Assembly (NCBI GenBank): GCA_014380615.1
Contig: JACMJM010000062.1
Coordinates: forward strand, 1-64,000
Origin: Sphingobacteriaceae bacterium
GTDB lineage: Bacteria > Bacteroidota > Bacteroidia > Sphingobacteriales > Sphingobacteriaceae
Length of the DNA: 64,000 nucleotides
Direction: 5' to 3'
This document shows, piece by piece, positions 1 through 64,000 of the stretch. Numbering within the stretch: position 1 is the stretch's first letter; the number at the start of each line of letters is the position of its first letter. The translations under genes were made by a program, and so were the position numbers. The notes under the pieces were generated by a model. That model made no database searches. It saw only the letters and a program-made list of their open reading frames with translations, and was not told the origin of the DNA.

Positions 1-2661
1 ATCTATAGCTGGAGTAGCTCCGCCACTGGATGTAATTCTGTTGGTTGTACCTGAAACTCCTGTAACTGTTCCGCTCCCTTTAGCATTAAGTTGTGTTTGA
101 ATAGCCGAAGTTACCCCACCAACATATCCAAGTTCTGTTGCCGTAACAGACCCTACTGAAGTGGTGGATGGTAATACAACCGTTCCGGTGAAAGTTGGGG
201 CGGCTAGGTTCGCTTTTAAGTCGAGCGCGGTTTGTGTAGCTGTACTTACCGGTTTGCCTGCGTCACTGGTATTGTCAACATTATTTAAGGAAAGGAGTGA
301 TTTGGTTGTCGCCGCCGATAATACTTCGGGTACGCCTGCCCCGGCAGTGGTTCTGCCAAGAATAGAGGCTGTAGCCATATTCGCCATTTTTGCGAGCGTG
401 ACATTGCCGTCTGCGAGTTTTGCTGAGGTTACGGCATTAGAAGCGATGGTGGTTGCATTACCCGTACTGGTTACATCGCCGGTTAAATTAGCGTTTGTAG
501 TTACTGTTGATGCCGTTGTAGCTGTAGCTGCATTACCGGTAGTGTTTTGATTAAGCGTAGGAAAAGAAGTTAATAAGGCAGCGCTTCCGGTAGGGCTTAA
601 GTAATCCGTATCGGCTGTAGCCGCCGATACAGTACCTGATCCGTTTGCTTTCAGAATTCCTGAAACAGTTCCGGCACCACCTTTGGAGGCACTAATCACA
701 TCAGCATTCCACGTTCCGGTAGCCACAGTTCCCAGAGTTGTGATGGAAGTTTGACCAGCATATGTGCCGGCTATATCAATTGCTGGCGTTGCGCCACCGC
801 TCGAAGTAATTCTGTTGGTGGTTCCGGTAACACCTGTTACTGTTCCCGCTCCTTTAGTATTTAATTGTGTTTGAATGGCCGATGTAACGCCGCTCAAATA
901 TCCGATTTCTGTTGCCGTAACAGAACCTACAGAAGTGCTGGAGGGTAATACAACAGTTCCGGTGAAAGTAGGAGCGGCAAGATTCGCTTTTAAATCCAGG
1001 GCGGTTTGTGTTGAGGTGCTAATTGGTTTACCCGCATCGCTGGTATTATCTACATTGTTTAAGGCGAGTAATGTTTTTGCGGTAGATGTAGACAATACTT
1101 CGGGCGCACCTGCCCCTGCAGTGTTTCGTCCCAGAAGCGATGCCGTGCTTACATTTGCCATCTTGGCGAGCGTAACGTTTCCGTCGGCTATTTTCGCTGT
1201 AGTAACTGTATTCGCGGCGAGCGAGGTAGCTGTGCTTCCGGCAGTGCTGGTTATATCCCCGCTAAGGGCGGGCATTGCCGCCGCAGGTATTGTGCCGCTG
1301 GTTAATTGTGTCGCGTTTAAAGCGGTAAGTCCAGATCCGTTACCTGAAGGAACTAAATAATCTGTACCCGCCGTAGCCGCCGAAACAGTACCCGAACCGT
1401 TGGCTTTCAGTAAACCTGTAATGGTTCCGGCTCCGCCTTTTGCGGCGGGAACAACATTATTATAAGTAGTGGTATTGCCAGAGCTCGTAACATCGCCGAC
1501 CATATTCGCATTTGTAGTTACTGTTGTTGCCAGTGTAGCTGTTGCGGCATTGCCTGTTGTATTTTGATTAAGAATAGGAAATGAGGTGAGCGATGCCGCA
1601 CTTCCGGTGGGCGTTAAATAATCTATTTCCGCCGTTGCCGCCGAAACCGCACCTAAACCATTAGCTTTCAGAATTCCGTTAGTAGAGCCCGCGCCTCCCT
1701 TTGAAGCTGCTATAACATCGGCATTCCAGGTACCGGTGGCCACTGTTCCCAAAGTTGTAATAGAGGGCTGACCGATATAGGTGCCGGCAATATCAATTAC
1801 CGGATTAGCCCCGCCGCTGGAGGTGATTTTATTCGCGGTACCGGTAACACTATTTACCGAGCTTCCGCCCAGGGCATTTATTTGAGTTTGTATAGGCGAT
1901 GTTACACCATCAAGATAACCGAGTTCGGTAGCACTTACCGAACCTGCCGATGTAGTAGCGGGTAATGTAACCGTTCCCGTAAAAGTAGGAGAAGCGGTAT
2001 TGGCTTTTAAATTAAGTGCGGATTGAGTGGCGGTACTAACCGGTTTGTTAGCATCGCTCGTATTGTCAACGTTATCTACAGAAAGCACTGTTCTTGCCGC
2101 TGCCGCCGTAAGAACCTCGGGTGAGCCCGCTCCTGCGCTGCTTCGGCCAAGAATAGAGGCGGTGTTAATATTGGCCATTTTTGCTGGTGTAACGGCCCCG
2201 TTTGCAATAGAGGGATTAGGATAGCTGCCTGATAAGTCGCCGCCTGCCGCACCCGTTGGCTTGGCACCAAGGGCGTTTATGGCATAAGGTACACTTAAAA
2301 GTTTTGAGGCCCCCATATTTAAATACCCCGAGCCTAAATTAATCTCCGTTTGTATATATTTCTGTCCGGGATCACTCCAGTTTATGCCCGCAAACGTTCC
2401 GTTAACCGCTGTACCAGCTCCAACATCAATAGTTAGTAGTCCGTATGCGTTGGTTGTTGTAGTATGTGTTTCCTGATATTCGATACTCCCGGCCGCCGAA
2501 CCCTGCCGTATAGAAATTCTTAGAGCTACGCTTTTATTAATCAGTAATGCTCCGTTTGCTCCCCGGGCAACGGCCTGATATTTAAAAGCAAGAGGTTGCG
2601 CGATTGCAGTGCCGCATAGTGCCAATCCGGCGATTAGCATGATAAGTAACAGTTTTTTCAT
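1..2661 (-). CDS. Repeat-rich tail-fibre-like surface protein (3' end outside window)
   Basis: An open frame of 887 codons runs from an ATG at 2659-2661 on the minus strand to the window edge without a stop, so the C-terminus is missing. Residues 1-22 are a clear signal peptide (MKKLLLIMLIAGLALCGTAIAQ without the last residue, ending AIA-Q), followed by a region beginning LAFKYQAVARGANGALL, typical of large exported Bacteroidota fibre proteins. The rest is low-complexity Ala/Thr/Ser/Gly sequence built from at least three divergent repeats. Landmarks that recur are NNVDNTSD..KPVSTATQ, LKAN..APTFTGTV, TELGYLDGVTS and ITTLGTVATGTWNADVI. Such repeats are known from phage tail fibres and from Bacteroidota surface proteins; no other phage gene is nearby, so a cell-surface fibre is more likely. 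It lies 147 bp downstream of a T9SS-sorted protein on the same strand and may be co-transcribed with it. The function is not established. Confidence 0.85.
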   Translation of the reverse strand, partial: MKKLLLIMLIAGLALCGTAIAQPLAFKYQAVARGANGALLINKSVALRISIRQGSAAGSIEYQETHTTTTNAYGLLTIDVGAGTAVNGTFAGINWSDPGQKYIQTEINLGSGYLNMGASKLLSVPYAINALGAKPTGAAGGDLSGSYPNPSIANGAVTPAKMANINTASILGRSSAGAGSPEVLTAAAARTVLSVDNVDNTSDANKPVSTATQSALNLKANTASPTFTGTVTLPATTSAGSVSATELGYLDGVTSPIQTQINALGGSSVNSVTGTANKITSSGGANPVIDIAGTYIGQPSITTLGTVATGTWNADVIAASKGGAGSTNGILKANGLGAVSAATAEIDYLTPTGSAASLTSFPILNQNTTGNAATATLATTVTTNANMVGDVTSSGNTTTYNNVVPAAKGGAGTITGLLKANGSGTVSAATAGTDYLVPSGNGSGLTALNATQLTSGTIPAAAMPALSGDITSTAGSTATSLAANTVTTAKIADGNVTLAKMANVSTASLLGRNTAGAGAPEVLSTSTAKTLLALNNVDNTSDAGKPISTSTQTALDLKANLAAPTFTGTVVLPSSTSVGSVTATEIGYLSGVTSAIQTQLNTKGAGTVTGVTGTTNRITSSGGATPAIDIAGTYAGQTSITTLGTVATGTWNADVISASKGGAGTVSGILKANGSGTVSAATADTDYLSPTGSAALLTSFPTLNQNTTGNAATATTASTVTTNANLTGDVTSTGNATTIASNAVTSAKLADGNVTLAKMANMATASILGRTTAGAGVPEVLSAATTKSLLSLNNVDNTSDAGKPVSTATQTALDLKANLAAPTFTGTVVLPSTTSVGSVTATELGYVGGVTSAIQTQLNAKGSGTVTGVSGTTNRITSSGGATPAID

Positions 2662-2808
2662 CCGAATATAATTTGTTTTTTAATGGCTATGAAGCTATCA
2701 CGGGTTTGTCATTGGCTGACCCTATACCTATGATAATTTTATTTATTAATATGTTGGTACGGTTGCCTTGCCTTCTGAAAATCAAACGGAACAAGGGGCA
2801 ACAGGAGA

Positions 2809-3327
2809 CTAAATTTTGATTAATCTAACCTGTCCTTTAAAGTTGTTGTCGCTTTTGGCCCTAATAAAGTACATGCCTTTTGCCAGGGTGGATACATCCA
2901 TATTTAAATAGAGTAAATCCTCGGGATTATATACAACGGTTTGCGTTTGCAGAACCCGGCCAAGCGCGTCAATAATTTCTATCTGATAGGTGCCTTTAGG
3001 GATTGAATTAAAAGCAAGTTTGATAAGCCCGCTCCTTGTAGGATTCGGAAAAACAACTAACGACGCACTTATGTCGCGGTCGAGGATTTCTTTTATCTCT
3101 ATATCGGGTTGTAAAAATCCTGCCGTTAAATATCTTTTTTCAGCATCATTCACATATAACTCTCCCACAACTTCCCCCATTATAAAACTCAGGCTGTAAT
3201 CACCGTTTACCAGGCTTTCTCCCGCCGAACAGTTAGCATCACGATAAATAGTTTGAGATGTTGACCTGAATGCAAAACCTGTGAAGAATAGAAATAAAAG
3301 AATTGTCGACAGTTGTTTCATAGACAC
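2809..3327 (-). CDS. Small exported protein with T9SS type A sorting domain
   Basis: A 172-aa protein. The N-terminus carries a signal peptide (two possible starts, M1 and M3; cleavage after about residue 24, near FRSTSQ). The middle (residues 27-85) contains INGDYSLSF-type sequence seen in short Bacteroidota exported proteins. The last 80 residues form a type A T9SS C-terminal domain, with the hallmark FPNPTRSG near residue 95, a central IIDALGRVL segment and the terminal GMYFIRAKS...VRLIKI. In the T9SS this domain directs passage through the outer membrane and is cleaved at the surface. There is little room for an enzymatic domain, so it may be a surface accessory of the large repeat protein encoded 147 bp downstream. 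It is transcribed divergently from the esterase at 3507 across a 179-bp gap. Confidence 0.85.
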   Translation of the reverse strand: MSMKQLSTILLFLFFTGFAFRSTSQTIYRDANCSAGESLVNGDYSLSFIMGEVVGELYVNDAEKRYLTAGFLQPDIEIKEILDRDISASLVVFPNPTRSGLIKLAFNSIPKGTYQIEIIDALGRVLQTQTVVYNPEDLLYLNMDVSTLAKGMYFIRAKSDNNFKGQVRLIKI

Positions 3328-3506
3328 CTTAAAGTACGATAAAAATATTAATACAAATGAAATTTATTTTACAAAAAATTCATAACCGGCTAAAGTATAA
3401 CCAGTTCAATTTAATTTTTTAGGGTTATTTTATTATGTACAACGATAAATAATTATATTACAGGAGGTGTAAAGCATTTTTTAACTTGCGGGCATAATCA
3501 GGTTAT

Positions 3507-4625
3507 ATGCTGAGGCTGGTATTTCTCTTACTATTATTATTGCTCTCTTTGCTTACAGTGTTTAAGGCTTTTACCTATCACTTATGGCTGGCCGCAGTTT
3601 TGGTGACGGAATTTCCGGCTGTATTTATCCTGATCTCCGCCATTTTTCTAATTTGGGGATCTCGTGAGGCTAACTATCAGATACCGGGTACTGTTGCCGG
3701 GGTTATAGCTATCCTTTTATTTTGCAGCCCTGTTGTAAGATCGTACTATGCTGGAATGAATCTGGAAAATGATCTGGACAAGGCTTTTGGTGCTTCCTCA
3801 AAAAAACAAAACTCAGTTTTTAGTGCCGCCAGAATGCTTAGAGGAAGCGGGCAGAAAGAGATTCGGCCACAAACCCATACGTACATCGCATACCCCGAAA
3901 AAAATTTAACGCTCGATTTTTATACTTCCGCCCTTAGCGGGAAGAGAGCCTGTGTGGTGGTAGTGCATGGTGGTTCATGGAAAAGCGGCGACAATAAGCA
4001 GCTTCCGGAACTGAACACTTACCTTGCCCATGCCGGATACCATGTGGCGGCAATAAATTATCGGCTTGCTCCAAAATACCAAAGCCCTTCGGCGGTTAAC
4101 GATGTGCGAAAAGCCTTAGATTATCTTCGAAAACATTCAGGGCAACTCCGTATTGATACCAACAACTTTGTTTTACTGGGCCGCTCGGCCGGGGCTCAAA
4201 TAGCACTTCTGGCGGCGTATACTTTACATGATAGGGGGATAAAAGGAGTAATTGATTTTTACGGCCCGGCAGATATGGTATGGGGATATTCTGTGCCCTC
4301 TAATCCATTGGTAATGAATTCCCGGAAGGTGATGGAAGATTACCTCGGCGGCACTTATACGGAAGTGCCCGAAAATTACCGGAATAGTTCCCCCATAGAG
4401 TTTGTATCGAAAACCTCCGTTCCAACTTTAATTATTCACGGAGAAAACGATGTGCTGGTAGCGTACGAACATAGCAGAAGATTGCATTCAAAACTTAACC
4501 GGCTGGGAGTGAAAAATTATTTTCTAAGCCTGCCCTGGGCCACACATGGTTTCGACTACACTATAAAGGGCCCTGGGGGGCAGTTATCGGCGTTTGCGGT
4601 AGTGGTTTTTTTAAAGAAATTATAG
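3507..4625 (+). CDS. Membrane-anchored alpha/beta hydrolase (BD-FAE/esterase-lipase type)
   Basis: A 372-aa protein in two parts. Residues 1-80 hold two or three hydrophobic helices (1-20, 25-50, 62-80), so it is inner-membrane anchored. Residues 125-372 are an alpha/beta hydrolase. The oxyanion-hole motif HGGSW is at 154-158, the nucleophile elbow GRSAG at 225-229 (Ser227), and the likely acid and base are Asp315 (HGENDVL) and His347 (THGFD). This architecture matches the carboxylesterase/BD-FAE group, which hydrolyses esters of small or carbohydrate-linked substrates; the natural substrate cannot be read from sequence. All catalytic residues are present, so it is probably active. It stands alone between divergent surface genes and a MITE-like repeat. 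Confidence 0.88.
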   Translation: MLRLVFLLLLLLLSLLTVFKAFTYHLWLAAVLVTEFPAVFILISAIFLIWGSREANYQIPGTVAGVIAILLFCSPVVRSYYAGMNLENDLDKAFGASSKKQNSVFSAARMLRGSGQKEIRPQTHTYIAYPEKNLTLDFYTSALSGKRACVVVVHGGSWKSGDNKQLPELNTYLAHAGYHVAAINYRLAPKYQSPSAVNDVRKALDYLRKHSGQLRIDTNNFVLLGRSAGAQIALLAAYTLHDRGIKGVIDFYGPADMVWGYSVPSNPLVMNSRKVMEDYLGGTYTEVPENYRNSSPIEFVSKTSVPTLIIHGENDVLVAYEHSRRLHSKLNRLGVKNYFLSLPWATHGFDYTIKGPGGQLSAFAVVVFLKKL

Positions 4626-4655
4626 TATTTCCTTTTCGGCTTTTTTACGTGCGAA

Positions 4656-4817
4656 TACGGCTTTGTAGGGAAATCGCTTTTTAAATTATAAAGCTTTAAC
4701 ACTGTACATCCATCTTCCGAAATTGGATTAATTGCGAAAAAACTTGCCAAAAGTTTGGAACTTTTGGCAAGTTCGGGGCTTAAAAAAGTTAAAAGCGATT
4801 TCCCTGTACGGCTTTGT
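4656..4817. mobile_element. MITE-like element with 15-bp terminal inverted repeats and flanking direct repeat
   Basis: The terminal inverted repeats are AGGGAAATCGCTTTT at 4667-4681 and its exact complement AAAAGCGATTTCCCT at 4791-4805. They enclose about 110 bp without a gene, within which is a perfect 15-bp-arm palindrome (AACTTGCCAAAAGTT, 3-nt loop, 4741-4773). The direct repeat TACGGCTTTGT flanks the unit (4656-4666 and 4807-4817), as a target-site duplication would. Read on the minus strand the inner palindrome is followed by TTTTTT, so it could also act as a terminator. A non-autonomous miniature transposon is inferred; no transposase is present. The remaining non-coding sequence at 4819-5033 shows nothing further that I can support. 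Confidence 0.6.
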
Positions 4818-5033
4818 AAAATTTTTGTTTGAATTAATTAATTATTTATATTCGCCGAACCAAAACCATATCATATGAAAAAAAATTTACCTTTTACCAT
4901 TCCGATTCCATTCCAAGGCTGATTTAGCTCTAAAAATACAGGTGGAATTTACTTGTGTAGCTACACTATTTTATCTCTCAAATAATAATTCCGGTATCGC
5001 CGGTCTTGAATACTGTTTTTTTAAGCCTTAAAG

Positions 5034-6764
5034 ATGTTTCTCCATAGTTGTTGGTTATTGCTAGCCATAATTATTGTTTTAATGAGTTTGTCTGCCAATG
5101 CCCAACGTTTGGATGCTATTGGCAAAGCCGACCCATTAAAGATCTCTGGCAGTTTTTCAACCAATCAAATCGCTTATTTTGGGGGTGGGAATGGGAATGG
5201 CAGAGATCCTTATACGTTATTTGTAACCGGTAATTTAAATTTAGATATATACGGTTGGGCAGTTCCTCTTGGATTTTCAATTTCTAATCAAAGTAAAGGC
5301 AGATTTCAGCAGCCCTTTAATCAATATAGTCTTCATCCATCTTATAAATGGGTAACGGCACATGTTGGTTATACTTCAATGTCGTTTTCGAGCTACACAT
5401 TAAATAATCATCTATTTTCTGGTGTTGGAGCGGATTTAGCTCCTAAAGGGCCTTTCAAGTTCAATTTAATGTATGGCAGACTACAGAAGGCGGTAGTAAC
5501 AGATAGTTCGACCGTGAACGGAAGTATTGACCCTGCATTCAAAAGAATGGGATATGGCTTGAAAGGAACTTACTCCCGCAAGCGCGATTTTTTAAGTTTG
5601 ATTCTTTTTAAGGCGAAAGACGATGTCAATTCCAATCTGGCTATCAACCGGAACTCTCTCATTACACCCCAGGAAAACTTTGTTTCCGGCATCAACATCA
5701 GCAAGATCTTTCTTAAGAAGTTTATTATCACAGGCGAACTTGGTTTAAGTGCACTTACTCGTAATCAATGGTCGCAACAGGATAGTGGACGGCAAGCGGC
5801 AAGCGTATTTGCGCCCGTACTTAACCTAAACCGTTCAACAGCCTTGTATACAGCCTACAAAGGAAATCTTGCATATGGAGGCAAGAAGTATACCGTGGGG
5901 CTTGGATATGAGCGGGTTGCCCCAGAGTACAAAACTCTAGGTGCCTATTATTTTACTAACGACTTCGAAAACATTACTGTGAATGTGTCAACCAAAATGC
6001 TTAAGGATAAGCTGTCACTGGCTGCAACATCCGGAATCCAACATGATGATCTCAGAAAGGATAAGCAAAGCGCAACGAGCCGGTTTGTGGGTTCATTAAA
6101 CATGGCCTACCAGTTTAATAAGAAACTGAGTATCACTACAACCTATTCAAGTTTTCAATCTTTCGTAAATATACGGCCAGCCTTTAATCAGATTAATGCC
6201 TTAACTCCCTACGACAATCTGGATACGCTAAACTATACCCAGATCTCCCAGAACATTAACGTAAATGCCAACTATGTTCTCCGCCAGGATAAGGAGAAAA
6301 CTGGTGTTTTGAACGCCAACTTTTCGCTGATGACTTCAGCAGATAAGCAAGGTGGCAATACCCAGAATTCAGGAGGGGCCTTCTATAATTTCAACGCATC
6401 TTACTCCATCAGTCTGGTCCCAAAAAATCTTTCTATAAATTATAGCTTGAATGCAAGTACCAGTAAGGGAGGGCCTATGCGAACCACCACTCTTGGACCT
6501 ACCATTGGGGCGAACAGAACTTTCTTTGATAAAAAGGTTCGATCAGGGCTTAGTACTTCCTGGAATGGGAGCTTCAACGAAGGAAAGCCAGGCAGCAGTG
6601 TTTTGAATCTTCGGATAAATAGCAGCTATGTTGTAAAGAAGAAACATAACCTCAACCTGAGTATGGTGGCTTTAAGCCGGGGGGCTCAGAAAACCAGCAC
6701 TAGAGCGAACAGTCGAAGTTTCAGAGAATTTACTACCACATTGGGGTATAACTATAATTTTTAA
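5034..6764 (+). CDS. Outer-membrane beta-barrel protein, first gene of the giant surface block
   Basis: A 576-aa protein with a signal peptide (residues 1-24, ending SANA-Q) and then continuous amphipathic beta-strand patterns to the C-terminus, ending in the aromatic signature TTLGYNYNF expected of a barrel inserted by BamA. I see no plug, carboxypeptidase-like or OmpA domain, so it is not a TonB receptor. It is longer than PorP/SprF-type T9SS partners (about 300 aa). The next gene, encoding the giant toxin-like protein, starts 42 bp downstream on the same strand. An outer-membrane anchor or conduit for the products of this block is a reasonable inference, but no sequence motif proves it. 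Confidence 0.75.
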   Translation: MFLHSCWLLLAIIIVLMSLSANAQRLDAIGKADPLKISGSFSTNQIAYFGGGNGNGRDPYTLFVTGNLNLDIYGWAVPLGFSISNQSKGRFQQPFNQYSLHPSYKWVTAHVGYTSMSFSSYTLNNHLFSGVGADLAPKGPFKFNLMYGRLQKAVVTDSSTVNGSIDPAFKRMGYGLKGTYSRKRDFLSLILFKAKDDVNSNLAINRNSLITPQENFVSGINISKIFLKKFIITGELGLSALTRNQWSQQDSGRQAASVFAPVLNLNRSTALYTAYKGNLAYGGKKYTVGLGYERVAPEYKTLGAYYFTNDFENITVNVSTKMLKDKLSLAATSGIQHDDLRKDKQSATSRFVGSLNMAYQFNKKLSITTTYSSFQSFVNIRPAFNQINALTPYDNLDTLNYTQISQNINVNANYVLRQDKEKTGVLNANFSLMTSADKQGGNTQNSGGAFYNFNASYSISLVPKNLSINYSLNASTSKGGPMRTTTLGPTIGANRTFFDKKVRSGLSTSWNGSFNEGKPGSSVLNLRINSSYVVKKKHNLNLSMVALSRGAQKTSTRANSRSFREFTTTLGYNYNF

Positions 6765-6806
6765 ATATAATTAACAGCTTTTAACATAATAAACCCTTTA
6801 CTATCG

Positions 6807-9800
6807 GTGAATTTTTACAAAAGGTTTTTATCAGTCATTCTAACAGTTTTAGGCTGTTTCGCTGCAGGCTCATCAAACGCGCAGCAGGTTTATCCGGTTC
6901 AGGCAAATTTGAGGCTAACCCCTCCTTATAGTCTGTATTTAAGCGACTATACCGCTCCCGGTGCTCAGAAATTACAACTAGACCTTTTTCTTAAAGATCT
7001 GACGAAGAATAATTATCCGTTCAGACTTCGTGTAAGGATTGAAGGTTTCGGTATTACGATTTCAAGCAAACCCGATTTCTCTGTTACGCCTCTCTATCTT
7101 AACTCGGGAGAAATGAGGGTGATCTATGGCGACGAACTTTCCATATACCTCGATCCGGCTAACCTTGTATTTCAGGGCTTGGACCTGAATTCCTTCCAGG
7201 CGGCAGGTGGAAAATTGCCCGAAGGTGTTTATCGGATCACCTTTGAAGTACAAGATTTTTACAACAAAAAAGTCGTATCGAATGCAGGGACTACCGTATT
7301 AGCGGCTTATCTCAGCTATCCTCCCATCATCAATATGCCGTTCAATAATACCATTGTTACGGCGCTTAACCCTCAGAACGTTTTATTTCAATGGACACCA
7401 CGACATACGGGTTCCATTAACGCTGCCTATAATGTGGCTTATAAGTTTTCATTGGTAGAACTCAATCCACCAAACCGCGACCCAAACGATGCGATAAACA
7501 CTTCGGTACCCTTGTTCCAAACCTTTACCGACCAAACCTTTCTGGCTTACGGTGCGGCGGAACCTCAATTAACTAAGGGAAATAACTATGCCGTTAGAGT
7601 ACAGGCAGTTGAGGCCACTGGGAGAGACATCTTTGTAAATAACGGATACAGCGAGGTTGTTAAATTTACTTACGGCACACCTTGCGAAACCCCAAATTAT
7701 GTATTTGCAGAGGTAGCAGGTTCAAACAGCATTAAAGTAAGCTGGGGGCAATTACCTAATCAGGTATCTTTTGCTATTCGCTACAGAGAAGCCAATAATG
7801 CGAGCGCTGCATGGTTCGAACAAGTAACTAATGAAACTTCTTACATTATCTCCGGCTTGCGCTCGGGCAGAGTATACGAATACCAGGTTAAAGCCGAGTG
7901 CTCTGGTCTTTACGGAGACTATACCCCGGTTCAAACCTTCCAGGTGCCAGACGAAAGTATGTTGCAGGGAGATTTGGTCTGCGGACAAACTCAGAGCACA
8001 TCAACCCTTGCCAACGATGCACTTAATATCTTAACCCCCGGCATGTTCTTTATGGCTGGTAGCTTCCCGGTAACGGTAACAGAAGTGAGTGGAGGTAATG
8101 GCGTATTTAGCGGGACAGGCACGATCGGAATACCCTTACTAAACAAGCTTAACTTTCTGGTTACGTTCAGTAGCATCAGTATTAATGCCGATCTGAAGCT
8201 TATTAATGGTAAAGTAAGCGTAGCGAGGCAAACGCTTGAACAATCGCAAGACCAGCTAGTTGCCGATCTAACTATAACGCCGGATGCAACCGGGCATGCG
8301 ACTGCTATAGTAAAAGATAATCTTCCAAATATTATCAATGTAACGATACCCTCGCCAACAGTACTGCCTGTTTATGTTCCTGCTTCTAACACAATCACCT
8401 TCGAGGCAATTATTGAGGACGGGAATGACGAAACCAATACTCCGCAAACTATTACCATACAGCTTCAGGAGGGACAACCTCCTTATGTATTCCAGGATAA
8501 AAATGGCCAAACCTATGAGGTGGCTAAAGACGGGACAGTAACAAATAGAGGGAAAATTAATGCCTCCGAGTTAACCGCGGGAAGCACACTTACCGCTAAA
8601 GCGATCAGCACAGAAAAGGGCAAGGTTATTTTTAGCGCTCCAGGGCAGAAATATGGCTTTGATACCTTCAATTCAACCCTGAAGGGTAATGCAAAGTATA
8701 ATGTTCACTACACGCTGGCAAATGACGGCACGGCAGACAATCGCATCAGCTGGAAGTCTGTGGAGGCCGGTAAAGGCGACCAACTAGTAGCCAGACTTGA
8801 AAAGACCGACCAATCTCTCGACCCTAATAAGCTTGAGTTTAGAAACGGTAGGGGTGAGCCTGTTGACTTTAAGCATGATCTGGGTTCGTTAACCTACACC
8901 ATTAATATTGTTGGAGCACCTGGGGGCACGGAGAGAGAGATCTATGCTTTCTATTTAACAGGTTCGGCAAAAGATGCCGGTATTAACCTGGGAAAGGTAA
9001 ACGTCAGCAGCTTTAATCCGATTGCGAAAAAGGTTGTGATTGTTCCGGTGAATGGAGCGGGAGCGGGACTAAGTGCATCCAGTATTCAAGCTTCATTAAA
9101 TGAAATTTACCAGCAGGCAGTTGTAAGCTGGGATGTGCGGGTAGCAGATGATTTTTCTGATATCACCTTGAGTTCAGACAATGACGGGCTGGATGTAGGC
9201 AACAGTAATGAACTGAGCGCTTATACCGGCGAGCAAAAAGCTTTGACATTATCTTATAAGGCTGGGCATTCTTTAGAAAATGGCACTTATTACATTTTCA
9301 TAGTTGACAGATTCTCCGATGCCGCACAGGATGGTTATATGGTTCGTGGCGGTCAGGTAGGATTTGTTAAAGCCGGTTCTGGTGTTTCTCGCGCAATAGC
9401 ACATGAACTTGGGCACGGTGCTTTTAGTCTCTCGCATACTTGGGAGGAAATAGGCGGCGCGAAGGGTGCAACAGCTAACTTGATGGATTATGATGGGGGC
9501 ACCGAATTGTGGTATTCTCAATGGAAATACTTGCGTAACCCGGATGTGATCTTTAGACCGTTTTTAAGTGACGACGAGGGGGCTGTTATTTCACAGTCGT
9601 ACTTCCTTGATCCCAGCGGAAAGCCGTTTCGGTTAAAATCTCGTGATGGTCAGGGGCTTTACGACAAAATAATAGAGCCGAAGACCCGCACTCAGCCTAA
9701 TGGATGCTTGTTAGGATTCAGGGTTAATGATATTGAGTATGAGGCAAGTTTTTCAGGCAATGTATTCACTGGATATCACCCAAAACTAGGGGGGGCGAAA

Positions 9801-12023
9801 TATCAGAACGCCTATGATATTACGAAGGAGACTGTAAAGAAGGTACGAGTAATACATAATTTTGGAGATTGCACAGTCGCATATCTCGATGTTCCCTACA
9901 CTGCAATTTCAAACACAACCAATACCGTAGTTACTGTTGCTTACAAATTGCCGCTTAACCCAGTGCATCTTCCGATAGCCGGCTGTGCTGATGGTAAGGG
10001 TACCGTGCCTTTCAAAGTCGAAGAAGTAACGCCAATTACCGATTATTACGATTACTTGAGTAAACTGGGTGCATACTCTGGTGCTGGATATAGACAAGAC
10101 GATACCCCGGTTAATGGTAGCAAAACACACGTGTATAATTACACCCGGTGTTTTACGGATGCAGAGATGGCTGCGTTACTAAAGACGTTCCAAGCTGTAG
10201 GAAGTGCTACCGCAACAGTGGGCAAACTATTTGTGACAGACGTTGGAACTCCTCAGGCAAAAAAGGATGAGATAAGAGATTACATCAACGGCTTAAATGG
10301 GAAGACAGTCGCTATTTGGGTTAACTATAACGAGCAGAAGATTGCTGACATTGTTGAAGTAAAATTTGGTTCCGGCATACCGGGAGCCACCTCTGAGGCT
10401 AGCAACGCATTTATCGCCGGATGTAAGAATATTTTGAAGGCAGCGGATTGGGCCCCCGCATTCAATCCCTTTGCAGCAATCTTCGATGGATTAGCAGGAT
10501 TGATCTCCGAACTAAAAGTTCCGGAAAGGTTCTATGATCCGGACTATAACCAAGGTGGCTTAGTTTATAACGAAGTACCTGCACGAATTTACGGACTAGC
10601 AAGTGGCATCTCGCTGAGTGAAGAACTTTCTCGCCTAGTGACCGGAACAACAGAAAAGTATTCAGCGAGCAGAGTAAGTTTTGCTATGTTTTGCGGCGTG
10701 TCGAACGGGGTGGTGGACATGGTTAAAGGGGTGACCGAATCCGCTTCAATTGCTTCAAAGGCGCCAGGCTTCGTGTATGACATGATCACGAATGCGGCTG
10801 AGCGTGCAAAGATGAAGGCAATGCTGGATAAGATCTCTTTCAGCCAGATTCAGCAATTAGCGGGTAATGCCATAACCCAGTGCAGCACTAACCCGTGCAT
10901 GAAGGCGTACTGTACTTCTTATGGAGTGCTCAACGTAGCTACCATTGTTATTCCATTCACTTCTGTGGGTAAGGTTGGCGCCGTAGCTGGAGCACTTAAG
11001 ACGCTTGATGCTTTAGATGCTGTGGGCGCAGGGATGAGCGTAATGTTCAAGGCTTGTGGGACAATTATCAAGCCCACCTATAGACTAGCAGCAACAGCTG
11101 TAAAGACTGGCGGAAAAGCTTTAAGCTTTACATTAGAAGTGGGGCAAGCGTTCATTAAACCGGGCATTAAGGTCTCCTTTCCGTCGGGAGTCGCATATAG
11201 CTGTATAATACCATTGCCAATAAGGATAGATCTTACTCAGAATGTTAAGAATGCCTACAATAAGATCAAAGAGCTAAGCGAAACAGAACTTAAATCTAAA
11301 ATAGAGCAAGCTTTAGCCGGTAAGAACGTCGATGATTTGCCAGTTGATGCTGATGGTAATACAATAGTTGAAGTCCCAATTGAGGTAGATGGCGAGACTG
11401 TTTCAGTACCTGTTGTGGCTGGAACAGATGAGGGTTTAGAGAAAGTAGGCGGAAAGCTCGAGAAGGCTTTAGCCGCTAGGTTAGCCGACTTCCTTGCCCT
11501 GTCTCCTGCGGAAAAGATTGAAGATATAGCGAGAGCTTGGCGGATTTATTATCCTGAAATTTTCTTTGAGAGACGAGTTTTCGAGGAAATGATGGGGCAC
11601 TATCGTTATAAACTTTCTACAGGTTGGAGTCATACATCAGCGATCTCACTTAACTTCAAAGGTGTCGATTTCTACAAAGGCTCAGCTCAAGGGAGCAATA
11701 TCTTTGCCGAAACGGCTGTATCCATGAAAACCACTCTGACTACAAACGTAGATAATTGGCTATCGTCGGAGGCTATTCAGAAAAACATTGAGTTCATAAG
11801 ACAGGGGTTAAGCGCAACTGGTATGCCAGATCCTAGTTTGCTTAATAACGGAAGAATGTTTATTAATCAAGCCGAGATTCACATTTATATGCCCAAAGCA
11901 AACATCACCGAATCTTTGAAAAGTGCTTGGATTGAAAAACTAAATGCAGAAGTCACGAGACTAGAGCTTGCTCCTAATCAACTTAAGTTCGAAATTAAAG
12001 CGTTGGAAGACTTTATTGAATAG
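6807..12023 (+). CDS. Giant exported Fn3/zincin protein with C-terminal nuclease-like toxin domain
   Basis: A 1738-aa protein; the start is a GTG (6807), followed directly by a signal peptide (residues 1-25, ending SSNA-Q). Residues 26-290 form a beta-rich module resembling the N-terminal part of large Bacteroidota proteins that I recall being called TANFOR (name unverified). An Fn3 domain occupies about 292-381. A zincin-like site H866ELGH870 with a further His877 and a Met-turn-like NLMDY (891-895) suggests a metalloprotease, possibly for self-processing. Residues 1300-1470 are Ala/Gly-rich hydrophobic helices like the pre-toxin region of polymorphic toxins. Residues about 1578-1738 form a separate C-terminal domain with FERRVFEE, GVDFY (Asp1621) and AVSMKTT (Lys1641), which fits a PD-(D/E)xK-type nuclease fold. 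There is no T9SS sorting domain at the end. A small gene begins 7 bp later, as expected of an immunity gene. Toxin identity and nuclease activity are inference. Confidence 0.78.
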   Translation: MNFYKRFLSVILTVLGCFAAGSSNAQQVYPVQANLRLTPPYSLYLSDYTAPGAQKLQLDLFLKDLTKNNYPFRLRVRIEGFGITISSKPDFSVTPLYLNSGEMRVIYGDELSIYLDPANLVFQGLDLNSFQAAGGKLPEGVYRITFEVQDFYNKKVVSNAGTTVLAAYLSYPPIINMPFNNTIVTALNPQNVLFQWTPRHTGSINAAYNVAYKFSLVELNPPNRDPNDAINTSVPLFQTFTDQTFLAYGAAEPQLTKGNNYAVRVQAVEATGRDIFVNNGYSEVVKFTYGTPCETPNYVFAEVAGSNSIKVSWGQLPNQVSFAIRYREANNASAAWFEQVTNETSYIISGLRSGRVYEYQVKAECSGLYGDYTPVQTFQVPDESMLQGDLVCGQTQSTSTLANDALNILTPGMFFMAGSFPVTVTEVSGGNGVFSGTGTIGIPLLNKLNFLVTFSSISINADLKLINGKVSVARQTLEQSQDQLVADLTITPDATGHATAIVKDNLPNIINVTIPSPTVLPVYVPASNTITFEAIIEDGNDETNTPQTITIQLQEGQPPYVFQDKNGQTYEVAKDGTVTNRGKINASELTAGSTLTAKAISTEKGKVIFSAPGQKYGFDTFNSTLKGNAKYNVHYTLANDGTADNRISWKSVEAGKGDQLVARLEKTDQSLDPNKLEFRNGRGEPVDFKHDLGSLTYTINIVGAPGGTEREIYAFYLTGSAKDAGINLGKVNVSSFNPIAKKVVIVPVNGAGAGLSASSIQASLNEIYQQAVVSWDVRVADDFSDITLSSDNDGLDVGNSNELSAYTGEQKALTLSYKAGHSLENGTYYIFIVDRFSDAAQDGYMVRGGQVGFVKAGSGVSRAIAHELGHGAFSLSHTWEEIGGAKGATANLMDYDGGTELWYSQWKYLRNPDVIFRPFLSDDEGAVISQSYFLDPSGKPFRLKSRDGQGLYDKIIEPKTRTQPNGCLLGFRVNDIEYEASFSGNVFTGYHPKLGGAKYQNAYDITKETVKKVRVIHNFGDCTVAYLDVPYTAISNTTNTVVTVAYKLPLNPVHLPIAGCADGKGTVPFKVEEVTPITDYYDYLSKLGAYSGAGYRQDDTPVNGSKTHVYNYTRCFTDAEMAALLKTFQAVGSATATVGKLFVTDVGTPQAKKDEIRDYINGLNGKTVAIWVNYNEQKIADIVEVKFGSGIPGATSEASNAFIAGCKNILKAADWAPAFNPFAAIFDGLAGLISELKVPERFYDPDYNQGGLVYNEVPARIYGLASGISLSEELSRLVTGTTEKYSASRVSFAMFCGVSNGVVDMVKGVTESASIASKAPGFVYDMITNAAERAKMKAMLDKISFSQIQQLAGNAITQCSTNPCMKAYCTSYGVLNVATIVIPFTSVGKVGAVAGALKTLDALDAVGAGMSVMFKACGTIIKPTYRLAATAVKTGGKALSFTLEVGQAFIKPGIKVSFPSGVAYSCIIPLPIRIDLTQNVKNAYNKIKELSETELKSKIEQALAGKNVDDLPVDADGNTIVEVPIEVDGETVSVPVVAGTDEGLEKVGGKLEKALAARLADFLALSPAEKIEDIARAWRIYYPEIFFERRVFEEMMGHYRYKLSTGWSHTSAISLNFKGVDFYKGSAQGSNIFAETAVSMKTTLTTNVDNWLSSEAIQKNIEFIRQGLSATGMPDPSLLNNGRMFINQAEIHIYMPKANITESLKSAWIEKLNAEVTRLELAPNQLKFEIKALEDFIE

Positions 12024-12030
12024 TACGAGT

Positions 12031-12468
12031 ATGAAGTTTAAAAAAGACACCCATTTCTGGATTGCTAAAAATACAATTGACTCCACATCATCTCGCGATG
12101 AACGAATGAATTATGATAAGTGGGTCGACTTTGTTGACAGGTATCCAGACCAGTTTATTTGGAACGAAAACACACAACAGGGAATCGAGACTTTGGCCAG
12201 TATTGACAAAGTACCGGAAGGTTTTAAACATCGTGTTTTAGCCAGCTTAAATAAAGTTACCTGTTTCAGTGATTTTGACGGACGGAAAAGTTTATATAAT
12301 ATCTCATGTTCATTTGTTCTGGAGGCTAATTCGGTAAGCATAAGTTTTAAACGAACTCCTAGAATAGAGGACTTGAAAATTTTCCTTGAGATGGCCAAGC
12401 AACTGGACGCCTTGTTGTTAATGGATGGCAAAAAGATATTAGACGAAAAGTTGCTTGGCGAATTCTAA
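12031..12468 (+). CDS. Putative immunity protein of the upstream toxin
   Basis: A 145-aa protein beginning MKFKKDTHFWIAK at an ATG 7 bp after the toxin gene stop. An in-frame upstream extension to 11968 would overlap the toxin gene by 56 bp and is less likely. It has no signal peptide and no membrane segment, so it is cytoplasmic, and it matches no family I recognise. Size, soluble character, absence of motifs and immediate position after a C-terminal toxin domain are the standard hallmarks of an immunity protein in polymorphic toxin systems. The function therefore rests on context only. A 175-bp gap with a gene remnant follows before the next large gene. Confidence 0.7.
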   Translation: MKFKKDTHFWIAKNTIDSTSSRDERMNYDKWVDFVDRYPDQFIWNENTQQGIETLASIDKVPEGFKHRVLASLNKVTCFSDFDGRKSLYNISCSFVLEANSVSISFKRTPRIEDLKIFLEMAKQLDALLLMDGKKILDEKLLGEF

Positions 12469-12541
12469 ACGTCTTATGCTAGCGTACGCGTGCATATGTG
12501 CATACGAAGATATTACACTTATTAGGATAGATACGCAATAA

Positions 12542-12622
12542 CACGGCAAAGAAGCTGAACGAAAGAAGGAGACCGATGATGAGCAGCGCCGAACAGAACT
12601 AAAGAAATACAAGAAGACATAA
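12542..12622 (+). pseudogene. Orphan C-terminal coding remnant between immunity gene and next giant gene
   Basis: After an in-frame stop, 26 codons read HGKEAERKKETDDEQRRTEL and then KKYKKT before TAA at 12620-12622. There is no start codon and the composition is that of a charged helix. This looks like the tail of a gene whose 5' part was lost. Remnants of this kind are common next to toxin/immunity genes where cassettes have been exchanged. It is short, so chance cannot be excluded. Confidence 0.35.
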
Positions 12623-12643
12623 CCTACATTTTATCACAAGTTA

Positions 12644-15600
12644 ATGAACAAACTTCTACGCAGTCTTATCGTATTCGGGATATTGATAGGAAATATCCTG
12701 AATGCTCAGGCGCAAACTACCAACCCCTTAATAAAGCATATTCAGGATCTGCAGGCCACGGTGCAAAACCGGCGGTCATACCTCACAGACCTGCGGCCCG
12801 ATGGTAATTACATGCTGCCCATTGGCTTATTAAAAGCCGGAGATGCAAGCAGTAAGCCTGCCATTCTCATCGATGAAATAGCGCTGTATAAAGATTATGC
12901 AGAGATGAAGGCTTATGTTGCCCTATTACTTCCGGGCAGCAGCAACCCGGTTTATTTCGCAACGGTACAGCCGGTAAGAATTGGCTACAACGGCGGTATT
13001 TTGGGTACAGCCCGTATGGAGCTGGTGGAAGACCGTAAGGTGAATGTTTTTGGTGATGACACCTATCTTAAGATAAAGAGCGGCGACGGCTCGGGCAACT
13101 CGGGCAGTTACATTGAGTTCGATTGTAAGGGATTTTCGAGAGCAAGTCTGGATGTGGAGGCTCTGCTCTCTAGCAAGCTGGTAAAAGAAAATGCCGACGG
13201 AACCCAGAACCTGGGTAAAACCGAGGCGGACAGGGTGAAAGCACGCTTCAGGATGGAGTTCGCTGATTTGAACGATATCATTGCCAGTGCTACCATAGAG
13301 CCCTTCCAGGTTCGCGGGATGCAGCGCATTACTTTCGAGATAAACGATGCGGTGTTTGATATGAGTGATCTCAGCAATGCCTCATCAGTGGCTTTCCCTG
13401 CTGGTTATCTCGAAGATTACTATACGGGTGTGAGTCCGAACCTCTGGAGAGGGTTTTTCCTGAAAAGCTTATCAGTAAAGCTCCCGCAGGAAATTGAAGA
13501 TCGTTCGGCTAATGGCAGGAAGCAAATTCTTGTTGAGAATCTTCTGATCGATAATCATGGCGTTAGTGGCACGGCTGCAGCCTTAGATCTTATCCATTTA
13601 GAAAATGGAAATCTCGGTGGCTGGTCGTATTCAATTAGTCGGATAGCCCTATCTTTTAAAGCTAACCAGCTCATCTCGGGCTCTATGGGAGGGGGGATTG
13701 TTCTTCCCATTCAGAAGGAAGCTACCTCCTTAAGTTATGATGCAGTTATTGATCGCGATCTGAATTTCGGGTTCACTGTAAGAACGGATGAGACGCTAGA
13801 GTTCGACGTGTTTAGAGCAACTCAAGTTGAGCTTGAAACCGGCTCGGCTATTAATGTTACTTTAATCGACAAGAAGTTTAAAGCATCTGCCCTTTTGCAT
13901 GGCCGTATGGCTATTGGTGCTAGTTTAACAGACGATGAGCCGGTTCCTTCGAAAGAAAATGGCTTTCATTTAGGGAATATCCGGTTCGAAAATTTCAACA
14001 TTTCTACTACTTCTCCCTATATACATAGCGGAATATTTTCAACCTCGGCAAGTGCTACGCTCGGAAATTTCAGCGTAACCTTCAATACCATTAAGCTTGC
14101 TGTAACGCCTGAAAATATAGGATTACGCTTTGATATGTGGATGAGTTTCGCCAATAGTGAGGATGCTGAGAACGGGTTTTCTGCGGGGGCTGACCTGAGT
14201 ATCTTGAGTAAAGTTGATGTATTAACAGGAAAGCACATTTATAAATATCATAAAACACAGCTCAATAGAGTATTTCTGGATATTAACCACGGGGCATTCT
14301 CATTATATGGAGATTTGCATTTCTTTAGAAAAGATCAGGTGTTCGGTAGCGGCTTTAAAGGGGCGCTAACGGTTAAGATGCCGATGAAAATCACTGTGAG
14401 CGCTACCGCTTTATTTGGGAATGTCGACGGATTTAAGTATTGGTACACCGATGCCATGGCAAATTTCGAGAATGGCTTAAAGGTTACTCCAGCCGTTCAG
14501 ATCACAGGCTTTTCGGGTGGCTTATACTACAGGGTTAAGCAAAAGCCAACTGGGTCTGTCTCTGCAATAGCAGTAGTCAACTCGCAAACGGGCCTAGCAT
14601 ATCTGCCTGATCCCGGAGCCGGAATAGGCATCAGAGCAGGTGTTTTCTTTAGTCTGATAGGTAATCCTAAAGCCTTTAACGGAAACGTTGGACTCGAAGT
14701 GTCATTTAACAAAGGTGGCGGTTTGAACAGGGCAGCGTTAAGGGGTTTTGCCGCATTTATGAAAGAGCCAGCGCCAGATGCGGCAACGCATGCTAACAGG
14801 GCTGCAGCAGTTTTGGCGGGTACTGAACCGGGGTCTGTGAATGACGCTGTTTTCGCAGCACTTAGCACCGGTGGCGGATCGCTTACTGCTAATGCCATAA
14901 TCGAATACGTTGAGGACGATCCTGCATTATCTACATCAGGATTCCTGAACATTGAGTTTATTTCAAAACTGAATGTTGCCAATGGGTTATTACATGGCGA
15001 CTTTAGGGGGCAGGCTTATTTTAGCTCAAGCACCTGGCATATATTTTTAGGTACACCGCTTGTGCCAAATCAAGTCTCAATTGCGGGGATGCTTAATGCC
15101 CAAGCCTATTTTATGGTAGGGAAAAACCTGCCTCCCACCAGGGAAGTGCCTGCCCATGTACAACAGAGCATAGGGATTTATAAAGGAATTTCCAGAAATA
15201 CAGGCTCTTTGGGGCGTGGAGATGGATTCGCTTTCGGCGCTAGCTTAGACGCAAACACTGGAAACCTAAACTTTTTAATTTTTTACGGAAGTTTCTCGGC
15301 CGGAATGGGCTTTGATGTCGCGTTGAAAAATTACGGCGCAGTAAGTTGCGCGGGCCGCGACGGACTGTTGGGTGTAAACGGGTGGTACGCTAACGGAAGT
15401 GCCTATGCATATGTAGCAGGAGAGGTTGGAATTAGAGTGAAGATCTTCGGAAAAAGGAAGCAGCTACCAATATTAGCTCTCAAAGCCGGAGCTATGATGC
15501 AGGCAAAACTTCCTAATCCAAATTGGTTCCAGGGAGCTGTGGGAGGAAGTTATAGGATTCTAGGGGGGCTTATAAAAGGTAAATGTAGATTCCAGGTTAC

Positions 15601-17329
15601 AATAGGCCAGCAATGTGAAATGGTGGGTGCTCCGGAGGAGCAAGAGTCAAACCTTAGGGTGATATCAGAAATTATTCCGGGAAATAAAGAAGAGGAGATT
15701 AGTGTTACAAGTGATATAAAGGTGGTGTTTGATGTGCCGATGGGGGTGATACACGGAGAGGACGTAGACGGCGCTGCAGTTACGTTTTACATTGATGCAC
15801 CTGTCTTTACCATTAAGGTTGATGGTGTGGATATTCCCGGCTCAAAAAGCTGGAACAACGAATATACAACGTTAACTTTTACCCCTACTCAAATTTTGCC
15901 AGCTCATAAAACTGTTGACGTTGTTGTTGAAGTTACTTTTGAACAGCAGCAGGGCGTGATTCAGGTATGGGATGAGGAAACGGAAACTTTCTACGAGAGG
16001 CCGAATATGGTAAAATACACGGAAAATGGAGTTTTGCATGTTGACAGAATGGTAAGTTCTTTTAAAACCAGTGATCGTCCGATGAGGATTATGCCAGAAA
16101 ACGTTCTGTACAGTTATCCGATCAATAACCAACAAAATTATTATCAAAATGAGTCGAAGAATGGTTACCTGGTGATTAATCAGCGTCAGGATTATCACTT
16201 TGACCCTGCCAATAACATTAATCCGGTGGGTGTATTAATCCAACCTGATGGAAGCGAAATTCCAGTTCCGCTCACTCTGAACCAGGCAGAGAGGAAATAT
16301 AGCTATACATTCCCTGATTTAGCTAATAATTCTAAATATCAGTTCGTGATACGTTCAGCGAATACTGTTGTGTCTGCTAATCCGGATGATGAAGCGGAGG
16401 TAGATGACAAAATGATTATTTATACGTTGGACTTCAGAACCAGTAAATATTCAACGCTTGCAGAAAAGCTTGCGGCCGCAACTAAAATTCACATACCTGG
16501 ACGTATGGGTGGTCTTACTTTGCAAACAGATGAAAACTTTGAGGCTACCGAAGTTGGATCCTCGAATAGTCTAATAAAGGCAGCTACAGATATGTCTTAT
16601 GTGAGTAAAGCCTCGACATTGAATATCTTTAAAGATTATCCGCTTATACCCCTTAGTGGAGGATATACCATTCCTGCAGAACGCTTCGCTGCTTTCTTAA
16701 AAGGGACTTTCCTTTCATACGACAGTGCTAATGATTATGGTAAGTTGAGTCCTGGAGACGGCTCGTCAGTTTCACTGGTGCAGGTATCTTCGTTGACGTA
16801 TGATTTTAGTTATATCGCGGGGGAGTATAAAAGCTATTACTATCGATACGCAGGCACTAATCCCGCAATGTACGCTACTTTCGTGCATCCAACAGAATAT
16901 TGGAATCGATTGGAACCTAATGAGAGCTATCCTAATGGTTATCCCTACTATGGAGCAAGCGGGCCTAGAAGCCATTTGAACTATTGGTCGTATGAAGGTA
17001 CAGCAGACTCATATTACGATCGTAACAGAACCCAATTTCCAGGATATCTAAAGCCAATTTATACTGATAGTAATGGTAATGAACTAAGCGAACCAGAACA
17101 CGTGTGGGTTAGCAGTCTTGGGCAGTTCCAGGAGTATTACTCGACAAAATATTTCTATTCTAGTGAACCCACTGAGGAGGATAAGGTAAGTTTATCCAAG
17201 ATTCTTCCGTTCATAGACAAGAAATTCGAAGACTCAGATCTCTCCACGGTGCAAGAAGATACGTATATCGTAAAATATATCTTGCCAGGAACTAATATTA
17301 CGACCAGCACTAATAGAGTAAATAAATAA
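12644..17329 (+). CDS. 1561-aa exported beta-rich giant protein of the surface block
   Basis: A signal peptide (residues 1-24, ending NAQA-Q) is followed by about 1000 residues of beta-strand-rich, Gly/Ala-rich sequence, with recurrent patterns such as a GSGFKGALTVKMP stretch near 570, YYRVKQK near 630, and a Gly-rich segment at 900-1000 ending in CRFQVTIGQQCE. About residues 1010-1130 resemble a bacterial Ig-like (Big_5-type) domain (ISEIIPGNKEEEISVTSDIK). The remaining 430 residues are Tyr/Asn-rich and unassigned. No catalytic motif or T9SS domain is visible. It lies in the same operon-like block as the toxin-like protein and overlaps the next gene by one base (TAATG). A large scaffold or fibre is plausible; I do not recognise a named family. 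Confidence 0.8.
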   Translation: MNKLLRSLIVFGILIGNILNAQAQTTNPLIKHIQDLQATVQNRRSYLTDLRPDGNYMLPIGLLKAGDASSKPAILIDEIALYKDYAEMKAYVALLLPGSSNPVYFATVQPVRIGYNGGILGTARMELVEDRKVNVFGDDTYLKIKSGDGSGNSGSYIEFDCKGFSRASLDVEALLSSKLVKENADGTQNLGKTEADRVKARFRMEFADLNDIIASATIEPFQVRGMQRITFEINDAVFDMSDLSNASSVAFPAGYLEDYYTGVSPNLWRGFFLKSLSVKLPQEIEDRSANGRKQILVENLLIDNHGVSGTAAALDLIHLENGNLGGWSYSISRIALSFKANQLISGSMGGGIVLPIQKEATSLSYDAVIDRDLNFGFTVRTDETLEFDVFRATQVELETGSAINVTLIDKKFKASALLHGRMAIGASLTDDEPVPSKENGFHLGNIRFENFNISTTSPYIHSGIFSTSASATLGNFSVTFNTIKLAVTPENIGLRFDMWMSFANSEDAENGFSAGADLSILSKVDVLTGKHIYKYHKTQLNRVFLDINHGAFSLYGDLHFFRKDQVFGSGFKGALTVKMPMKITVSATALFGNVDGFKYWYTDAMANFENGLKVTPAVQITGFSGGLYYRVKQKPTGSVSAIAVVNSQTGLAYLPDPGAGIGIRAGVFFSLIGNPKAFNGNVGLEVSFNKGGGLNRAALRGFAAFMKEPAPDAATHANRAAAVLAGTEPGSVNDAVFAALSTGGGSLTANAIIEYVEDDPALSTSGFLNIEFISKLNVANGLLHGDFRGQAYFSSSTWHIFLGTPLVPNQVSIAGMLNAQAYFMVGKNLPPTREVPAHVQQSIGIYKGISRNTGSLGRGDGFAFGASLDANTGNLNFLIFYGSFSAGMGFDVALKNYGAVSCAGRDGLLGVNGWYANGSAYAYVAGEVGIRVKIFGKRKQLPILALKAGAMMQAKLPNPNWFQGAVGGSYRILGGLIKGKCRFQVTIGQQCEMVGAPEEQESNLRVISEIIPGNKEEEISVTSDIKVVFDVPMGVIHGEDVDGAAVTFYIDAPVFTIKVDGVDIPGSKSWNNEYTTLTFTPTQILPAHKTVDVVVEVTFEQQQGVIQVWDEETETFYERPNMVKYTENGVLHVDRMVSSFKTSDRPMRIMPENVLYSYPINNQQNYYQNESKNGYLVINQRQDYHFDPANNINPVGVLIQPDGSEIPVPLTLNQAERKYSYTFPDLANNSKYQFVIRSANTVVSANPDDEAEVDDKMIIYTLDFRTSKYSTLAEKLAAATKIHIPGRMGGLTLQTDENFEATEVGSSNSLIKAATDMSYVSKASTLNIFKDYPLIPLSGGYTIPAERFAAFLKGTFLSYDSANDYGKLSPGDGSSVSLVQVSSLTYDFSYIAGEYKSYYYRYAGTNPAMYATFVHPTEYWNRLEPNESYPNGYPYYGASGPRSHLNYWSYEGTADSYYDRNRTQFPGYLKPIYTDSNGNELSEPEHVWVSSLGQFQEYYSTKYFYSSEPTEEDKVSLSKILPFIDKKFEDSDLSTVQEDTYIVKYILPGTNITTSTNRVNK

Positions 17330-19431
17330 TGTTAAAATATCAACTATCTTTTTTCTTCGTAGTTGGGCTACTATTTGCTGCTAACGAAGGGGCTGTAGGG
17401 CAAACACGGCAGAGGATAAAACCCCGGAAGGCAAAGATAATGACTATTGCCCGTCCTTACAGAGATTCTATTTTGTTGCGTTGGGCGCCCGACGATCAGA
17501 GTGCCTGGCAATTTTTAAATAAGGAAGGATATGTTGTTAAACGCCAAACTCTTACAAGGGATGGGAAATTAGTAAGTTCATCGGTGTTTAAAGTTTTAAC
17601 AGCCAAGCCTATAGTTCCGGCACCTAAGGCCTCATGGCAGGCTTTGGTCGAAGCGGATGATAAATATGGAACTATTGCTGCACAGGCTCTGTATGGTGAC
17701 GACTTTGAGGTAACTCAAGAAGTTAAAGGAAATCCGGCCCAGGTAATTAATATGGTTAAGCAAAATGAGCAACGTTTTTCCATGGCCCTGTTTAGTGCCG
17801 ATCAATCGTTTAGAATTGCCAAAGCAATGGGATTGGCTTTTACTGATACGACTGCGAAAAGTAACGAAAGCTATCGGTACGTGATCATACCTAATCCAAA
17901 AAGGAGGATCAGGGACATTGACTCTGGTATGGTTGATGCAAGTTTTTTAGCGGCAAAACCACTTCCTAAAGTGACAGATCTAAAAGCTTTTGCGATGGAA
18001 AACGGAGTTCTGGTGAGTTGGCTCTCGAAACCCTTGCTTGGCCAGTACACTTATTATGAAGTGGAGCGTTCTGAGGATGAGGGTCAGACCTTCGTTAAAA
18101 TAAATAGTATTCCTACCGTAAATACCCAGGCAAATGACGATATCCCTAATGCGGAGCGGGCTTTCGACATGGATAGCGTTTCGGCATTAGGTAGGGTGTT
18201 GGTCTATCGAGTGAAGGGTATTTCTCCTTTCGGTGAAGTGGGGCCATCCTCTGATACGATTCATGTTACTGCATACCACCAACTTAAAGAACAGCCGATT
18301 ATAAAAGAGGCTAAAGTTCATAATGGAACCGTACAAATAGATTGGACCCTTCCCAAAACTGAGGCCGAAGTTACAGGTTTCGACATCGAGCGATCAAGCT
18401 CTAAGGAAAAAGGATTTCTGAAGATAAACTCTCAGCTGATCCCTCTATTAGATTCCAGTTTCATAGACTTAAAACCAAATAATATAAACTTTTACCGGGT
18501 AAAAGCTTACGCAAGAAACAGTCCTTCTCTATCATCATTAGATGTGTTAGTTCAGATGCCCGATAGCATTCCTCCGGCACCTCCAAAAGGGATGAGCGGA
18601 GAAATCAATAAAAAAGGTATTGTTAAATTAAAGTGGGAAGCTAATGCAGAGCCTGACTTGTTTGGTTACCGTGTGTTTAGGGCCAACAGTGAAGACGGAG
18701 AATATGCGCAGGTTACAAAGACTACGCGGTTGTTAAATAGTTTTATTGATACGGTCGATCTGAAAACTTTGACGAAATATGTTTTCTATAAATTCGTCGC
18801 TATTGATAAACGCTACAATCCTTCAGGTTTTTCGGAAGTATTAAAGCTGAAGCGACCCGATATAGTTCCTCCGGCGTCTGCAGTAATTACGGCAATTAAA
18901 GCACTTCCTAATGGAATTTATCTTTCCTGGTATAGGAGTGTTAGTGAAGATGTTGTAAAACATGAACTATTGAGAACTCCTGTGGGGAAAGAAGATTGGA
19001 AAACCGTTATCTCTTTCACAGATACTACAAAAAGCTATGTTGACCAGAGCGCGGAGTTAAATCAACCATATAGTTATAAGATTCGCGCTGTAGACGATAG
19101 TTATTTATCTTCCGAGTCTAAAGCATTCACTTCTAAACGCCTTGACCTTGGGTTACAGCCAGATGTGACCATTTTCAGGGGTACTGCCGATCGTGAAAAC
19201 CAGCAGATCATTTTAAAGTGGGACTATAAGCGTCTGGGCGTTAGTAAATACTTGTTGTATAAAGCTGAGGTGAGCAAGCCGCTGCGACTTTACAAGGCTG
19301 TTGATGCAAATCTCAACACTTTCAAAGACGATCAATTATTTATTAATACATCATACGAATACCGAATCAAGGCAGTGTTTGCCGACGGGACGGAGTCCAG
19401 GTTTTCAGATCGGATAGTCGTTGAGTACTAA
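17329..19431 (+). CDS. Exported protein with tandem fibronectin type III domains
   Basis: A 700-aa protein starting within the stop codon of the preceding gene (one-base overlap), which indicates translational coupling. Residues 1-25 are a signal peptide (ending AVGQ). The first 210 residues are unassigned. From about residue 213 there are five Fn3-like repeats of roughly 95 residues, each with the pattern of a strand ending in a conserved Trp (VSWLS, IDWTL, LKWEAN, LSWYR, LKWDY) and a later YRVK/YKIRA-type strand. Fn3 repeats usually act as spacers or protein-binding modules on the surface. No enzyme motif is seen. It most likely assembles with its neighbours as part of an extracellular structure. 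Confidence 0.85.
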   Translation: MLKYQLSFFFVVGLLFAANEGAVGQTRQRIKPRKAKIMTIARPYRDSILLRWAPDDQSAWQFLNKEGYVVKRQTLTRDGKLVSSSVFKVLTAKPIVPAPKASWQALVEADDKYGTIAAQALYGDDFEVTQEVKGNPAQVINMVKQNEQRFSMALFSADQSFRIAKAMGLAFTDTTAKSNESYRYVIIPNPKRRIRDIDSGMVDASFLAAKPLPKVTDLKAFAMENGVLVSWLSKPLLGQYTYYEVERSEDEGQTFVKINSIPTVNTQANDDIPNAERAFDMDSVSALGRVLVYRVKGISPFGEVGPSSDTIHVTAYHQLKEQPIIKEAKVHNGTVQIDWTLPKTEAEVTGFDIERSSSKEKGFLKINSQLIPLLDSSFIDLKPNNINFYRVKAYARNSPSLSSLDVLVQMPDSIPPAPPKGMSGEINKKGIVKLKWEANAEPDLFGYRVFRANSEDGEYAQVTKTTRLLNSFIDTVDLKTLTKYVFYKFVAIDKRYNPSGFSEVLKLKRPDIVPPASAVITAIKALPNGIYLSWYRSVSEDVVKHELLRTPVGKEDWKTVISFTDTTKSYVDQSAELNQPYSYKIRAVDDSYLSSESKAFTSKRLDLGLQPDVTIFRGTADRENQQIILKWDYKRLGVSKYLLYKAEVSKPLRLYKAVDANLNTFKDDQLFINTSYEYRIKAVFADGTESRFSDRIVVEY

Positions 19432-19435
19432 GAAG

Positions 19436-20950
19436 ATGCAGATGAACAAAGTAATAAAAATGCTATATATGAAATTCCTTCCAAGCGCAGTGTTTTTTAC
19501 GGTTTACCTGACTGTAAGTTATTGTCAGGCTCAAAATATCAGCAGTGCCAGTGCTATATCGTTGCCCAAGGTTGCAGGAACAACATACACGGTGGAAACA
19601 GCAAGCAAAGCCGTGATCATGAGTGGACAATCCATCACCTTGCTCCCGGGTTCGGTGTTGCAGAGCGGTAGTGATGCATTGTTAAGGATCAATGCCGATG
19701 GTCAGGGGCCACGTTTGCCGTTTGTATTTGCTCAACCGTCGGCGAAGGTGAATATCGACTATTCTCCATGGATAAACGACGATTTTAATGACAAGGTAAT
19801 TATCCCTGATGCGAATGTCCTGGATGCGTATAGCGACGTCGTTTTGCACTTTCAAGGAAAAGCACTTGTAACGAAACTTTCATTATTCGATGACCTTGGT
19901 TCGATGGCAAACCCCGCGCAGATATATGCGATAAACGGAACCGAGCGAACCTTATTGGGAACGTTTAATGGTAGCGGAAATTTTGTGTTTACTGACTATA
20001 AATTCTCACCGGGAATAGTTGCCGACGCTATAGTGATACATAAATATGGCGACAATATTCCAACAAAGGTACAAGCTTACGGTCAGCTGATAAATGCAGA
20101 GGCTTCAAGTTCGCTGGTCTTGAATTTGCTTAGCAAGAAAGACCTGCCTTGTCTCTCGATACCGAATGGCTCGGTTGAAGTAGCGGCCAGCGGAGGGTAT
20201 AGCCCGTATAAACCACTTTTCGAAGGTGAATCGTCTACCCGGGGGAATAAGGTTTATCAATATTCTATAGACGGGGTTAACTATCAGAAAACCGGACTTT
20301 TTAACTCACTCTCAGCAGGCAACCATACCATCTATGTTAAAGATGCATTTAGCTTCGAAAGTCAACTAGCTGTAAATTTGACACAGCCAGCGCCTTTCTT
20401 AGCAGAATATCTTGTATCGACGGTGGTTAATGTGGGAGATACCGTACATCTTATCGATATAACCAAAGCTGCACATACTGTAGAAAACTGGGCCCTTCCT
20501 CTTAATACACGCGAAATCGCTACTAATACTAATAAAACCATAACGCAAGTAGTGTTTGATGCGGCCGGTACCCATACTGTAAATATGATTGTTGGACATG
20601 GAGAGGGATGTCAGACGGTAGTGAGCAAGTCGATTACTGTGTTCCCGAAAACTGCTAAGCAAGAAGCAAACAATGCTTTGGGTTATAAAGAAGAACTTCT
20701 CAAAAGCATTAAAATCTTCCCGAATCCAACAACCGGCCAATTTACAGTTGCCATAGATCTATCTGAAACACAAAATGTCAAGCTGAGACTTCATGGATTT
20801 TATTATAACGAGCTTATAGACATTAAAGAAGAGACGGGGAAGTCTTATTATGAAGTTCCTTTTAACCAACCGGGTATTAACCCAGGCATTTATTTCCTCA
20901 CCGTTGAAACAGGAACCATTGTTAAGACCCTAAAACTTATAAAAATTTAA
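19436..20950 (+). CDS. Exported protein with T9SS type A sorting domain
   Basis: About 504 aa. I prefer the ATG at 19436 (MQMNKVIKML) to the upstream TTG at 19421, because the latter would overlap the previous gene and adds nothing conserved; an ATG at 19442 is equally possible. A signal peptide ends near YCQAQ. Residues of the first half include a segment with VIMSGQSITLLPGSVLQSGS, typical of Bacteroidota surface proteins. A PKD-like region may lie at about 330-400 (DAAGTHTVNMIVGHG). The last 75 residues are a canonical T9SS type A domain (IFPNPTTGQFTV ... GIYFLTVETG ... LKLIKI). It is the only protein of the block with a sorting signal, so it is the one most firmly tied to T9SS export. Confidence 0.88.
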   Translation: MQMNKVIKMLYMKFLPSAVFFTVYLTVSYCQAQNISSASAISLPKVAGTTYTVETASKAVIMSGQSITLLPGSVLQSGSDALLRINADGQGPRLPFVFAQPSAKVNIDYSPWINDDFNDKVIIPDANVLDAYSDVVLHFQGKALVTKLSLFDDLGSMANPAQIYAINGTERTLLGTFNGSGNFVFTDYKFSPGIVADAIVIHKYGDNIPTKVQAYGQLINAEASSSLVLNLLSKKDLPCLSIPNGSVEVAASGGYSPYKPLFEGESSTRGNKVYQYSIDGVNYQKTGLFNSLSAGNHTIYVKDAFSFESQLAVNLTQPAPFLAEYLVSTVVNVGDTVHLIDITKAAHTVENWALPLNTREIATNTNKTITQVVFDAAGTHTVNMIVGHGEGCQTVVSKSITVFPKTAKQEANNALGYKEELLKSIKIFPNPTTGQFTVAIDLSETQNVKLRLHGFYYNELIDIKEETGKSYYEVPFNQPGINPGIYFLTVETGTIVKTLKLIKI

Positions 20951-21006
20951 TTTAGAAATATCATCGCTAAGGCGACAAAATATATCAACCAAAATAACAT
21001 ATCACA

Positions 21007-24000
21007 ATGAAACAATTTTACCTTCTGTTATCACTTTTATTACTGGCAGGTGTTGGTCTTGCACAAACTATAACGCCACGTACCGACGATACTACCACTC
21101 CACTTGATGAGCGGCTGGCTGTTGGGAAAACATTGTCTATCCCTTATGGGCCAACTCCGACATTAAATGGTGGTTTGGATCGAATGGGTTCTCTTTTTTT
21201 TAATACAACAGATAGTTTGCTTTATATCTACAAAGGCGCTGCGGGCTGGAAGCCAGTAGGTGGTGGTAAAGCTAAGCTATTTACATATACCGCATCAGGG
21301 AATGGAATTACTGATGAATTTACAGTTCCGCATGGTCTAGGTTTCACACCTTCAATGGTTATGGTTACACCTGGCTCTACCGATGCGGTTACCGGAGGGT
21401 TTGATGAAAATAACTTAACTTCAATTAATGCTCTTCGAATGTATGCGTACGTAAATGGTGCGAATATTAAGATTAAATACCGCGAAGCGCCTGTTACCGG
21501 TACCAATAACCTTACCTGGACAATCTTGGTAGCTGATCCCCGCATCACCGAAGGCAGTAATATAATCACCGGGTCTGCGTCAGATAGTACAACATATCGT
21601 ACTGTTGCAAACTCCTTTACTAAAGCAGAGACAAATACGCTTTTATCTGGGGCAACAGGCGCTTTTACAATAGTCGCAGATTCTGTAGAACGTAATGCTA
21701 TTGCTCAGGTAAAAAGAAAATCTGATATGGTGGTTATCCAACAGAACAACCATAAACTTTACAGGCTTAACGGTGCTATTACAGGGAATGACTGGAAGGA
21801 GATATTTGCCGGGGGAGCCACTGAAGCAGGTGCAGGAGGAAGTAAAGTTAAAATGTTTAAATACACTACTTCGGGTAATGGAAGCACCTATGAATTTACT
21901 GTCCCGCATGGATTAGGGTTTACTCCAGCAATGGTTACCGCTACGCCCAGTTCTACCGATGCTGTGACCGGCGGGTTTTATGAAGATAATGCGGCTCAAA
22001 TAGATGCCCTTAGAATGTATGCGTACGTTGATGGCTTGAATATTAAGATTAGATATCCTTCAGGTAATCCTCCAAAATCAGGCTTTAATAATCTCACCTG
22101 GACAATATTAGTTGCTGATCCTCGCATTACTGATGAAGGGAGTGATATAATCACCGAAGCTATTTCAGACAGTACACTATTTAGAACTGTTGCCAACTCC
22201 TTTACTAAAGCAGAGACAAATACGCTTTTATCAGGCAAGCAAAGTGCATTAGTAAGTGGAACAAACATTAAAACTATAAATGGGACATCTATTTTAGGAA
22301 GTGGTAATATAACTATCTCTGTTCCTAATTTAAATTCTTATGTTCCTTACTCTGGGGCTACTAATAATTTGGCTTTAAATAGCAGAAGTCTATCTTTTTT
22401 AACTGGCACGTATAGTAATACAATCGGTCCCGGTCATTATCATTTGGATGAGTTAGGCTCAGGGAATACCACCACTATTAAACCGGGAGAAGTTTATACC
22501 AGAAATACAGGCTCAATCATGATTTTATCACCACAAGGGCTTCAAAAAACTAACACGGTTGCAGATGCTACTAATACACTAGTGTTTACGACACCCCAAA
22601 CTACAAATAAAACCATAGTTATTCCCGATAAAGACGGGACCCTAGCCTTAACATCAGATTTAGATAATAAGCAAAATAGTTTAATAAGTGGCAGTAACAT
22701 CAAAACTATAAATGGTACGTCTATTTTGGGAAGTGGTGATATCTCCATTTTGGCAGGTGGAGATGAATCAAATCTTGTACATAAAACAGGTGACGAAGCC
22801 ATTTCTGGCAGCAAAACTTTCACAAGTGGACTAAGTACAACCGGACTGCAAACCTTAGGTTATGTCAATTTTGGCGATAAAATAGGCTATAATGCCATGA
22901 GTGCCGCAGTAAGCCTATATGCTGAAAACCCTTCCGGGAACCGGAATAATTGGACATTTAGGACAGTAACCCCCCAACAGGAAAACGGCAATGCTCAATA
23001 CGCATTAGACTTACCTGCCTCTTCTGGTACTATCGCAGTGATAGATGGTTATGGCTCGGCAGGTACCTTATCAAAGTGGGTAAACCCTTATAAGTTAGCG
23101 AATGCAGTACCGGGCACAGATTATTTAATACCATCAGGGTTAAAAACAATTAATGGTAATTCCATTTTGGGCAGTGGTGATATAACAACTTCTTTAGGGT
23201 ACACAGCAGCAAATGACGCTGACGTAATTCATAAAACTGGTTACGAAAATATTGATGGGGTTAAAGTATTTACAAACAATAACGGGCTTACGTATTCGAA
23301 AATAAATGGAACGAGTATATCTCAGCTCGACAATGTTGGAAATTATTCAGATATATCAGCCACGGCGATAGAAATAAACGGCCCATATCCGGGGGGGTAT
23401 CGTGTTGGATTTAACCCAAATGGCTTTTTCAAGCGGCTTTCTACTGATCGATCAACTGACATTAATTTTGCTCAACCAACTGCAAACAATAGTATTACAA
23501 TACCTGATGCTTCGGGCACGGTTGCCTTAATATCTGATTTAAATGCCAAACAAAACAATTTAATCAGCGGCACAAACATTAAAACCATAAACGGCAATTC
23601 TATTATTGGGTCCGGTGATTTAAGCGTGGCAATTGATGAATCCACACTCGTTCACAAGACCGGAACTGAAACCATATCTGGCAGCAAAACTTTCACAAGT
23701 GGCCTAAGTACAACCGGACTGCAAACCTTAGGTTATGTCAATTTTGGCGATAAAATAGGCTATAATGCCATGAGTGCCGCAGTAAGCCTATATGCTGAAA
23801 ACCCTTCCGGCAATCGTAATAACTGGACATTTAGGACAGCAACTCCTCTACAGGAAAACGGAAATGCTCAATACGCATTAGACTTACCTGCCTCTTCTGG
23901 TACTATCGCAGTGATAGATGGTTATGGCTCTGCGGGTACCCTATCAAAGTGGGTAAACCCTTATAAGTTAGCGAATGCAGTACCGGGAACAGATTATTTA

Positions 24001-25227
24001 ATACCTTCTGGTTTAAAAACTATAAATGGCAAGTCTATTTTGGGAAGCGGTGATATATCGGTTACAGATGGTTATGTTCCTTATACTGGAGCAACTTCTA
24101 ATTTATCAATGGGGAGTAATTCCATTAATTTTTCCGCTTTTTCCGCTACAAATAATATAAACGCGGGACAAAGTATATTAACCGATAGTTTCGGAAATGA
24201 GGGGTCTTTATACGCCTCTAATCTAACATTTAAACCATCGGCAGGGAGTGCAAACGCTATGATATTTAATTATGCAGGATTTGAAAAAAGACTGGGCGGA
24301 TTTACAACAACATTAACATTTACCACCCCAACAGCCGGGCGGAATTTAGTTTTTCCAGATGCCAGTGGAATGCTTGTTACAACTGACAATTTAGGTTCTT
24401 ATTTACCTTTAGCGGGGGGGACTTTAACAGGAGCGTTAAACGGTACGACTGGTATGTTTTCAGGTTCAATTACAGGAGCATCTATTGTAAAAGCAGGAGG
24501 TACTTCCTCAGAGTTTTTGAAAGCAAATGGAAGTGTCGATAACACTGTTTATCAGCCCTCTTTAGTGAGTGGTACCAATATTAAAACTATAAACGGAAAT
24601 TCCATCATCGGTGGCGGAGACCTAACAGTTACGCCAACTTACGGGACTATTGCGGGCACCGTTGCACAAGGTAACGACAGTAGAATAAGTAACGGGCAAA
24701 CTGCTTTTGGTTGGGGCAATCATGCCGATGCTGGTTATGCTACAAGTTTGGGTGTTGTTCACAAAGTAGGCGCTGAGACAATTGGCGGTATAAAAACATT
24801 TACGGATCAAACTGTTTTAAACAATACACTAACCGGCACATCTGCCAGCTTCAGCGGCAAAGTGGGTATAGGCACAACCAGCCCAGACATGACACTAACT
24901 GTTAAAGGTAAAATTCATGCCGAGGAAGTTAAGGTCGATTTGAATGTACCTGGACCTGATTATGTGTTCGAAAAGAACTATGATTTAAAATCCCTGGATG
25001 AAGTAGAGAAGTATATTTCGGCAAATAAGCATCTTCCCGAAATTCCTTCTGCCAAAACCATGGAAAAGGAAGGGATAAGTATGGGGGACATGCAAATGAA
25101 ATTGTTGCAAAAAGTAGAGGAGCTTACCCTGTATATCATTGATCAGAACAAAAGGGCCAATCAGCAGGACAAAGTGATTGCAAAACAACAAGAAGAGATC
25201 AATAATTTAAAAGCAAAAGTCAAGTAG
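21007..25227 (+). CDS. 1406-aa tail-fibre-like surface protein, last gene of the block
   Basis: A signal peptide (residues 1-20, ending LAQ) begins the protein. A module of about 120 residues (FTVPHGLGFTP ... TWTILVADPRIT ... FTKAETNTLLSG) occurs twice near 95-212 and 284-412. The central part contains six copies of a KTING-x-SI-L/I-G-S/G-GD-L/I motif and an exact-looking long duplication (see repeat entry). The C-terminus (about 1280-1406) has the GKVGIGTTSPDMTL motif, then LPEIPSAKTMEKEG, then a coiled coil rich in Gln/Lys, a layout shared by tail-fibre-domain proteins across Bacteroidota. The coiled coil suggests trimer formation. It starts 56 bp after the T9SS-sorted protein. It resembles the minus-strand protein at 1-2661 in style but not in detailed repeat sequence. 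Confidence 0.85.
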   Translation: MKQFYLLLSLLLLAGVGLAQTITPRTDDTTTPLDERLAVGKTLSIPYGPTPTLNGGLDRMGSLFFNTTDSLLYIYKGAAGWKPVGGGKAKLFTYTASGNGITDEFTVPHGLGFTPSMVMVTPGSTDAVTGGFDENNLTSINALRMYAYVNGANIKIKYREAPVTGTNNLTWTILVADPRITEGSNIITGSASDSTTYRTVANSFTKAETNTLLSGATGAFTIVADSVERNAIAQVKRKSDMVVIQQNNHKLYRLNGAITGNDWKEIFAGGATEAGAGGSKVKMFKYTTSGNGSTYEFTVPHGLGFTPAMVTATPSSTDAVTGGFYEDNAAQIDALRMYAYVDGLNIKIRYPSGNPPKSGFNNLTWTILVADPRITDEGSDIITEAISDSTLFRTVANSFTKAETNTLLSGKQSALVSGTNIKTINGTSILGSGNITISVPNLNSYVPYSGATNNLALNSRSLSFLTGTYSNTIGPGHYHLDELGSGNTTTIKPGEVYTRNTGSIMILSPQGLQKTNTVADATNTLVFTTPQTTNKTIVIPDKDGTLALTSDLDNKQNSLISGSNIKTINGTSILGSGDISILAGGDESNLVHKTGDEAISGSKTFTSGLSTTGLQTLGYVNFGDKIGYNAMSAAVSLYAENPSGNRNNWTFRTVTPQQENGNAQYALDLPASSGTIAVIDGYGSAGTLSKWVNPYKLANAVPGTDYLIPSGLKTINGNSILGSGDITTSLGYTAANDADVIHKTGYENIDGVKVFTNNNGLTYSKINGTSISQLDNVGNYSDISATAIEINGPYPGGYRVGFNPNGFFKRLSTDRSTDINFAQPTANNSITIPDASGTVALISDLNAKQNNLISGTNIKTINGNSIIGSGDLSVAIDESTLVHKTGTETISGSKTFTSGLSTTGLQTLGYVNFGDKIGYNAMSAAVSLYAENPSGNRNNWTFRTATPLQENGNAQYALDLPASSGTIAVIDGYGSAGTLSKWVNPYKLANAVPGTDYLIPSGLKTINGKSILGSGDISVTDGYVPYTGATSNLSMGSNSINFSAFSATNNINAGQSILTDSFGNEGSLYASNLTFKPSAGSANAMIFNYAGFEKRLGGFTTTLTFTTPTAGRNLVFPDASGMLVTTDNLGSYLPLAGGTLTGALNGTTGMFSGSITGASIVKAGGTSSEFLKANGSVDNTVYQPSLVSGTNIKTINGNSIIGGGDLTVTPTYGTIAGTVAQGNDSRISNGQTAFGWGNHADAGYATSLGVVHKVGAETIGGIKTFTDQTVLNNTLTGTSASFSGKVGIGTTSPDMTLTVKGKIHAEEVKVDLNVPGPDYVFEKNYDLKSLDEVEKYISANKHLPEIPSAKTMEKEGISMGDMQMKLLQKVEELTLYIIDQNKRANQQDKVIAKQQEEINNLKAKVK
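22800..24053 (+). repeat. Long near-identical internal duplication (two copies, 873 bp apart)
   Basis: The stretch at about 22800-23180 recurs at about 23673-24053 with few differences. Both copies encode GSKTFTSGLSTTGLQTLGYV and continue through YNAMSAAVSLYAENPSGN, WVNPYKLANAVPGTDYLIPS and KTING. The offset is 873 bp (291 codons), so copy number change by recombination would keep the frame. The sequence between the copies differs, which points to a recent unequal exchange or gene conversion within the fibre gene. Confidence 0.85.
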
Positions 25228-25380
25228 CGTCAGTTTGCTAAACCGGAAGAAGTTGCGCCCTCTTTTCTTTTCCTTGCCTCGGAGGATTCGAGTTATATTA
25301 CCGGACAAGTGCTTCACCCCAATGGCGGCGAAATAATAAACGGCTGATTAATCTCGTTTCTTAGCCTTAATTTTTGATTT

Positions 25381-25421
25381 AGGACGATAAAATGACAATT
25401 GTACCGTGATTTTATCGTCCT
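25381..25421. terminator. 13-bp inverted repeat between surface block and ppc (terminator or operator)
   Basis: AGGACGATAAAAT (25381-25393) and its perfect complement ATTTTATCGTCCT (25409-25421) enclose a 15-nt loop. The downstream tract GAGTTTTAC is only weakly U-rich. It could end transcription of the surface block or be a binding site in front of ppc. Confidence 0.5.
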
Positions 25422-25447
25422 GAGTTTTACTTACAGTTTAATCCTGC

Positions 25448-25455
25448 TATTTTTG
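25448..25455 (+). promoter_or_regulatory. Bacteroidota-type -7 element upstream of ppc
   Basis: TATTTTTG matches the Bacteroidota -7 consensus TAnnTTTG. It lies 25 bp before the ppc start codon. No good -33 TTTG is visible at the expected distance, so this is a moderate call. Confidence 0.4.
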
Positions 25456-25480
25456 TGCGCCCAACGCCGTAAGCATACAA

Positions 25481-28051
25481 ATGAAATTAAGTCAGAAAGA
25501 AGCACTTTTCGCCAGTGAAGTAGTAACAAGGTTCGAACTCTATAACAGTTTATTTTTAACTCTGCCTTTTTACCGCATAAAGCATACCGGAACCCTATTG
25601 CCGTTTTTTACCTCGCATTGCGAGGAGGGAGTGAAAAATCATCTGGCTCCGCAGGATATTATTGAAAGTTTTTTCGGGCAGTATGAGCAGTACGTTCAGG
25701 CAGAAGACCGCTTTGATTTGTTGTTCAGGTTTATTCAATACATCGAAAGGCAGGTTGTTCTTTTTGATGCTATCGAAGATTCGGCTTTTAATAAAACAAG
25801 CAAAAATGAAGATGCCGGAAGTTTGCCTATTTTATTACAACAGGCGGCTTCTAATCCTTCTATGAAGGCCCAGATTCAAAAAAAACTGCACGATTTTTCG
25901 TTGCGGCTGGTATTAACAGCTCATCCAACTCAATTTTATCCGGGTACGGTACTGGCTATTATTACCGATTTAACCAATGCCTTAAAAGAAAATAATATAA
26001 GTTCTATTCACGAGCTTTTACAGCAATTAGGTAAAACCCCGTTTTTTAATAAAAGTAAGCCAACTCCGGTCGACGAGGCGGTAAGCCTGGCCTGGTTTTT
26101 AGAAAACGTATTTTATCATGTAGTTTCAAACCTTCAAAAGCAAATAGAGAATGAATTTGATGGCCCGGTATTTATTAACCCTCAGCTTATTGAACTAGGG
26201 TTTTGGCCGGGTGGCGACAGGGATGGAAACCCGAATGTTACTTCTCAAAGTACAAAAGATGTTTCTGAGATTTTGAGAGAAATTCTTTTCCGTTGCTACT
26301 ATCGCGATTTCAGAACCTTAAAACGCAGAATTACTTTCCGCGGTGTGGAGGTGTATATGAACCGCCTTCAGGAACTGTTTTATCAAAATAGTTTTATGCG
26401 GGTTGAAGAACCTCTGGATCTGCAGCCGGAAATACTGGAAAACCTCGAAGCAATCAAAAATGTGCTTGTGCAAAGCCACGACAGTCTGTTTCTGAATCCG
26501 GTAGATGATCTGATCCGTAAAGTAAGATTATTCGGGTGCTATTTCGCGTCACTTGATATTCGCCAGGATAGCAGGGTACTAAGAAAAACCCACCAGGCTT
26601 GCCGGAGCTATTTAAAATCGCCCTTTCCCGGTGGTTACGATGAGCTTACCGAAGCTGAAAAACTTAAAGTACTGCCTTTCGAACAGGCCGATTGCCCTAG
26701 CGATACTCTGGACGATTTGAGCAATGATACGTTGCAAACTATCAGGTTGATGAAGAGAATGCAGTATGCGGGTGGCGAAAAAGCTTCGCATCGGTTTATT
26801 ATCAGCAATTGCCAGCAGGCTTCAGACATTCTTCAGTTGATGAACCTCTTTATGTGGAGCGATTGGAAGAAAGAAGACATTCACGTTGATTTCGTTCCCT
26901 TGTTTGAAACGGTACAGGATCTTTCTGCAGCGGGCCAGGTAATGGAAACGCTTTATACGCATCCATTCTATAAAGAACATATAAAGCATCGGGGCAACAA
27001 GCAGGTAATTATGCTTGGATTCTCTGATAGTACAAAAGACGGTGGTTACCTGATGGCTAACTGGTCTATTTATAAAGCTAAAATTGAGCTTACCACCATA
27101 GCTCGAAATTACGGAATCGATTTAGCGTTTTTTGACGGCCGTGGAGGTCCCCCAGCACGCGGCGGTGGCAAAACCCACAAGTTTTACGCAACAATGGGAC
27201 AGGAAATCGCGAATGACCATATTCAGTTAACCATTCAGGGGCAAACCATCAGTAGCCAGTATGGCTCTTTTGATACCGCTCATTATAATATTGAACAGCT
27301 GATTAATGCCGGTGTGGTTTCATCGCTCGATTCTCATAACGATAAGGATACTTTGAACTTTACAGAGAAGACATTGATCGACATGATGGCCAACGAAAGT
27401 CACCATGCTTTTGTTTCCCTGCGCGAAGACCCTTTGTTTTTGAAATACCTGGAGCGTTTTAGCCCTCTTAAGCTATTATCCCAAATCAATATCAGCAGTC
27501 GGCCCGTTAAACGGAATTCGGGTGCCGAATTAAAACTGGAAGATTTGCGTGCCATTAGTTTTGTGACTGCATGGAGCCAGTTAAAGCAAAATATTCCCGG
27601 ATTCTATGGCGTTGGCTCTGCTTTGAAAAAAGTAAAAGAAAACGGCCATTGGGACGAAGTAAAACGGTTATACATCTCATCCGGACAGTTTAAAACGATG
27701 GTGGATAACTGTATGATGTCGATGTCTAAATCAGACTTTAGAATAACGGCTTATCTCGAAAAGGATGCGGAATTCGGAGTGTTTTTAAAGCAGTTGAGGG
27801 ATGAATACGAACTTACCCGCGACCTGATTCTCGACCTTACCGGCACAAAGGTGATTATGGAGCAGTATCCGGTAGAACGCAGGTCTATCGCTTTACGCGA
27901 GAAAATTATTCTTCCTCTGGTAACCGTACAGCATTATGCTTTGCAAAAATTGCAGAACGAAAAACTGGACGAAGCCCAGATAAAGATTTATAATAAGCTG
28001 ATTATCCGTACCGTTTACGGCATTGTAAACGCCGGGCGGAATTTAGCTTAA
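25481..28051 (+). CDS. ppc: Phosphoenolpyruvate carboxylase
   Basis: An 856-aa cytoplasmic enzyme that carboxylates phosphoenolpyruvate with bicarbonate to give oxaloacetate, replenishing the TCA cycle. The family signatures are present: LTAHPTQ with the catalytic His148, GFWPGGDRDGNPNVT, the LDIRQDSR segment, GFSDSTKDGGYLMANW, and the Gly-rich loop FFDGRGGPPARGGG that closes over the active site. The length is close to the family norm of 850-950. The C-terminus reads NAGRNLA instead of the more usual NTG ending, a conservative variation. It is monocistronic, with a TAnnTTTG-like element upstream and a terminator hairpin downstream. Confidence 0.97.
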   Translation: MKLSQKEALFASEVVTRFELYNSLFLTLPFYRIKHTGTLLPFFTSHCEEGVKNHLAPQDIIESFFGQYEQYVQAEDRFDLLFRFIQYIERQVVLFDAIEDSAFNKTSKNEDAGSLPILLQQAASNPSMKAQIQKKLHDFSLRLVLTAHPTQFYPGTVLAIITDLTNALKENNISSIHELLQQLGKTPFFNKSKPTPVDEAVSLAWFLENVFYHVVSNLQKQIENEFDGPVFINPQLIELGFWPGGDRDGNPNVTSQSTKDVSEILREILFRCYYRDFRTLKRRITFRGVEVYMNRLQELFYQNSFMRVEEPLDLQPEILENLEAIKNVLVQSHDSLFLNPVDDLIRKVRLFGCYFASLDIRQDSRVLRKTHQACRSYLKSPFPGGYDELTEAEKLKVLPFEQADCPSDTLDDLSNDTLQTIRLMKRMQYAGGEKASHRFIISNCQQASDILQLMNLFMWSDWKKEDIHVDFVPLFETVQDLSAAGQVMETLYTHPFYKEHIKHRGNKQVIMLGFSDSTKDGGYLMANWSIYKAKIELTTIARNYGIDLAFFDGRGGPPARGGGKTHKFYATMGQEIANDHIQLTIQGQTISSQYGSFDTAHYNIEQLINAGVVSSLDSHNDKDTLNFTEKTLIDMMANESHHAFVSLREDPLFLKYLERFSPLKLLSQINISSRPVKRNSGAELKLEDLRAISFVTAWSQLKQNIPGFYGVGSALKKVKENGHWDEVKRLYISSGQFKTMVDNCMMSMSKSDFRITAYLEKDAEFGVFLKQLRDEYELTRDLILDLTGTKVIMEQYPVERRSIALREKIILPLVTVQHYALQKLQNEKLDEAQIKIYNKLIIRTVYGIVNAGRNLA

Positions 28052-28073
28052 CTATTGAATACATTCTTTTGCT

Positions 28074-28108
28074 AAAGCCCTAAGTTTCATAACTTAGGGC
28101 TTTCTTGT
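28074..28108 (+). terminator. Rho-independent terminator after ppc
   Basis: AAAGCCCTAAGTT (28074-28086) pairs perfectly with AACTTAGGGCTTT (28091-28103) around a TCAT loop, and the stem ends in TTTCTT. It lies 22 bp after the ppc stop. Confidence 0.8.
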
Positions 28109-28120
28109 AAACTTCGCATT

Positions 28121-28855
28121 ATGAAAAAGCTCTTATTTCTGATCTTTCCCGCATTGTTTTGTCTGGCTCTCATTTATGCCACAACCAATTCTAAAAAACC
28201 TTCCAAGGTCCTGATTTTTTCAAAAACGCTGGGCTATCGTCATAAAAGCATTTCGGACGGGATAGTAGCGATTAAGAAGTTGGGCGGCCAGAATGGGTTC
28301 ATTGTCGACACGACAGAAAATCCGGCCTTGTTTACCAAAGCAAGTCTTAAACCCTACCAGGCTATTATTTTTCTTAGCCCTACGGGCGAATTTTTTAACG
28401 AAGATCAAAAAGCAGCCTTTCGCGATTATATCCGTAGTGGAGGAGGTTTCGTAGGCATTCACGCCGCAACGGATTGTTTGTATAAATGGGAATGGTACGG
28501 TAAAATGATCGGAGGATATTTTATTAATCACCCGGCAACACAGGAAGCGGTTATAACTATTACTGATACTAAACACCTTGCCACCAAGCCGCTTACATCA
28601 CCCTGGAAACGTAAAGACGAATGGTATAATTTCAGATATACAAACCCTGACATAAAAGTGCTGCTAACTCTCGATGAAACATCCTACACCGGCGGTAAAA
28701 ACGGAGCCAATCATCCCATCTCATGGTATCATAAATTTGAAGGTGGCAGAGTTTTTTATACCGGATTGGGCCATACGCCAGAATCTTATACATCTGATGA
28801 ATACTTTTTAAAGCATTTGCTTGGCGGAATTAAGTATGCGCTGAATATTAAATAA
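28121..28855 (+). CDS. ThuA-domain exported protein
   Basis: A 244-aa protein with an N-terminal hydrophobic signal (residues 1-22) and then a ThuA-like fold over residues 28-240. Features seen are VLIFSKTLGYRHKSI, the GGGFVGIHAATDCLY loop, and the HPISWYHKFEGGRVFYTGLGHTPE region, all characteristic of the ThuA (trehalose utilisation-like, glutamine-amidotransferase-like) family. Bacteroidota ThuA proteins are often periplasmic and linked to carbohydrate degradation; the biochemical function is unsettled. The next gene, an NAD-dependent oxidoreductase of the Gfo/Idh/MocA family, starts about 45 bp downstream on the same strand. That pairing supports a role in sugar metabolism. Confidence 0.88.
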   Translation: MKKLLFLIFPALFCLALIYATTNSKKPSKVLIFSKTLGYRHKSISDGIVAIKKLGGQNGFIVDTTENPALFTKASLKPYQAIIFLSPTGEFFNEDQKAAFRDYIRSGGGFVGIHAATDCLYKWEWYGKMIGGYFINHPATQEAVITITDTKHLATKPLTSPWKRKDEWYNFRYTNPDIKVLLTLDETSYTGGKNGANHPISWYHKFEGGRVFYTGLGHTPESYTSDEYFLKHLLGGIKYALNIK

Positions 28856-28900
28856 TTGTTTAAACCAATTTTCGTAAAAAGTATTATAGAGAAAATAGGA

Positions 28901-29929
28901 ATGAAAGATCAGATAGTTTCAGGAATCTTGTCGTACGGAATGTCGGGCAGGCTTTTTCATGCCCCTTTTGTTGATACGCACCAAGGATTTGATTTTTATG
29001 CAGTTACCGAACGGAATGAAAAGAAAGCAAGCGGACGTTACCCCCATTTAATCAGCTATAATTCTGTGGATGAGCTTTTAAATGATCCCAAGATTGAACT
29101 GGTTATAATCAATACCCCCAACAATACTCATTACGAATATTCGAAGAAAGCCCTCGAGGCCGGTAAGCACATTCTGGTTGAAAAGCCTTTTGCTTCAACA
29201 ACTGCCGAAGCCAAAGAAATTTTCGATTTAGCTAAACGGGTAAACCGGACCGTGATGGTGTATCATAACAGGCGCTGGGATACAGATTTTCAATCGGTTA
29301 AAACAGCTATTGATAGCGGGAAATTGGGTAAATTGATTGAGGTGCATTTCCGCTTCGACCGTTATCGGCGAGAGATCAGCAAAAAAGCTTTTAAAGAGAA
29401 TCCGCTTCCCGCAAGCGGACTAAGCTTTGATTTAGGCCCTCATTTACTCGATCAGGTTATTAGCTTGTTTGGTAAGCCTTTAAAATGGGTTAAAACCTTA
29501 GGCACTTTCAGGCCCGAGTCATTAGTGGACGATTATATAAATCTGCATTTGATTTATCCCGAAGGCTTAAATGTGTTTTTAACCGCAAGCCTGCTAACCG
29601 CAAATCCGTTACCCGCGTTTGTGCTGCACGGAACCCAGGGGAGCTTCATAAAAGAGCGCACAGATATCCAGGAGGCCCAACTCGACAAGGAAATTTCTCC
29701 TTTAGATACGTTATACGGCGTAGAGCCCGACGGCTCTGAAGGCGTATTAGTTACTATCGATTCGGAAGGAAATAAAACCAGTACACACCATACTGCTTTG
29801 AAAGGAAATTACAGCCGCCTGTTTGATGCTGTTTATTGGCAGATCAGAAAAGGAGAGCCGTATCCCATAAAGGAAGAAGAGATTCTTTGGCAGTTAGAAA
29901 TACTCGAGGGCGATAGTATTAATTCTTAG
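28901..29929 (+). CDS. Gfo/Idh/MocA family oxidoreductase
   Basis: A 342-aa cytoplasmic NAD(P)-dependent dehydrogenase. I choose the ATG at 28901, preceded by an AGGA-containing site, rather than a TTG at 28856 that adds 15 residues not seen in the family. The N-terminal Rossmann fold starts GILSYGMSGRLFHAPF, followed by ELVIINTPNNTHYE and the signature GKHILVEKPFA with its conserved Lys. The C-terminal domain contains SGLSFDLGPHLLDQ, with the typical D-x-G-x-H. Substrates in this family are usually sugars or inositols; the sequence resembles the YhhX/YdgJ-type branch. It ends 11 bp inside the 3' end of the convergent MocR gene. Confidence 0.9.
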   Translation: MKDQIVSGILSYGMSGRLFHAPFVDTHQGFDFYAVTERNEKKASGRYPHLISYNSVDELLNDPKIELVIINTPNNTHYEYSKKALEAGKHILVEKPFASTTAEAKEIFDLAKRVNRTVMVYHNRRWDTDFQSVKTAIDSGKLGKLIEVHFRFDRYRREISKKAFKENPLPASGLSFDLGPHLLDQVISLFGKPLKWVKTLGTFRPESLVDDYINLHLIYPEGLNVFLTASLLTANPLPAFVLHGTQGSFIKERTDIQEAQLDKEISPLDTLYGVEPDGSEGVLVTIDSEGNKTSTHHTALKGNYSRLFDAVYWQIRKGEPYPIKEEEILWQLEILEGDSINS

Positions 29930-31352
29930 CCATATCCTTAACCAAGGTTCCCAAAATTTTCAGGCATTGGTCGATTTCCTTGTTAAAGGGGATTCCAAAG
30001 CTTATCCGGATGCAGTTTCTAAATCGTCCGTCGGTACTGAATATTTGTCCCGGTGCGATGCTGATATTAAACTTTAACGCGGCCTGATAAAGCTTAAACG
30101 CATCTACTTTCTTATTCATCTCGATCCACAGCACATAACCGCCCTTAGGTTCGGTAACTTGGGTATCCGTAGGAAAATATTCTGTAATAGCCTGTATGTA
30201 CCTCAAGCATTGAGTGTATAAGGCTTTACGCAGATTTCGCAGATGTAAGTCAAATCGCCCTGTTTCAAAAAACAAGCCTATAGCCGTTTGTGTTGGAGTA
30301 GCCGAAGAAATACTGTGGGTTAGTTTTAGGTTAACAACCTGTGAAGTGAATTTGCCCGGAACGCACCAGCCAACCCGGTAGCCTGGCGCCAGCGACTTTG
30401 AAACTGAAGAACAAAGTAATACCAACCCATTTTTATCATAGCTTTTGCATGTTCTGGGGCGCGTTTTTCCAAAGTATAGATCGCCATAAATGTCATCTTC
30501 TATGAGGGGGATCTCGCGTTGGGCGAGTAAGGCAACTAAAGCCTTTTTATGTTCATCGGGCATAATAGAACCAAGCGGGTTTGTAAAGTTGGTTACAAAC
30601 AAGCAAGCTGTGATGGCTACTTTATTGATGGCTTCTTTAAGATAGTCGAGGCTTATTCCCGTTTCCGGATCGCTGGGTATTTCTAATACTTTTAATCCGA
30701 GGCTCTTTAACAATTTGAAGGTTCCGAAATATGCCGGGCTTTCAATCGCGATGGTATCACCTGGTTGGGTAACTGCTTTTAAGCAAAGGAAAAGAGCCTC
30801 GATACAGCCCTGAGTGGTCACGATATCCTGTTCGGTAATAGTTCCGCCCCAATTGAATGCTTGCCGGGCTAGTTGCTTTCTGAGCGGCAGGTTACCCTGG
30901 ATATCTTCATAATTTATACAGCTGGCCGCACTTTTGCGAACAGCTTCCGCCAGGGCCTTATTGAGTTTGCTTTGTGGAAGTAGTTCAAGCGCGGGGGCGG
31001 CCCTCGACAATTTGATAACACCTTCCTGATTTACATTTTGAAACACCATGGCAATCATTTCGTCTACGCTTACATGCTCGGGTTTTTTTTGCGGCGAAAG
31101 GGGAATGTTTGCAGGAAAATGGTTTCTTGGCCGAAAGCGTACATAATAGCCAGACTTGGGACGTGCTTCGATTAACCCTTTGATCTCTAGTTGGGTATAT
31201 GCCTTAAAAGCGGTACTAATGCTTATTCCCTGCTCCTTGCTGAGGGTTCTAACCGAGAGAAGTTTATCCCCGGTTTTTAATATTCCCTGAGCGATATTCT
31301 TCTCCAGCTTTTCCGCTATCTGGATGTAAAGGAACTCTTCTTCAATTATCAT
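29919..31352 (-). CDS. MocR/PdxR-type GntR regulator with aminotransferase domain
   Basis: About 477 aa from the ATG at 31352 (MIIEEEFLYIQ); an ATG at 31370 adds six residues. Residues 5-75 are a GntR winged helix (LLSVRTLSKEQGISISTAFK). Residues 110-475 are a fold-type I aminotransferase domain with the PLP lysine at 319 (SSVSKSLAPGYRVGW), the TNFTNPLG segment and IEDDIYGD. MocR proteins use PLP as an effector and usually control a divergent gene; here the divergent GNAT-PhzF pair starts only 71 bp away. That makes these two genes its likely targets. It overlaps convergently with the Gfo/Idh/MocA gene by 11 bp. Confidence 0.92.
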   Translation of the reverse strand: MIIEEEFLYIQIAEKLEKNIAQGILKTGDKLLSVRTLSKEQGISISTAFKAYTQLEIKGLIEARPKSGYYVRFRPRNHFPANIPLSPQKKPEHVSVDEMIAMVFQNVNQEGVIKLSRAAPALELLPQSKLNKALAEAVRKSAASCINYEDIQGNLPLRKQLARQAFNWGGTITEQDIVTTQGCIEALFLCLKAVTQPGDTIAIESPAYFGTFKLLKSLGLKVLEIPSDPETGISLDYLKEAINKVAITACLFVTNFTNPLGSIMPDEHKKALVALLAQREIPLIEDDIYGDLYFGKTRPRTCKSYDKNGLVLLCSSVSKSLAPGYRVGWCVPGKFTSQVVNLKLTHSISSATPTQTAIGLFFETGRFDLHLRNLRKALYTQCLRYIQAITEYFPTDTQVTEPKGGYVLWIEMNKKVDAFKLYQAALKFNISIAPGQIFSTDGRFRNCIRISFGIPFNKEIDQCLKILGTLVKDMAKN

Positions 31353-31423
31353 ATAAACTGTTATGCACAAAAATATAGAAACTGAATCTGTTTTGTGTGT
31401 TTATTTCTTATCAATTTTGGATT

Positions 31424-31882
31424 ATGGATTTCAACATCGAAGAGTATAAGCCAGAGTATAAAATCTATTTCGAAAAATTTAATAAAGCATGGCTGGATGA
31501 GTTTTTTACGGTGGAGCCTATAGACAAATGGGTATTAGAGAATCCGGAGGAAGCTATTTTAAAAGATGAAGGCTATATTTATTTTGTTAGCTATCAGGGC
31601 AATATCATCGGAACCGTAGCTTTAAAAAGAATGGAGGCGGGTGTTTATGAAATGACAAAGATGGCCGTCGAAAAAAAGCATCGGGGTATTGGAGCCGGAA
31701 AGTTTATTTGTTCTGTAGCTATTCAAAAAGCCAGAGAACTTAAAGCGGAGAAATTGATCTTATACTCGCAAACTAGTCTTGCTCCGGCAATCGCAATTTA
31801 CAGAAAGCTTGGTTTCAGGGAGATCGCGCTTGACGACAGATATAAACGGGCGGATATAAAAATGGAAATTAAACTTAATTGA
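31424..31882 (+). CDS. GNAT family N-acetyltransferase
   Basis: A 152-aa protein from the ATG at 31424 (MDFNIEEYKPEYK), preferred over an upstream start at 31397 because conserved GNAT sequence begins here. It has the single-domain GNAT layout: GNIIGTVALKR (strand 4), EMTKMAVEKKHRGIGAGKFI with the acetyl-CoA-binding RGIGAG, then LILYSQTSLAPAIAIYRKLGF. The family transfers an acyl group from CoA to amines; the substrate is unknown. It is 4 bp upstream of a PhzF-like isomerase and divergent from a MocR regulator, so the two probably form a PLP-responsive unit. Confidence 0.88.
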   Translation: MDFNIEEYKPEYKIYFEKFNKAWLDEFFTVEPIDKWVLENPEEAILKDEGYIYFVSYQGNIIGTVALKRMEAGVYEMTKMAVEKKHRGIGAGKFICSVAIQKARELKAEKLILYSQTSLAPAIAIYRKLGFREIALDDRYKRADIKMEIKLN

Positions 31883-31886
31883 TAAC

Positions 31887-32693
31887 ATGAAAAGAATCAA
31901 ACTATTCCAGGTAGATGCGTTTACCAATACTCAATTTAAAGGAAACCCGGCTGGTGTGTGCCTGCTGGATGAACACCTGCCCGAGGACAGCATGCAGGCA
32001 ATTGCCGCCGAAATGAACTTGTCGGAAACTGCCTTTCTTGTAAGAAGGGAAGATGATGGCTTCGATTTGCGATGGTTTACCCCAACAGTAGAAGTTAAGC
32101 TTTGCGGACATGGTACTTTGGCAAGTGCCCATATCCTGTGGCAGGAGGGAGTGTTGGAGCCCGGAGAAACCGCAAGGTTTTTCACGCAAAGCGGATGGCT
32201 TTCCGCTGTGCAGAAAGGAGATTGGATAGAACTTGATTTCCCTGCTTCTTTCGACTCAAATCGATCTCTGCCCGGGGAGGCGGTGTCGGCATTAAACGTT
32301 AGGCCCGTAAATATAGTTTTTTCGGAAACCCGGTTTATCGTTGAACTTGCCACTGAGGATGAAGTGATTAGCTGCAAGCCCGACTTTAAGGTTTTAAAAA
32401 ATCATGAAATGATAGTGATAACCAGCAAGGGCGGTGCCTCTTCTGCTTATGATTTTGTATCGAGGACTTTCGGCCCATCACATGGTATCGATGAAGATCC
32501 GGTGACCGGTTCTTCGCATTGCTGTCTTACCACCTATTGGTCTAAACGTTTGGGAAAGACTGAGATGTTTGCTTACCAGGCTTCCGCACGGGGTGGTGAA
32601 GTTAAAGTGAAGCTGGCGGGCGAAAGGGTGTTGTTTTCGGGGCAAGCTGTTACCGTGGTTGAAGGGTACTTTCTTTTACATTTTGCGGGTTAA
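31887..32693 (+). CDS. PhzF-family isomerase
   Basis: A 268-aa protein of the PhzF/diaminopimelate-epimerase-like fold. Two pseudo-symmetric halves are visible. Half one has VDAFTNTQFKGNPAGVC, NLSETAFL with the likely catalytic Glu47, and CGHGTLASAH (73-82). Half two has SRTFGPSHGIDEDPVTGSSH. All signature residues are present and length is typical. Relatives catalyse isomerisation or epimerisation in phenazine and other pathways, but most members, including this one, have no assigned substrate; no phenazine genes are nearby. It follows the GNAT gene by 4 bp and is probably co-transcribed with it. Confidence 0.92.
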   Translation: MKRIKLFQVDAFTNTQFKGNPAGVCLLDEHLPEDSMQAIAAEMNLSETAFLVRREDDGFDLRWFTPTVEVKLCGHGTLASAHILWQEGVLEPGETARFFTQSGWLSAVQKGDWIELDFPASFDSNRSLPGEAVSALNVRPVNIVFSETRFIVELATEDEVISCKPDFKVLKNHEMIVITSKGGASSAYDFVSRTFGPSHGIDEDPVTGSSHCCLTTYWSKRLGKTEMFAYQASARGGEVKVKLAGERVLFSGQAVTVVEGYFLLHFAG

Positions 32694-32695
32694 AT

Positions 32696-33120
32696 TTCAC
32701 GCAAAGGCCGCGATTTAGAATACGCAAAGATCGCAAAGGCCCTGCATGTGCTATAATGATCTTTTCAACCGGTATTTCTTTGCGTTCTTTGCGTGTTTTT
32801 TTCTTATTCTGCTTTGCGTGAACCTCTTTTAATTTTCACGCAAAGAACGCGATTTAGAATACGCAAAGATCGCAAAGGCCCTGCATGTGCTATAATGATC
32901 TTTACAGCCAGAATTCTTTGCGCTCTTTGCGTGTTTTCCCCTTATTTTGCTTTGCGTGAACCTCTTTTAAAATTTCACGCAAAGAACGGGATTTAGAATA
33001 CGCAAAGATCGCAAAGGCCCCGCATGTGCTATAATGATCTTTTCAAACAGATTTCTTTGCGCTCTTTGCGTGTTTTTCCTTTATCTGCTTTGCGTGAACC
33101 TCTTTAAAATTTCATCCAAA
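32696..33120. repeat. Three tandem copies of a 139-bp palindromic unit plus a degenerate fourth start
   Basis: Units start at 32696, 32835 and 32974 (spacing exactly 139 bp), and a fourth, degenerate copy begins at 33111. Each unit opens with TTCACGCAAAG and closes with its complement CTTTGCGTGAA, with internal CGCAAAG/CTTTGCG pairs, so a single unit can fold into one long hairpin. The first 65 bp, which include GCATGTGCTATAATGATC, are the best conserved; the AT-rich middle varies. It fills most of the 542-bp gap between the PhzF gene and the MBL hydrolase. Small open frames inside it are repeat by-products. Similar CTTTGCGTG words recur at 53.9 kb. Confidence 0.9.
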
Positions 33121-33235
33121 GGCCGCGAGTCAGAATTTCTTCGCTCCTTAAAACGGATCCTCTAACCAAAACTATTTTAAACCTTGTGCCTTTCCTCGTT
33201 GTTCTATGTTTAGTTAAAAACTAACGTGCCAACCT

Positions 33236-34264
33236 ATGGAAATTGTGAAGAATACAAAATATACTCCGATAAAGAGTTCTGGATTGGAGTATTACAAAGT
33301 TGCCCCCGGAGTATGGGGCATGAAAATAGTATTTGTAAATATCTATATTATAGCCGCTGGCGAAAATTCGGGTAATAACTGGGTTTTAGTAGATGCTGGG
33401 TTAAAAGGATCGGGCGAAAAGATAATACGTATGGCTGAAGATCTTTTTGGCGAAGGCACCAAACCATCGGCTGTTATTATTACTCACGGCCATTTCGATC
33501 ATGTGGGTGCCCTCGAAGAACTTCTCGAAGTTTGGGATGTTCCGGTTTACGCCCATTACCTGGAACTTCCTTATTTAAAAGGAATTTCGTCTTATCCACC
33601 TCCCGATCCTATGGTAGGCGGCGGATTAATGAGCCTTATGTCCTGGACATTTCCTAAAAAGCCTAAAGACCTTGGAACTAAAGTGCATAGGCTGGCGGCC
33701 AATAGTTATGATTTGCCCGAGCTACCCGATTGGCAGTTTATTCATACACCAGGGCATTCTCCTGGTCAGATTTCCCTTTTCAGAGAACTCGACCGCACAT
33801 TAATTTCTGCTGATGCTTTTGTTACCACAAAGCAGGAATCAGCATTCTCTGTAATGACACAGAAACATGTGCTTTCGGGCCCGCCCAAGTATTTTACTAT
33901 CGACTGGATTGCCGCTAAGGAATCAGTTGAGAAATTATTGGATCTACGGCCACATGCCGCCGCTACCGGACATGGTTATCCCATGTATGGGGATGAGTTA
34001 TTGAATTCTTTAACTAACCTGGTCGAAAACTTCGAAGATGAAGCAGTGCCTAAGTATGGACGATATGTTAAAGAGCCTGCTCGCGCTAATAAAAATGGCG
34101 TACAGTACGTGCCCGAGCGTGTAAACAATCCGGAACTTTTAGCAACAGTGGCAGTAATAGGTGCAATTATAGCTTTCGCTGTGGTTTGGAAATTAACCAG
34201 TAAGAAGAAAGTGACTGACGATTTTTCGATGTCTGATCTGTTTTCGAAAGGATTTAGCAGTTAA
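33236..34264 (+). CDS. MBL-fold metallohydrolase with C-terminal membrane anchor
   Basis: A 342-aa protein. Residues 20-260 form a metallo-beta-lactamase fold with the zinc-binding motif HGHFDH at 84-89, a further metal ligand in FIHTPGHSPGQIS (His near 174) and an Asp in LISADAFV, and a final His in ATGHGYPMYG. Residues 295-318 (TVAVIGAIIAFAVVW) form a transmembrane helix, followed by a short charged tail, so the enzyme is probably membrane-tethered. MBL hydrolases of this type act on thioesters, lactones or nucleotides; the substrate is not predictable. It stands alone, preceded by the 139-bp repeats and followed by a strong terminator. Confidence 0.88.
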   Translation: MEIVKNTKYTPIKSSGLEYYKVAPGVWGMKIVFVNIYIIAAGENSGNNWVLVDAGLKGSGEKIIRMAEDLFGEGTKPSAVIITHGHFDHVGALEELLEVWDVPVYAHYLELPYLKGISSYPPPDPMVGGGLMSLMSWTFPKKPKDLGTKVHRLAANSYDLPELPDWQFIHTPGHSPGQISLFRELDRTLISADAFVTTKQESAFSVMTQKHVLSGPPKYFTIDWIAAKESVEKLLDLRPHAAATGHGYPMYGDELLNSLTNLVENFEDEAVPKYGRYVKEPARANKNGVQYVPERVNNPELLATVAVIGAIIAFAVVWKLTSKKKVTDDFSMSDLFSKGFSS

Positions 34265-34285
34265 CCAGAATACATTTAATTAATC

Positions 34286-34333
34286 AATAGGCCGTCTTAA
34301 GTTTGTTTAAATTATAAGACGGCCTATTTTTTT
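34286..34333. terminator. Bidirectional terminator between MBL hydrolase and baeRF gene
   Basis: AATAGGCCGTCTTA at 34286-34299 pairs with TAAGACGGCCTATT around a loop of about 14 nt, followed by a T-run to 34333. An A-rich 5' flank on the opposite strand makes it usable for the convergent gene too. Confidence 0.85.
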
Positions 34334-35504
34334 ATAAAGAATATCGCATAAAGGCTGCTATGGGCGTATCTGCCGGCATCTTCTCTTTATCCAGCATATG
34401 CACTTCGCCACCATTCATTAATGTTTTTATAATCGCTTTATTAATCAGGCATTCATCATCGATTTGCTTTTCTTTATGAATCGTAATTTCATTACTGATT
34501 TCATCGAAATTTCCCCAGATTCGCTGATCCTTTACAACAAAAAGGTCAGAAACCTGGGCAAAATAAGCTGCGGGAATAACCTCTTCAGGAATAGAAGTGG
34601 TAAGTTCCTTAGCCGAATTATTATAGTAGTTTTTTAGGGCCTCATTACTGTATTCCCTGAAATAAGGAGCCAGTTTCTCCTTTACTTTCAAATACAGGCT
34701 TTGTCTGTCTTCATGCTCGAAATTTCCGGTTAAATTTACATCAGAGATATGCTTGTAATTAGAAATTTGCTTGTAGTAGGCTATTTCATAATCAACAGAG
34801 GCAATAACCAGCGGCACATGCTGATTGTGTAATACTTCTGACCAGAGAGTTTGATCTACTTCTTTGAGGTATTGAAGCAGGTATTCATCTTCATCCGAAA
34901 GGCCCGAGCCATGTCCATGGAAGTTTGCGCCAACGGTAGCACCCTGGCCAGCAGCGGCACCAGCCCTTCTGTGAATCTGCCGTGCTTCTTTCAACTCAAA
35001 AGGTACCACATCGTCCATCCCGGTAGGTAATTCCTCTAACTCAAGTTTTTTCATTTCGAACTGGTCGCCTTCGTAAAACTTACAGGCATGCTTACTTAGA
35101 ACCAGTAAATAAAAGCGATGTCTTCGTTCCATCACCGGAAGGATAGGAGTAAGTAGAAATGAGCTGTTTACCAGGATTTCTTCCTTCACTGTAAGGGGTA
35201 GCTGATACAGTTTAAAGAAGTTATCAGCCAGAAATACAGCTAATCCCTCCGATTGCTTGTTCCAGAATTCTTCATCCTTAACCAGATCAAACGCGGGGGC
35301 CAGAATAGAATCTACTTTTCGCTGATCCAGGCCCTTTGCCGCTAACTGAAGTTTGGCTTTTTGAACGTTATTTTTAAAAACCAAGGTATCATACTTTTCA
35401 TTCACCTCCATACCCGAGGAGTGAGTGGGTATATAAATGCTCACGCAGCCATCAGCCTGATAGTTGGCAAGCTCTTTGAATTCATCTTTTGATAGTACAT
35501 CCAT
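34332..35504 (-). CDS. Bacterial eRF1-like (baeRF) protein
   Basis: A 390-aa cytoplasmic protein. The N-terminal part (residues 18-35, CVSIYIPTHSSGMEVNEK) and the central region with RFYLLVLSKHACKFYEG and LPLVIASVDYEIAYYKQIS-like strands match the bacterial homologues of eukaryotic release factor 1 described by comparative genomics (baeRF families). The C-terminal segment (VSDLFVVKDQRIWGN ... DECLINKAIIKTLMNGGEVHML) fits the eL30-like domain. Residues 180-210 are a Gly/His-rich linker with GAAAGQGATVGANFHGHG. These proteins are thought to act on ribosomes or in translation rescue, but none of this subgroup is well characterised. It precedes no operon partner downstream; the 77-aa gene lies just 2 bp upstream on the same strand. 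Confidence 0.78.
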   Translation of the reverse strand: MDVLSKDEFKELANYQADGCVSIYIPTHSSGMEVNEKYDTLVFKNNVQKAKLQLAAKGLDQRKVDSILAPAFDLVKDEEFWNKQSEGLAVFLADNFFKLYQLPLTVKEEILVNSSFLLTPILPVMERRHRFYLLVLSKHACKFYEGDQFEMKKLELEELPTGMDDVVPFELKEARQIHRRAGAAAGQGATVGANFHGHGSGLSDEDEYLLQYLKEVDQTLWSEVLHNQHVPLVIASVDYEIAYYKQISNYKHISDVNLTGNFEHEDRQSLYLKVKEKLAPYFREYSNEALKNYYNNSAKELTTSIPEEVIPAAYFAQVSDLFVVKDQRIWGNFDEISNEITIHKEKQIDDECLINKAIIKTLMNGGEVHMLDKEKMPADTPIAAFMRYSL

Positions 35505-35506
35505 AG

Positions 35507-35740
35507 TTAAGCTTTTAAACTGTTATCATTATTATCTTCACCTTTGTGAAGGTTTCGGTTCTTGTGTCTTAAAGTTACATTCGCTGATGGTTCGTCTTCT
35601 CCGTCAGTATATTTATCCGCTAACTCATTATCAGTTTCCAAATCATTTACTGCAAATGCGTTTTTTAATCCGTGAGTTTCACGCCCGCTGCCTGTAGGTT
35701 TCCCTTTAGGAGGAACATATCCTGTTTTTGTTTTAGCCAT
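35507..35740 (-). CDS. Small charged protein coupled to the baeRF gene
   Basis: A 77-aa, highly polar protein (MAKTKTGYVPPKGKPTGSGRE...) with no hydrophobic segment and probably little fixed structure. It ends 2 bp before the baeRF-like gene on the same strand, so the two are almost certainly co-transcribed and perhaps translationally coupled. I do not recognise a family. Size, charge and the partner gene would suit a ribosome- or RNA-binding accessory, which is inference. Confidence 0.65.
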   Translation of the reverse strand: MAKTKTGYVPPKGKPTGSGRETHGLKNAFAVNDLETDNELADKYTDGEDEPSANVTLRHKNRNLHKGEDNNDNSLKA

Positions 35741-35779
35741 AATAGTAGAGATTTAATTAGTAGATATTTAAGGTTATTT

Positions 35780-36571
35780 TTATTGGTCTTCTTCCATGTA
35801 TTTACGAGCCATCTTTGATACCAGCGCATTAGGCATTACAGTACTCATCGCAACCTGAACCCCTGTTTTTGCTGTGCCCACTACATGATTTTCCCCTTTC
35901 ATTAATGCCTCATAGCCCTCTTTAGCCACTTTTTCCGCATCATCGGCCATTGATGCAGCAACGGTGTTTTCCATGTCAGCCTTGTTAAAGAAATCGGTTT
36001 CCGTTGGTCCGGGAATTAGGGAAGTTAAGGTGATGTTTGTATCCTTTAACTCGTTAATTAACGCATCGCCAAAAGAAAGCACAAATGCCTTTGATGCGGC
36101 ATAAACCGCTAGCATTGGTGTAGGTTGATAAGCTGCGATTGAGGCAAGATTTAATATGCGGCCTTCATTTAGTTTACGCATATCCTGTAAGTAGAGCTGA
36201 GTTAATTGAACTACAGCCAGAATGTTAAGATTGATGATTTCCTGGTACTTGCCGAACTCAATATCCCAAAAGAAACCTCGTTGACCGATACCTGCATCGT
36301 TTACTAAGATATTTACTTCAATGCCTTGCTTTTGAGTCTCGGCATATACTTCTGCCGCCGCGTCGGGTATAGAAAGGTCTTTTGGAATGATAGTTACTTT
36401 TTCGGTGCCGAATTCAGCAATAATTTTATCTGATACCCTCCATAAATCTTCTTCAGTTCTCGATACCAATACCAGATTGTATCCGTCTTTGGCAAACAGC
36501 CTGGTGAGATGATATCCAATACCACTACTGGCCCCTGTAATAAGTGCCGTCTTTTTGTTTCCCGATTCCAT
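35780..36571 (-). CDS. Short-chain dehydrogenase/reductase
   Basis: A 263-aa classical SDR. The cofactor motif TGASSGIG is at 12-19, the NDAG segment at about 91-94, and the catalytic Ser144, Tyr157 and Lys161 (YAASK) are all present. The sequence after the active site (SLIPGPTETDFF) follows the general SDR pattern. It resembles DltE/YqjQ-type NADP-dependent oxidoreductases, whose substrates are often unknown carbonyl compounds. The stop-to-start gap to the upstream lipid kinase is about 200 bp, so it may have its own promoter. It lies in a group of stress-type genes. Confidence 0.92.
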   Translation of the reverse strand: MESGNKKTALITGASSGIGYHLTRLFAKDGYNLVLVSRTEEDLWRVSDKIIAEFGTEKVTIIPKDLSIPDAAAEVYAETQKQGIEVNILVNDAGIGQRGFFWDIEFGKYQEIINLNILAVVQLTQLYLQDMRKLNEGRILNLASIAAYQPTPMLAVYAASKAFVLSFGDALINELKDTNITLTSLIPGPTETDFFNKADMENTVAASMADDAEKVAKEGYEALMKGENHVVGTAKTGVQVAMSTVMPNALVSKMARKYMEEDQ

Positions 36572-36776
36572 ACATACTTAATTTAGTAAGTAGAATTTTA
36601 TCTCATAGGGTGAATTTAGGATGAAGTGTATGTTACTAATTTAACCTCGAAGGATGGAAAGAGTTTTGTTAAAATTGATAAACTCGAACCTTTATTGCTG
36701 TTGCGCTTTTTAAATTAAAATGCAAGGAAAAGAAGGAGCAGCAGATATAATGTTAAGGTTGTTTCGAAATGCCTGG

Positions 36777-37658
36777 TTACGATGGCTGTGGGGTTATAAT
36801 AATCAGAGCCTGCGGCAAAATTTCGACCGTGATTTCTTTTGTCTTACCTATTATTTCCCCGTCTACCTGCAGGGTGGTTTTTTTTGAAGTCTGCACCACC
36901 GCTTTTCTACAACTAAATACTTCTACAAATTCTGAAGTTTGCAAACGCCCGATAAACATTTTCCAGGTAATGGATAGCAGATGTATTTTGGGAAAAGGCT
37001 TAATAATTACAAGTTCAAATTTGCCGTCGTCAATTTGTCCCAATGGATTAATGATGGCACCGGTGCCATATTTTGAGGCATTGGCAAATGTTACTGATAC
37101 AGCTTTTCTCTTTAGCGGTTCATTGTCAAGTGTGATGTTGAACTTATAGTCGTGTATTAGAAACAGTTCTTTATAAAGGTGTTTAGCATACGTCCACAAA
37201 CCCCGCTTGGGGTCATTGTCAAATCGCTGCACGATGCTGGCGTTTAAGCCTACATCGCCCAGATGTATGCAGATGTTTCCATTGATAGTTAACAGATCTA
37301 TTTTTTTTCTTGCCCCCTCGGTAATAAGGCGTAGGGCACTATCGGTTCGGTTTCCAATCCCGATCTCTTTTGCCATGCCGTTTGCTGAACCAAGTGGAAT
37401 TATCAGTAAAGGAATTTCTTTTCCGTTTAATATCTTCGATAAGAGGTTAACTGTTCCATCGCCCCCCGCAACAGCCACTACATCGGGTAAAAAATCTGAA
37501 ATCTCTTTTTTTATGTTTTCCTCCTCGCTATTGCTTTGTAACCTGTAAATCAGGTATTCAAATCCCTGTTCGCGAGATTCCTCCGAAATAAGAAGTTCGA
37601 GGCGTCCACCTTCACGATTTCCTGCACGGGGATTAATAACAAAGAGAACTTTGAGCAT
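36777..37658 (-). CDS. Diacylglycerol/lipid kinase family protein
   Basis: A 293-aa cytoplasmic protein of the DAGK catalytic-domain family (YegS/DgkB-like). It starts VLFVINPRAGNREG, has the nucleotide-binding loop GGDGT at 65-69, PLGSANGMAKEIG near 90-102 and the C-terminal IDDGKFELVIIKPF domain typical of this fold. It should phosphorylate a lipid or long-chain base with ATP; the exact lipid is unknown. The MerR-type regulator gene ends 20 bp upstream on the same strand, so the two are likely one transcript. Confidence 0.92.
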   Translation of the reverse strand: MLKVLFVINPRAGNREGGRLELLISEESREQGFEYLIYRLQSNSEEENIKKEISDFLPDVVAVAGGDGTVNLLSKILNGKEIPLLIIPLGSANGMAKEIGIGNRTDSALRLITEGARKKIDLLTINGNICIHLGDVGLNASIVQRFDNDPKRGLWTYAKHLYKELFLIHDYKFNITLDNEPLKRKAVSVTFANASKYGTGAIINPLGQIDDGKFELVIIKPFPKIHLLSITWKMFIGRLQTSEFVEVFSCRKAVVQTSKKTTLQVDGEIIGKTKEITVEILPQALIIITPQPS

Positions 37659-37678
37659 AGTTTATAAAGAAAAAAATC

Positions 37679-38014
37679 TTAAAGTTGTTCTTTAACCTCT
37701 AAAAGAAATTGCTTTAAACGTTCAAGTGAATCAATTACTTTTTGATTTTCCTTCACCTCAGATTTGTTGTTTTTTAGGTATTCTCTGGCTCCCTGGAGAG
37801 TAAAGCCCTTATCTTTTACAAGGTGAAAAATGATTTTCAGGTTTTCAACATCTTCGGGGTTGAAGAGCCGATTGCCTTTTTTGTTTTTTTTAGGCTGCAG
37901 AATTTCGAACTCCTTCTCATAAAAACGAATCTGAGAAGCATTAACATTAAACATTTCTGTTACTTCACCCATAGTGTAGTAACGCTTAGTTATGTCGCGT
38001 TCTTTGTAAGGCAT
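37679..38014 (-). CDS. MerR-family transcriptional regulator
   Basis: A 111-aa protein with an N-terminal MerR winged helix (YYTMGEVTEMFNVNASQIRFYEKEF, residues 13-37) followed by a short helical region (GFTLQGAREYLKNNKS) and a coiled coil of 25 residues for dimerisation. There is no C-terminal effector domain, as in the compact MerR proteins common in Bacteroidota. It lies 20 bp upstream of the lipid kinase gene and may regulate it. A target operator is not evident to me. Confidence 0.9.
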   Translation of the reverse strand: MPYKERDITKRYYTMGEVTEMFNVNASQIRFYEKEFEILQPKKNKKGNRLFNPEDVENLKIIFHLVKDKGFTLQGAREYLKNNKSEVKENQKVIDSLERLKQFLLEVKEQL

Positions 38015-38126
38015 GAAACAAAGATAACAGGAATTACGATTTTAGGATTGATTTTGTTAAAAAGTAAATAATCGTATTTCTTTTAAATTAAACTGGTAGA
38101 GGTATATTATAAGGATTGGTGAATGA

Positions 38127-38158
38127 AAAAAGACAGCCCATCGAAATTGAGCTGCCTT
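38127..38158 (-). terminator. Weak terminator after the 70-aa gene
   Basis: On the minus strand GGCAGC and GCTGTC can pair across a 13-nt loop, followed by TTTTTTC. It sits 17 bp after the stop of the gene at 38175-38387. Confidence 0.4.
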
Positions 38159-38174
38159 TTAATTACGTCTGTTT

Positions 38175-38387
38175 TTAGGCAGCGTGCTTATTATTATTAT
38201 GAAGAAAGGTTAAAAAGGAAAAATACTCGGCGTCTATCGCTTTCCACAAAGCTTCCGCTTCATTCAAAAGGTCCTCTCTTTCAAAATCGTCGCCTTGCAG
38301 TGCCTTGGCAATTTTCAAATCGAGGTAAATGGTTTCTATATATAGAGTTTCTTCTCCCAGTAATCGAAGGTGTTCAGTGGTTTCCAT
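38175..38387 (-). CDS. Small acidic helical protein, unknown
   Basis: A 70-aa protein (METTEHLRLLGEETLYIET...), mostly helical, rich in Glu and Leu and ending in a HNNNKHAA tail. It has no membrane segment. I recognise no family. It is probably monocistronic, followed by a weak terminator and flanked by MerR on one side and a divergent small membrane protein gene on the other. Its length and composition fit a cytoplasmic adaptor, with no further evidence. Confidence 0.55.
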   Translation of the reverse strand: METTEHLRLLGEETLYIETIYLDLKIAKALQGDDFEREDLLNEAEALWKAIDAEYFSFLTFLHNNNKHAA

Positions 38388-38531
38388 AGCATTATCAATT
38401 GATATTAAGCTATTTGCAATTTCTGTGCCATTTGAATTGAGAGTCTCATTCCTCTTTTTTGAAACTAGATTATGCCAAATAAAGAATTTTTGATAGCATT
38501 GTACCTGATTAATAGTGTCAAGAATTATATC

Positions 38532-38762
38532 ATGAAATTAGCTAAGAAAGTATTTCTACTTGTGCCTGTTCTAACTATAGTATTTGCGTGTTTTACTGCC
38601 AGCGTTTTTGCTGTTGGTAATCCGGTTGATAGTGATTTAAGCAATACTGCAGGCACTAACTCGGGTAAGAGCCACCTTGATATTTATCTGTTTATCGTTG
38701 CATTGCTGGTTATTTGCATGATTGTTCCGTTTTTTGAAAACAGAAATAAAAAGGCCTCTTAG
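38532..38762 (+). CDS. Small membrane protein, unknown
   Basis: A 76-aa protein from the ATG at 38532 (MKLAKKVFLLVPVLTIV); the upstream ATG at 38472 would put 20 residues before a good signal or anchor, so I prefer the later start. Residues 5-30 are hydrophobic with an ASVFA cleavage-like site, then a Ser/Asn-rich loop, then a second helix (LDIYLFIVALLVICMIVPFF) and a basic tail. This suits a two-helix or signal-plus-helix inner-membrane protein. It is convergent with the next gene at a 7-bp gap. Confidence 0.6.
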   Translation: MKLAKKVFLLVPVLTIVFACFTASVFAVGNPVDSDLSNTAGTNSGKSHLDIYLFIVALLVICMIVPFFENRNKKAS

Positions 38763-38769
38763 CGGCAAA

Positions 38770-39327
38770 CTAAGCCTCAACAAGCAATAATACAGAGAAA
38801 AAGGTATGATAGATTTTTCTCAGCATCGCAGGGTCGTTAATCGCTTTCTCTATCTTCAATTCCAGGAAAGGAACTTTGCCGTCGGCTTCTTCTAAAGTAT
38901 ATTCCACTATTCCCAACGACAGATTAGGAAGCGATATTAACGTATCTCTTACATTCATATCTGCAAACAGACTCGAAAGCTTCTGCTCATTATTGGTTTT
39001 GATTATAAACCGTTGGTCAAAATTCCGGTAGCCAAGTAAAAAGTCCTGCATCCCGAAAAACTTACCTATTTCCTCTGTAAATCCTTCATTGTAAATGGAA
39101 AATCGAAAGTTATCCCTTCCGTATAGATACGCGGAAAAGGTAACGTAAGCTACTGCTTCGAATCCTACCGCATGGTTGTTAAATATATCAAGAATTATCC
39201 TTCTGTCATTTTGTTCTAGTACTGCATGATATTCAAGCGGATCGGGGTCGGCCTTAAAATCAGCTATTACTTTTTCCCACAATTGATCTTCATCTGTGGC
39301 GGAGATGATTTTTTCTTCTTCTTCCAT
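38770..39327 (-). CDS. Conserved-looking cytoplasmic protein, unknown
   Basis: A 185-aa acidic protein that starts MEEEEKIISATDEDQ. It has no signal peptide or membrane segment; strands and helices alternate (RRIILDIFNNHAVG, FEAVAYVTFSAYLYG, FRFSIYNEGFTEEIG). I do not recognise a family. Coding is supported by length, a normal codon pattern and a close but separate convergent neighbour. It is not obviously in an operon. Confidence 0.65.
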   Translation of the reverse strand: MEEEEKIISATDEDQLWEKVIADFKADPDPLEYHAVLEQNDRRIILDIFNNHAVGFEAVAYVTFSAYLYGRDNFRFSIYNEGFTEEIGKFFGMQDFLLGYRNFDQRFIIKTNNEQKLSSLFADMNVRDTLISLPNLSLGIVEYTLEEADGKVPFLELKIEKAINDPAMLRKIYHTFFSVLLLVEA

Positions 39328-39384
39328 TGCGTTTAATTTTAAGTAGAACTAACAGTTCGTAGGTTTAGTTTGGGGCTGCATAGA

Positions 39385-39825
39385 TTAAACACGCATATGG
39401 TCGGGCAGCCAGTTTTTAATCGATTTCCGGATAGTGTCTGGCAAGAGATTTTCGTCAATGCTTCGTTTTATCAACATCGGCAGTTCTTCATCTGATGCGA
39501 AGCGCAAAGCCGCAAGCTGCGAAAAGGAGAGCTTTTCTTCTATTGGCTCTAATCGCTGATTTGTAAGCTGAAAATATCGCAATCGTAGTTCAAGCCTGAT
39601 AATTCTATCCTGGCCCTTAAGCGCATAATGCTGGCGCGTCATAAAAGAAAGCCAGGTGATAAGCAAAATGATAAGGCTTAACAGGGCATATATGTATTTA
39701 AGTTCTGATTCGGTTGAGGCGGTTTGGTAAATACATATCCCGCAGAGTATTAAGCATAAAGGATAAAATATCAAATGGTGCGGATAATAATATTGCCTAA
39801 AGTTAGAATGGTTTTGATTCTTCAT
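39385..39825 (-). CDS. DUF6526-like small membrane protein
   Basis: A 146-aa protein from the ATG at 39825 (MKNQNHSNFRQYYYPHH); a start at 39852 adds nine residues and seems less likely. Two hydrophobic helices (about residues 17-35 and 44-62) are followed by a cytoplasmic region with QDRIIRLELRLRYFQLT and FASDEELPMLIKRSI. This layout, including the KNQNH...R..Y.P.H start, is that of the DUF6526 family of Bacteroidota, whose role is unknown. It is transcribed divergently from the cold-shock gene. Confidence 0.75.
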   Translation of the reverse strand: MKNQNHSNFRQYYYPHHLIFYPLCLILCGICIYQTASTESELKYIYALLSLIILLITWLSFMTRQHYALKGQDRIIRLELRLRYFQLTNQRLEPIEEKLSFSQLAALRFASDEELPMLIKRSIDENLLPDTIRKSIKNWLPDHMRV

Positions 39826-39932
39826 CCGGCAAAGTAAACATATAAGTGTCATGAAAATTATTATAGTGAAATAAATACTGAGTTTCGATTTATTAGCTTA
39901 CCTTTATAACTTATACATAAAATAATTAAGTA

Positions 39933-40124
39933 ATGCAACAAGGAACAGTAAAATTTTTTAATGAAACTAAAGGTTTCGGATTCATCACACCAAGTAATGG
40001 TGGTAGCGAAATCTTCGTTCATTCTTCAGGCCTGATTGATAACATTCGTGAGAATGATACCGTAAGCTACGATGTAGAACAAGGTAGAAAAGGCTTAAAC
40101 GCGGTAAATGTAAAAGTTAGCTAA
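39933..40124 (+). CDS. Cold-shock domain protein (CspA family)
   Basis: A 63-aa single-domain nucleic-acid chaperone. RNP1 (KGFGFI, 13-18) and RNP2 (IFVHS, 27-31) are intact, and the length is typical. It binds single-stranded RNA or DNA and melts secondary structure, often under cold or other stress. It is followed 24 bp later by a strong terminator, so it is monocistronic. Confidence 0.96.
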   Translation: MQQGTVKFFNETKGFGFITPSNGGSEIFVHSSGLIDNIRENDTVSYDVEQGRKGLNAVNVKVS

Positions 40125-40148
40125 ACAGCACTAGTATATAAATCGTAA

Positions 40149-40178
40149 AGCATCCGCCACAAGCGGATGCTTTTTTTT
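40149..40178 (+). terminator. Rho-independent terminator after the cold-shock gene
   Basis: AGCATCCGC (40149-40157) pairs with GCGGATGCT (40163-40171) around CACAA, followed by a run of eight T. Confidence 0.93.
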
Positions 40179-40227
40179 TAAATGCTTTTTGCAAGAACAA
40201 AAACATGGTTACGGGTATTTAAAACTT

Positions 40228-40443
40228 ATGGAAGCTTTTAACATTATTTTAAATGGTAACGAATACCACGTCGAACCGGGTTTACATCAGGGTTTTTATT
40301 CGGTTAACTGCGGCAGCAGGGCGGGGATGCTTGGTAAAAGTGAAAATGAGCAGTGGGAACTTACCCTGCAAACATCAGATGCTTTGGATATTTCAGCGGC
40401 CGAGCTGGGAGAGGTAGTAGAGAAATATATGGCCAATAATTAA
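40228..40443 (+). CDS. Small protein, unknown
   Basis: A 71-aa protein from the ATG at 40228 (MEAFNIILNGNEYHVEP). The in-frame ATG at 40189 lies only 11 bp after the terminator T-run and is less likely. The beta-rich sequence (FYSVNCGSRAGMLGKSENEQWELTL) and a C-terminal helix suggest a compact soluble fold. I do not recognise a family. It converges with the next gene at a 4-bp gap. Confidence 0.6.
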   Translation: MEAFNIILNGNEYHVEPGLHQGFYSVNCGSRAGMLGKSENEQWELTLQTSDALDISAAELGEVVEKYMANN

Positions 40444-40447
40444 GGAA

Positions 40448-40915
40448 TTATAATAGCTGCTTTTTAACTCCGTCTGTTAATACGAGTTCCAGAGGGCTTC
40501 CAAATCCTAGTCTGGCTCTAAACCGGTCAAACCAACTTTTAGATTCAATTATTTTAAGCTCATATAATTCTTGCCCCGCCAGGTTTGCGGGCCACATTAC
40601 ATTGCTTTTAAAGTCGGTAGCCAAACTAAGTGTTGCCCGAATGCCGGTACCAACTATTTCTGAAATCTCAGCCAGTAGACCTTGCATCCCCTGCGCATAG
40701 GCAGATACCTGATAAGTTTCTTCCCCCTTCAATAAAAAAACTATAAACCAGTCATTTCTATAAACGGCGTGCATGGTAGTATATTCGCCTATTACCTGTA
40801 CATCAGCAATGTTAATTTCTAAAAGCGTATTGTCGGCGATGGTCCAAAAAAGAATATTGTTTTTAATAAATACTTTACCGGTATCATCGCGGGGAATAAT
40901 GGTTTGATCGTTCAT
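40448..40915 (-). CDS. Unknown soluble protein of 155 aa
   Basis: Start chosen at the ATG at 40915 (MNDQTIIPRDD); an ATG at 40933 adds six residues. It has no signal peptide or membrane segment. Its beta-rich N-terminal half (LFWTIADNTLLEINIADVQVIGEYTT) could be a PH-like or barrel fold, and the C-terminal part contains WFDRFRARLGFGSPLELVL. No family recognised. The next gene starts 3 bp further upstream on the same strand, so they are probably co-transcribed. Confidence 0.65.
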   Translation of the reverse strand: MNDQTIIPRDDTGKVFIKNNILFWTIADNTLLEINIADVQVIGEYTTMHAVYRNDWFIVFLLKGEETYQVSAYAQGMQGLLAEISEIVGTGIRATLSLATDFKSNVMWPANLAGQELYELKIIESKSWFDRFRARLGFGSPLELVLTDGVKKQLL

Positions 40916-40936
40916 GTCGGCGCAATATCTCAATTA

Positions 40937-41128
40937 TTATTTGGATTGCTCCAGATGGGTTTTTAATTCATCCCCCGCCTTAATCCACTCTTCTTTTGCG
41001 GTAAGATATTCGGCACTCTCGGATGCGTCTGTGCCCGATAAGCTTAACTCTTCCTGTAATTGAAGGAGGGTGGCGAATTTCGACTGGTAATTTGTTTGAA
41101 GGGTTTTAAGTGTAGTTAAGTCTTTCAT
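40937..41128 (-). CDS. Small coiled-coil protein, unknown
   Basis: A 63-aa helical protein (MKDLTTLKTLQTNYQSKF...), with heptad-like Leu spacing over most of its length and a charged C-terminus. There is no membrane segment. Its stop is within a few bases of the start of the 155-aa gene on the same strand, so a two-gene transcript is likely. I do not recognise a family. Confidence 0.6.
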   Translation of the reverse strand: MKDLTTLKTLQTNYQSKFATLLQLQEELSLSGTDASESAEYLTAKEEWIKAGDELKTHLEQSK

Positions 41129-41336
41129 GAAAATTCCAAAAAAAATCTAAGATAGTATTTAAGCGGAACATATGAGCTGAATTTCTGCCCGAGGGATTCA
41201 ATCTTAATCGCCGATTTTTCAGCCTCAGCTAATAAATAATAATTTGTGCTTTACACCCGGGAGGTGGGGCTTGTTATTCTTTTAATTACCCTTAGCGAGA
41301 TGGATTGTAAAAATCATTACGGCTCATGCGCGGGTT

Positions 41337-41579
41337 TCAAAACAGTTTTTCGATGTTTACTTTTTCAAGATAAGGTTCGAGAATACGTACCGCTTTAAAA
41401 GGTTTAACCCGCGTGATTTTATTTTTCAATTCATCATAAAATATCTCCGCATAAAAATTTTCTATGTTAAACAAAAAGATAAGGTATGGTTTGGCTTCCC
41501 TTTCTCCTAAAAAGTCGCCTTTCGACACAGTTTCAACCTGCTCATCTACAGAGAGTTTAAAGAAATCGTTAAGCTTCAT
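41337..41579 (-). CDS. Small protein, unknown
   Basis: An 80-aa soluble protein (MKLNDFFKLSVDEQVETV...) with alternating strands and helices (YLIFLFNIENFYAEIFYDEL). Coding is supported by an isolated frame with normal composition and a promoter-length gap to the divergent response regulator at 41679. No family recognised; a domain with similar layout is frequent in Bacteroidota genomes, which is a recollection only. Confidence 0.6.
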   Translation of the reverse strand: MKLNDFFKLSVDEQVETVSKGDFLGEREAKPYLIFLFNIENFYAEIFYDELKNKITRVKPFKAVRILEPYLEKVNIEKLF

Positions 41580-41678
41580 AGAGTGGTAGTTTTTTCTTAT
41601 TAGAAATAACTTTCAATTCTTTAAAAAGTTCTAAAAAAATCATTGAACCTTTTAACGTAAAATAAAGTATAAATACGC

Positions 41679-42089
41679 ATGAAACACGGGCTTATAGCTA
41701 TTATCGATGACGATGAACTTGACAGGCATATTTATAAAAAAATTATCCTGCTAACTTGCCCGTCGTATAAGATAGTAGATTTTTCTAACGGACTGGAGGC
41801 ATTAAATTATATGCGTAAGCACGCTAATGATCCGCTTTTGTTGCCCGACCTTTTGTTGTTAGACGTGCGCATGCCGTATTTAAACGGCTGGCAGTACCTG
41901 GAGCAGTATTGTAAACTAAAACCGAAATTATCTAAGGTTACCCGCCATTATGTATGTTCATCTTCTATCGAGCGTTTTGATATGGAGTTTAAAAACTGCG
42001 ATTTGCACGGGTATTATATGAAGCCGGTAGCACCAAAAGATATTAAGAAAATCGTTTTTGATACCGAGCAGTATAATCAGGCGAGTTAG
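41679..42089 (+). CDS. Single-domain response regulator
   Basis: A 136-aa receiver domain without an output domain. The acidic pocket is IIDDDE (residues 9-13), the phosphoacceptor is Asp62 (LLLLDVRMPYLNG), Ser/Thr of the switch is in YVCSSSI, and the conserved Lys is in YYMKPVAP. The cognate kinase is not adjacent. CheY-like regulators of this type in Bacteroidota often serve phosphorelays or bind partner proteins directly. It stands alone upstream of the TonB-receptor-like gene but is separated from it by 211 bp. Confidence 0.92.
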   Translation: MKHGLIAIIDDDELDRHIYKKIILLTCPSYKIVDFSNGLEALNYMRKHANDPLLLPDLLLLDVRMPYLNGWQYLEQYCKLKPKLSKVTRHYVCSSSIERFDMEFKNCDLHGYYMKPVAPKDIKKIVFDTEQYNQAS

Positions 42090-42163
42090 TTAAATTAAGT
42101 ACACATATTCGTAACATCCCGCTTTTTTTATTTTTAAAAGCAGTTCTTTGGGGCTTTCTCATG

Positions 42164-42234
42164 CAGCCTCCGGCCGCTTTAAGTTTTCCGGATTCTCACC
42201 CGGTAATTTTTCAAATCGACGCGATATGAGGCTG
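42164..42234 (+). promoter_or_regulatory. Possible structured leader upstream of the TonB-receptor-like gene
   Basis: CAGCCTC (42164-42170) pairs with GAGGCTG (42228-42234). Inside, TTxCCGG (42186-42191) pairs with CCGGxAA (42200-42205) around an ATTCTCAC loop. The unit lies 66 bp before the start codon at 42301. The reverse strand contains a GGTGAGAATCCGG run that looks like the cobalamin riboswitch core, but the surrounding conserved elements are missing. Confidence 0.3.
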
Positions 42235-42300
42235 TAACATCTTAATTACCCATCAATTACTTTAAAACATATGGCTTAGCTTCGCAGTACAATAGTACCG

Positions 42301-44937
42301 ATGAAAAAAAATATTACAGTTCTGATCCTTGTTTTTTGTTTACACACGATTGCGGCGAATGCTCAGCTTTTGGTAAAGGGTACAGTTCAAGATTCGAGTG
42401 GCCTGCCACTGCCGGGTGCTATTATAAGGTTAAAGTTTCAGTCGGATAGTATAGCTACAAATGCCGATGTTAACGGGGCCTTTACCTTCAGGAATGTAAA
42501 ATCCTCCGAGTTTACCTTATCCGCATCTTTTATAAGTTTTAAGACTTTTATTAAGCAATATACTTTTGATAAGGTAACGAATGAGATTATTCTACCTCCT
42601 GTAAAGTTAAAAGCCGGCATTAACAACCTAAATGCTGTAATAATAACGGCGGTAACACCTGTAAAAGTAAAAGAAGATACATTAGAGTTTAACGCAAAAT
42701 CTTTCGCGGTGCGCGAGGGTGCTTCGGTTGACGCGGTGTTAAAGAAATTGCCTGGGGTTACAGTAGACAAGAATGGTAATGTAACTACTCAGGGGAAGCC
42801 TATCACGAAAGTTAGGGTTAACGGAAAAGACTTTTTCGGAACCGATGTGGCTACCGCCATTCAAAACTTACCGGCCGATATTGTTAAAAATCTTCAGGTT
42901 ATTGATGATTACGGAGATCAGGCCAAATTAACCGGTATCAAAACTGGCGAGCCGGAGAAAATTTTGAATATCAATATTCAGGAAGATAAGAAGAAAGGAT
43001 ACTTCGCAAGGGGCACCGGGGGAATGGGTAATGAAGAAAGATACATTGCCAGTATGCGGTCGAATTTTTTTAATGGCGAACGCCAGGTTTCTGTAGACGG
43101 ATCTATGAATAATACTAACCTGCGCGGCGGTGGGGGAGACGGCGTTACCAATGTGAAGAACATGGGTGTTAACTATCGTAACAAGTTTGGCAAAACGATA
43201 GCTGTTGATGGGGGTTATAGTATCAGAAACCGTCATAATAATACTCTTGGTACCAGTAATAGTCAGAGTTTAGGCGGCTTCAGCCGTTTAGAAAACCAGA
43301 TAAGCAATAATACCAGTAAAGGTACAAGTCATAATTTTTGGGGAAACATAGAATATAGTATCGACACTTTAAATTACCTCAAAATATCGCCTTACGGTTC
43401 TTTCGAAAACTCAATTAATCGCAACATCGGCACTTCCGATATCATTCAGGGAAATCTTTCCAATTTTAACAGATACTTTGCCAATAATACTTCGGCCGGA
43501 GCCAACTTTGGTACCAGTGTATTCGTTAACCACAAATTTTTGAAACGTGGCCGGAATATTAGCCTGTTTGCGAATATGAATTGGAATAAAGGCGACAGTT
43601 ACAGAGATGAAGATAATAACTATTTAACCGATAGTCTGGGGAAACAAGATTCCCTTAATCAGCATATTCTCGTTGATAACGATAATCGAAACTTCCGCAC
43701 AAATGCTAATCTTTCATACATGGAACCGCTAGGAAAGCAATCTTTTTTGGAACTTAGTTATAACTGGAGCCGGTCTCAAACCGGGTCGTTCAGGGATGCC
43801 CGGGATTTGAAGGCGGGGGTAGAGATTACTAATTTAAATTCAAGCAATAACTTCGAATATAAATTCAGTACCAATAGAATAAGCTTAAACTATCGATATA
43901 TCCATCAAAAATTTAATTATACATTGGGCATTGGCGGGCAGCAAGCTATACTTGAGGGGCAAAATAATTTAAAAAAGGCTGCCGATACGTATAATAAATC
44001 TCTAAACATTGTTCCGGCAGCCCGGTTGGTTTATCGGATGTCAAAGCAGGAATCCCTGTCATTTAACTATAATGGCAGAAATAATCAGCCCGGTTTTAAT
44101 CAATTGCAGCCCATTACAGACAGCACTAATAGAAATAATATCCTAATAGGGAATCCGGATTTGAAACCTGAATTTACACACGGTTTAAACCTCGAGTATA
44201 ATCAGTCTGACTGGAAGAAGGGGCATACCTTTTACGCTAATATTTCGTATAACCAAACCCAAAACAAAATTGTAACCACCAGAAGTCAGACCTCAGGGGA
44301 TACAAGGCAGGTTACCAGCTATACCAATACCGACGGTTTTTACAATATACGAGGGAACTATTCCTACTCCAAGCCATTTTCTGAAAGGAAATATACCTTA
44401 ACCTGGGACGGAGGGGCGAATATGAATAATAACCTGGCTTTTGTAAGTCGAGACGGGGTAAGGGCCCGTAACATAGCTAAAAATTTTATAGTTAACCAGG
44501 GTATCGAATTTGAGATAGACCTTGATGAGATTATCGAACTGGAGTTTAAAACTTCGTATTCGATTAACAATACCCGCTTTTCTCAGGCAAACTCGCCCGA
44601 TAGAAAAACTAATACCTTAGAGTTTCAGCTCGAGGGAGAGAATTATTTCTTTAAGGACCTGACTTTGGGATATAATATCTCAAAACGAATAAATAGGGGC
44701 TTTAATAATTCTGCGGTTCAGAATCCCACAATTGCGAATCTGTTTATGGAATACCGGTTTCTCAAGGGTAACGCAGGCACTATACGGGTTCAGGGGTTCG
44801 ATTTGCTTAATCAAAACACCGGATTACTTATCGACTCTTCATTTGATTACATTGTAGAAAGGCAAACCAACAGGCTCGGAAGGTATTTTCTTATGTCGTT
44901 TGGTTTGCGCCTTAGCAAGTTTGGCGGCGGTAAATAA
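42301..44937 (+). CDS. TonB-dependent-receptor-like outer-membrane barrel
   Basis: An 878-aa protein: signal peptide (1-21, ending ANAQ), carboxypeptidase-like regulatory domain (about 24-108, VKGTVQDSSGLPLPGAIIRL), plug region (about 125-225, with VDAVLKKLPGVTVDKNG and VRVNGKDFFG), and a long beta-barrel to the C-terminus, which ends GLRLSKFGGGK. The family is the outer-membrane beta-barrel group related to TonB receptors; there is no SusD partner adjacent, so it is not a typical polysaccharide-uptake pair. The ligand is unknown. A possible structured leader precedes it. The convergent DUF2147 gene begins at the very next base after its stop. Confidence 0.88.
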   Translation: MKKNITVLILVFCLHTIAANAQLLVKGTVQDSSGLPLPGAIIRLKFQSDSIATNADVNGAFTFRNVKSSEFTLSASFISFKTFIKQYTFDKVTNEIILPPVKLKAGINNLNAVIITAVTPVKVKEDTLEFNAKSFAVREGASVDAVLKKLPGVTVDKNGNVTTQGKPITKVRVNGKDFFGTDVATAIQNLPADIVKNLQVIDDYGDQAKLTGIKTGEPEKILNINIQEDKKKGYFARGTGGMGNEERYIASMRSNFFNGERQVSVDGSMNNTNLRGGGGDGVTNVKNMGVNYRNKFGKTIAVDGGYSIRNRHNNTLGTSNSQSLGGFSRLENQISNNTSKGTSHNFWGNIEYSIDTLNYLKISPYGSFENSINRNIGTSDIIQGNLSNFNRYFANNTSAGANFGTSVFVNHKFLKRGRNISLFANMNWNKGDSYRDEDNNYLTDSLGKQDSLNQHILVDNDNRNFRTNANLSYMEPLGKQSFLELSYNWSRSQTGSFRDARDLKAGVEITNLNSSNNFEYKFSTNRISLNYRYIHQKFNYTLGIGGQQAILEGQNNLKKAADTYNKSLNIVPAARLVYRMSKQESLSFNYNGRNNQPGFNQLQPITDSTNRNNILIGNPDLKPEFTHGLNLEYNQSDWKKGHTFYANISYNQTQNKIVTTRSQTSGDTRQVTSYTNTDGFYNIRGNYSYSKPFSERKYTLTWDGGANMNNNLAFVSRDGVRARNIAKNFIVNQGIEFEIDLDEIIELEFKTSYSINNTRFSQANSPDRKTNTLEFQLEGENYFFKDLTLGYNISKRINRGFNNSAVQNPTIANLFMEYRFLKGNAGTIRVQGFDLLNQNTGLLIDSSFDYIVERQTNRLGRYFLMSFGLRLSKFGGGK

Positions 44938-45381
44938 TTATCTGGCCTCAATTCTCGTCCATGTTTCAGTTTTGCCCAAAATATTTAGTCCAAAGAAGGC
45001 TCGTATATTAAGCTTATTTCCATTATTAATGGTCATTTGGCAATTATAAGTGTTGCCGGTTTTGGGGTCGTATATTTCCCCATTGGCCCAAATACCCTTG
45101 TCTTTATAGATAAAGTCCCGAAGAATCTCAAGTCCTAGTATTGGCCTCGACGTAAGGTTTTTCGAAGGATTATTTACATCGCGTTTTGGCTTTCCAGTTT
45201 CATCATTGGGTTGGTTAAGCCAGACGATTTTTCCGTAATAAAGATCTCCGCGCTTATAAATTTCAATTTGCCCGTTTCCGTGTGCACTTTGCCATTTTCC
45301 TAATATATCATTGGCCGATTGTGCCGCCGCTATATTAGCGATACACACGAGTAAAATATAAATTGTCGATAGCTTGTTCAT
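44938..45381 (-). CDS. DUF2147 exported protein
   Basis: A 147-aa protein from the ATG at 45381 (MNKLSTIYILL); a start at 45423 would add 14 residues before the signal peptide. Residues 1-22 form a signal peptide (ending IAAAQ). The mature part has the DUF2147 pattern ILGKWQSAHGNGQIEIYK, YYGKIVWLNQPND and the C-terminal GLNILGKTETWTR. The family folds as a small lipocalin-like barrel; its function is unknown. It abuts the TonB-receptor-like gene convergently. Confidence 0.88.
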   Translation of the reverse strand: MNKLSTIYILLVCIANIAAAQSANDILGKWQSAHGNGQIEIYKRGDLYYGKIVWLNQPNDETGKPKRDVNNPSKNLTSRPILGLEILRDFIYKDKGIWANGEIYDPKTGNTYNCQMTINNGNKLNIRAFFGLNILGKTETWTRIEAR

Positions 45382-45811
45382 TAAAATATAATTGTTCGTT
45401 AATTGTGATTTCTTTTGTCCCAAAGAGGTTCCTTCAGAATGAGTACATTCTCCTTATGGTTTCATAGTGGTTTTTATCCAAAACGCATTTTCATGCTCTT
45501 ATCGCATAATAATTACTACTTACTTGCGATTTTGTTTTCAGAAAAGCCAGAGTTGTAATTTGTAAATGTTGGCGGGCCTGGTTAATCAAGCTTTACTAAT
45601 GGCTGCTATTACAATAATCTTAATGTTTAATTTCATGAAAAATGCAAGCTGCGGTTATATTTTTTAGTCGTATTTGCTACTGGGAACCCACTAAGGGCAT
45701 ATTGACAGAATTTATCATATTTAAAGGCACATATTAATAGTTAAGCAGGAAACTATACTGAGAAATTGATTCGCTGTTTGTATATTGCTTTTGTTTGGAT
45801 CATGTTTAACA
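45382..45811. other. 430-bp non-coding gap upstream of the signalling cluster
   Basis: Between the divergent DUF2147 and acyltransferase genes no coding sequence, tRNA or strong terminator is evident. It probably holds both promoters; a TTTG-rich stretch at about 45774-45796 is the best candidate for the downstream one but does not match TAnnTTTG exactly. Confidence 0.5.
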
Positions 45812-46627
45812 ATGGACGGCAGCCTCAATAAAGAAAAACCTGTTGTAATACTTAGAGCTTTTAGGGCTATAGACGACCCCGAGGCGTGCAGGTTATTTTT
45901 AGAAGGCCATGCTCATGTTTTAACAAGTATCGGAATAACAAAAGTTACATCTTCTAAAGACGAATGGACAACCAATCCGGCCGCTTTTGTCCTTATTGTC
46001 GAATCACTGGATCGAACGAAAGTATATGGAGGGGCAAGGGTACATGTTGCCGGGGGAAATGCGCCACTTCCAATTGAAGATGCTACGGGTGCTATAGATT
46101 CTTCGATTTACGATATTATTTGGGAATACGCACGGCAAGGTACAGGTGAGCTTTGCGGTTTGTGGAATTCGAGAGAGATAGCTGGTTATGGCATCGGGAG
46201 TATTTTTCTGATAAGGGCGGCTGTCGCTATTTCTTACCAGATCGGTTTGCAATCGCTGTTCGCTTTATGCGCCCCGTATACCATAAAACCCGGCGAATGC
46301 GTTGGCATGGAACTAGAGGGGAGGGTTGGGAACCAGGGCACATTTTATTACCCAAAGCTTGATTTATTGGCTACTACTATGGTGGTGAAGGATGTTCCGG
46401 TTTTGAGTAAAGCGCATCCTGAGGATAAAGAGGCGATATTCAAAATCAGAGAGAATTTGAATATTATCCGCCTGGAAGAACTCCGCAGAAAAGAAATCAC
46501 TATACACTATGAAACTAAGATAGAAAATCTCGACAAGTGGGATTTGCAGGACGCTATAGCAAACGCAAAAGAAAATCTTCTTAAATTTAAAGGGAAACCA
46601 GATGAGACTGATATAAATTTTCTTTAA
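45812..46627 (+). CDS. GNAT-fold acyltransferase, autoinducer-synthase-like
   Basis: A 271-aa protein from the ATG at 45812 (MDGSLNKEKPVVILRAFRA); a TTG at 45785 would add nine residues. The core fits an N-acyltransferase fold: ILRAFRAIDDPEACRLFLEG at the start, VYGGARVHV in strand 4, ELCGLWNSREIAGYGIGSIFLIRAAVAISYQIG in the CoA-binding region and a later LDLLATTMVVKD strand. The order of an E-L-x-x-L-W strand, a G-x-G-x-G/S turn and a long helix is like LuxI/FeeM-type acyl-amino-acid and acyl-homoserine-lactone synthases. About 60 residues of charged helix follow. It starts a plus-strand run with a methyltransferase (14 bp) and histidine kinase, so a diffusible signal is suggested. Both the substrate and this role are inference. 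Confidence 0.7.
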   Translation: MDGSLNKEKPVVILRAFRAIDDPEACRLFLEGHAHVLTSIGITKVTSSKDEWTTNPAAFVLIVESLDRTKVYGGARVHVAGGNAPLPIEDATGAIDSSIYDIIWEYARQGTGELCGLWNSREIAGYGIGSIFLIRAAVAISYQIGLQSLFALCAPYTIKPGECVGMELEGRVGNQGTFYYPKLDLLATTMVVKDVPVLSKAHPEDKEAIFKIRENLNIIRLEELRRKEITIHYETKIENLDKWDLQDAIANAKENLLKFKGKPDETDINFL

Positions 46628-46641
46628 TAACATACAACATC

Positions 46642-47406
46642 ATGCCTGATAAACATTATGACAGTGCCTATCTGGAAGACACCGGCAGGGCTTTAAAAAA
46701 CATTAAGGAACAATCGTATACTGCCTTTAAACAAATAGAACAAGGTGTAATTATTGATTTAGGTTGCGGTACGGGTTTAGATGCCCATCGATTAACCGAG
46801 ATCACACCCGAAAGCGTAAAGGTTGTAGGAATAGATCATGATGCCGATATGCTGAATAAAGCAAAACTCGATGCTGCTGATACAGAAAGGCTGGAGTTTA
46901 TACTTTCTGAAGCCTGTCCTTTAGATTTTGATAATAATTCTATTTCGGGATTACGTTCCGAGAGAATGATTCAACATCTTGCCGAACCCGAAAAGGTGGT
47001 AGAAGAAATTTACCGGGTGCTTCATGAAAATGCTCCCCTTGTTATTGTCGAAACAGATTGGCGTAGCTTGTCTTTTTATACCGGCCATCCTTCGATTGAG
47101 AAAAAAGTAAATGACTATTTAACAGAAGTAAAAGTTAAGAACGGGACGGCAGCACGCAACCTAACAACTTACTTAAATAGAATAAAGTTTAGTAATATTA
47201 CGCTCGAAGTATGCCCCGTTGTATTAAGATCCATTAAAGAAGCAAACGATTATTTATGGTTTGAAAAAATACTGAATGAAGCTGCACATTTAGGATACGT
47301 TACTGAACAAGAAAGAGATAAGTTTTATGATAACTTAAAGCTTGCAGATCATTTAAAGTACTTTGTTTGCGCTATCAATTTAGTAATTGTTACCTGTAAT
47401 AAATAA
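46642..47406 (+). CDS. SAM-dependent class I methyltransferase
   Basis: A 254-aa cytoplasmic protein. The SAM-binding motif I is DLGCGTG (39-45), motif II is VVGIDHDADML (71-81), and motif IV-like SISGLRSERMIQHL is the position normally read as YDLI..R..L. The C-terminal part is unlike a DNA methylase, so small-molecule or lipid methylation is likely. It lies 14 bp after the acyltransferase and 5 bp before the 7TM kinase, which indicates one transcript. The context suggests that the acylated product is methylated. Confidence 0.85.
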   Translation: MPDKHYDSAYLEDTGRALKNIKEQSYTAFKQIEQGVIIDLGCGTGLDAHRLTEITPESVKVVGIDHDADMLNKAKLDAADTERLEFILSEACPLDFDNNSISGLRSERMIQHLAEPEKVVEEIYRVLHENAPLVIVETDWRSLSFYTGHPSIEKKVNDYLTEVKVKNGTAARNLTTYLNRIKFSNITLEVCPVVLRSIKEANDYLWFEKILNEAAHLGYVTEQERDKFYDNLKLADHLKYFVCAINLVIVTCNK

Positions 47407-47411
47407 TAAAT

Positions 47412-49559
47412 ATGAGCAAAAACTTCAATCTTTTATTTGTCATTTTACTATGCTTTCTGAATGTTGAGGGCAATACCATCATAGCAGATTCTAAAAAGAC
47501 AAAATTATTTGGGAAAGATTTATGGATATTAAAAAGCCAGGGGGAGATAACTTTTGATCAGGTTCTAAAATCAAAAGATTTTAAACAAAATACACAAGAA
47601 GTGCCCAATCTGGGGATATCTGCATCAAGTGTTTGGCTGAGGTTTGAACTAACTAATCACAATGCAAAATCTAACCTTTTGTTGCATGTTGCTTACCCCA
47701 TCTTAGATGAGGTAGAGTTATATATTCCGGGAAAAAACGGAGGCTATAAAAGCATGTTGTTAGGAGAGATTAAGAAGTTTGAAGAACGGAAATTTCAGCA
47801 CCCTGACTATATTTTTAATTTAGACATCAGCGAAAATGAAACTAAAACATACTACCTGCGAGTCAAAAGTGCCGAGCATCTAATTCTCCCGATTTCTATA
47901 AGTCAGTCAACTTATCTCTGGGAGGGATTAAGTAAAGAAAATGTTATTACGGGGATTTTTTTAGGGGCGGTAGTGATAATGTTTTTATACAACCTGTTTA
48001 TCTTTTTTTCTGTTAAAGACAAAAGTTATTTTTATTATGTAATTTACGTTGCATCAGTAGGGTTTACCCAAATAGGAATCAAGGGCTTTACATTTCAGTA
48101 TTTATGGCCAAACAGTCCGGCATTCGAGCTTAAAAGTGTGATTCTTTTCGCCTGTATTAGTGGTATCGCAGCCCTGTTATTTACACAAAACTTCCTTCAT
48201 ACAAAACAAACGGCTAAAAAGTCGCATATTTTCATGCATGTCATTATAGCCTTGTTAGTAATTTCATTTGTAGCCACAAGTTTTGGCTTTGAGCAATTTG
48301 GTTTTCAATTAATGCAAGTCACAACCAGTATTTTTGCCATAACTATTTTGGTTGTTTCTTTCTTAGTTATGCGTGATGGATACGCACCCGCCCGATTTGT
48401 TTTTTCTTCCTGGTCTGTTTTGTTATTTGGAGCTATAATTTTTGCTCTTAAAGATTATAGTATTTTGCCTTATAATACATTCACCAGTTATTCTATGCAG
48501 GGAGCCTCGGTAATCGAAATGGCTTTACTATCCTTCGGTCTTGCAGACAGGATAAACATTCTTAAAAAGGAAAAAGAAGCTTCACAGGCCCAGGCACTGG
48601 CGGTAGCAAAAGAAAACGAGCGCATTATCAGGGAGCAAAATGTGGTGTTAGAATCTAAAGTTAAAGAGCGGACAGTAGAGCTGGAAGCTTCAAATAGTGA
48701 ATTAAGCACAACTTTAGACGATCTTAAACAGGCACAAATGCAGTTAGTCGAGTCAGAAAAAATGGCTTCCCTCGGACAGCTTACTGCTGGTATTGCGCAT
48801 GAAATAAATAACCCCATAAACTTTGTAACCTCCAATGTCGCCCCGCTTCAGCGAGATGTTAATATTTTGATTGACGCGATTTCTACTATGGAAAATTTCA
48901 GTACTTCGGGCGATTCGGTGGAAGAGAAGCAAAAACAAATTGAGGATTATAAAGAGGAAATCGACTATGATTATTTGAAAATTGAGATTTCACATCTTCT
49001 AAAGGGAATTAACGAAGGTGCGTCGCGTACGGCCGAAATAGTAAAAGGACTAAGGGTGTTTTCAAGATTAGATGAAGATGATTTGAAAGTGGCCGATATT
49101 CACGAAGGACTTGAGTCGACGCTGGTTATAGCGAATAACCTTTTGAACGGAATTAAAGTTACTAAAGATTACTCGGAGCTTCCGATGATAGAATCTTATC
49201 CTGGAAAATTGAATCAGGTATTCCTGAATATATTGTCGAACGCAACTCATGCAATTAATAAAAGGTACGGTGAAGGCTCGGGCCAGGGCGAACTGATTAT
49301 TAAAACTATGCGTAACGAGAACCATCTTTTAATTAGTATTGCTGATAACGGGACTGGCATGGACGAGAATACCCAAAAGAAAATATTTGAGCCTTTTTTT
49401 ACAACTAAGGATGTTGGTGAAGGCACAGGTTTAGGGATGTCTATAGCCTATAATACAATTAAAAGGCATAACGGAACTCTCGTTGTAAAATCTCAGGCGG
49501 GCAAAGGTTCAGAATTTATTATAGATTTACCCATCACAAAGAAAATAAGTGAAACTTAA
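47412..49559 (+). CDS. 7TMR-DISM histidine kinase
   Basis: A 715-aa sensor. Residues 1-20 are a signal sequence; 30-165 match the extracellular 7TMR-DISMED2 sugar-/small-molecule-binding domain (SSVWLRFELTNHN, LLLHVAYPILDEVELY); 180-380 hold seven transmembrane helices; 385-450 are a coiled coil; the HisKA box has His463 (TAGIAHEINNPINF); and the ATPase domain has N, G1 (ADNGTGMD) and G2 (GTGLGMS) boxes near the end. The pattern is a membrane receptor that autophosphorylates in response to an extracellular ligand. It lies 5 bp after the methyltransferase, so the signal-making and sensing genes are probably coupled. Confidence 0.93.
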   Translation: MSKNFNLLFVILLCFLNVEGNTIIADSKKTKLFGKDLWILKSQGEITFDQVLKSKDFKQNTQEVPNLGISASSVWLRFELTNHNAKSNLLLHVAYPILDEVELYIPGKNGGYKSMLLGEIKKFEERKFQHPDYIFNLDISENETKTYYLRVKSAEHLILPISISQSTYLWEGLSKENVITGIFLGAVVIMFLYNLFIFFSVKDKSYFYYVIYVASVGFTQIGIKGFTFQYLWPNSPAFELKSVILFACISGIAALLFTQNFLHTKQTAKKSHIFMHVIIALLVISFVATSFGFEQFGFQLMQVTTSIFAITILVVSFLVMRDGYAPARFVFSSWSVLLFGAIIFALKDYSILPYNTFTSYSMQGASVIEMALLSFGLADRINILKKEKEASQAQALAVAKENERIIREQNVVLESKVKERTVELEASNSELSTTLDDLKQAQMQLVESEKMASLGQLTAGIAHEINNPINFVTSNVAPLQRDVNILIDAISTMENFSTSGDSVEEKQKQIEDYKEEIDYDYLKIEISHLLKGINEGASRTAEIVKGLRVFSRLDEDDLKVADIHEGLESTLVIANNLLNGIKVTKDYSELPMIESYPGKLNQVFLNILSNATHAINKRYGEGSGQGELIIKTMRNENHLLISIADNGTGMDENTQKKIFEPFFTTKDVGEGTGLGMSIAYNTIKRHNGTLVVKSQAGKGSEFIIDLPITKKISET

Positions 49560-49668
49560 TTATTTTCTTTGTGGTATAAACCGCTTACATCTGTCTGTTA
49601 CTTATGGGATTAAAAAAATAATTATAATGGATGAAATTAGTGAAAGCCATTGTTAAGCCAGTTTAGAA

Positions 49669-50754
49669 ATGTCCGAAAAAATTAAGATTTTATATGTTGA
49701 CGATGAGGTGAATAACCTTGTGGGCTTTAAGGCGTCATTCAGGCTTGACTACGATATACTTGTAGCCGAAAATACTTCCCTGGCTGTAGAAATACTTACT
49801 AAGCATTCGGATATTAGAATAATCTTTTGCGATCAGCGGATGCCTGATAAAACCGGCGTTGAGTTTTTCGAAGAAATCCGAAGCTGGTTCCCTCATCCCA
49901 TACGGATTCTTATAACGGGATATACCGATATTGAGGCTGTAATTAGTGCTATAAACCGGGGCCATATTTTTCGTTATGTAAAAAAGCCTTGGGCAGATGC
50001 TGATATTATTTCGGCGATAGAAGAGGCGCACAAGTTTTTTACAGCCAATACTCTGCTTGCGATTAAAAACGAAGAATTGCAAAAGGCTTACAATGAACTG
50101 GATAAATTCGCCTACAGTGTAAGTCATGATATCAGGGGCCCTTTATCGGGATTAATGGGAGCTATAAAAGTGGTGAAGCATTTAGATAGTGTTTCTGAAA
50201 TTAAAGAGATGCTTTCACTTATGGAGAACTCGGTAAAAAAACTGGATACTTTTATTTTGAGTATGCACGATTATTATACTTTACAGCGGGGAGAGCTTCG
50301 AATTAAAGAGATTGATATAGAACAGGTTCTGGCAGATTTAAAAGATATTCATCATGCTAATATAGCGGCTAATAACGTAGATTTTACTGTCAATATAAAC
50401 CAGCTTGAGCCTTTCTGGTGTGATGAAATTACCTTAAAACTTATCCTCAACAATCTCATCTCCAATGCTATAAAGTATCAGAAGCAAGGTAATGAGAATA
50501 AGTGGATCGAGCTAAATATCGAGATAGGGAAGGGGCAGGCCACTATTTATGTTAAAGATAACGGGATAGGAATTCCGGAGAATTATCTCAGTGAAATATT
50601 TAACCTCTTTTTCAGAGCCAGCACACAGGATGCCGGATCAGGATTTGGCTTATATAATGTTAAGGATGCTTTGTTGAAACTGAATGGTGGTATAAAAGTA
50701 AGTTCTGTTTTGGGCGAGGGTGCGGTATTTAAGGTTACAATTCCTAATAAATAA
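49669..50754 (+). CDS. Receiver-histidine kinase hybrid
   Basis: A 361-aa cytoplasmic protein. A receiver domain (residues 1-120) has the acidic pair DD at 11-12, the phosphoacceptor Asp55 (FCDQRMPDKTGVEF) and Lys in VKKPW. A HisKA domain has His153 (YSVSHDIRGPLSG), followed by an ATPase domain with a DNGIGIPENY G1 box and GSGFGLYNV G2 box. The receiver at the N-terminus suggests it acts in a phosphorelay below the 7TM kinase. It follows that gene by 109 bp, and the next receiver overlaps its stop by one base. Confidence 0.93.
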   Translation: MSEKIKILYVDDEVNNLVGFKASFRLDYDILVAENTSLAVEILTKHSDIRIIFCDQRMPDKTGVEFFEEIRSWFPHPIRILITGYTDIEAVISAINRGHIFRYVKKPWADADIISAIEEAHKFFTANTLLAIKNEELQKAYNELDKFAYSVSHDIRGPLSGLMGAIKVVKHLDSVSEIKEMLSLMENSVKKLDTFILSMHDYYTLQRGELRIKEIDIEQVLADLKDIHHANIAANNVDFTVNINQLEPFWCDEITLKLILNNLISNAIKYQKQGNENKWIELNIEIGKGQATIYVKDNGIGIPENYLSEIFNLFFRASTQDAGSGFGLYNVKDALLKLNGGIKVSSVLGEGAVFKVTIPNK

Positions 50755-51170
50755 TGAAAATAAAGCAGGCTAATTTTATAATTGTTGACGATAGTGAGCT
50801 GGATTGTTTTATCGCCGAAAAACTGGTGAAACATTCTGGAATGAGCAACAAAGTTATAAGTTTCTTAAGGGCTGAAGACGCTCTGGATTTTGTTAAGGGA
50901 AACCCGTTTCCGACAGACCAGATGCTTACCGTTATATTGCTCGATATTTTGATGCCGATTATGAGTGGGATAGATTTTGTTGAAGAATTTGAAAAATTAC
51001 CCGCCGATGTACAGAAAAAATATATAATCGTAGCCTTTACTTCCTCGATGAATAAAAAAGACATGGCTACTATGCAAAGTTTTAAATCAGTAAAGTGCCT
51101 TTACGACAAGCCTCTTAGCCCGGAGGTGTTATCAACTTTATTAGATGATACCGTTTTGTTTCCTGAATAA
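50754..51170 (+). CDS. Single-domain response regulator of the signalling cluster
   Basis: A 138-aa receiver with the start inside the TAA of the preceding kinase (TAATGA, one-base overlap), so translation is coupled. The acidic pair is VDDSE (11-14), the phosphoacceptor is Asp64 (ILLDILMPIMSG) and the Lys is in LYDKPLSP. There is no DNA-binding domain, so the output must be by protein interaction or by passing the phosphate on. It faces the 154-aa receiver gene at a gap of 2 bp. Confidence 0.93.
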   Translation: MKIKQANFIIVDDSELDCFIAEKLVKHSGMSNKVISFLRAEDALDFVKGNPFPTDQMLTVILLDILMPIMSGIDFVEEFEKLPADVQKKYIIVAFTSSMNKKDMATMQSFKSVKCLYDKPLSPEVLSTLLDDTVLFPE

Positions 51171-51172
51171 TC

Positions 51173-51637
51173 TCAGGAAAGTAATTTTTGCCTCAAAAGA
51201 AATTCAAACTGGTCGTTAGAAACAACTAGTTTTTCGTTCATCTCTTTGATTTTAATTCTTTCTTCATAAACGTCAAACGCCCTCAGGATAGTCATATCTA
51301 ACTCCTCCTCGTTCCAGGGTTTCGAAAGGTAGTGAAATATCTTCCCTTTATTAACGGCATCAACTACCGCACTCATGTCAGCATATCCTGTTAAAAGAAT
51401 ACGCATAGGGTCGGGATTTTTTTCCAAAACCTTTTCCAAAAATTCCACCCCGGTCATGTTTGGCATACGCTGGTCGGTAATAATAATGTCAACGTGTTTG
51501 CTTTCTATTATTTTCATTGCCTCATCACCGCTCAATGCTATTAACACATTGTACTTAATACGGAAGTTAGCTTTAAACGAAACCAGATTGTTTTCCTCAT
51601 CGTCAACATAAAGTATGGTAATCTTTTTTTCTGGCAT
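51173..51637 (-). CDS. Response regulator with short helical tail
   Basis: A 154-aa protein with a receiver domain (VDDEEN at 11-16, Asp55 in IITDQRMPNMTGVEF, Lys in LSKPWNEE), followed by a coiled segment (EERIKIKEMNEKLVVS). The receiver is a close paralogue of the one in the hybrid kinase at 49669, with matching NNLVSFKANFRIKYNVL-type sequence. No output domain. It is convergent with the receiver at 50754 and divergent from no gene; the membrane kinase at 51729-53039 lies 91 bp upstream on the same strand and may be its partner. Confidence 0.9.
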   Translation of the reverse strand: MPEKKITILYVDDEENNLVSFKANFRIKYNVLIALSGDEAMKIIESKHVDIIITDQRMPNMTGVEFLEKVLEKNPDPMRILLTGYADMSAVVDAVNKGKIFHYLSKPWNEEELDMTILRAFDVYEERIKIKEMNEKLVVSNDQFEFLLRQKLLS

Positions 51638-51728
51638 GATTTTATATATAAGTAATAATCCGCTCTTTGTACGTTAATATATACATTTTGTTGGCATAAA
51701 TAAATATATTTTTAGGTTTTAACATAAA

Positions 51729-53039
51729 TCAGACAATTAAAAAGGACGGTTTTTTGAAATGAACAAAAAATTTAGTGCCTTTTCCCGGCTCGCTTTCAAA
51801 CCCAATACGGCCGTTTTGTATCTCAGTAAATTCTTTGCATAATACCAAACCTAAGCCCGCGCCTTTTTCATTTTTGGTGCCATAACTGGATTTTCCTTTT
51901 AAAGAAAATATTTCACCTTGTTGTGATTTAGAAATCCCCTTTCCGTTATCGCATACAGTAATTACGATATCAGTTCCGTCGTCAATTGCTGATATGCTGA
52001 TTTCTCCGCCTGGCTGGGTGAATTTTATGGAGTTGTTTAGAATATTACGAATAATTATTTCCAGCATATCCACATCGGCCCGTACTTCTAAGGCCCCAGA
52101 AATGTCGTTTTTTAGAATAATTCCTTTTTTCATTGCCGTTTCCTCCTGAATTTGAATTGTTGCCTTCAGGGAGTCAGCCAGGTTCAACGTTTTTAGGTTT
52201 ACGGCTACACCTTCCATTTGTGCTCTGGTCCACGAAAGTAAATTGGAGAGCATTTGCCCGGTGTTTTGGGTTTTTTTAAGAAGGTCTGTTTCAATAAGCT
52301 TCTTTTCTTCCTGGGTTAATTTAGCATCCGATAAAACTTCAAGATAGCTTTGTATAGAATTTAAAGGCGATCGCAAATCATGGGCTATAATTGAAAGTAA
52401 CTTGTTCTTTGTTTCATTTGATTTTTCCAGTTCAAAAGCCTTTTGCTCTACTGCCCGTTTCTCCAAATTGTAATGGTGGCGGATGTATTTAGTTATCGCG
52501 TAGATTAATAATACCACCATTGCATAGGTAATAAACAGGTCGGCATGTCGGCCTTCGGCCGAGGCATAGGTGTATGTTATGAGTTCAGGATACTTAAATT
52601 GAACTAAAAGCAGCATCAATACCAACACGATATTCAAAGTGATCCAGGATGTGTATTGCCTTGGCGGAACCACGGCCATTATCAAAAACAGGGAGGCGAT
52701 AAAGATCATCAGGGTAGGCCCGTCAATCCCAGAATTATAATAGAAGTTAACAGCAAACAACAGGTTACTCAATATCCCGTAAAGTGTAATATTTAAGTGC
52801 GACTTCTTTTTATAGCGTGAATAGTAATAAGAAATTAATACCAGAAGGCAAACCACCAACATTATGAATGCCAGTTCTTTGAGTTGAATAAGGAGATTAA
52901 ACGGTACGGAGAATGCAAGTGCTGCAACCGACAGAATGCAAACCGCATGAAAAATTCGTGCTTCAAGAGGCTGTTCGCTGTCTTTGCCAACCAGCCGATC
53001 CCATAATGTGGTATTTTTTTGCGGGTTCAAATCCTTCAA
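51729..53039 (-). CDS. Membrane sensor histidine kinase
   Basis: A 436-aa protein. Residues 1-30 are cytoplasmic, 30-182 contain about six transmembrane helices in three hairpins, 185-210 form a coiled linker, and HisKA has His220 (LLSIIAHDLRSPLNS). The ATPase domain has N-box NILNNSIKFTQPGGE, CDNGKGI and GAGLGLVLCKEF. There is no obvious extracellular sensor domain, so the membrane domain itself is probably the sensor. The phosphoacceptor of its pair may be the receiver gene 91 bp downstream on the same strand. Confidence 0.92.
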   Translation of the reverse strand: MKDLNPQKNTTLWDRLVGKDSEQPLEARIFHAVCILSVAALAFSVPFNLLIQLKELAFIMLVVCLLVLISYYYSRYKKKSHLNITLYGILSNLLFAVNFYYNSGIDGPTLMIFIASLFLIMAVVPPRQYTSWITLNIVLVLMLLLVQFKYPELITYTYASAEGRHADLFITYAMVVLLIYAITKYIRHHYNLEKRAVEQKAFELEKSNETKNKLLSIIAHDLRSPLNSIQSYLEVLSDAKLTQEEKKLIETDLLKKTQNTGQMLSNLLSWTRAQMEGVAVNLKTLNLADSLKATIQIQEETAMKKGIILKNDISGALEVRADVDMLEIIIRNILNNSIKFTQPGGEISISAIDDGTDIVITVCDNGKGISKSQQGEIFSLKGKSSYGTKNEKGAGLGLVLCKEFTEIQNGRIGFESEPGKGTKFFVHFKKPSFLIV

Positions 53040-53179
53040 TCATGAGTGCTGATGAATTGTACGGATATTAATTTTTAAAGTTGTACTTCTGTTTTAGACG
53101 TGATACAGAAAAACAATTTGCATTCAGGTACACTTTTATTAATTCCAGCGTTAATATTTAATCTCTAAAACACACAACG

Positions 53180-53788
53180 ATGAAAAGAATAACTTTGTTA
53201 GCGTTGGCCATACTCCCGTTTCTGGGTTGTGGAGGCTTAAACAAGCAGACCAATCAATTAAAGGCACTCGAAGATTGTAAATATGAAATCACCTCTGCGG
53301 ATAGTATTTCTGTTGCCAACATAAACGTTAAAGACCTTATCGGAAAAGATAAATTGGATTTGGTGAAAATGCCGCGGCTGGCCTTGGCCTTATTAAGAAA
53401 AAATGTGCCTCTCAAAGCCCGGGTAAATTTGGTAATTAATAACCCCACCAATCAGTTAGCGGCAATCAATCAATTCGAATACAAAGTGCTAATTAAAAAC
53501 CGCGAACTGGCTGGTGGATTCGTCAATCAGAAAATTGTGGTAAGCCCTCATGGTGGTACCACAAGCGTTCCGATACATATCAACTCGAATATATACGAGG
53601 TTTTATCTGATGATAAAGCTATGGATGCCATCTACGACTTTCTTATAGGTGCGGGTGATAACACGAAAGAGCGTAAGGGTAACCTCACTATAAAAATTAA
53701 ACCAACGCTAACCTTAGGGAACAAACAGATCCAATATCCGGGTTATATCACCATTGATAAGGAAGTAAGCAGTAAGATTTTATTGTAA
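53180..53788 (+). CDS. LEA-type (WHy-like) lipoprotein
   Basis: A 202-aa protein with a lipoprotein signal peptide: a hydrophobic core and an LPFLGC lipobox, so it is attached to a membrane by Cys17. The mature domain resembles the water-stress/LEA type 2 beta-sandwich (LKARVNLVINNPTNQLAAINQFEYKV, KNRELAGGFVNQ, VVSPHGGTTSVPIHI). Members of this family are thought to help tolerate desiccation or bind lipids. It is transcribed divergently from the membrane kinase (141-bp gap). Two closely following features in the intergenic region are repeats, not genes. Confidence 0.8.
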   Translation: MKRITLLALAILPFLGCGGLNKQTNQLKALEDCKYEITSADSISVANINVKDLIGKDKLDLVKMPRLALALLRKNVPLKARVNLVINNPTNQLAAINQFEYKVLIKNRELAGGFVNQKIVVSPHGGTTSVPIHINSNIYEVLSDDKAMDAIYDFLIGAGDNTKERKGNLTIKIKPTLTLGNKQIQYPGYITIDKEVSSKILL

Positions 53789-53809
53789 ATTCTAAATCAA
53801 GGTTAGAGA

Positions 53810-54093
53810 AGGGTGTCTCAAATTCGTCAAAAAATATATTTTTGAGGCTACGAAGACACAAAGCCACGAAGGTGTCCTCCACGCCTACAAATTCTGCGAT
53901 ATACCTTCCCTTCTTTGCGTGTTTTATCTTTGCGTTCTTTGCGTGAAAAAAAAAGTGGGGTCACCAGGAAACGCCTCTGAACTACCAATAGGAAGTTTTA
54001 ACTTGTGCCTTCGAGCCTTCGTGGCCATACTAATATTTTGAGGCCACAAAGTCACAAAGATTTACTGAAAAGACAACAAATTTGAAACACCCT
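53810..54093. mobile_element. MITE-like mosaic element with imperfect terminal inverted repeats
   Basis: The ends AGGGTGTCTCAAATTCGTC (53810-53828) and GACAACAAATTTGAAACACC (54072-54091, continuing CT) are imperfect inverted repeats over about 20 bp. The interior is made of short host-repeat words (CCACGAAGG, CACAAAG, CTTTGCGTG) also seen in the 139-bp repeats at 32.7 kb and in both orientations. There is no transposase. This occupies most of the 524-bp non-coding gap before glutamine synthetase. Confidence 0.55.
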
Positions 54094-54236
54094 GTTTAGG
54101 GTAAAAAAGTATCCAGATTTTTTATTACCAGATATTTATTCCACTAACCCAAAAATCTTTTTCAGTGATTTCCCTAACGTAATTGGCAAATCTTTAAAAA
54201 ATTATCTTTTTTTTTCGAAAAAATCAAAGATTATTC

Positions 54237-54244
54237 TAATTTCG
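54237..54244 (+). promoter_or_regulatory. -7-like element upstream of the glutamine synthetase II gene
   Basis: TAATTTCG matches the Bacteroidota TAnnTTTG consensus at seven of eight positions and lies 69 bp before the ATG. No clear -33 element. Confidence 0.3.
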
Positions 54245-54312
54245 TGCATTAATCATTGAATATTTTAATTCTTTAACGCAAATTTGCAACCTGATTACCC
54301 AAACAATTAAAA

Positions 54313-55323
54313 ATGGCAGCAAAACTAGAGTACATTTGGCTTGACGGTTATAAACCAACACAAAGCCTACGTAGCAAAACAAAAATTGAAAAAGATTTTA
54401 GCGGAAAATTGGAAGATTGCCCAATGTGGAGCTTTGATGGTTCATCAACAGAACAAGCACTTGGTGGTTCTTCAGATTGCCTGTTAAAACCAGTATTTAT
54501 TTGTCCTGATCCTCAAAGAAAAGAAGGATATTTAGTAATGTGTGAAGTATTAACCGCTGATGGTAAACCTCACGAAACTAACGGACGCGCGTTAATTGAA
54601 GACGACGATAATGATTTTTGGTTCGGTTTTGAGCAGGAATATTTCCTTTGGGACGATGAATTAAATAAGCCTCTTGGTTTTCCGGCAAACGGTTACCCCG
54701 CTCCTCAAGGACCTTACTATTGCTCTGTAGGTGCAAAAAATGCTTTCGGTCGTGAAATTATTGAAGAGCACTTAGACGTATGTCTGGAAGCAGGATTAAA
54801 TGTAGAAGGTATAAATGCAGAAGTTGCTGCTGGCCAGTGGGAGTTCCAGATATTCGCTAAAGGCGCAAAAGAAGCCGGTGATCAAATTTGGATCGGACGT
54901 TATTTGCTTGAGAGAATCGGTGAAAAACACGGAGTGTCAATCAACTGGCATTGCAAACCATTAGGTACTTTAGACTGGAATGGTTCTGGTATGCACGCAA
55001 ACTTCTCTAATACTTTATTAAGAACAGCTGGCAGCGAGGATACTTTCAAAAAAGTATGCGAAGCTTTCCGCCCGGTTATAAAAGAGCATATTGATGTATA
55101 TGGTGCAGATAATCACCTGCGTTTAACAGGTAAACATGAAACAGCTTCGATTCACGATTTCTCTTATGGAGTATCAGATCGTGGTGCTTCAATCCGTATC
55201 CCTGTTCAAGTACCTAAATGGGGCTGGAAAGGTTATTTAGAAGATCGTCGTCCAAACTCTGCTGCAGATCCGTACAAAGTTGCCGCACGTATTATCAAAA
55301 CTGTAAAAACTGTAACTGCTTAG
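54313..55323 (+). CDS. Glutamine synthetase, type II (GSII)
   Basis: A 336-aa cytosolic enzyme that makes glutamine from glutamate, ammonia and ATP. It has the compact GSII length. Signatures are SFDGSSTEQA (ATP-side loop), FGFEQEYFLWDD (metal-binding Glu), AEVAAGQWEFQI, NWHCKPLGT, NGSGMHANFSN and RPNSAADPY. All expected catalytic residues are present. GSII is known from eukaryotes and several bacteria, including many Bacteroidota. It is flanked by its own terminator and is probably monocistronic. A second, larger GS-like gene lies 575 bp downstream. Confidence 0.95.
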   Translation: MAAKLEYIWLDGYKPTQSLRSKTKIEKDFSGKLEDCPMWSFDGSSTEQALGGSSDCLLKPVFICPDPQRKEGYLVMCEVLTADGKPHETNGRALIEDDDNDFWFGFEQEYFLWDDELNKPLGFPANGYPAPQGPYYCSVGAKNAFGREIIEEHLDVCLEAGLNVEGINAEVAAGQWEFQIFAKGAKEAGDQIWIGRYLLERIGEKHGVSINWHCKPLGTLDWNGSGMHANFSNTLLRTAGSEDTFKKVCEAFRPVIKEHIDVYGADNHLRLTGKHETASIHDFSYGVSDRGASIRIPVQVPKWGWKGYLEDRRPNSAADPYKVAARIIKTVKTVTA

Positions 55324-55347
55324 GCAGAAATACATTCATAATTTGAA

Positions 55348-55380
55348 AATCCTCTGATTAATTTCAGGGGATTTTTTTTT
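55348..55380. terminator. Terminator between GSII and the gamma-glutamylcyclotransferase gene
   Basis: AATCCTCTGA (55348-55357) pairs with TCAGGGGATT (55364-55373) around TTAATT, followed by a T-run. It serves the plus strand; the following gene converges. Confidence 0.88.
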
Positions 55381-55381
55381 C

Positions 55382-55774
55382 TCACTCTGCCAGAAAGTCT
55401 ATATAATTCCCCTTAGTTATTTCCTGGAATTGATTAACCGGTAAATTATAGAGATATACCCAACATTTCATAAAACCTGTATCGGTTTCAATATCTAAGG
55501 TCTGCCTTATGAATTCATTTGGCTGAGTATGTTTATCGCCATAGCCCTCATATTCATCCATTACCTTCAACGTTTCCTCGGGCTCATTCAGCAAAACTAT
55601 AGATCCAAAAACAAAAGAGTCTCCGGGTAAGTAGATGGCGCCAGGGTATTCGCCTATATTATACAGCTTACCCCTGAAATGTCCTTTTCCCAGATATTTG
55701 CTGTTGTTTTTCAAATGCCTGCCGAAGGTGTTGTCTGATTGTAAAAGGGTTCCGTAAATAAATAAGCGCTCCAT
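55382..55774 (-). CDS. Gamma-glutamylcyclotransferase-like protein (GGCT/AIG2 fold)
   Basis: A 130-aa protein from the ATG at 55774 (MERLFIYGTLL); an ATG at 55801 would add nine residues before the conserved start. The YGTLLQSDNTF loop that binds gamma-glutamyl groups, a PGAIYLPGDSFVFGSIV segment with the conserved acid further on (VMDEYEGYGD), and a length of 130 residues fit the family. These enzymes release 5-oxoproline from gamma-glutamyl amines. It lies between the two glutamine synthetases, so a link to gamma-glutamyl chemistry is possible. Confidence 0.85.
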   Translation of the reverse strand: MERLFIYGTLLQSDNTFGRHLKNNSKYLGKGHFRGKLYNIGEYPGAIYLPGDSFVFGSIVLLNEPEETLKVMDEYEGYGDKHTQPNEFIRQTLDIETDTGFMKCWVYLYNLPVNQFQEITKGNYIDFLAE

Positions 55775-55897
55775 CAAAATAAATAATTCTGCAAATATCA
55801 AAATTGCTGGCTTATCTAAAGCAATAAAGCATTGATATCGTTTTTTATCGGCGAAGTTTAAGTTATATTTAACTCGTTACTATTCTTAAATACCAGT

Positions 55898-57256
55898 ATG
55901 GATAAAGTTCAGATTATTAAATATTTGGATGATAATAAGATTGAAAGGATCAAATTTGCTTTCGCTGATATTGATGGAGTTTTACGTGGCAAAGTAATTC
56001 ACCGGAAAAAGTTTTTAGACGGACTGGAAAGCGGATACGGATTTTGCGATGTTGTTTTTGGCTGGGATAGTGCCGACGCGCTTTATGATAATGTTGATAT
56101 TACCGGGTGGCAAACCGGCTATCCCGACCAGCTGTGCAGAATTGATCTTTCAACTTTCAGAACCATTCCCTGGCAAGATAAAATTCCGTTCTTTCTGGCT
56201 GATTTTAGTAAGAAGGAGGGGCCAGGTTTGGCTGTTTGCCCGCGAACACTATTGAAGAAAATCGCATCCGAATGTGAAAGCATGGGTTATCTGCCCGAAT
56301 TTGCCCAGGAATTTGAATGGTTCAATTTTAGGGAAACACCTCAATCGCTTAATGATAAAGAGTTTACCAAAATTGAGCCTATTACACCGGGAATGTTCGG
56401 GTATTCGATTATAAGGCCTTCGCTTTATGCGGAGTACAATAATGATATTTTTACCTTGTTAGCGGAGTTTGATATCCCCCTTGAGGGCCTTCATACAGAA
56501 ACGGGCCCGGGTGTGTATGAGGCGGCCATTCTATACGATGATGTGCTTAAATCCGCCGACAAAGCGGTTTTATTAAAATCCGCCATTAAGGAAATCGCTT
56601 ATCGACATGGAATTATGGCCTCCTTTATGGCTAAATGGAACGGGGTTCTTCCGGGCTGCAGCGGGCATATTCATCAGAGTTTGTGGGACAAAAAGGACGG
56701 AGCTAACTTGTTTTATAATTCGGCCGATGCTGACAAGATGAGTGATATTATGAAACATTATCTCGCAGGGCAGCTGCATTGCCTTCCGCATATTTTGCCC
56801 ATGTATGCTCCAACGGTAAATAGCTATAAACGGTTGGTAGATGGAGCATGGGCTCCTACCACGATAACCTGGGGTATTGAGAACAGAACAACTGCTATAA
56901 GGGTAATAAACTCACGTGAGAAGTATACAAGGATTGAAACCCGTGTGCCGGGGGCGGATACGAACCCGTATATTGCTATGGCTGCGGCTTTGGCGTCGGG
57001 ACTTTACGGTATAAAAAATAAACTTTCGCTCGATAATCCGGTTACTGTTGGAAACGCTTACGCGAATAAGGAACATGAAAAACTGCCTTCTAATTTGTAT
57101 GAAGCCGCAAAAGCTATGAAAGATTCGGAATTGGCGAACGAGTTGTTTGGCCAGGAATTTGTAAATCATTTCACCCAGACACGGTTATGGGAGTGGCGAC
57201 AGTTTTCTAAGCACGTAAGCGATTGGGAGCTTAAGCGGTATTTCGAAATTATCTAA
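55898..57256 (+). CDS. Glutamine-synthetase-fold ligase (gamma-glutamyl-amine synthetase-like)
   Basis: A 452-aa protein of the GSI fold. A beta-grasp domain at the start (IKFAFADIDGVLRGKVI) is followed by the catalytic domain with EFEWF (138-142, Glu metal ligands), GVYEAAI, LPGCSGHIHQSLWD (the H-x-H loop), NRTTAIRV and the R-G-x-DTNPYIAMAA loop. The sequence near the active site, LPGCSGHIH instead of NGSGMHxH, is typical of the glutamine synthetase family proteins that join glutamate to amines other than ammonia. The substrate is not predictable. The kinase gene starts 53 bp later and a HAD phosphatase gene 48 bp after that, all on one strand. Confidence 0.85.
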   Translation: MDKVQIIKYLDDNKIERIKFAFADIDGVLRGKVIHRKKFLDGLESGYGFCDVVFGWDSADALYDNVDITGWQTGYPDQLCRIDLSTFRTIPWQDKIPFFLADFSKKEGPGLAVCPRTLLKKIASECESMGYLPEFAQEFEWFNFRETPQSLNDKEFTKIEPITPGMFGYSIIRPSLYAEYNNDIFTLLAEFDIPLEGLHTETGPGVYEAAILYDDVLKSADKAVLLKSAIKEIAYRHGIMASFMAKWNGVLPGCSGHIHQSLWDKKDGANLFYNSADADKMSDIMKHYLAGQLHCLPHILPMYAPTVNSYKRLVDGAWAPTTITWGIENRTTAIRVINSREKYTRIETRVPGADTNPYIAMAAALASGLYGIKNKLSLDNPVTVGNAYANKEHEKLPSNLYEAAKAMKDSELANELFGQEFVNHFTQTRLWEWRQFSKHVSDWELKRYFEII

Positions 57257-57309
57257 ACCGAATTGCGATAAAGTATTTAATTTACATTTTACGAAAATTT
57301 TCGACTTAA

Positions 57310-58350
57310 ATGGATTTTTCCGCGATAATAAAAAAGGCATGGGAGGGATATGATGGATCTAAAATTATCAGCAAGATTGAAGATATCAGTGCGCAGGTTT
57401 CAACCAACCATGTTTACCGCATTACATTTGAGGATGAAGATATAATCATCGCCAAGCTTTCTAACTTCGGCAAGTTTGAGCATTTCAGGGAAGATCACCG
57501 CATCATCCAATCTTTGTCTAATAACCTTCTTTACCCGTTCGAGAATCTTTTAGCCAAATCTCTGCTAAAAAATAACAGGGTTTATACCTATCGTTACAGG
57601 CAAGGTAAAACCGATGCCTGGATTGTGTTTTACAATCCATCGCGGGTAATGGAGCGTTTTCAGCCCAGGCTTGAAGAGTATCAAATCGAAAAGTTCGGGC
57701 AGCAAATAGGACGTTTTCATAGGGCTTGTTCCAGGCTTAAAAATGTACTTCCGAAATCGTCTAAAACCCTGCGTACAGATATACAAACCTTAATGCGACA
57801 GATAGGCAAGAACGAAAATCAATTCGGAAGTCGTTTACACGCCGATTATTTAAAATATCATTGCGAGCTGTTTTTGAAAAACAGGTCTAAATGCAATACC
57901 AGTTCTTTTGATATCATTCCGGTATTTATCGACTGGAATATCGGGAACTTTTCTATCACCAAAGATCTTGAATTATATTCTCGCTGGGATTATGACTGGT
58001 TCAGGATGAGTTACCGCATGCTGGACTTTTACTTTTTCAGCAGGGTGGTATCCGATGTAGGCGACCGTACGGTATTTAGTTATGTTATTGATACGCTTAA
58101 TGAGGATAGGTTCATACTGTTTTTGAAAGAATATCATAAGGTAAATCCTTTGTTAAAAAATGAGATCCTCTTTTTAAGAGAAGCTTACCGATTCTTTATA
58201 CTTAACTATGTAATTAAAGACGGAAAATTCTTTTTTAGCGAACAATACGCGAAAAAACTTCAGGCAGAAGCTTTCGAGATCTATTTACCGTCTGTTGATC
58301 GCGATTTTGACCCGGATAAGATTTTAGATGCCCTCCAGATTGTTAAATAG
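57310..58350 (+). CDS. Aminoglycoside-phosphotransferase-like kinase
   Basis: A 346-aa protein with a protein-kinase-like (APH/CHK) fold. Lys49 (IIIAKL) fits the ATP-binding lysine, the catalytic loop is FIDWNIGNFSI (Asp208, Asn213), and the metal-binding pair is in RWDYDWF (Asp227/Asp229). The usual HGD of the loop is replaced by IDW, an oddity. Relatives phosphorylate small amino alcohols or antibiotics, so a metabolite kinase is likely. Its neighbours are the GS-like ligase and a HAD phosphatase, which together suggest a small pathway rather than resistance. Confidence 0.8.
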   Translation: MDFSAIIKKAWEGYDGSKIISKIEDISAQVSTNHVYRITFEDEDIIIAKLSNFGKFEHFREDHRIIQSLSNNLLYPFENLLAKSLLKNNRVYTYRYRQGKTDAWIVFYNPSRVMERFQPRLEEYQIEKFGQQIGRFHRACSRLKNVLPKSSKTLRTDIQTLMRQIGKNENQFGSRLHADYLKYHCELFLKNRSKCNTSSFDIIPVFIDWNIGNFSITKDLELYSRWDYDWFRMSYRMLDFYFFSRVVSDVGDRTVFSYVIDTLNEDRFILFLKEYHKVNPLLKNEILFLREAYRFFILNYVIKDGKFFFSEQYAKKLQAEAFEIYLPSVDRDFDPDKILDALQIVK

Positions 58351-58398
58351 GCCAAAATCTGGCAGCAAAAACCTACATTAGTACCCGTAGAATTAAAA

Positions 58399-59262
58399 AT
58401 GCTGAAAATCGACAACTTTAAATCAATCATTGACAAGTATGAAGTTATTTTTTTTGATGCCTTCGGGGTTTTAAAAAATTATAAGGGCTTACTGCCGGAT
58501 ATTGGTAATACTTTCGCTTATATCGAGGCGCAGAATAAGGAATATTATATTGTTACCAATGATGCTTCCCGTAGTCCACTTCAGCTGGCTGAGTCGTATC
58601 ATAAATTGGGATTGCATGCCATCACGTCCGACAGGATCGTCTCATCCGGAATGCTGGCTAAAGAATATCTCGATCTTAAAGTGCATGACGGCATAGTAGC
58701 TTACCTTGGAACCGAAAATTCTGCGCATTATATAGATAGTTCGGGCTTGCACACTTTGCCTGTAGGTGCTATTGATGAAAGTAATATTGAGCGGGTAAAC
58801 GCATTAGTTTTTTTAGATGATGAAGGCTTTGACTGGTTTAAAGATCTTAATAAGGTGGTAAATCTATTGCGAAAAAGGCCTATACCCGTTATTGTGGCCA
58901 ACACCGATTATGCCTATCCGGTAAATAAGCATGAGGTTTCTATAGCTGTAGGCGGAGTGGCTAAAATGATAGAAAATATTGTGGAGAGGGATTTTATCCG
59001 CTTCGGTAAGCCCGATTCGCAGATGTTTATGTTTGCTTACGACCTGATTCGCGAATACCGGCCAATTACAAAAAAAGAGATTGTGATGGTAGGCGATACC
59101 CTTTATACAGATATTTTGGGAGGTAATAAATTCGGTTTAGATACCGTATTAGTTTTTTCGGGAAATACATTGCCCGACGCCGCTGAAACTCAAATGAAAA
59201 CTACCGGTATTGTGCCTACTTACATCTGCGAATCAGCGGTTATAGACAGCGGCCTGTTTTAA
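58399..59262 (+). CDS. HAD-IIA family phosphatase (NagD-like)
   Basis: A 287-aa HAD hydrolase. The nucleophile motif is DAFGVL (Asp20-), the second motif is VTNDASRS (about 53-60), the third motif Lys lies in RFGKPD (about 204), and motif IV is VGDTLYTDI (about 231). The 100-residue cap between motifs I and III is of the IIA type. The family removes phosphate from nucleotides or sugar phosphates. It follows the kinase gene by 48 bp on the same strand and overlaps convergently with the next gene by 4 bp. Confidence 0.9.
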   Translation: MLKIDNFKSIIDKYEVIFFDAFGVLKNYKGLLPDIGNTFAYIEAQNKEYYIVTNDASRSPLQLAESYHKLGLHAITSDRIVSSGMLAKEYLDLKVHDGIVAYLGTENSAHYIDSSGLHTLPVGAIDESNIERVNALVFLDDEGFDWFKDLNKVVNLLRKRPIPVIVANTDYAYPVNKHEVSIAVGGVAKMIENIVERDFIRFGKPDSQMFMFAYDLIREYRPITKKEIVMVGDTLYTDILGGNKFGLDTVLVFSGNTLPDAAETQMKTTGIVPTYICESAVIDSGLF

Positions 59263-59651
59263 AGCCCGTCTGAAGAATGCGGCGCAAGATTTAGCATGGT
59301 AATTTGGTAGATCAGATCTTCCATAATTCGTTCCAGCTTGTGTTTTGCGTTTAGAAAATGTTCCGAACGGTACTCCTCTGTTATTTCGACCTCTTCCGAA
59401 CCTTCGTTTAGTTGGTTAATTTCGGTTGCCACCTCCATCCTTGCATCTGCTTTATAATCAATATCCTCACGTTTTCTGCTATGGTGATAAACAGTTAAAA
59501 AAAGTTTGAATTTTTGATAGGCCAGTCGCAAATCATGCGCATTGTCATTCGTGAAGAGAGTAAGTGTTTTAAGCTCCTTTTCCAATTGCTTACATAAGCT
59601 GATAAATGTTTTATCGTCGAAATAAAACATTTCGAATTCTTTAGTTACCAT
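59259..59651 (-). CDS. Unknown 130-aa helical protein
   Basis: A 130-aa acidic protein starting MVTKEFEMFYFDDKTF. It is mostly helical (FISLCKQLEKELKTLTLF, KHKLERIMEDLIYQITML). It has no membrane segment or signal peptide. It ends in a 4-bp overlap with the HAD phosphatase gene. No family recognised. A decayed small gene lies immediately upstream on the same strand. Confidence 0.6.
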   Translation of the reverse strand: MVTKEFEMFYFDDKTFISLCKQLEKELKTLTLFTNDNAHDLRLAYQKFKLFLTVYHHSRKREDIDYKADARMEVATEINQLNEGSEEVEITEEYRSEHFLNAKHKLERIMEDLIYQITMLNLAPHSSDGL

Positions 59652-59895
59652 AGTATAAATACAAATAATAAAGCTCTTGAGTTTTTAGAACAGATGGCCT
59701 TGTATAGGCGGCCCGATTTGTTTGCGTCCTGCTCTTCATAGCTTCCTTTTGTGAACATCCACTTACCATCTTTTTGTTTAATTACCGCAGCTATGCTGTC
59801 AGATTAAATGAGTGTGAAAGCGTCGTTTTCAAACACCACTTTAAAAGATTTCTTCACGGAAAAAATTCCGTATTAATTTCAAATACTTCGTCCAT
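59645..59895 (-). pseudogene. Decayed small gene (frameshift and internal stop)
   Basis: On the minus strand an ATG at 59895 opens MDEVFEINTEFFP and stops; in another frame the coding continues as VKKSFKVVFENDAFTLI, is broken by an in-frame TAA, and then reads SDSIAAVIKQKDGKWMFTKG, SYEEQDANKSGRLYKAI. The three fragments join in the order expected of one protein of about 75-80 aa with a frameshift and a nonsense codon. Both lesions together make a pseudogene more likely than a sequencing error. The rest of the 357-bp gap up to the next gene shows nothing else. Confidence 0.6.
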
Positions 59896-60008
59896 AAACT
59901 TTACTATCAATGCAAATGGGAGAACATTTGTTTGAGCGGCCAGGTTGAGAAAAGGCAAACTTTATCGTGCTAACGCTTGTTATACAGATACCTATTTAAA
60001 ACAATTTT

Positions 60009-60176
60009 ATGGCAGAACTGCATGTACAACGCAAAAGGAGAAGCTCCTGGTTGCTTTGGTTAATCCTCATTTTAATACTAGCGGCAGCTTTATACTATCT
60101 CTATGTTAATTATTATCAGGGCGTTAACACCATTACAAGTGTTTACCCTACAGCGGGATTTTTCTTTAGGGCTTAA
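60009..60176 (+). CDS. Small single-pass membrane protein
   Basis: A 55-codon frame with a good start (MAELHVQRKRRSSW) and a clear hydrophobic helix (WLLWLILILILAAALYYLY) preceded by five basic residues, so the N-terminus should be cytoplasmic. The periplasmic tail is short (YYQGVNTITSVYPTAGFFF). The PRC-barrel gene starts 24 bp later on the same strand. Small helices of this type preceding general stress genes are common. It is supported by the charge bias and spacing, not by a family match. Confidence 0.65.
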   Translation: MAELHVQRKRRSSWLLWLILILILAAALYYLYVNYYQGVNTITSVYPTAGFFFRA

Positions 60177-60199
60177 TAATTAATTAAAAAAGATCAACT

Positions 60200-61084
60200 A
60201 TGTCTAATCATCAAACCTCCGATCATATCAGGCTAAAAGAGCTGGGAAACAGCAAGTTTGAAGTAGCTAAAAACGAATACGACATTAGGGGCTGGACCGT
60301 AAAAAACAGTCAGGGCAGAATTATCGGAAAAGTGAACGACCTTCTTTTTGATAAGGAATCTGAAAAAGTACTCTATATGGTTTTAGACCTCGAGGGGAAC
60401 GAAATGCACCTTAGAGATAGAAAAGTACTTGCGCCTTTGCATATTGCGGAGATTAATGAAGCTTATCATAACGTTACTTTCCCAGGAGTAATGGCTAATG
60501 AACTTACAGAATTACCTACTTACGAAAAAGGAAAAGTGAGCACCCGGGTAGAAGACCTGGTGCAGCATGCTTTTGTGAACACTGTGGGTATGAATGCCAG
60601 ATCTGAAAGAAGAGGCGATTATTCTGGTTCATCATTGCCGATGGGCGATACTTCGGGGAGCCAGGCTTCGGAACACATTACTGATGTCAGGCGGCCCCAA
60701 ACGGTAGTTGGTGTATTTGAACATACTAATCAGGGCCAATTGGCTGTCGATTATTTATTAGATCAGGGCTTTAAAAGAAATCAGATTGAGGTAAGCAGTA
60801 GAGCTTCTGATTATCGGGAGGGTGCTACTAACGACGAAGGACAGGGTGTAACCAACTGGTTTAAATCGGTATTCGGCAATGAGAGCGATGCTAAAACTTA
60901 TTCTGAAGCCGCCAGGTCGGGAAGTGTAATTACCGTTCAAACCACATCTATGGAAGAAGCCGAGCGAGTGGCCGAAATTTTGGATAATCACGGTGCTTTA
61001 AATATCGACAAGAGCTTTGTTTCGAGGACGTATAAAAGCCGAATACTCGACCGGCGCGACATTAACTCGAAGTGGGAAAAATAA
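60200..61084 (+). CDS. PRC-barrel/general-stress-protein 17M-like protein
   Basis: A 294-aa cytoplasmic protein. Residues 22-95 hold a PRC-barrel domain (YDIRGWTVKNSQGRIIGKVN, LLFDKESEKVLYMVLDL). Residues 170-275 resemble the general stress protein 17M N-terminal domain (TVVGVFEHTNQGQLAVDYLL, IEVSSR, GSVITVQTTSMEEAERVAEI). A disordered linker lies between. The 55-aa membrane gene lies 24 bp upstream. The domain pair is seen in Bacteroidota stress regulons, and the exact role is unknown. Confidence 0.85.
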   Translation: MSNHQTSDHIRLKELGNSKFEVAKNEYDIRGWTVKNSQGRIIGKVNDLLFDKESEKVLYMVLDLEGNEMHLRDRKVLAPLHIAEINEAYHNVTFPGVMANELTELPTYEKGKVSTRVEDLVQHAFVNTVGMNARSERRGDYSGSSLPMGDTSGSQASEHITDVRRPQTVVGVFEHTNQGQLAVDYLLDQGFKRNQIEVSSRASDYREGATNDEGQGVTNWFKSVFGNESDAKTYSEAARSGSVITVQTTSMEEAERVAEILDNHGALNIDKSFVSRTYKSRILDRRDINSKWEK

Positions 61085-61140
61085 ATCTTCAAAGCTGAAT
61101 AAGCTAACATTAGTATTACATTTTGCTAAGCGCAGAATCG

Positions 61141-61148
61141 TACCTTTG
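61141..61148 (+). promoter_or_regulatory. Bacteroidota-type -7 element of the RRM gene
   Basis: TACCTTTG fits TAnnTTTG exactly. A TTTG at 61122-61125 lies 15 bp upstream, somewhat close for a -33 element. It implies a transcript start near 61153 and favours the ATG at 61169 over the GTG at 61148, which lies inside the element. Confidence 0.5.
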
Positions 61149-61168
61149 TGGAAATTTTAATAGCATTA

Positions 61169-61480
61169 ATGAAGATATTTATAAAGGGGCTCCCTACAAA
61201 GGTAGAAGAGTCGGAATTAAAAGAGGTTTTTGGCGATTTTGGTTATGTGAAATCTATAAGAATTATTAAGGATCGTGAAACGGGAGAGAGCCGGGGTTTT
61301 GGCTTTGTAGAAATGCCTAACGACGCGGAAGCTAAGGAAGCTATAGCCAATATGAACGGTGGTGATTATTACGGTCAAAGAATTTTAGTATCAGAAGCAA
61401 AAGAAGATCCTGGTTTCGGAAACAATCGCGGAACTGGCGGAGGTGCGAGCCGAAGCAGAACAGGAAGTTATAATCGTTAA
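61169..61480 (+). CDS. RNA-recognition-motif (RRM) RNA-binding protein
   Basis: A 103-aa protein from the ATG at 61169 (MKIFIKGLPTKVEE). RNP2 is IFIKGL (3-8) and RNP1 is RGFGFVEM (42-49). A Gly/Arg/Ser-rich tail of about 25 residues follows (NNRGTGGGASRSRTGSYNR). Single-RRM glycine-rich proteins are common in Bacteroidota, where they are thought to serve as RNA chaperones. The -7 promoter element and a perfect terminator palindrome flank it, so it is monocistronic. Confidence 0.95.
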   Translation: MKIFIKGLPTKVEESELKEVFGDFGYVKSIRIIKDRETGESRGFGFVEMPNDAEAKEAIANMNGGDYYGQRILVSEAKEDPGFGNNRGTGGGASRSRTGSYNR

Positions 61481-61516
61481 ACATAAAAAAACCGGCTCGA
61501 GCCGGTTTTTTTATGT
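61481..61516. terminator. Perfect bidirectional terminator palindrome
   Basis: ACATAAAAAAACCGGCTC and its complement (61481-61516) form an uninterrupted 36-bp palindrome with a GC-rich centre and A/T runs on both sides, between two convergent genes. Confidence 0.95.
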
Positions 61517-61885
61517 TTAATATGCCCGGCCCTCCGGAAGCTTGGAGTAAAGCAAAGCTTCCTGAATGTAACTACTAACATTTACCCCTTTACTCTCTAA
61601 TGATTTTAAGGTATTAATAAAGTACGACATATCGCGACTGGGAAGCCGGTTAGAGGTGTATGCCGCACGCCATAAATTGAGATGACGTTCAACAGACTCG
61701 ATTTGCGAACCCATTTTTTTTACTTCTTTATCTGTGCTTTGCGAAAACTTTTTTAGTGTTTCTTTAGGTGTGCGCAAAACATAATTGCTTGTGTCGCCTT
61801 CTTGTAATGGCTCTAGTTTGCCGTATTGCGCAAATCCTGAAAAAGAGATGCTGAGGAAGATGAATAAGAAAAATAGTTTTTTCAT
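61517..61885 (-). CDS. Small exported protein, unknown
   Basis: A 122-aa protein with a signal peptide (residues 1-19, ending SGFAQ). The mature part is helical and basic (ETLKKFSQSTDKEVKKMGSQ, YFINTLKSLESKGVNV). No family recognised. The periplasmic location is supported by the signal peptide. It is monocistronic and shares the palindromic terminator with the RRM gene. Confidence 0.75.
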   Translation of the reverse strand: MKKLFFLFIFLSISFSGFAQYGKLEPLQEGDTSNYVLRTPKETLKKFSQSTDKEVKKMGSQIESVERHLNLWRAAYTSNRLPSRDMSYFINTLKSLESKGVNVSSYIQEALLYSKLPEGRAY

Positions 61886-61988
61886 GGCTTAAATGAAGTG
61901 CAAAAATAAAAATGTTTCTTTTAAATATTAACTAATTAAGTAACAATTTAGTACAGAGCTATTCTAAGAATAATTATTTAAAAATACA

Positions 61989-62723
61989 ATGATGGACATC
62001 TATGAAAAACAGGCATTGTTTGAGCTTCAGGTTTGGAAAAAAGGGATGCTCAAAGAGCCGTCTTTCGGCGACCTGCTTTCAAAAAAAATCCAAACAAAGA
62101 TTAACAACGTTATTCCAGATAAGGTACACCATGCCATTACAGTTACTATCCAAAAAATGGTTCAGGCGGTTTTATTTGGCTCATCTTATACCAGTTCAAA
62201 GCCCTTAACCGATGCTTCGCTGCAATATCGTGAAGCTTTTGTAAAGCGGCAAATTGATATTTATAAAAAAACCGCTTCGGCAGAAGGTGCCGTTACTGGT
62301 GCGGGAGGGATATTGCTGGGCCTTGCCGATTTTCCCTTACTGTTGGGCATAAAACTTAAATTGCTTTTTGAAATTTCTGCTTTATATGGTTTCGACGCTA
62401 AAGATTATCGCGAGCGTTTGTATATTCTTTACATTTTTCAACTGGCGTTTTCGAGCCGGAAAAGGCAAAAGGAGGTTTTCGAATATTTATCGGATTGGAA
62501 TGCCCATATAAAAAATTTGCCCGAGGATGTAGATCTGTTTGACTGGCGTACCTTCCAGCAGGAATATCGTGATTATATCGATTTGGCAAAAATGGCACAG
62601 CTTATACCTGTGATTGGAGCGGCGGTTGGGGCGATAGCTAATTACAGGCTTATCGATAAGCTTGGCACCACGGCGATAAATTGCTATAGGATGAGGATGG
62701 AAATTTCCGAGAATAATTTATGA
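61989..62723 (+). CDS. EcsC-family protein
   Basis: A 244-aa protein (ATGATG start; either Met is possible). It has the EcsC pattern: a helical N-terminus (FELQVWKKGMLKEPS), a hydrophobic segment GAGGILLGLADFPLLLGIKL, then ISALYGFDAKDYRERLYILY and the terminal IPVIGAAVGAIANYRLIDKLG. Members are membrane-associated, with a helical hairpin inserted into the bilayer; the name derives from association with an ABC transporter in Bacillus, but there is no transporter here. Their biochemical role is unknown. Confidence 0.9.
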   Translation: MMDIYEKQALFELQVWKKGMLKEPSFGDLLSKKIQTKINNVIPDKVHHAITVTIQKMVQAVLFGSSYTSSKPLTDASLQYREAFVKRQIDIYKKTASAEGAVTGAGGILLGLADFPLLLGIKLKLLFEISALYGFDAKDYRERLYILYIFQLAFSSRKRQKEVFEYLSDWNAHIKNLPEDVDLFDWRTFQQEYRDYIDLAKMAQLIPVIGAAVGAIANYRLIDKLGTTAINCYRMRMEISENNL

Positions 62724-62968
62724 ATGTAGGCTTCGCGTTAGGGAAGTTCTGCCGGCTGGGCCGGAAAGTTTAATGAGGGACAAGTAACTTTGCAAGACTT
62801 TAAATGGAAGTAACAGCACTACAAATTAGTGTTTAACTACCTGTCAGGGAATCTTGTTCTAGCTGTTTAATGAAGAGTTTATTGGTGATGCCTTTTGGTA
62901 TTCCCGTGCAGGATGCTATCGATCTTAATAAACAGCTGGCCTTTAAAGTTTTTTAAATAACAGAAAGA
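62724..62968. other. Non-coding stretch upstream of the IS110 transposase (possible IS left end)
   Basis: A 245-bp gap with no gene. It contains a small hairpin, CCGGC-TGG-GCCGG near 62753-62766, and no long open frame. In IS110-group elements the region just before the transposase encodes the bridge RNA, so part of this stretch could be the left end. Its boundary with the chromosome cannot be fixed from one copy. Confidence 0.4.
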
Positions 62969-64000
62969 ATGGCAAAAACATTAGAAATTATGCACCCCAA
63001 TGCCTGCGGAATAGATATTGGGAGCAAGAACTTTTTTGTAGATCCAGGAGAAGATACAATCAAAGTATTTTCGACTTTTATCACAGACTGTCATGCTATC
63101 CGGGATTATTTGAAGTCTATGGATATTACTACCGTAGCCATGGAATCTATCGGAGTTTACTGGGTGATTTTGTATGCGGTACTTGAAGAGGCTGGCATTG
63201 ATGTTTTTTTGGTAAACGGGCGAGACGTGAAGAACGTTCCCGGGCGCAAAAGCGACGTAAAAGATTGCCAGTGGCTACGTCAACTTCATAGCTACGGCCT
63301 GTTACGAAAGAGCTTTATACCGGGCAGCGAAATTCGTAAAATTCGGAGTTATCTGCGCTTACGTCAAGACCATATCCGTGCTGCCGCTACCCAGGTTCAC
63401 CTGATGCAGAAATCCCTCACACAGATGAATATCCGGCTCACCGAAGTAATCAACGATATAACCGGAGTTAGTGGTCTGGCCATCATCAAAGCGATTCTGG
63501 CTGGCGAAAGAAACCCGGAAGTTCTTACTTCACTCTGCGTAAGCAGGATATTGAAAACCAAGAAAGAAGAAGTGTTAAAATCACTGGAAGGCTTTTATGC
63601 CCAGGAGCACCTGTTTTCATTAACTCATGCTTTTAAGACATGGGAGTATTATAACTCCCTGATTAAAGAGTGTGATGCCGAAGTGGAGCAGCAGCTCTTG
63701 TTGATGACTAAAGATAAGGATACAACTGGCACACCGGGCAAGCGCAAGCCGATACGGTACCATAAGCCAGAAATAAAAGACCTTCATGAGCCACTACTAA
63801 AGTTAAGCGGAGGTAAAGACCCTATAGGCATTGCCGGGATCACTGATTACAGTTTTTACAGATTGTGAGCGAAGTGGGAACAGATATGAGTCTATGGCCT
63901 ACAGAAAAGCATTTTACGAGTTGGCTTAAAGTAGCACCATTGAGGGCAAGTTCGGGCAAGATGAGTAAACGGATAAGTATGAAACGGCATAATAATGCAG
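62969..64000 (+). pseudogene. IS110-family transposase, frameshifted (3' end outside window)
   Basis: The frame from 62969 encodes the DEDD/RuvC-like domain: Asp16 (GIDIGSK), Glu59 (AMES), Asp96 and Asp99 (KSDVKDCQW). It continues through a helical region and ends at a TGA at 63866-63868. The expected C-terminal part continues in the -1 frame from a T-run at 63853-63857 as LQIVSEVGTDMSLWPTEKHF, then TSWLKVAPLRASSGKMSK to the edge of the window, where the SSGK serine could be the catalytic Ser of the C-terminal domain. A missing base in the T-run therefore inactivates the gene unless the ribosome shifts by -1. The terminus and right end of the element are outside the window. Confidence 0.85.

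Follow-up and report, generated by a model that had tools for sequence, protein, structure and literature searches.

A Bacteroidota gene cluster in which a putative signal-finishing enzyme and the sensory half of a 7TMR-DISM receptor kinase switch together

Background

Oxazolone pathways have been described in Mycobacterium, Rhodococcus and Pseudoalteromonas (TrzAS, TyzACB and OxzAB), where an N-acyltransferase of the FeeM fold is paired with a ThiF(-nitroreductase) protein. Rv1355c is the tryptazolone synthase TrzS. It receives N-acyl-tryptophan from the N-acyltransferase TrzA and converts it by adenylation, cyclisation and desaturation (PMC12856293). In the tyrazolone pathway of M. tuberculosis, the structures nearest to the N-acyltransferase TyzA are FeeM and BjaI (PMC10404671), as they are for the acyltransferase described here. 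The physiological role of the oxazolones is considered a major unresolved question (PMC12856293).

The cluster analyzed here lies in a window, the whole stretch of DNA examined, of 64,000 nucleotides from a Sphingobacteriaceae bacterium. Many of its relatives in other Bacteroidota carry the same pairing of a FeeM-fold acyltransferase with ThiF(-nitroreductase). Unlike the oxazolone pathways, the Bacteroidota cluster invariably comes with a 7TMR-DISM kinase and receivers; in the window a methyltransferase stands in place of ThiF, and the acyltransferase barely resembles TrzA-like sequences. LuxI-type AHL synthases and FeeM resemble the window acyltransferase in fold and appear in its Foldseek ranking. 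In contrast to the LuxI-type enzymes, however, the window protein does not match the LuxI family PF00765 (Pfam profiles, to E 0.1), and its partner is a membrane kinase instead of LuxR.

Two further systems offer likenesses of arrangement. The phcBSRQ genes of methyl 3-hydroxy fatty acid quorum sensing in Ralstonia show the same order of methyltransferase, kinase, REC-kinase without a DNA-binding domain, and receiver (PMC8578825), but the window adds a predicted N-acyl amino acid synthase and a 7TMR-DISM sensor. In the comQXPA pherotypes, as here, the signal-modifying gene co-varies with the N-terminal membrane sensor and the kinase part is conserved (ComP: PMC4008528). The agr system shows the same co-variation of a signal-modifying gene and a membrane sensor. 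Unlike agr and comQXPA, the Bacteroidota cluster has acyl amino acid enzymes and no peptide, and a whole enzyme class is swapped. The likenesses to phcBSRQ and ComP are analogies of order and pattern, and homology is not claimed; among the plasmid records, only generic REC-kinases were found as PhcR relatives. No description of this Bacteroidota cluster was found in the open-access literature searched (subscription papers, including the original OxzAB report, were outside its scope).

Gene cluster and its conservation

The coordinates, strands and gaps of the cluster at 45812-51170 were verified to the base (Table 1). The acyltransferase and methyltransferase genes are separated by 14 bp, the methyltransferase and receptor kinase genes by 5 bp, and the REC-HisKA-HATPase gene overlaps the 138-aa receiver gene by one base (50754). 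These positions and spacings had been given in a preliminary description and held, as did its recognition of a receptor with 7TMR-DISM, a small-molecule methyltransferase, a receiver-kinase and a receiver, now supported by Pfam; the 109-bp gap between the receptor kinase and REC-HisKA-HATPase genes and the opposite-strand receiver were not mentioned there. The ATG start of the acyltransferase matches the protein starts of its relatives, and the protein is 87% identical to that of Paradesertivirga mongoliensis (Sphingobacteriaceae; grouped in the same genus). The protein encoded at 47412-49559 satisfies the criterion of a 7TMR-DISM receptor kinase, namely DISMED2, 7TM and HisKA/HATPase, and carries H463 in an HEINNP motif. 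The His and Asp phosphorylation motifs of the cluster proteins are intact.

Table 1. Features of the cluster in the window, with the basis of each assignment.
Feature	Position	Strand	Description	Basis
Acyltransferase	45812..46627	+	271 aa counted from ATG; FeeM/LuxI-fold GNAT, predicted N-acyl amino acid synthase	AF2, Foldseek
Methyltransferase	46642..47406	+	254 aa; class I SAM-dependent, predicted finishing (capping) enzyme	Pfam Methyltransf_25/11, AF2, Foldseek
7TMR-DISM receptor kinase	47412-49559	+	7TMR-DISMED2 + 7TMR-DISM_7TM + HisKA + HATPase_c	Pfam
Receptor sensory part	47412..48611	+	7TMR-DISMED2 + 7TM, residues 1-400; co-switches with enzyme type	Pfam
Receptor kinase part	48612..49559	+	Coiled coil + HisKA + HATPase_c; independent of enzyme type	Pfam
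REC-HisKA-HATPase protein	49669..50754	+	361 aa; PhcR-like architecture	Pfam Response_reg + HisKA + HATPase_c
Single-domain receiver	50754..51170	+	138 aa	Pfam Response_reg
Second single-domain receiver	51173..51637	-	154 aa; part of conserved block	Pfam

Relatives of the acyltransferase were found in 373 stretches of the genome collection, of which the 80 nearest were kept, plus some distant genomes. The acyltransferase, a second enzyme and a 7TMR-DISM kinase occur together in all 77 Bacteroidota loci with enough flank, far beyond chance. A receiver of the 154-aa opposite-strand type lies near 75 of these 77 loci, the REC-kinase is found in 71 and the 138-aa receiver in 47. A gene order unique to this genome, which would have refuted the idea of a common signal, is therefore not what was observed. 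The acyltransferase is present in the genomes of 23 of 41 relatives, with a single match per positive genome, and in 10 of 141 sampled genera of the phylum. Among the 41 relatives, a DISM sensor scored at least 178 bits in 23/23 acyltransferase-positive genomes and at most 138 bits in the others. The conserved neighbors of the cluster are signalling parts only, including two to three receivers; no conserved DNA-binding output or exporter was found in the cluster, and locus maps show no resistance gene or transporter kept beside the enzymes.

The acyltransferase

The acyltransferase has no match in Pfam (to E 0.1), NCBIfam, PHROGs or PADLOC, and sequence searches against the PDB returned chance-level matches only. 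An AlphaFold2 model prepared from 69 aligned sequences (pLDDT 87.4) was searched against the PDB using Foldseek. FeeM (2g0b) was the top match, with an E of 1.8e-7 and a TM of 0.73 on the target, with the CoA-dependent AHL synthases next (BjaI, RpaI and MesI) and LasI and EsaI further down. The model satisfies the criterion of a FeeM/AHL-synthase fold, and the concern that the protein might fold as another enzyme was checked and did not materialize. The earlier label of an autoinducer-synthase-like GNAT thus held in part: the FeeM/LuxI fold is confirmed, but in the absence of a PF00765 match the term N-acyl amino acid synthase-like (FeeM/TyzA/TrzA type) is preferable. This assignment is a prediction from the model, and substrate and product are inferred from the fold and the partner enzymes.

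The acyltransferase was also compared with a profile of TrzA-like proteins, which are neighbors of TrzS-like genes on actinobacterial plasmids and were assigned by neighborhood. The two are collinear over 171 columns, with weak support (pairwise hhalign E 0.016, probability 2.8%). None of the plasmid records encodes a relative of the acyltransferase, and a GNAT adjoining ThiF in Streptomyces (locus L145) fails to match the acyltransferase profile. Separately, a Streptomyces plasmid was seen to encode a GNAT-looking N-terminal domain, judged by eye, fused to a ThiF domain.

The second enzyme

In the relatives, the second enzyme is a methyltransferase, a ThiF-like protein of ~365 aa or a ThiF-nitroreductase fusion of ~765 aa. 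The 85 loci comprise 34 of the ThiF type, 32 of the ThiF-nitroreductase type and 19 of the methyltransferase type (window included). Against the NCBIfam model NF005901 ('Rv1355c family', cut-off 476), the fusion scores 783 bits and ThiF alone 473.5 bits, just under the cut-off; the ThiF catalytic residues GxSVG, R173, K185 and D232 are conserved in 70 Bacteroidota sequences. An oxazolone synthetase (TrzS/OxzB), if defined by a score over this cut-off together with the catalytic residues, is present in relatives as the ThiF-nitroreductase. The criterion of a ThiF beside the acyltransferase is unmet in the window, where the methyltransferase occupies the position. No TrzS orthologue was found elsewhere in the methyltransferase-type genomes, that of the window included, so the methyltransferase truly replaces the TrzS-like enzyme. 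Some loci have the order ThiF-acyltransferase-DISM; here the enzyme does not adjoin the receptor, whose sensor is nonetheless of a ThiF type.

The AlphaFold2 model of the methyltransferase (pLDDT 91.2) gave a generic Foldseek ranking of 3mgg, LahSB, JHAMT and many other class I enzymes. LahSB, ranked third, methylates C-terminal carboxyl groups, and JHAMT too is a carboxyl methyltransferase. Carboxyl methylation by the window enzyme is an inference that rests mainly on gene position, and ring methylation cannot be excluded. An anti-phage role was considered and rejected, the PADLOC matches being weak and generic only (methyltransferase to mads_2, ThiF to E1-E2).

Co-switching of enzyme and receptor sensor

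Across the 85 loci, the receptors sort perfectly by enzyme in their sensory part, which does not follow the phylogeny of its neighbors. The sensor tree requires a minimum of 1 change between methyltransferase and ThiF; the corresponding minima are 14 for the acyltransferase tree, 12 for the kinase-domain tree and 11 for the REC-kinase tree. Shuffled labels on the acyltransferase tree gave a mean of 17.3 changes and a minimum of 14, the observed value. With all three types distinguished, the minima are 5 for the sensor, 19 for the acyltransferase and 21 for the kinase. As minima taken from quickly built trees in which many branches are weak, these counts are rough in their exact values, but the contrast is not. 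Removal of long or distant rows left 1 change for the sensor, 11 for the acyltransferase and 10 for the kinase. The methyltransferase rows form one clade on the sensor tree (support 99); constraining them to one clade is rejected on the acyltransferase data (p-AU 1e-45) and on those for the kinase domain (p-AU 8e-4). No mismatch of methyltransferase or ThiF enzyme with sensor was seen in the 85 loci. The finding bears on the suggestion that independent phylogenies would argue against a common signal: there is no simple common phylogeny, yet enzyme and sensor switch together, which favors one.

The same contrast is seen in pairwise identities. In the 7TM part, methyltransferase loci are 43-97% identical among themselves and 25-46% identical to ThiF loci, whereas enzyme type makes no difference to identity in the acyltransferase or the kinase. 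Sphingobacterium loci L111 (methyltransferase) and L096 (ThiF) are 83% identical in the acyltransferase and 81% in the kinase domain, but 27% in the sensor. A comparison of three Mucilaginibacter-type loci, one of each enzyme type, likewise gives 74-76% for the acyltransferase, 77-81% for the kinase and 33-41% for the sensor. Within types, enzyme and sensor distances remain correlated after controlling for acyltransferase and kinase (partial rho 0.61, 0.24 and 0.64).

Receptors of the same type exceed those of different types in identity by 4 to 36 points as far as residue 400, after which the difference is close to zero; this sharp border at residue ~400 coincides with the end of the 7TM. Type-fixed residues (positions 131, 189, 305, 337, 365 and 376) lie in DISMED2 and mostly in the 7TM. 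In blastn comparisons of the closest discordant pairs, DNA homology breaks off where the acyltransferase gene ends and returns in the kinase part. The single change on the sensor tree against 14 and 12 on the others, together with the border at the end of the 7TM, indicates that enzyme and sensor travel as a matched cassette, with the acyltransferase on one side and the kinase on the other staying constant. The fold, the gene order, the three enzyme types, the co-switching and the position of the border are shown by computation; the functional match is inferred, and recombination through linkage alone may explain part of the pattern.

Proposed mechanism

The likely explanation is a module for signal synthesis and perception with matched enzyme-sensor cassettes, although substrate, product, ligand, secretion and output are all inferred, and there are no ligand, product or phenotype data. 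In this model, the FeeM-fold acyltransferase would join an acyl group to an amino acid, as judged from its fold and partner enzymes, and the second enzyme would finish the N-acyl amino acid, probably by masking the free carboxylate. The cap would be a methyl ester in the window genome and an oxazolone ring in relatives, saturated with ThiF and unsaturated where the nitroreductase domain is fused. The receptor kinase would read the finished molecule with its DISMED2/7TM part and pass a phosphoryl group to the REC-kinase, then to the single receivers and on to unidentified targets. Since the cassettes are matched, relatives carrying different ones would be expected not to perceive one another's signals, as in pherotypes. 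The pherotype criterion of a signal enzyme and sensor that co-vary against a conserved kinase is satisfied; a secreted signal and a density response are inferred.

The preliminary description had proposed a methylated acyl compound made and perceived by the same operon. The first part holds only in part, as methylation is one of three finishing chemistries found with the same acyltransferase. The proposal as a whole is supported, but it is still an inference that the compound is a signal and that the kinase senses it. Several points weigh against the best explanation: the sequence link from the acyltransferase to TrzA is weak, the Foldseek ranking of the methyltransferase is generic, the cluster keeps neither a DNA-binding output nor an exporter, and enzyme and sensor adjoin between two conserved stretches, so that recombination in the flanks would move both even without a functional match. 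The 10-14 switches with zero methyltransferase/ThiF mismatch, together with the within-type correlation, probably exceed what flank linkage would produce.

Alternative explanations

A variant compatible with signalling, and a real possibility, is that the methyltransferase acts on an aromatic ring or another site and the free acid is kept. In its favor, the tyrosine ring is the presumed target of methyltransferases encoded near N-acyl amino acid synthases in Stieleria (PMC12479983), and the class I fold matches of the window enzyme are unspecific. Against it, the methyltransferase sits exactly where the carboxylate-activating ThiF stands, in genomes without a TrzS orthologue, and carboxyl methyltransferases are among its Foldseek matches.

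A second alternative, regarded as unlikely, is an autoregulated secreted metabolite, in which the N-acyl amino acid or oxazolone serves some other purpose, be it antimicrobial, surfactant, redox or as a membrane lipid, while the kinase keeps watch on its level or damage. An antimicrobial role has been discussed for Stieleria N-acyl tyrosines and a link to stress for oxazolones (PMC12856293), and such autoregulation would also need a matched sensor, so co-switching cannot separate it from communication. However, the enzymes have no resistance gene or transporter beside them, the conserved parts are those of signalling only, and pherotype-like alternation of chemistries within one genus is more typical of signals.

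Linkage alone, in which recombination between the conserved acyltransferase and kinase stretches swaps the content between them and enzyme and sensor need not match, is considered very unlikely. In its favor is the blastn homology on both sides, up to the acyltransferase end and from the kinase part. It is opposed by the absence of mismatches despite 14 switches on the acyltransferase tree, by the three-state contrast of 5 changes for the sensor with 19 and 21, and by the ThiF-acyltransferase-DISM loci, which keep a ThiF-type sensor though the enzyme is not adjacent. An ordinary two-component system beside unrelated enzymes is all but excluded: DISM kinases are common in Bacteroidota, but enzyme and receptor are kept together in every one of the 77 loci across families, and the orthologous sensor is missing from acyltransferase-negative relatives.

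Implications

The ligands of the 7TMR-DISM receptor class are mostly unknown, and the matched exchange maps, by comparison alone, the ligand-reading part of such a receptor (residues 1 to ~400). A conserved receptor locked to the enzymes also makes the question of the oxazolones' role directly testable in soil bacteria that are not pathogens. A bolder reading, towards which the evidence tips only slightly, is that the cluster represents an undescribed family of cell-cell signalling in Bacteroidota. N-acyl amino acids, capped as methyl esters or oxazolones, would serve as interchangeable private signals, and the enzyme that caps them would be exchanged together with the sensory 7TM half of the receptor as a pherotype cassette, giving oxazolones their first defined biological role. 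Little is known of small-molecule signalling in Bacteroidota; if true, this reading would add a new private chemical language to the phylum.

Boundaries and partners of the cluster

The three genes listed below as upstream of the cluster probably do not belong to the system, because their synteny is kept only in its nearest relative (L021/L041) and not in the other loci compared. At the Taibaiella loci L098, L103 and L108, the REC-HisKA-HATPase protein (REC-kinase) was not found, and the DISM kinase is followed directly, on the same strand, by the 154-aa single-domain receiver, which together point to this receiver as the core partner. A cluster closely resembling that of the window was also seen at locus L042, in a record named Flavihumibacter soli R14; this name may be wrong. 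Elsewhere in the window, the large proteins include two with fn3 and one of 1406 aa with a BppL_N-like match, and may be surface or fibre-like proteins.

Features around the cluster and variants of its second enzyme
Locus	Positions	Feature	Note
Window	5034-25227	Series of large proteins, the longest 1738 aa	Few known domains
Window	41679-45423	Receiver, outer-membrane-type protein, DUF2147 gene	Upstream of cluster
L035	7358-9666	ThiF-nitroreductase gene	Divided between two overlapping frames
L093	8056-9180	ThiF-only enzyme	Sensor inside ThiF-nitroreductase sensor clade
L114	6860-7990	ThiF-only enzyme	Sensor inside ThiF-nitroreductase sensor clade
L144	4179-6047	GNAT-looking N-terminal domain and ThiF domain in one protein	Streptomyces sp. 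NBC_01431 plasmid

Variants of the second enzyme

The split gene of L035 possibly reflects a frameshift or a sequencing error. The L144 protein, whose gene is followed by a KAS III gene, might be an acyltransferase-cyclase fusion outside Bacteroidota. At L093 and L114, the nitroreductase domain of the enzyme was likely lost recently. These two loci offer a natural test of whether a sensor of the ThiF-nitroreductase type accepts the proposed saturated product.
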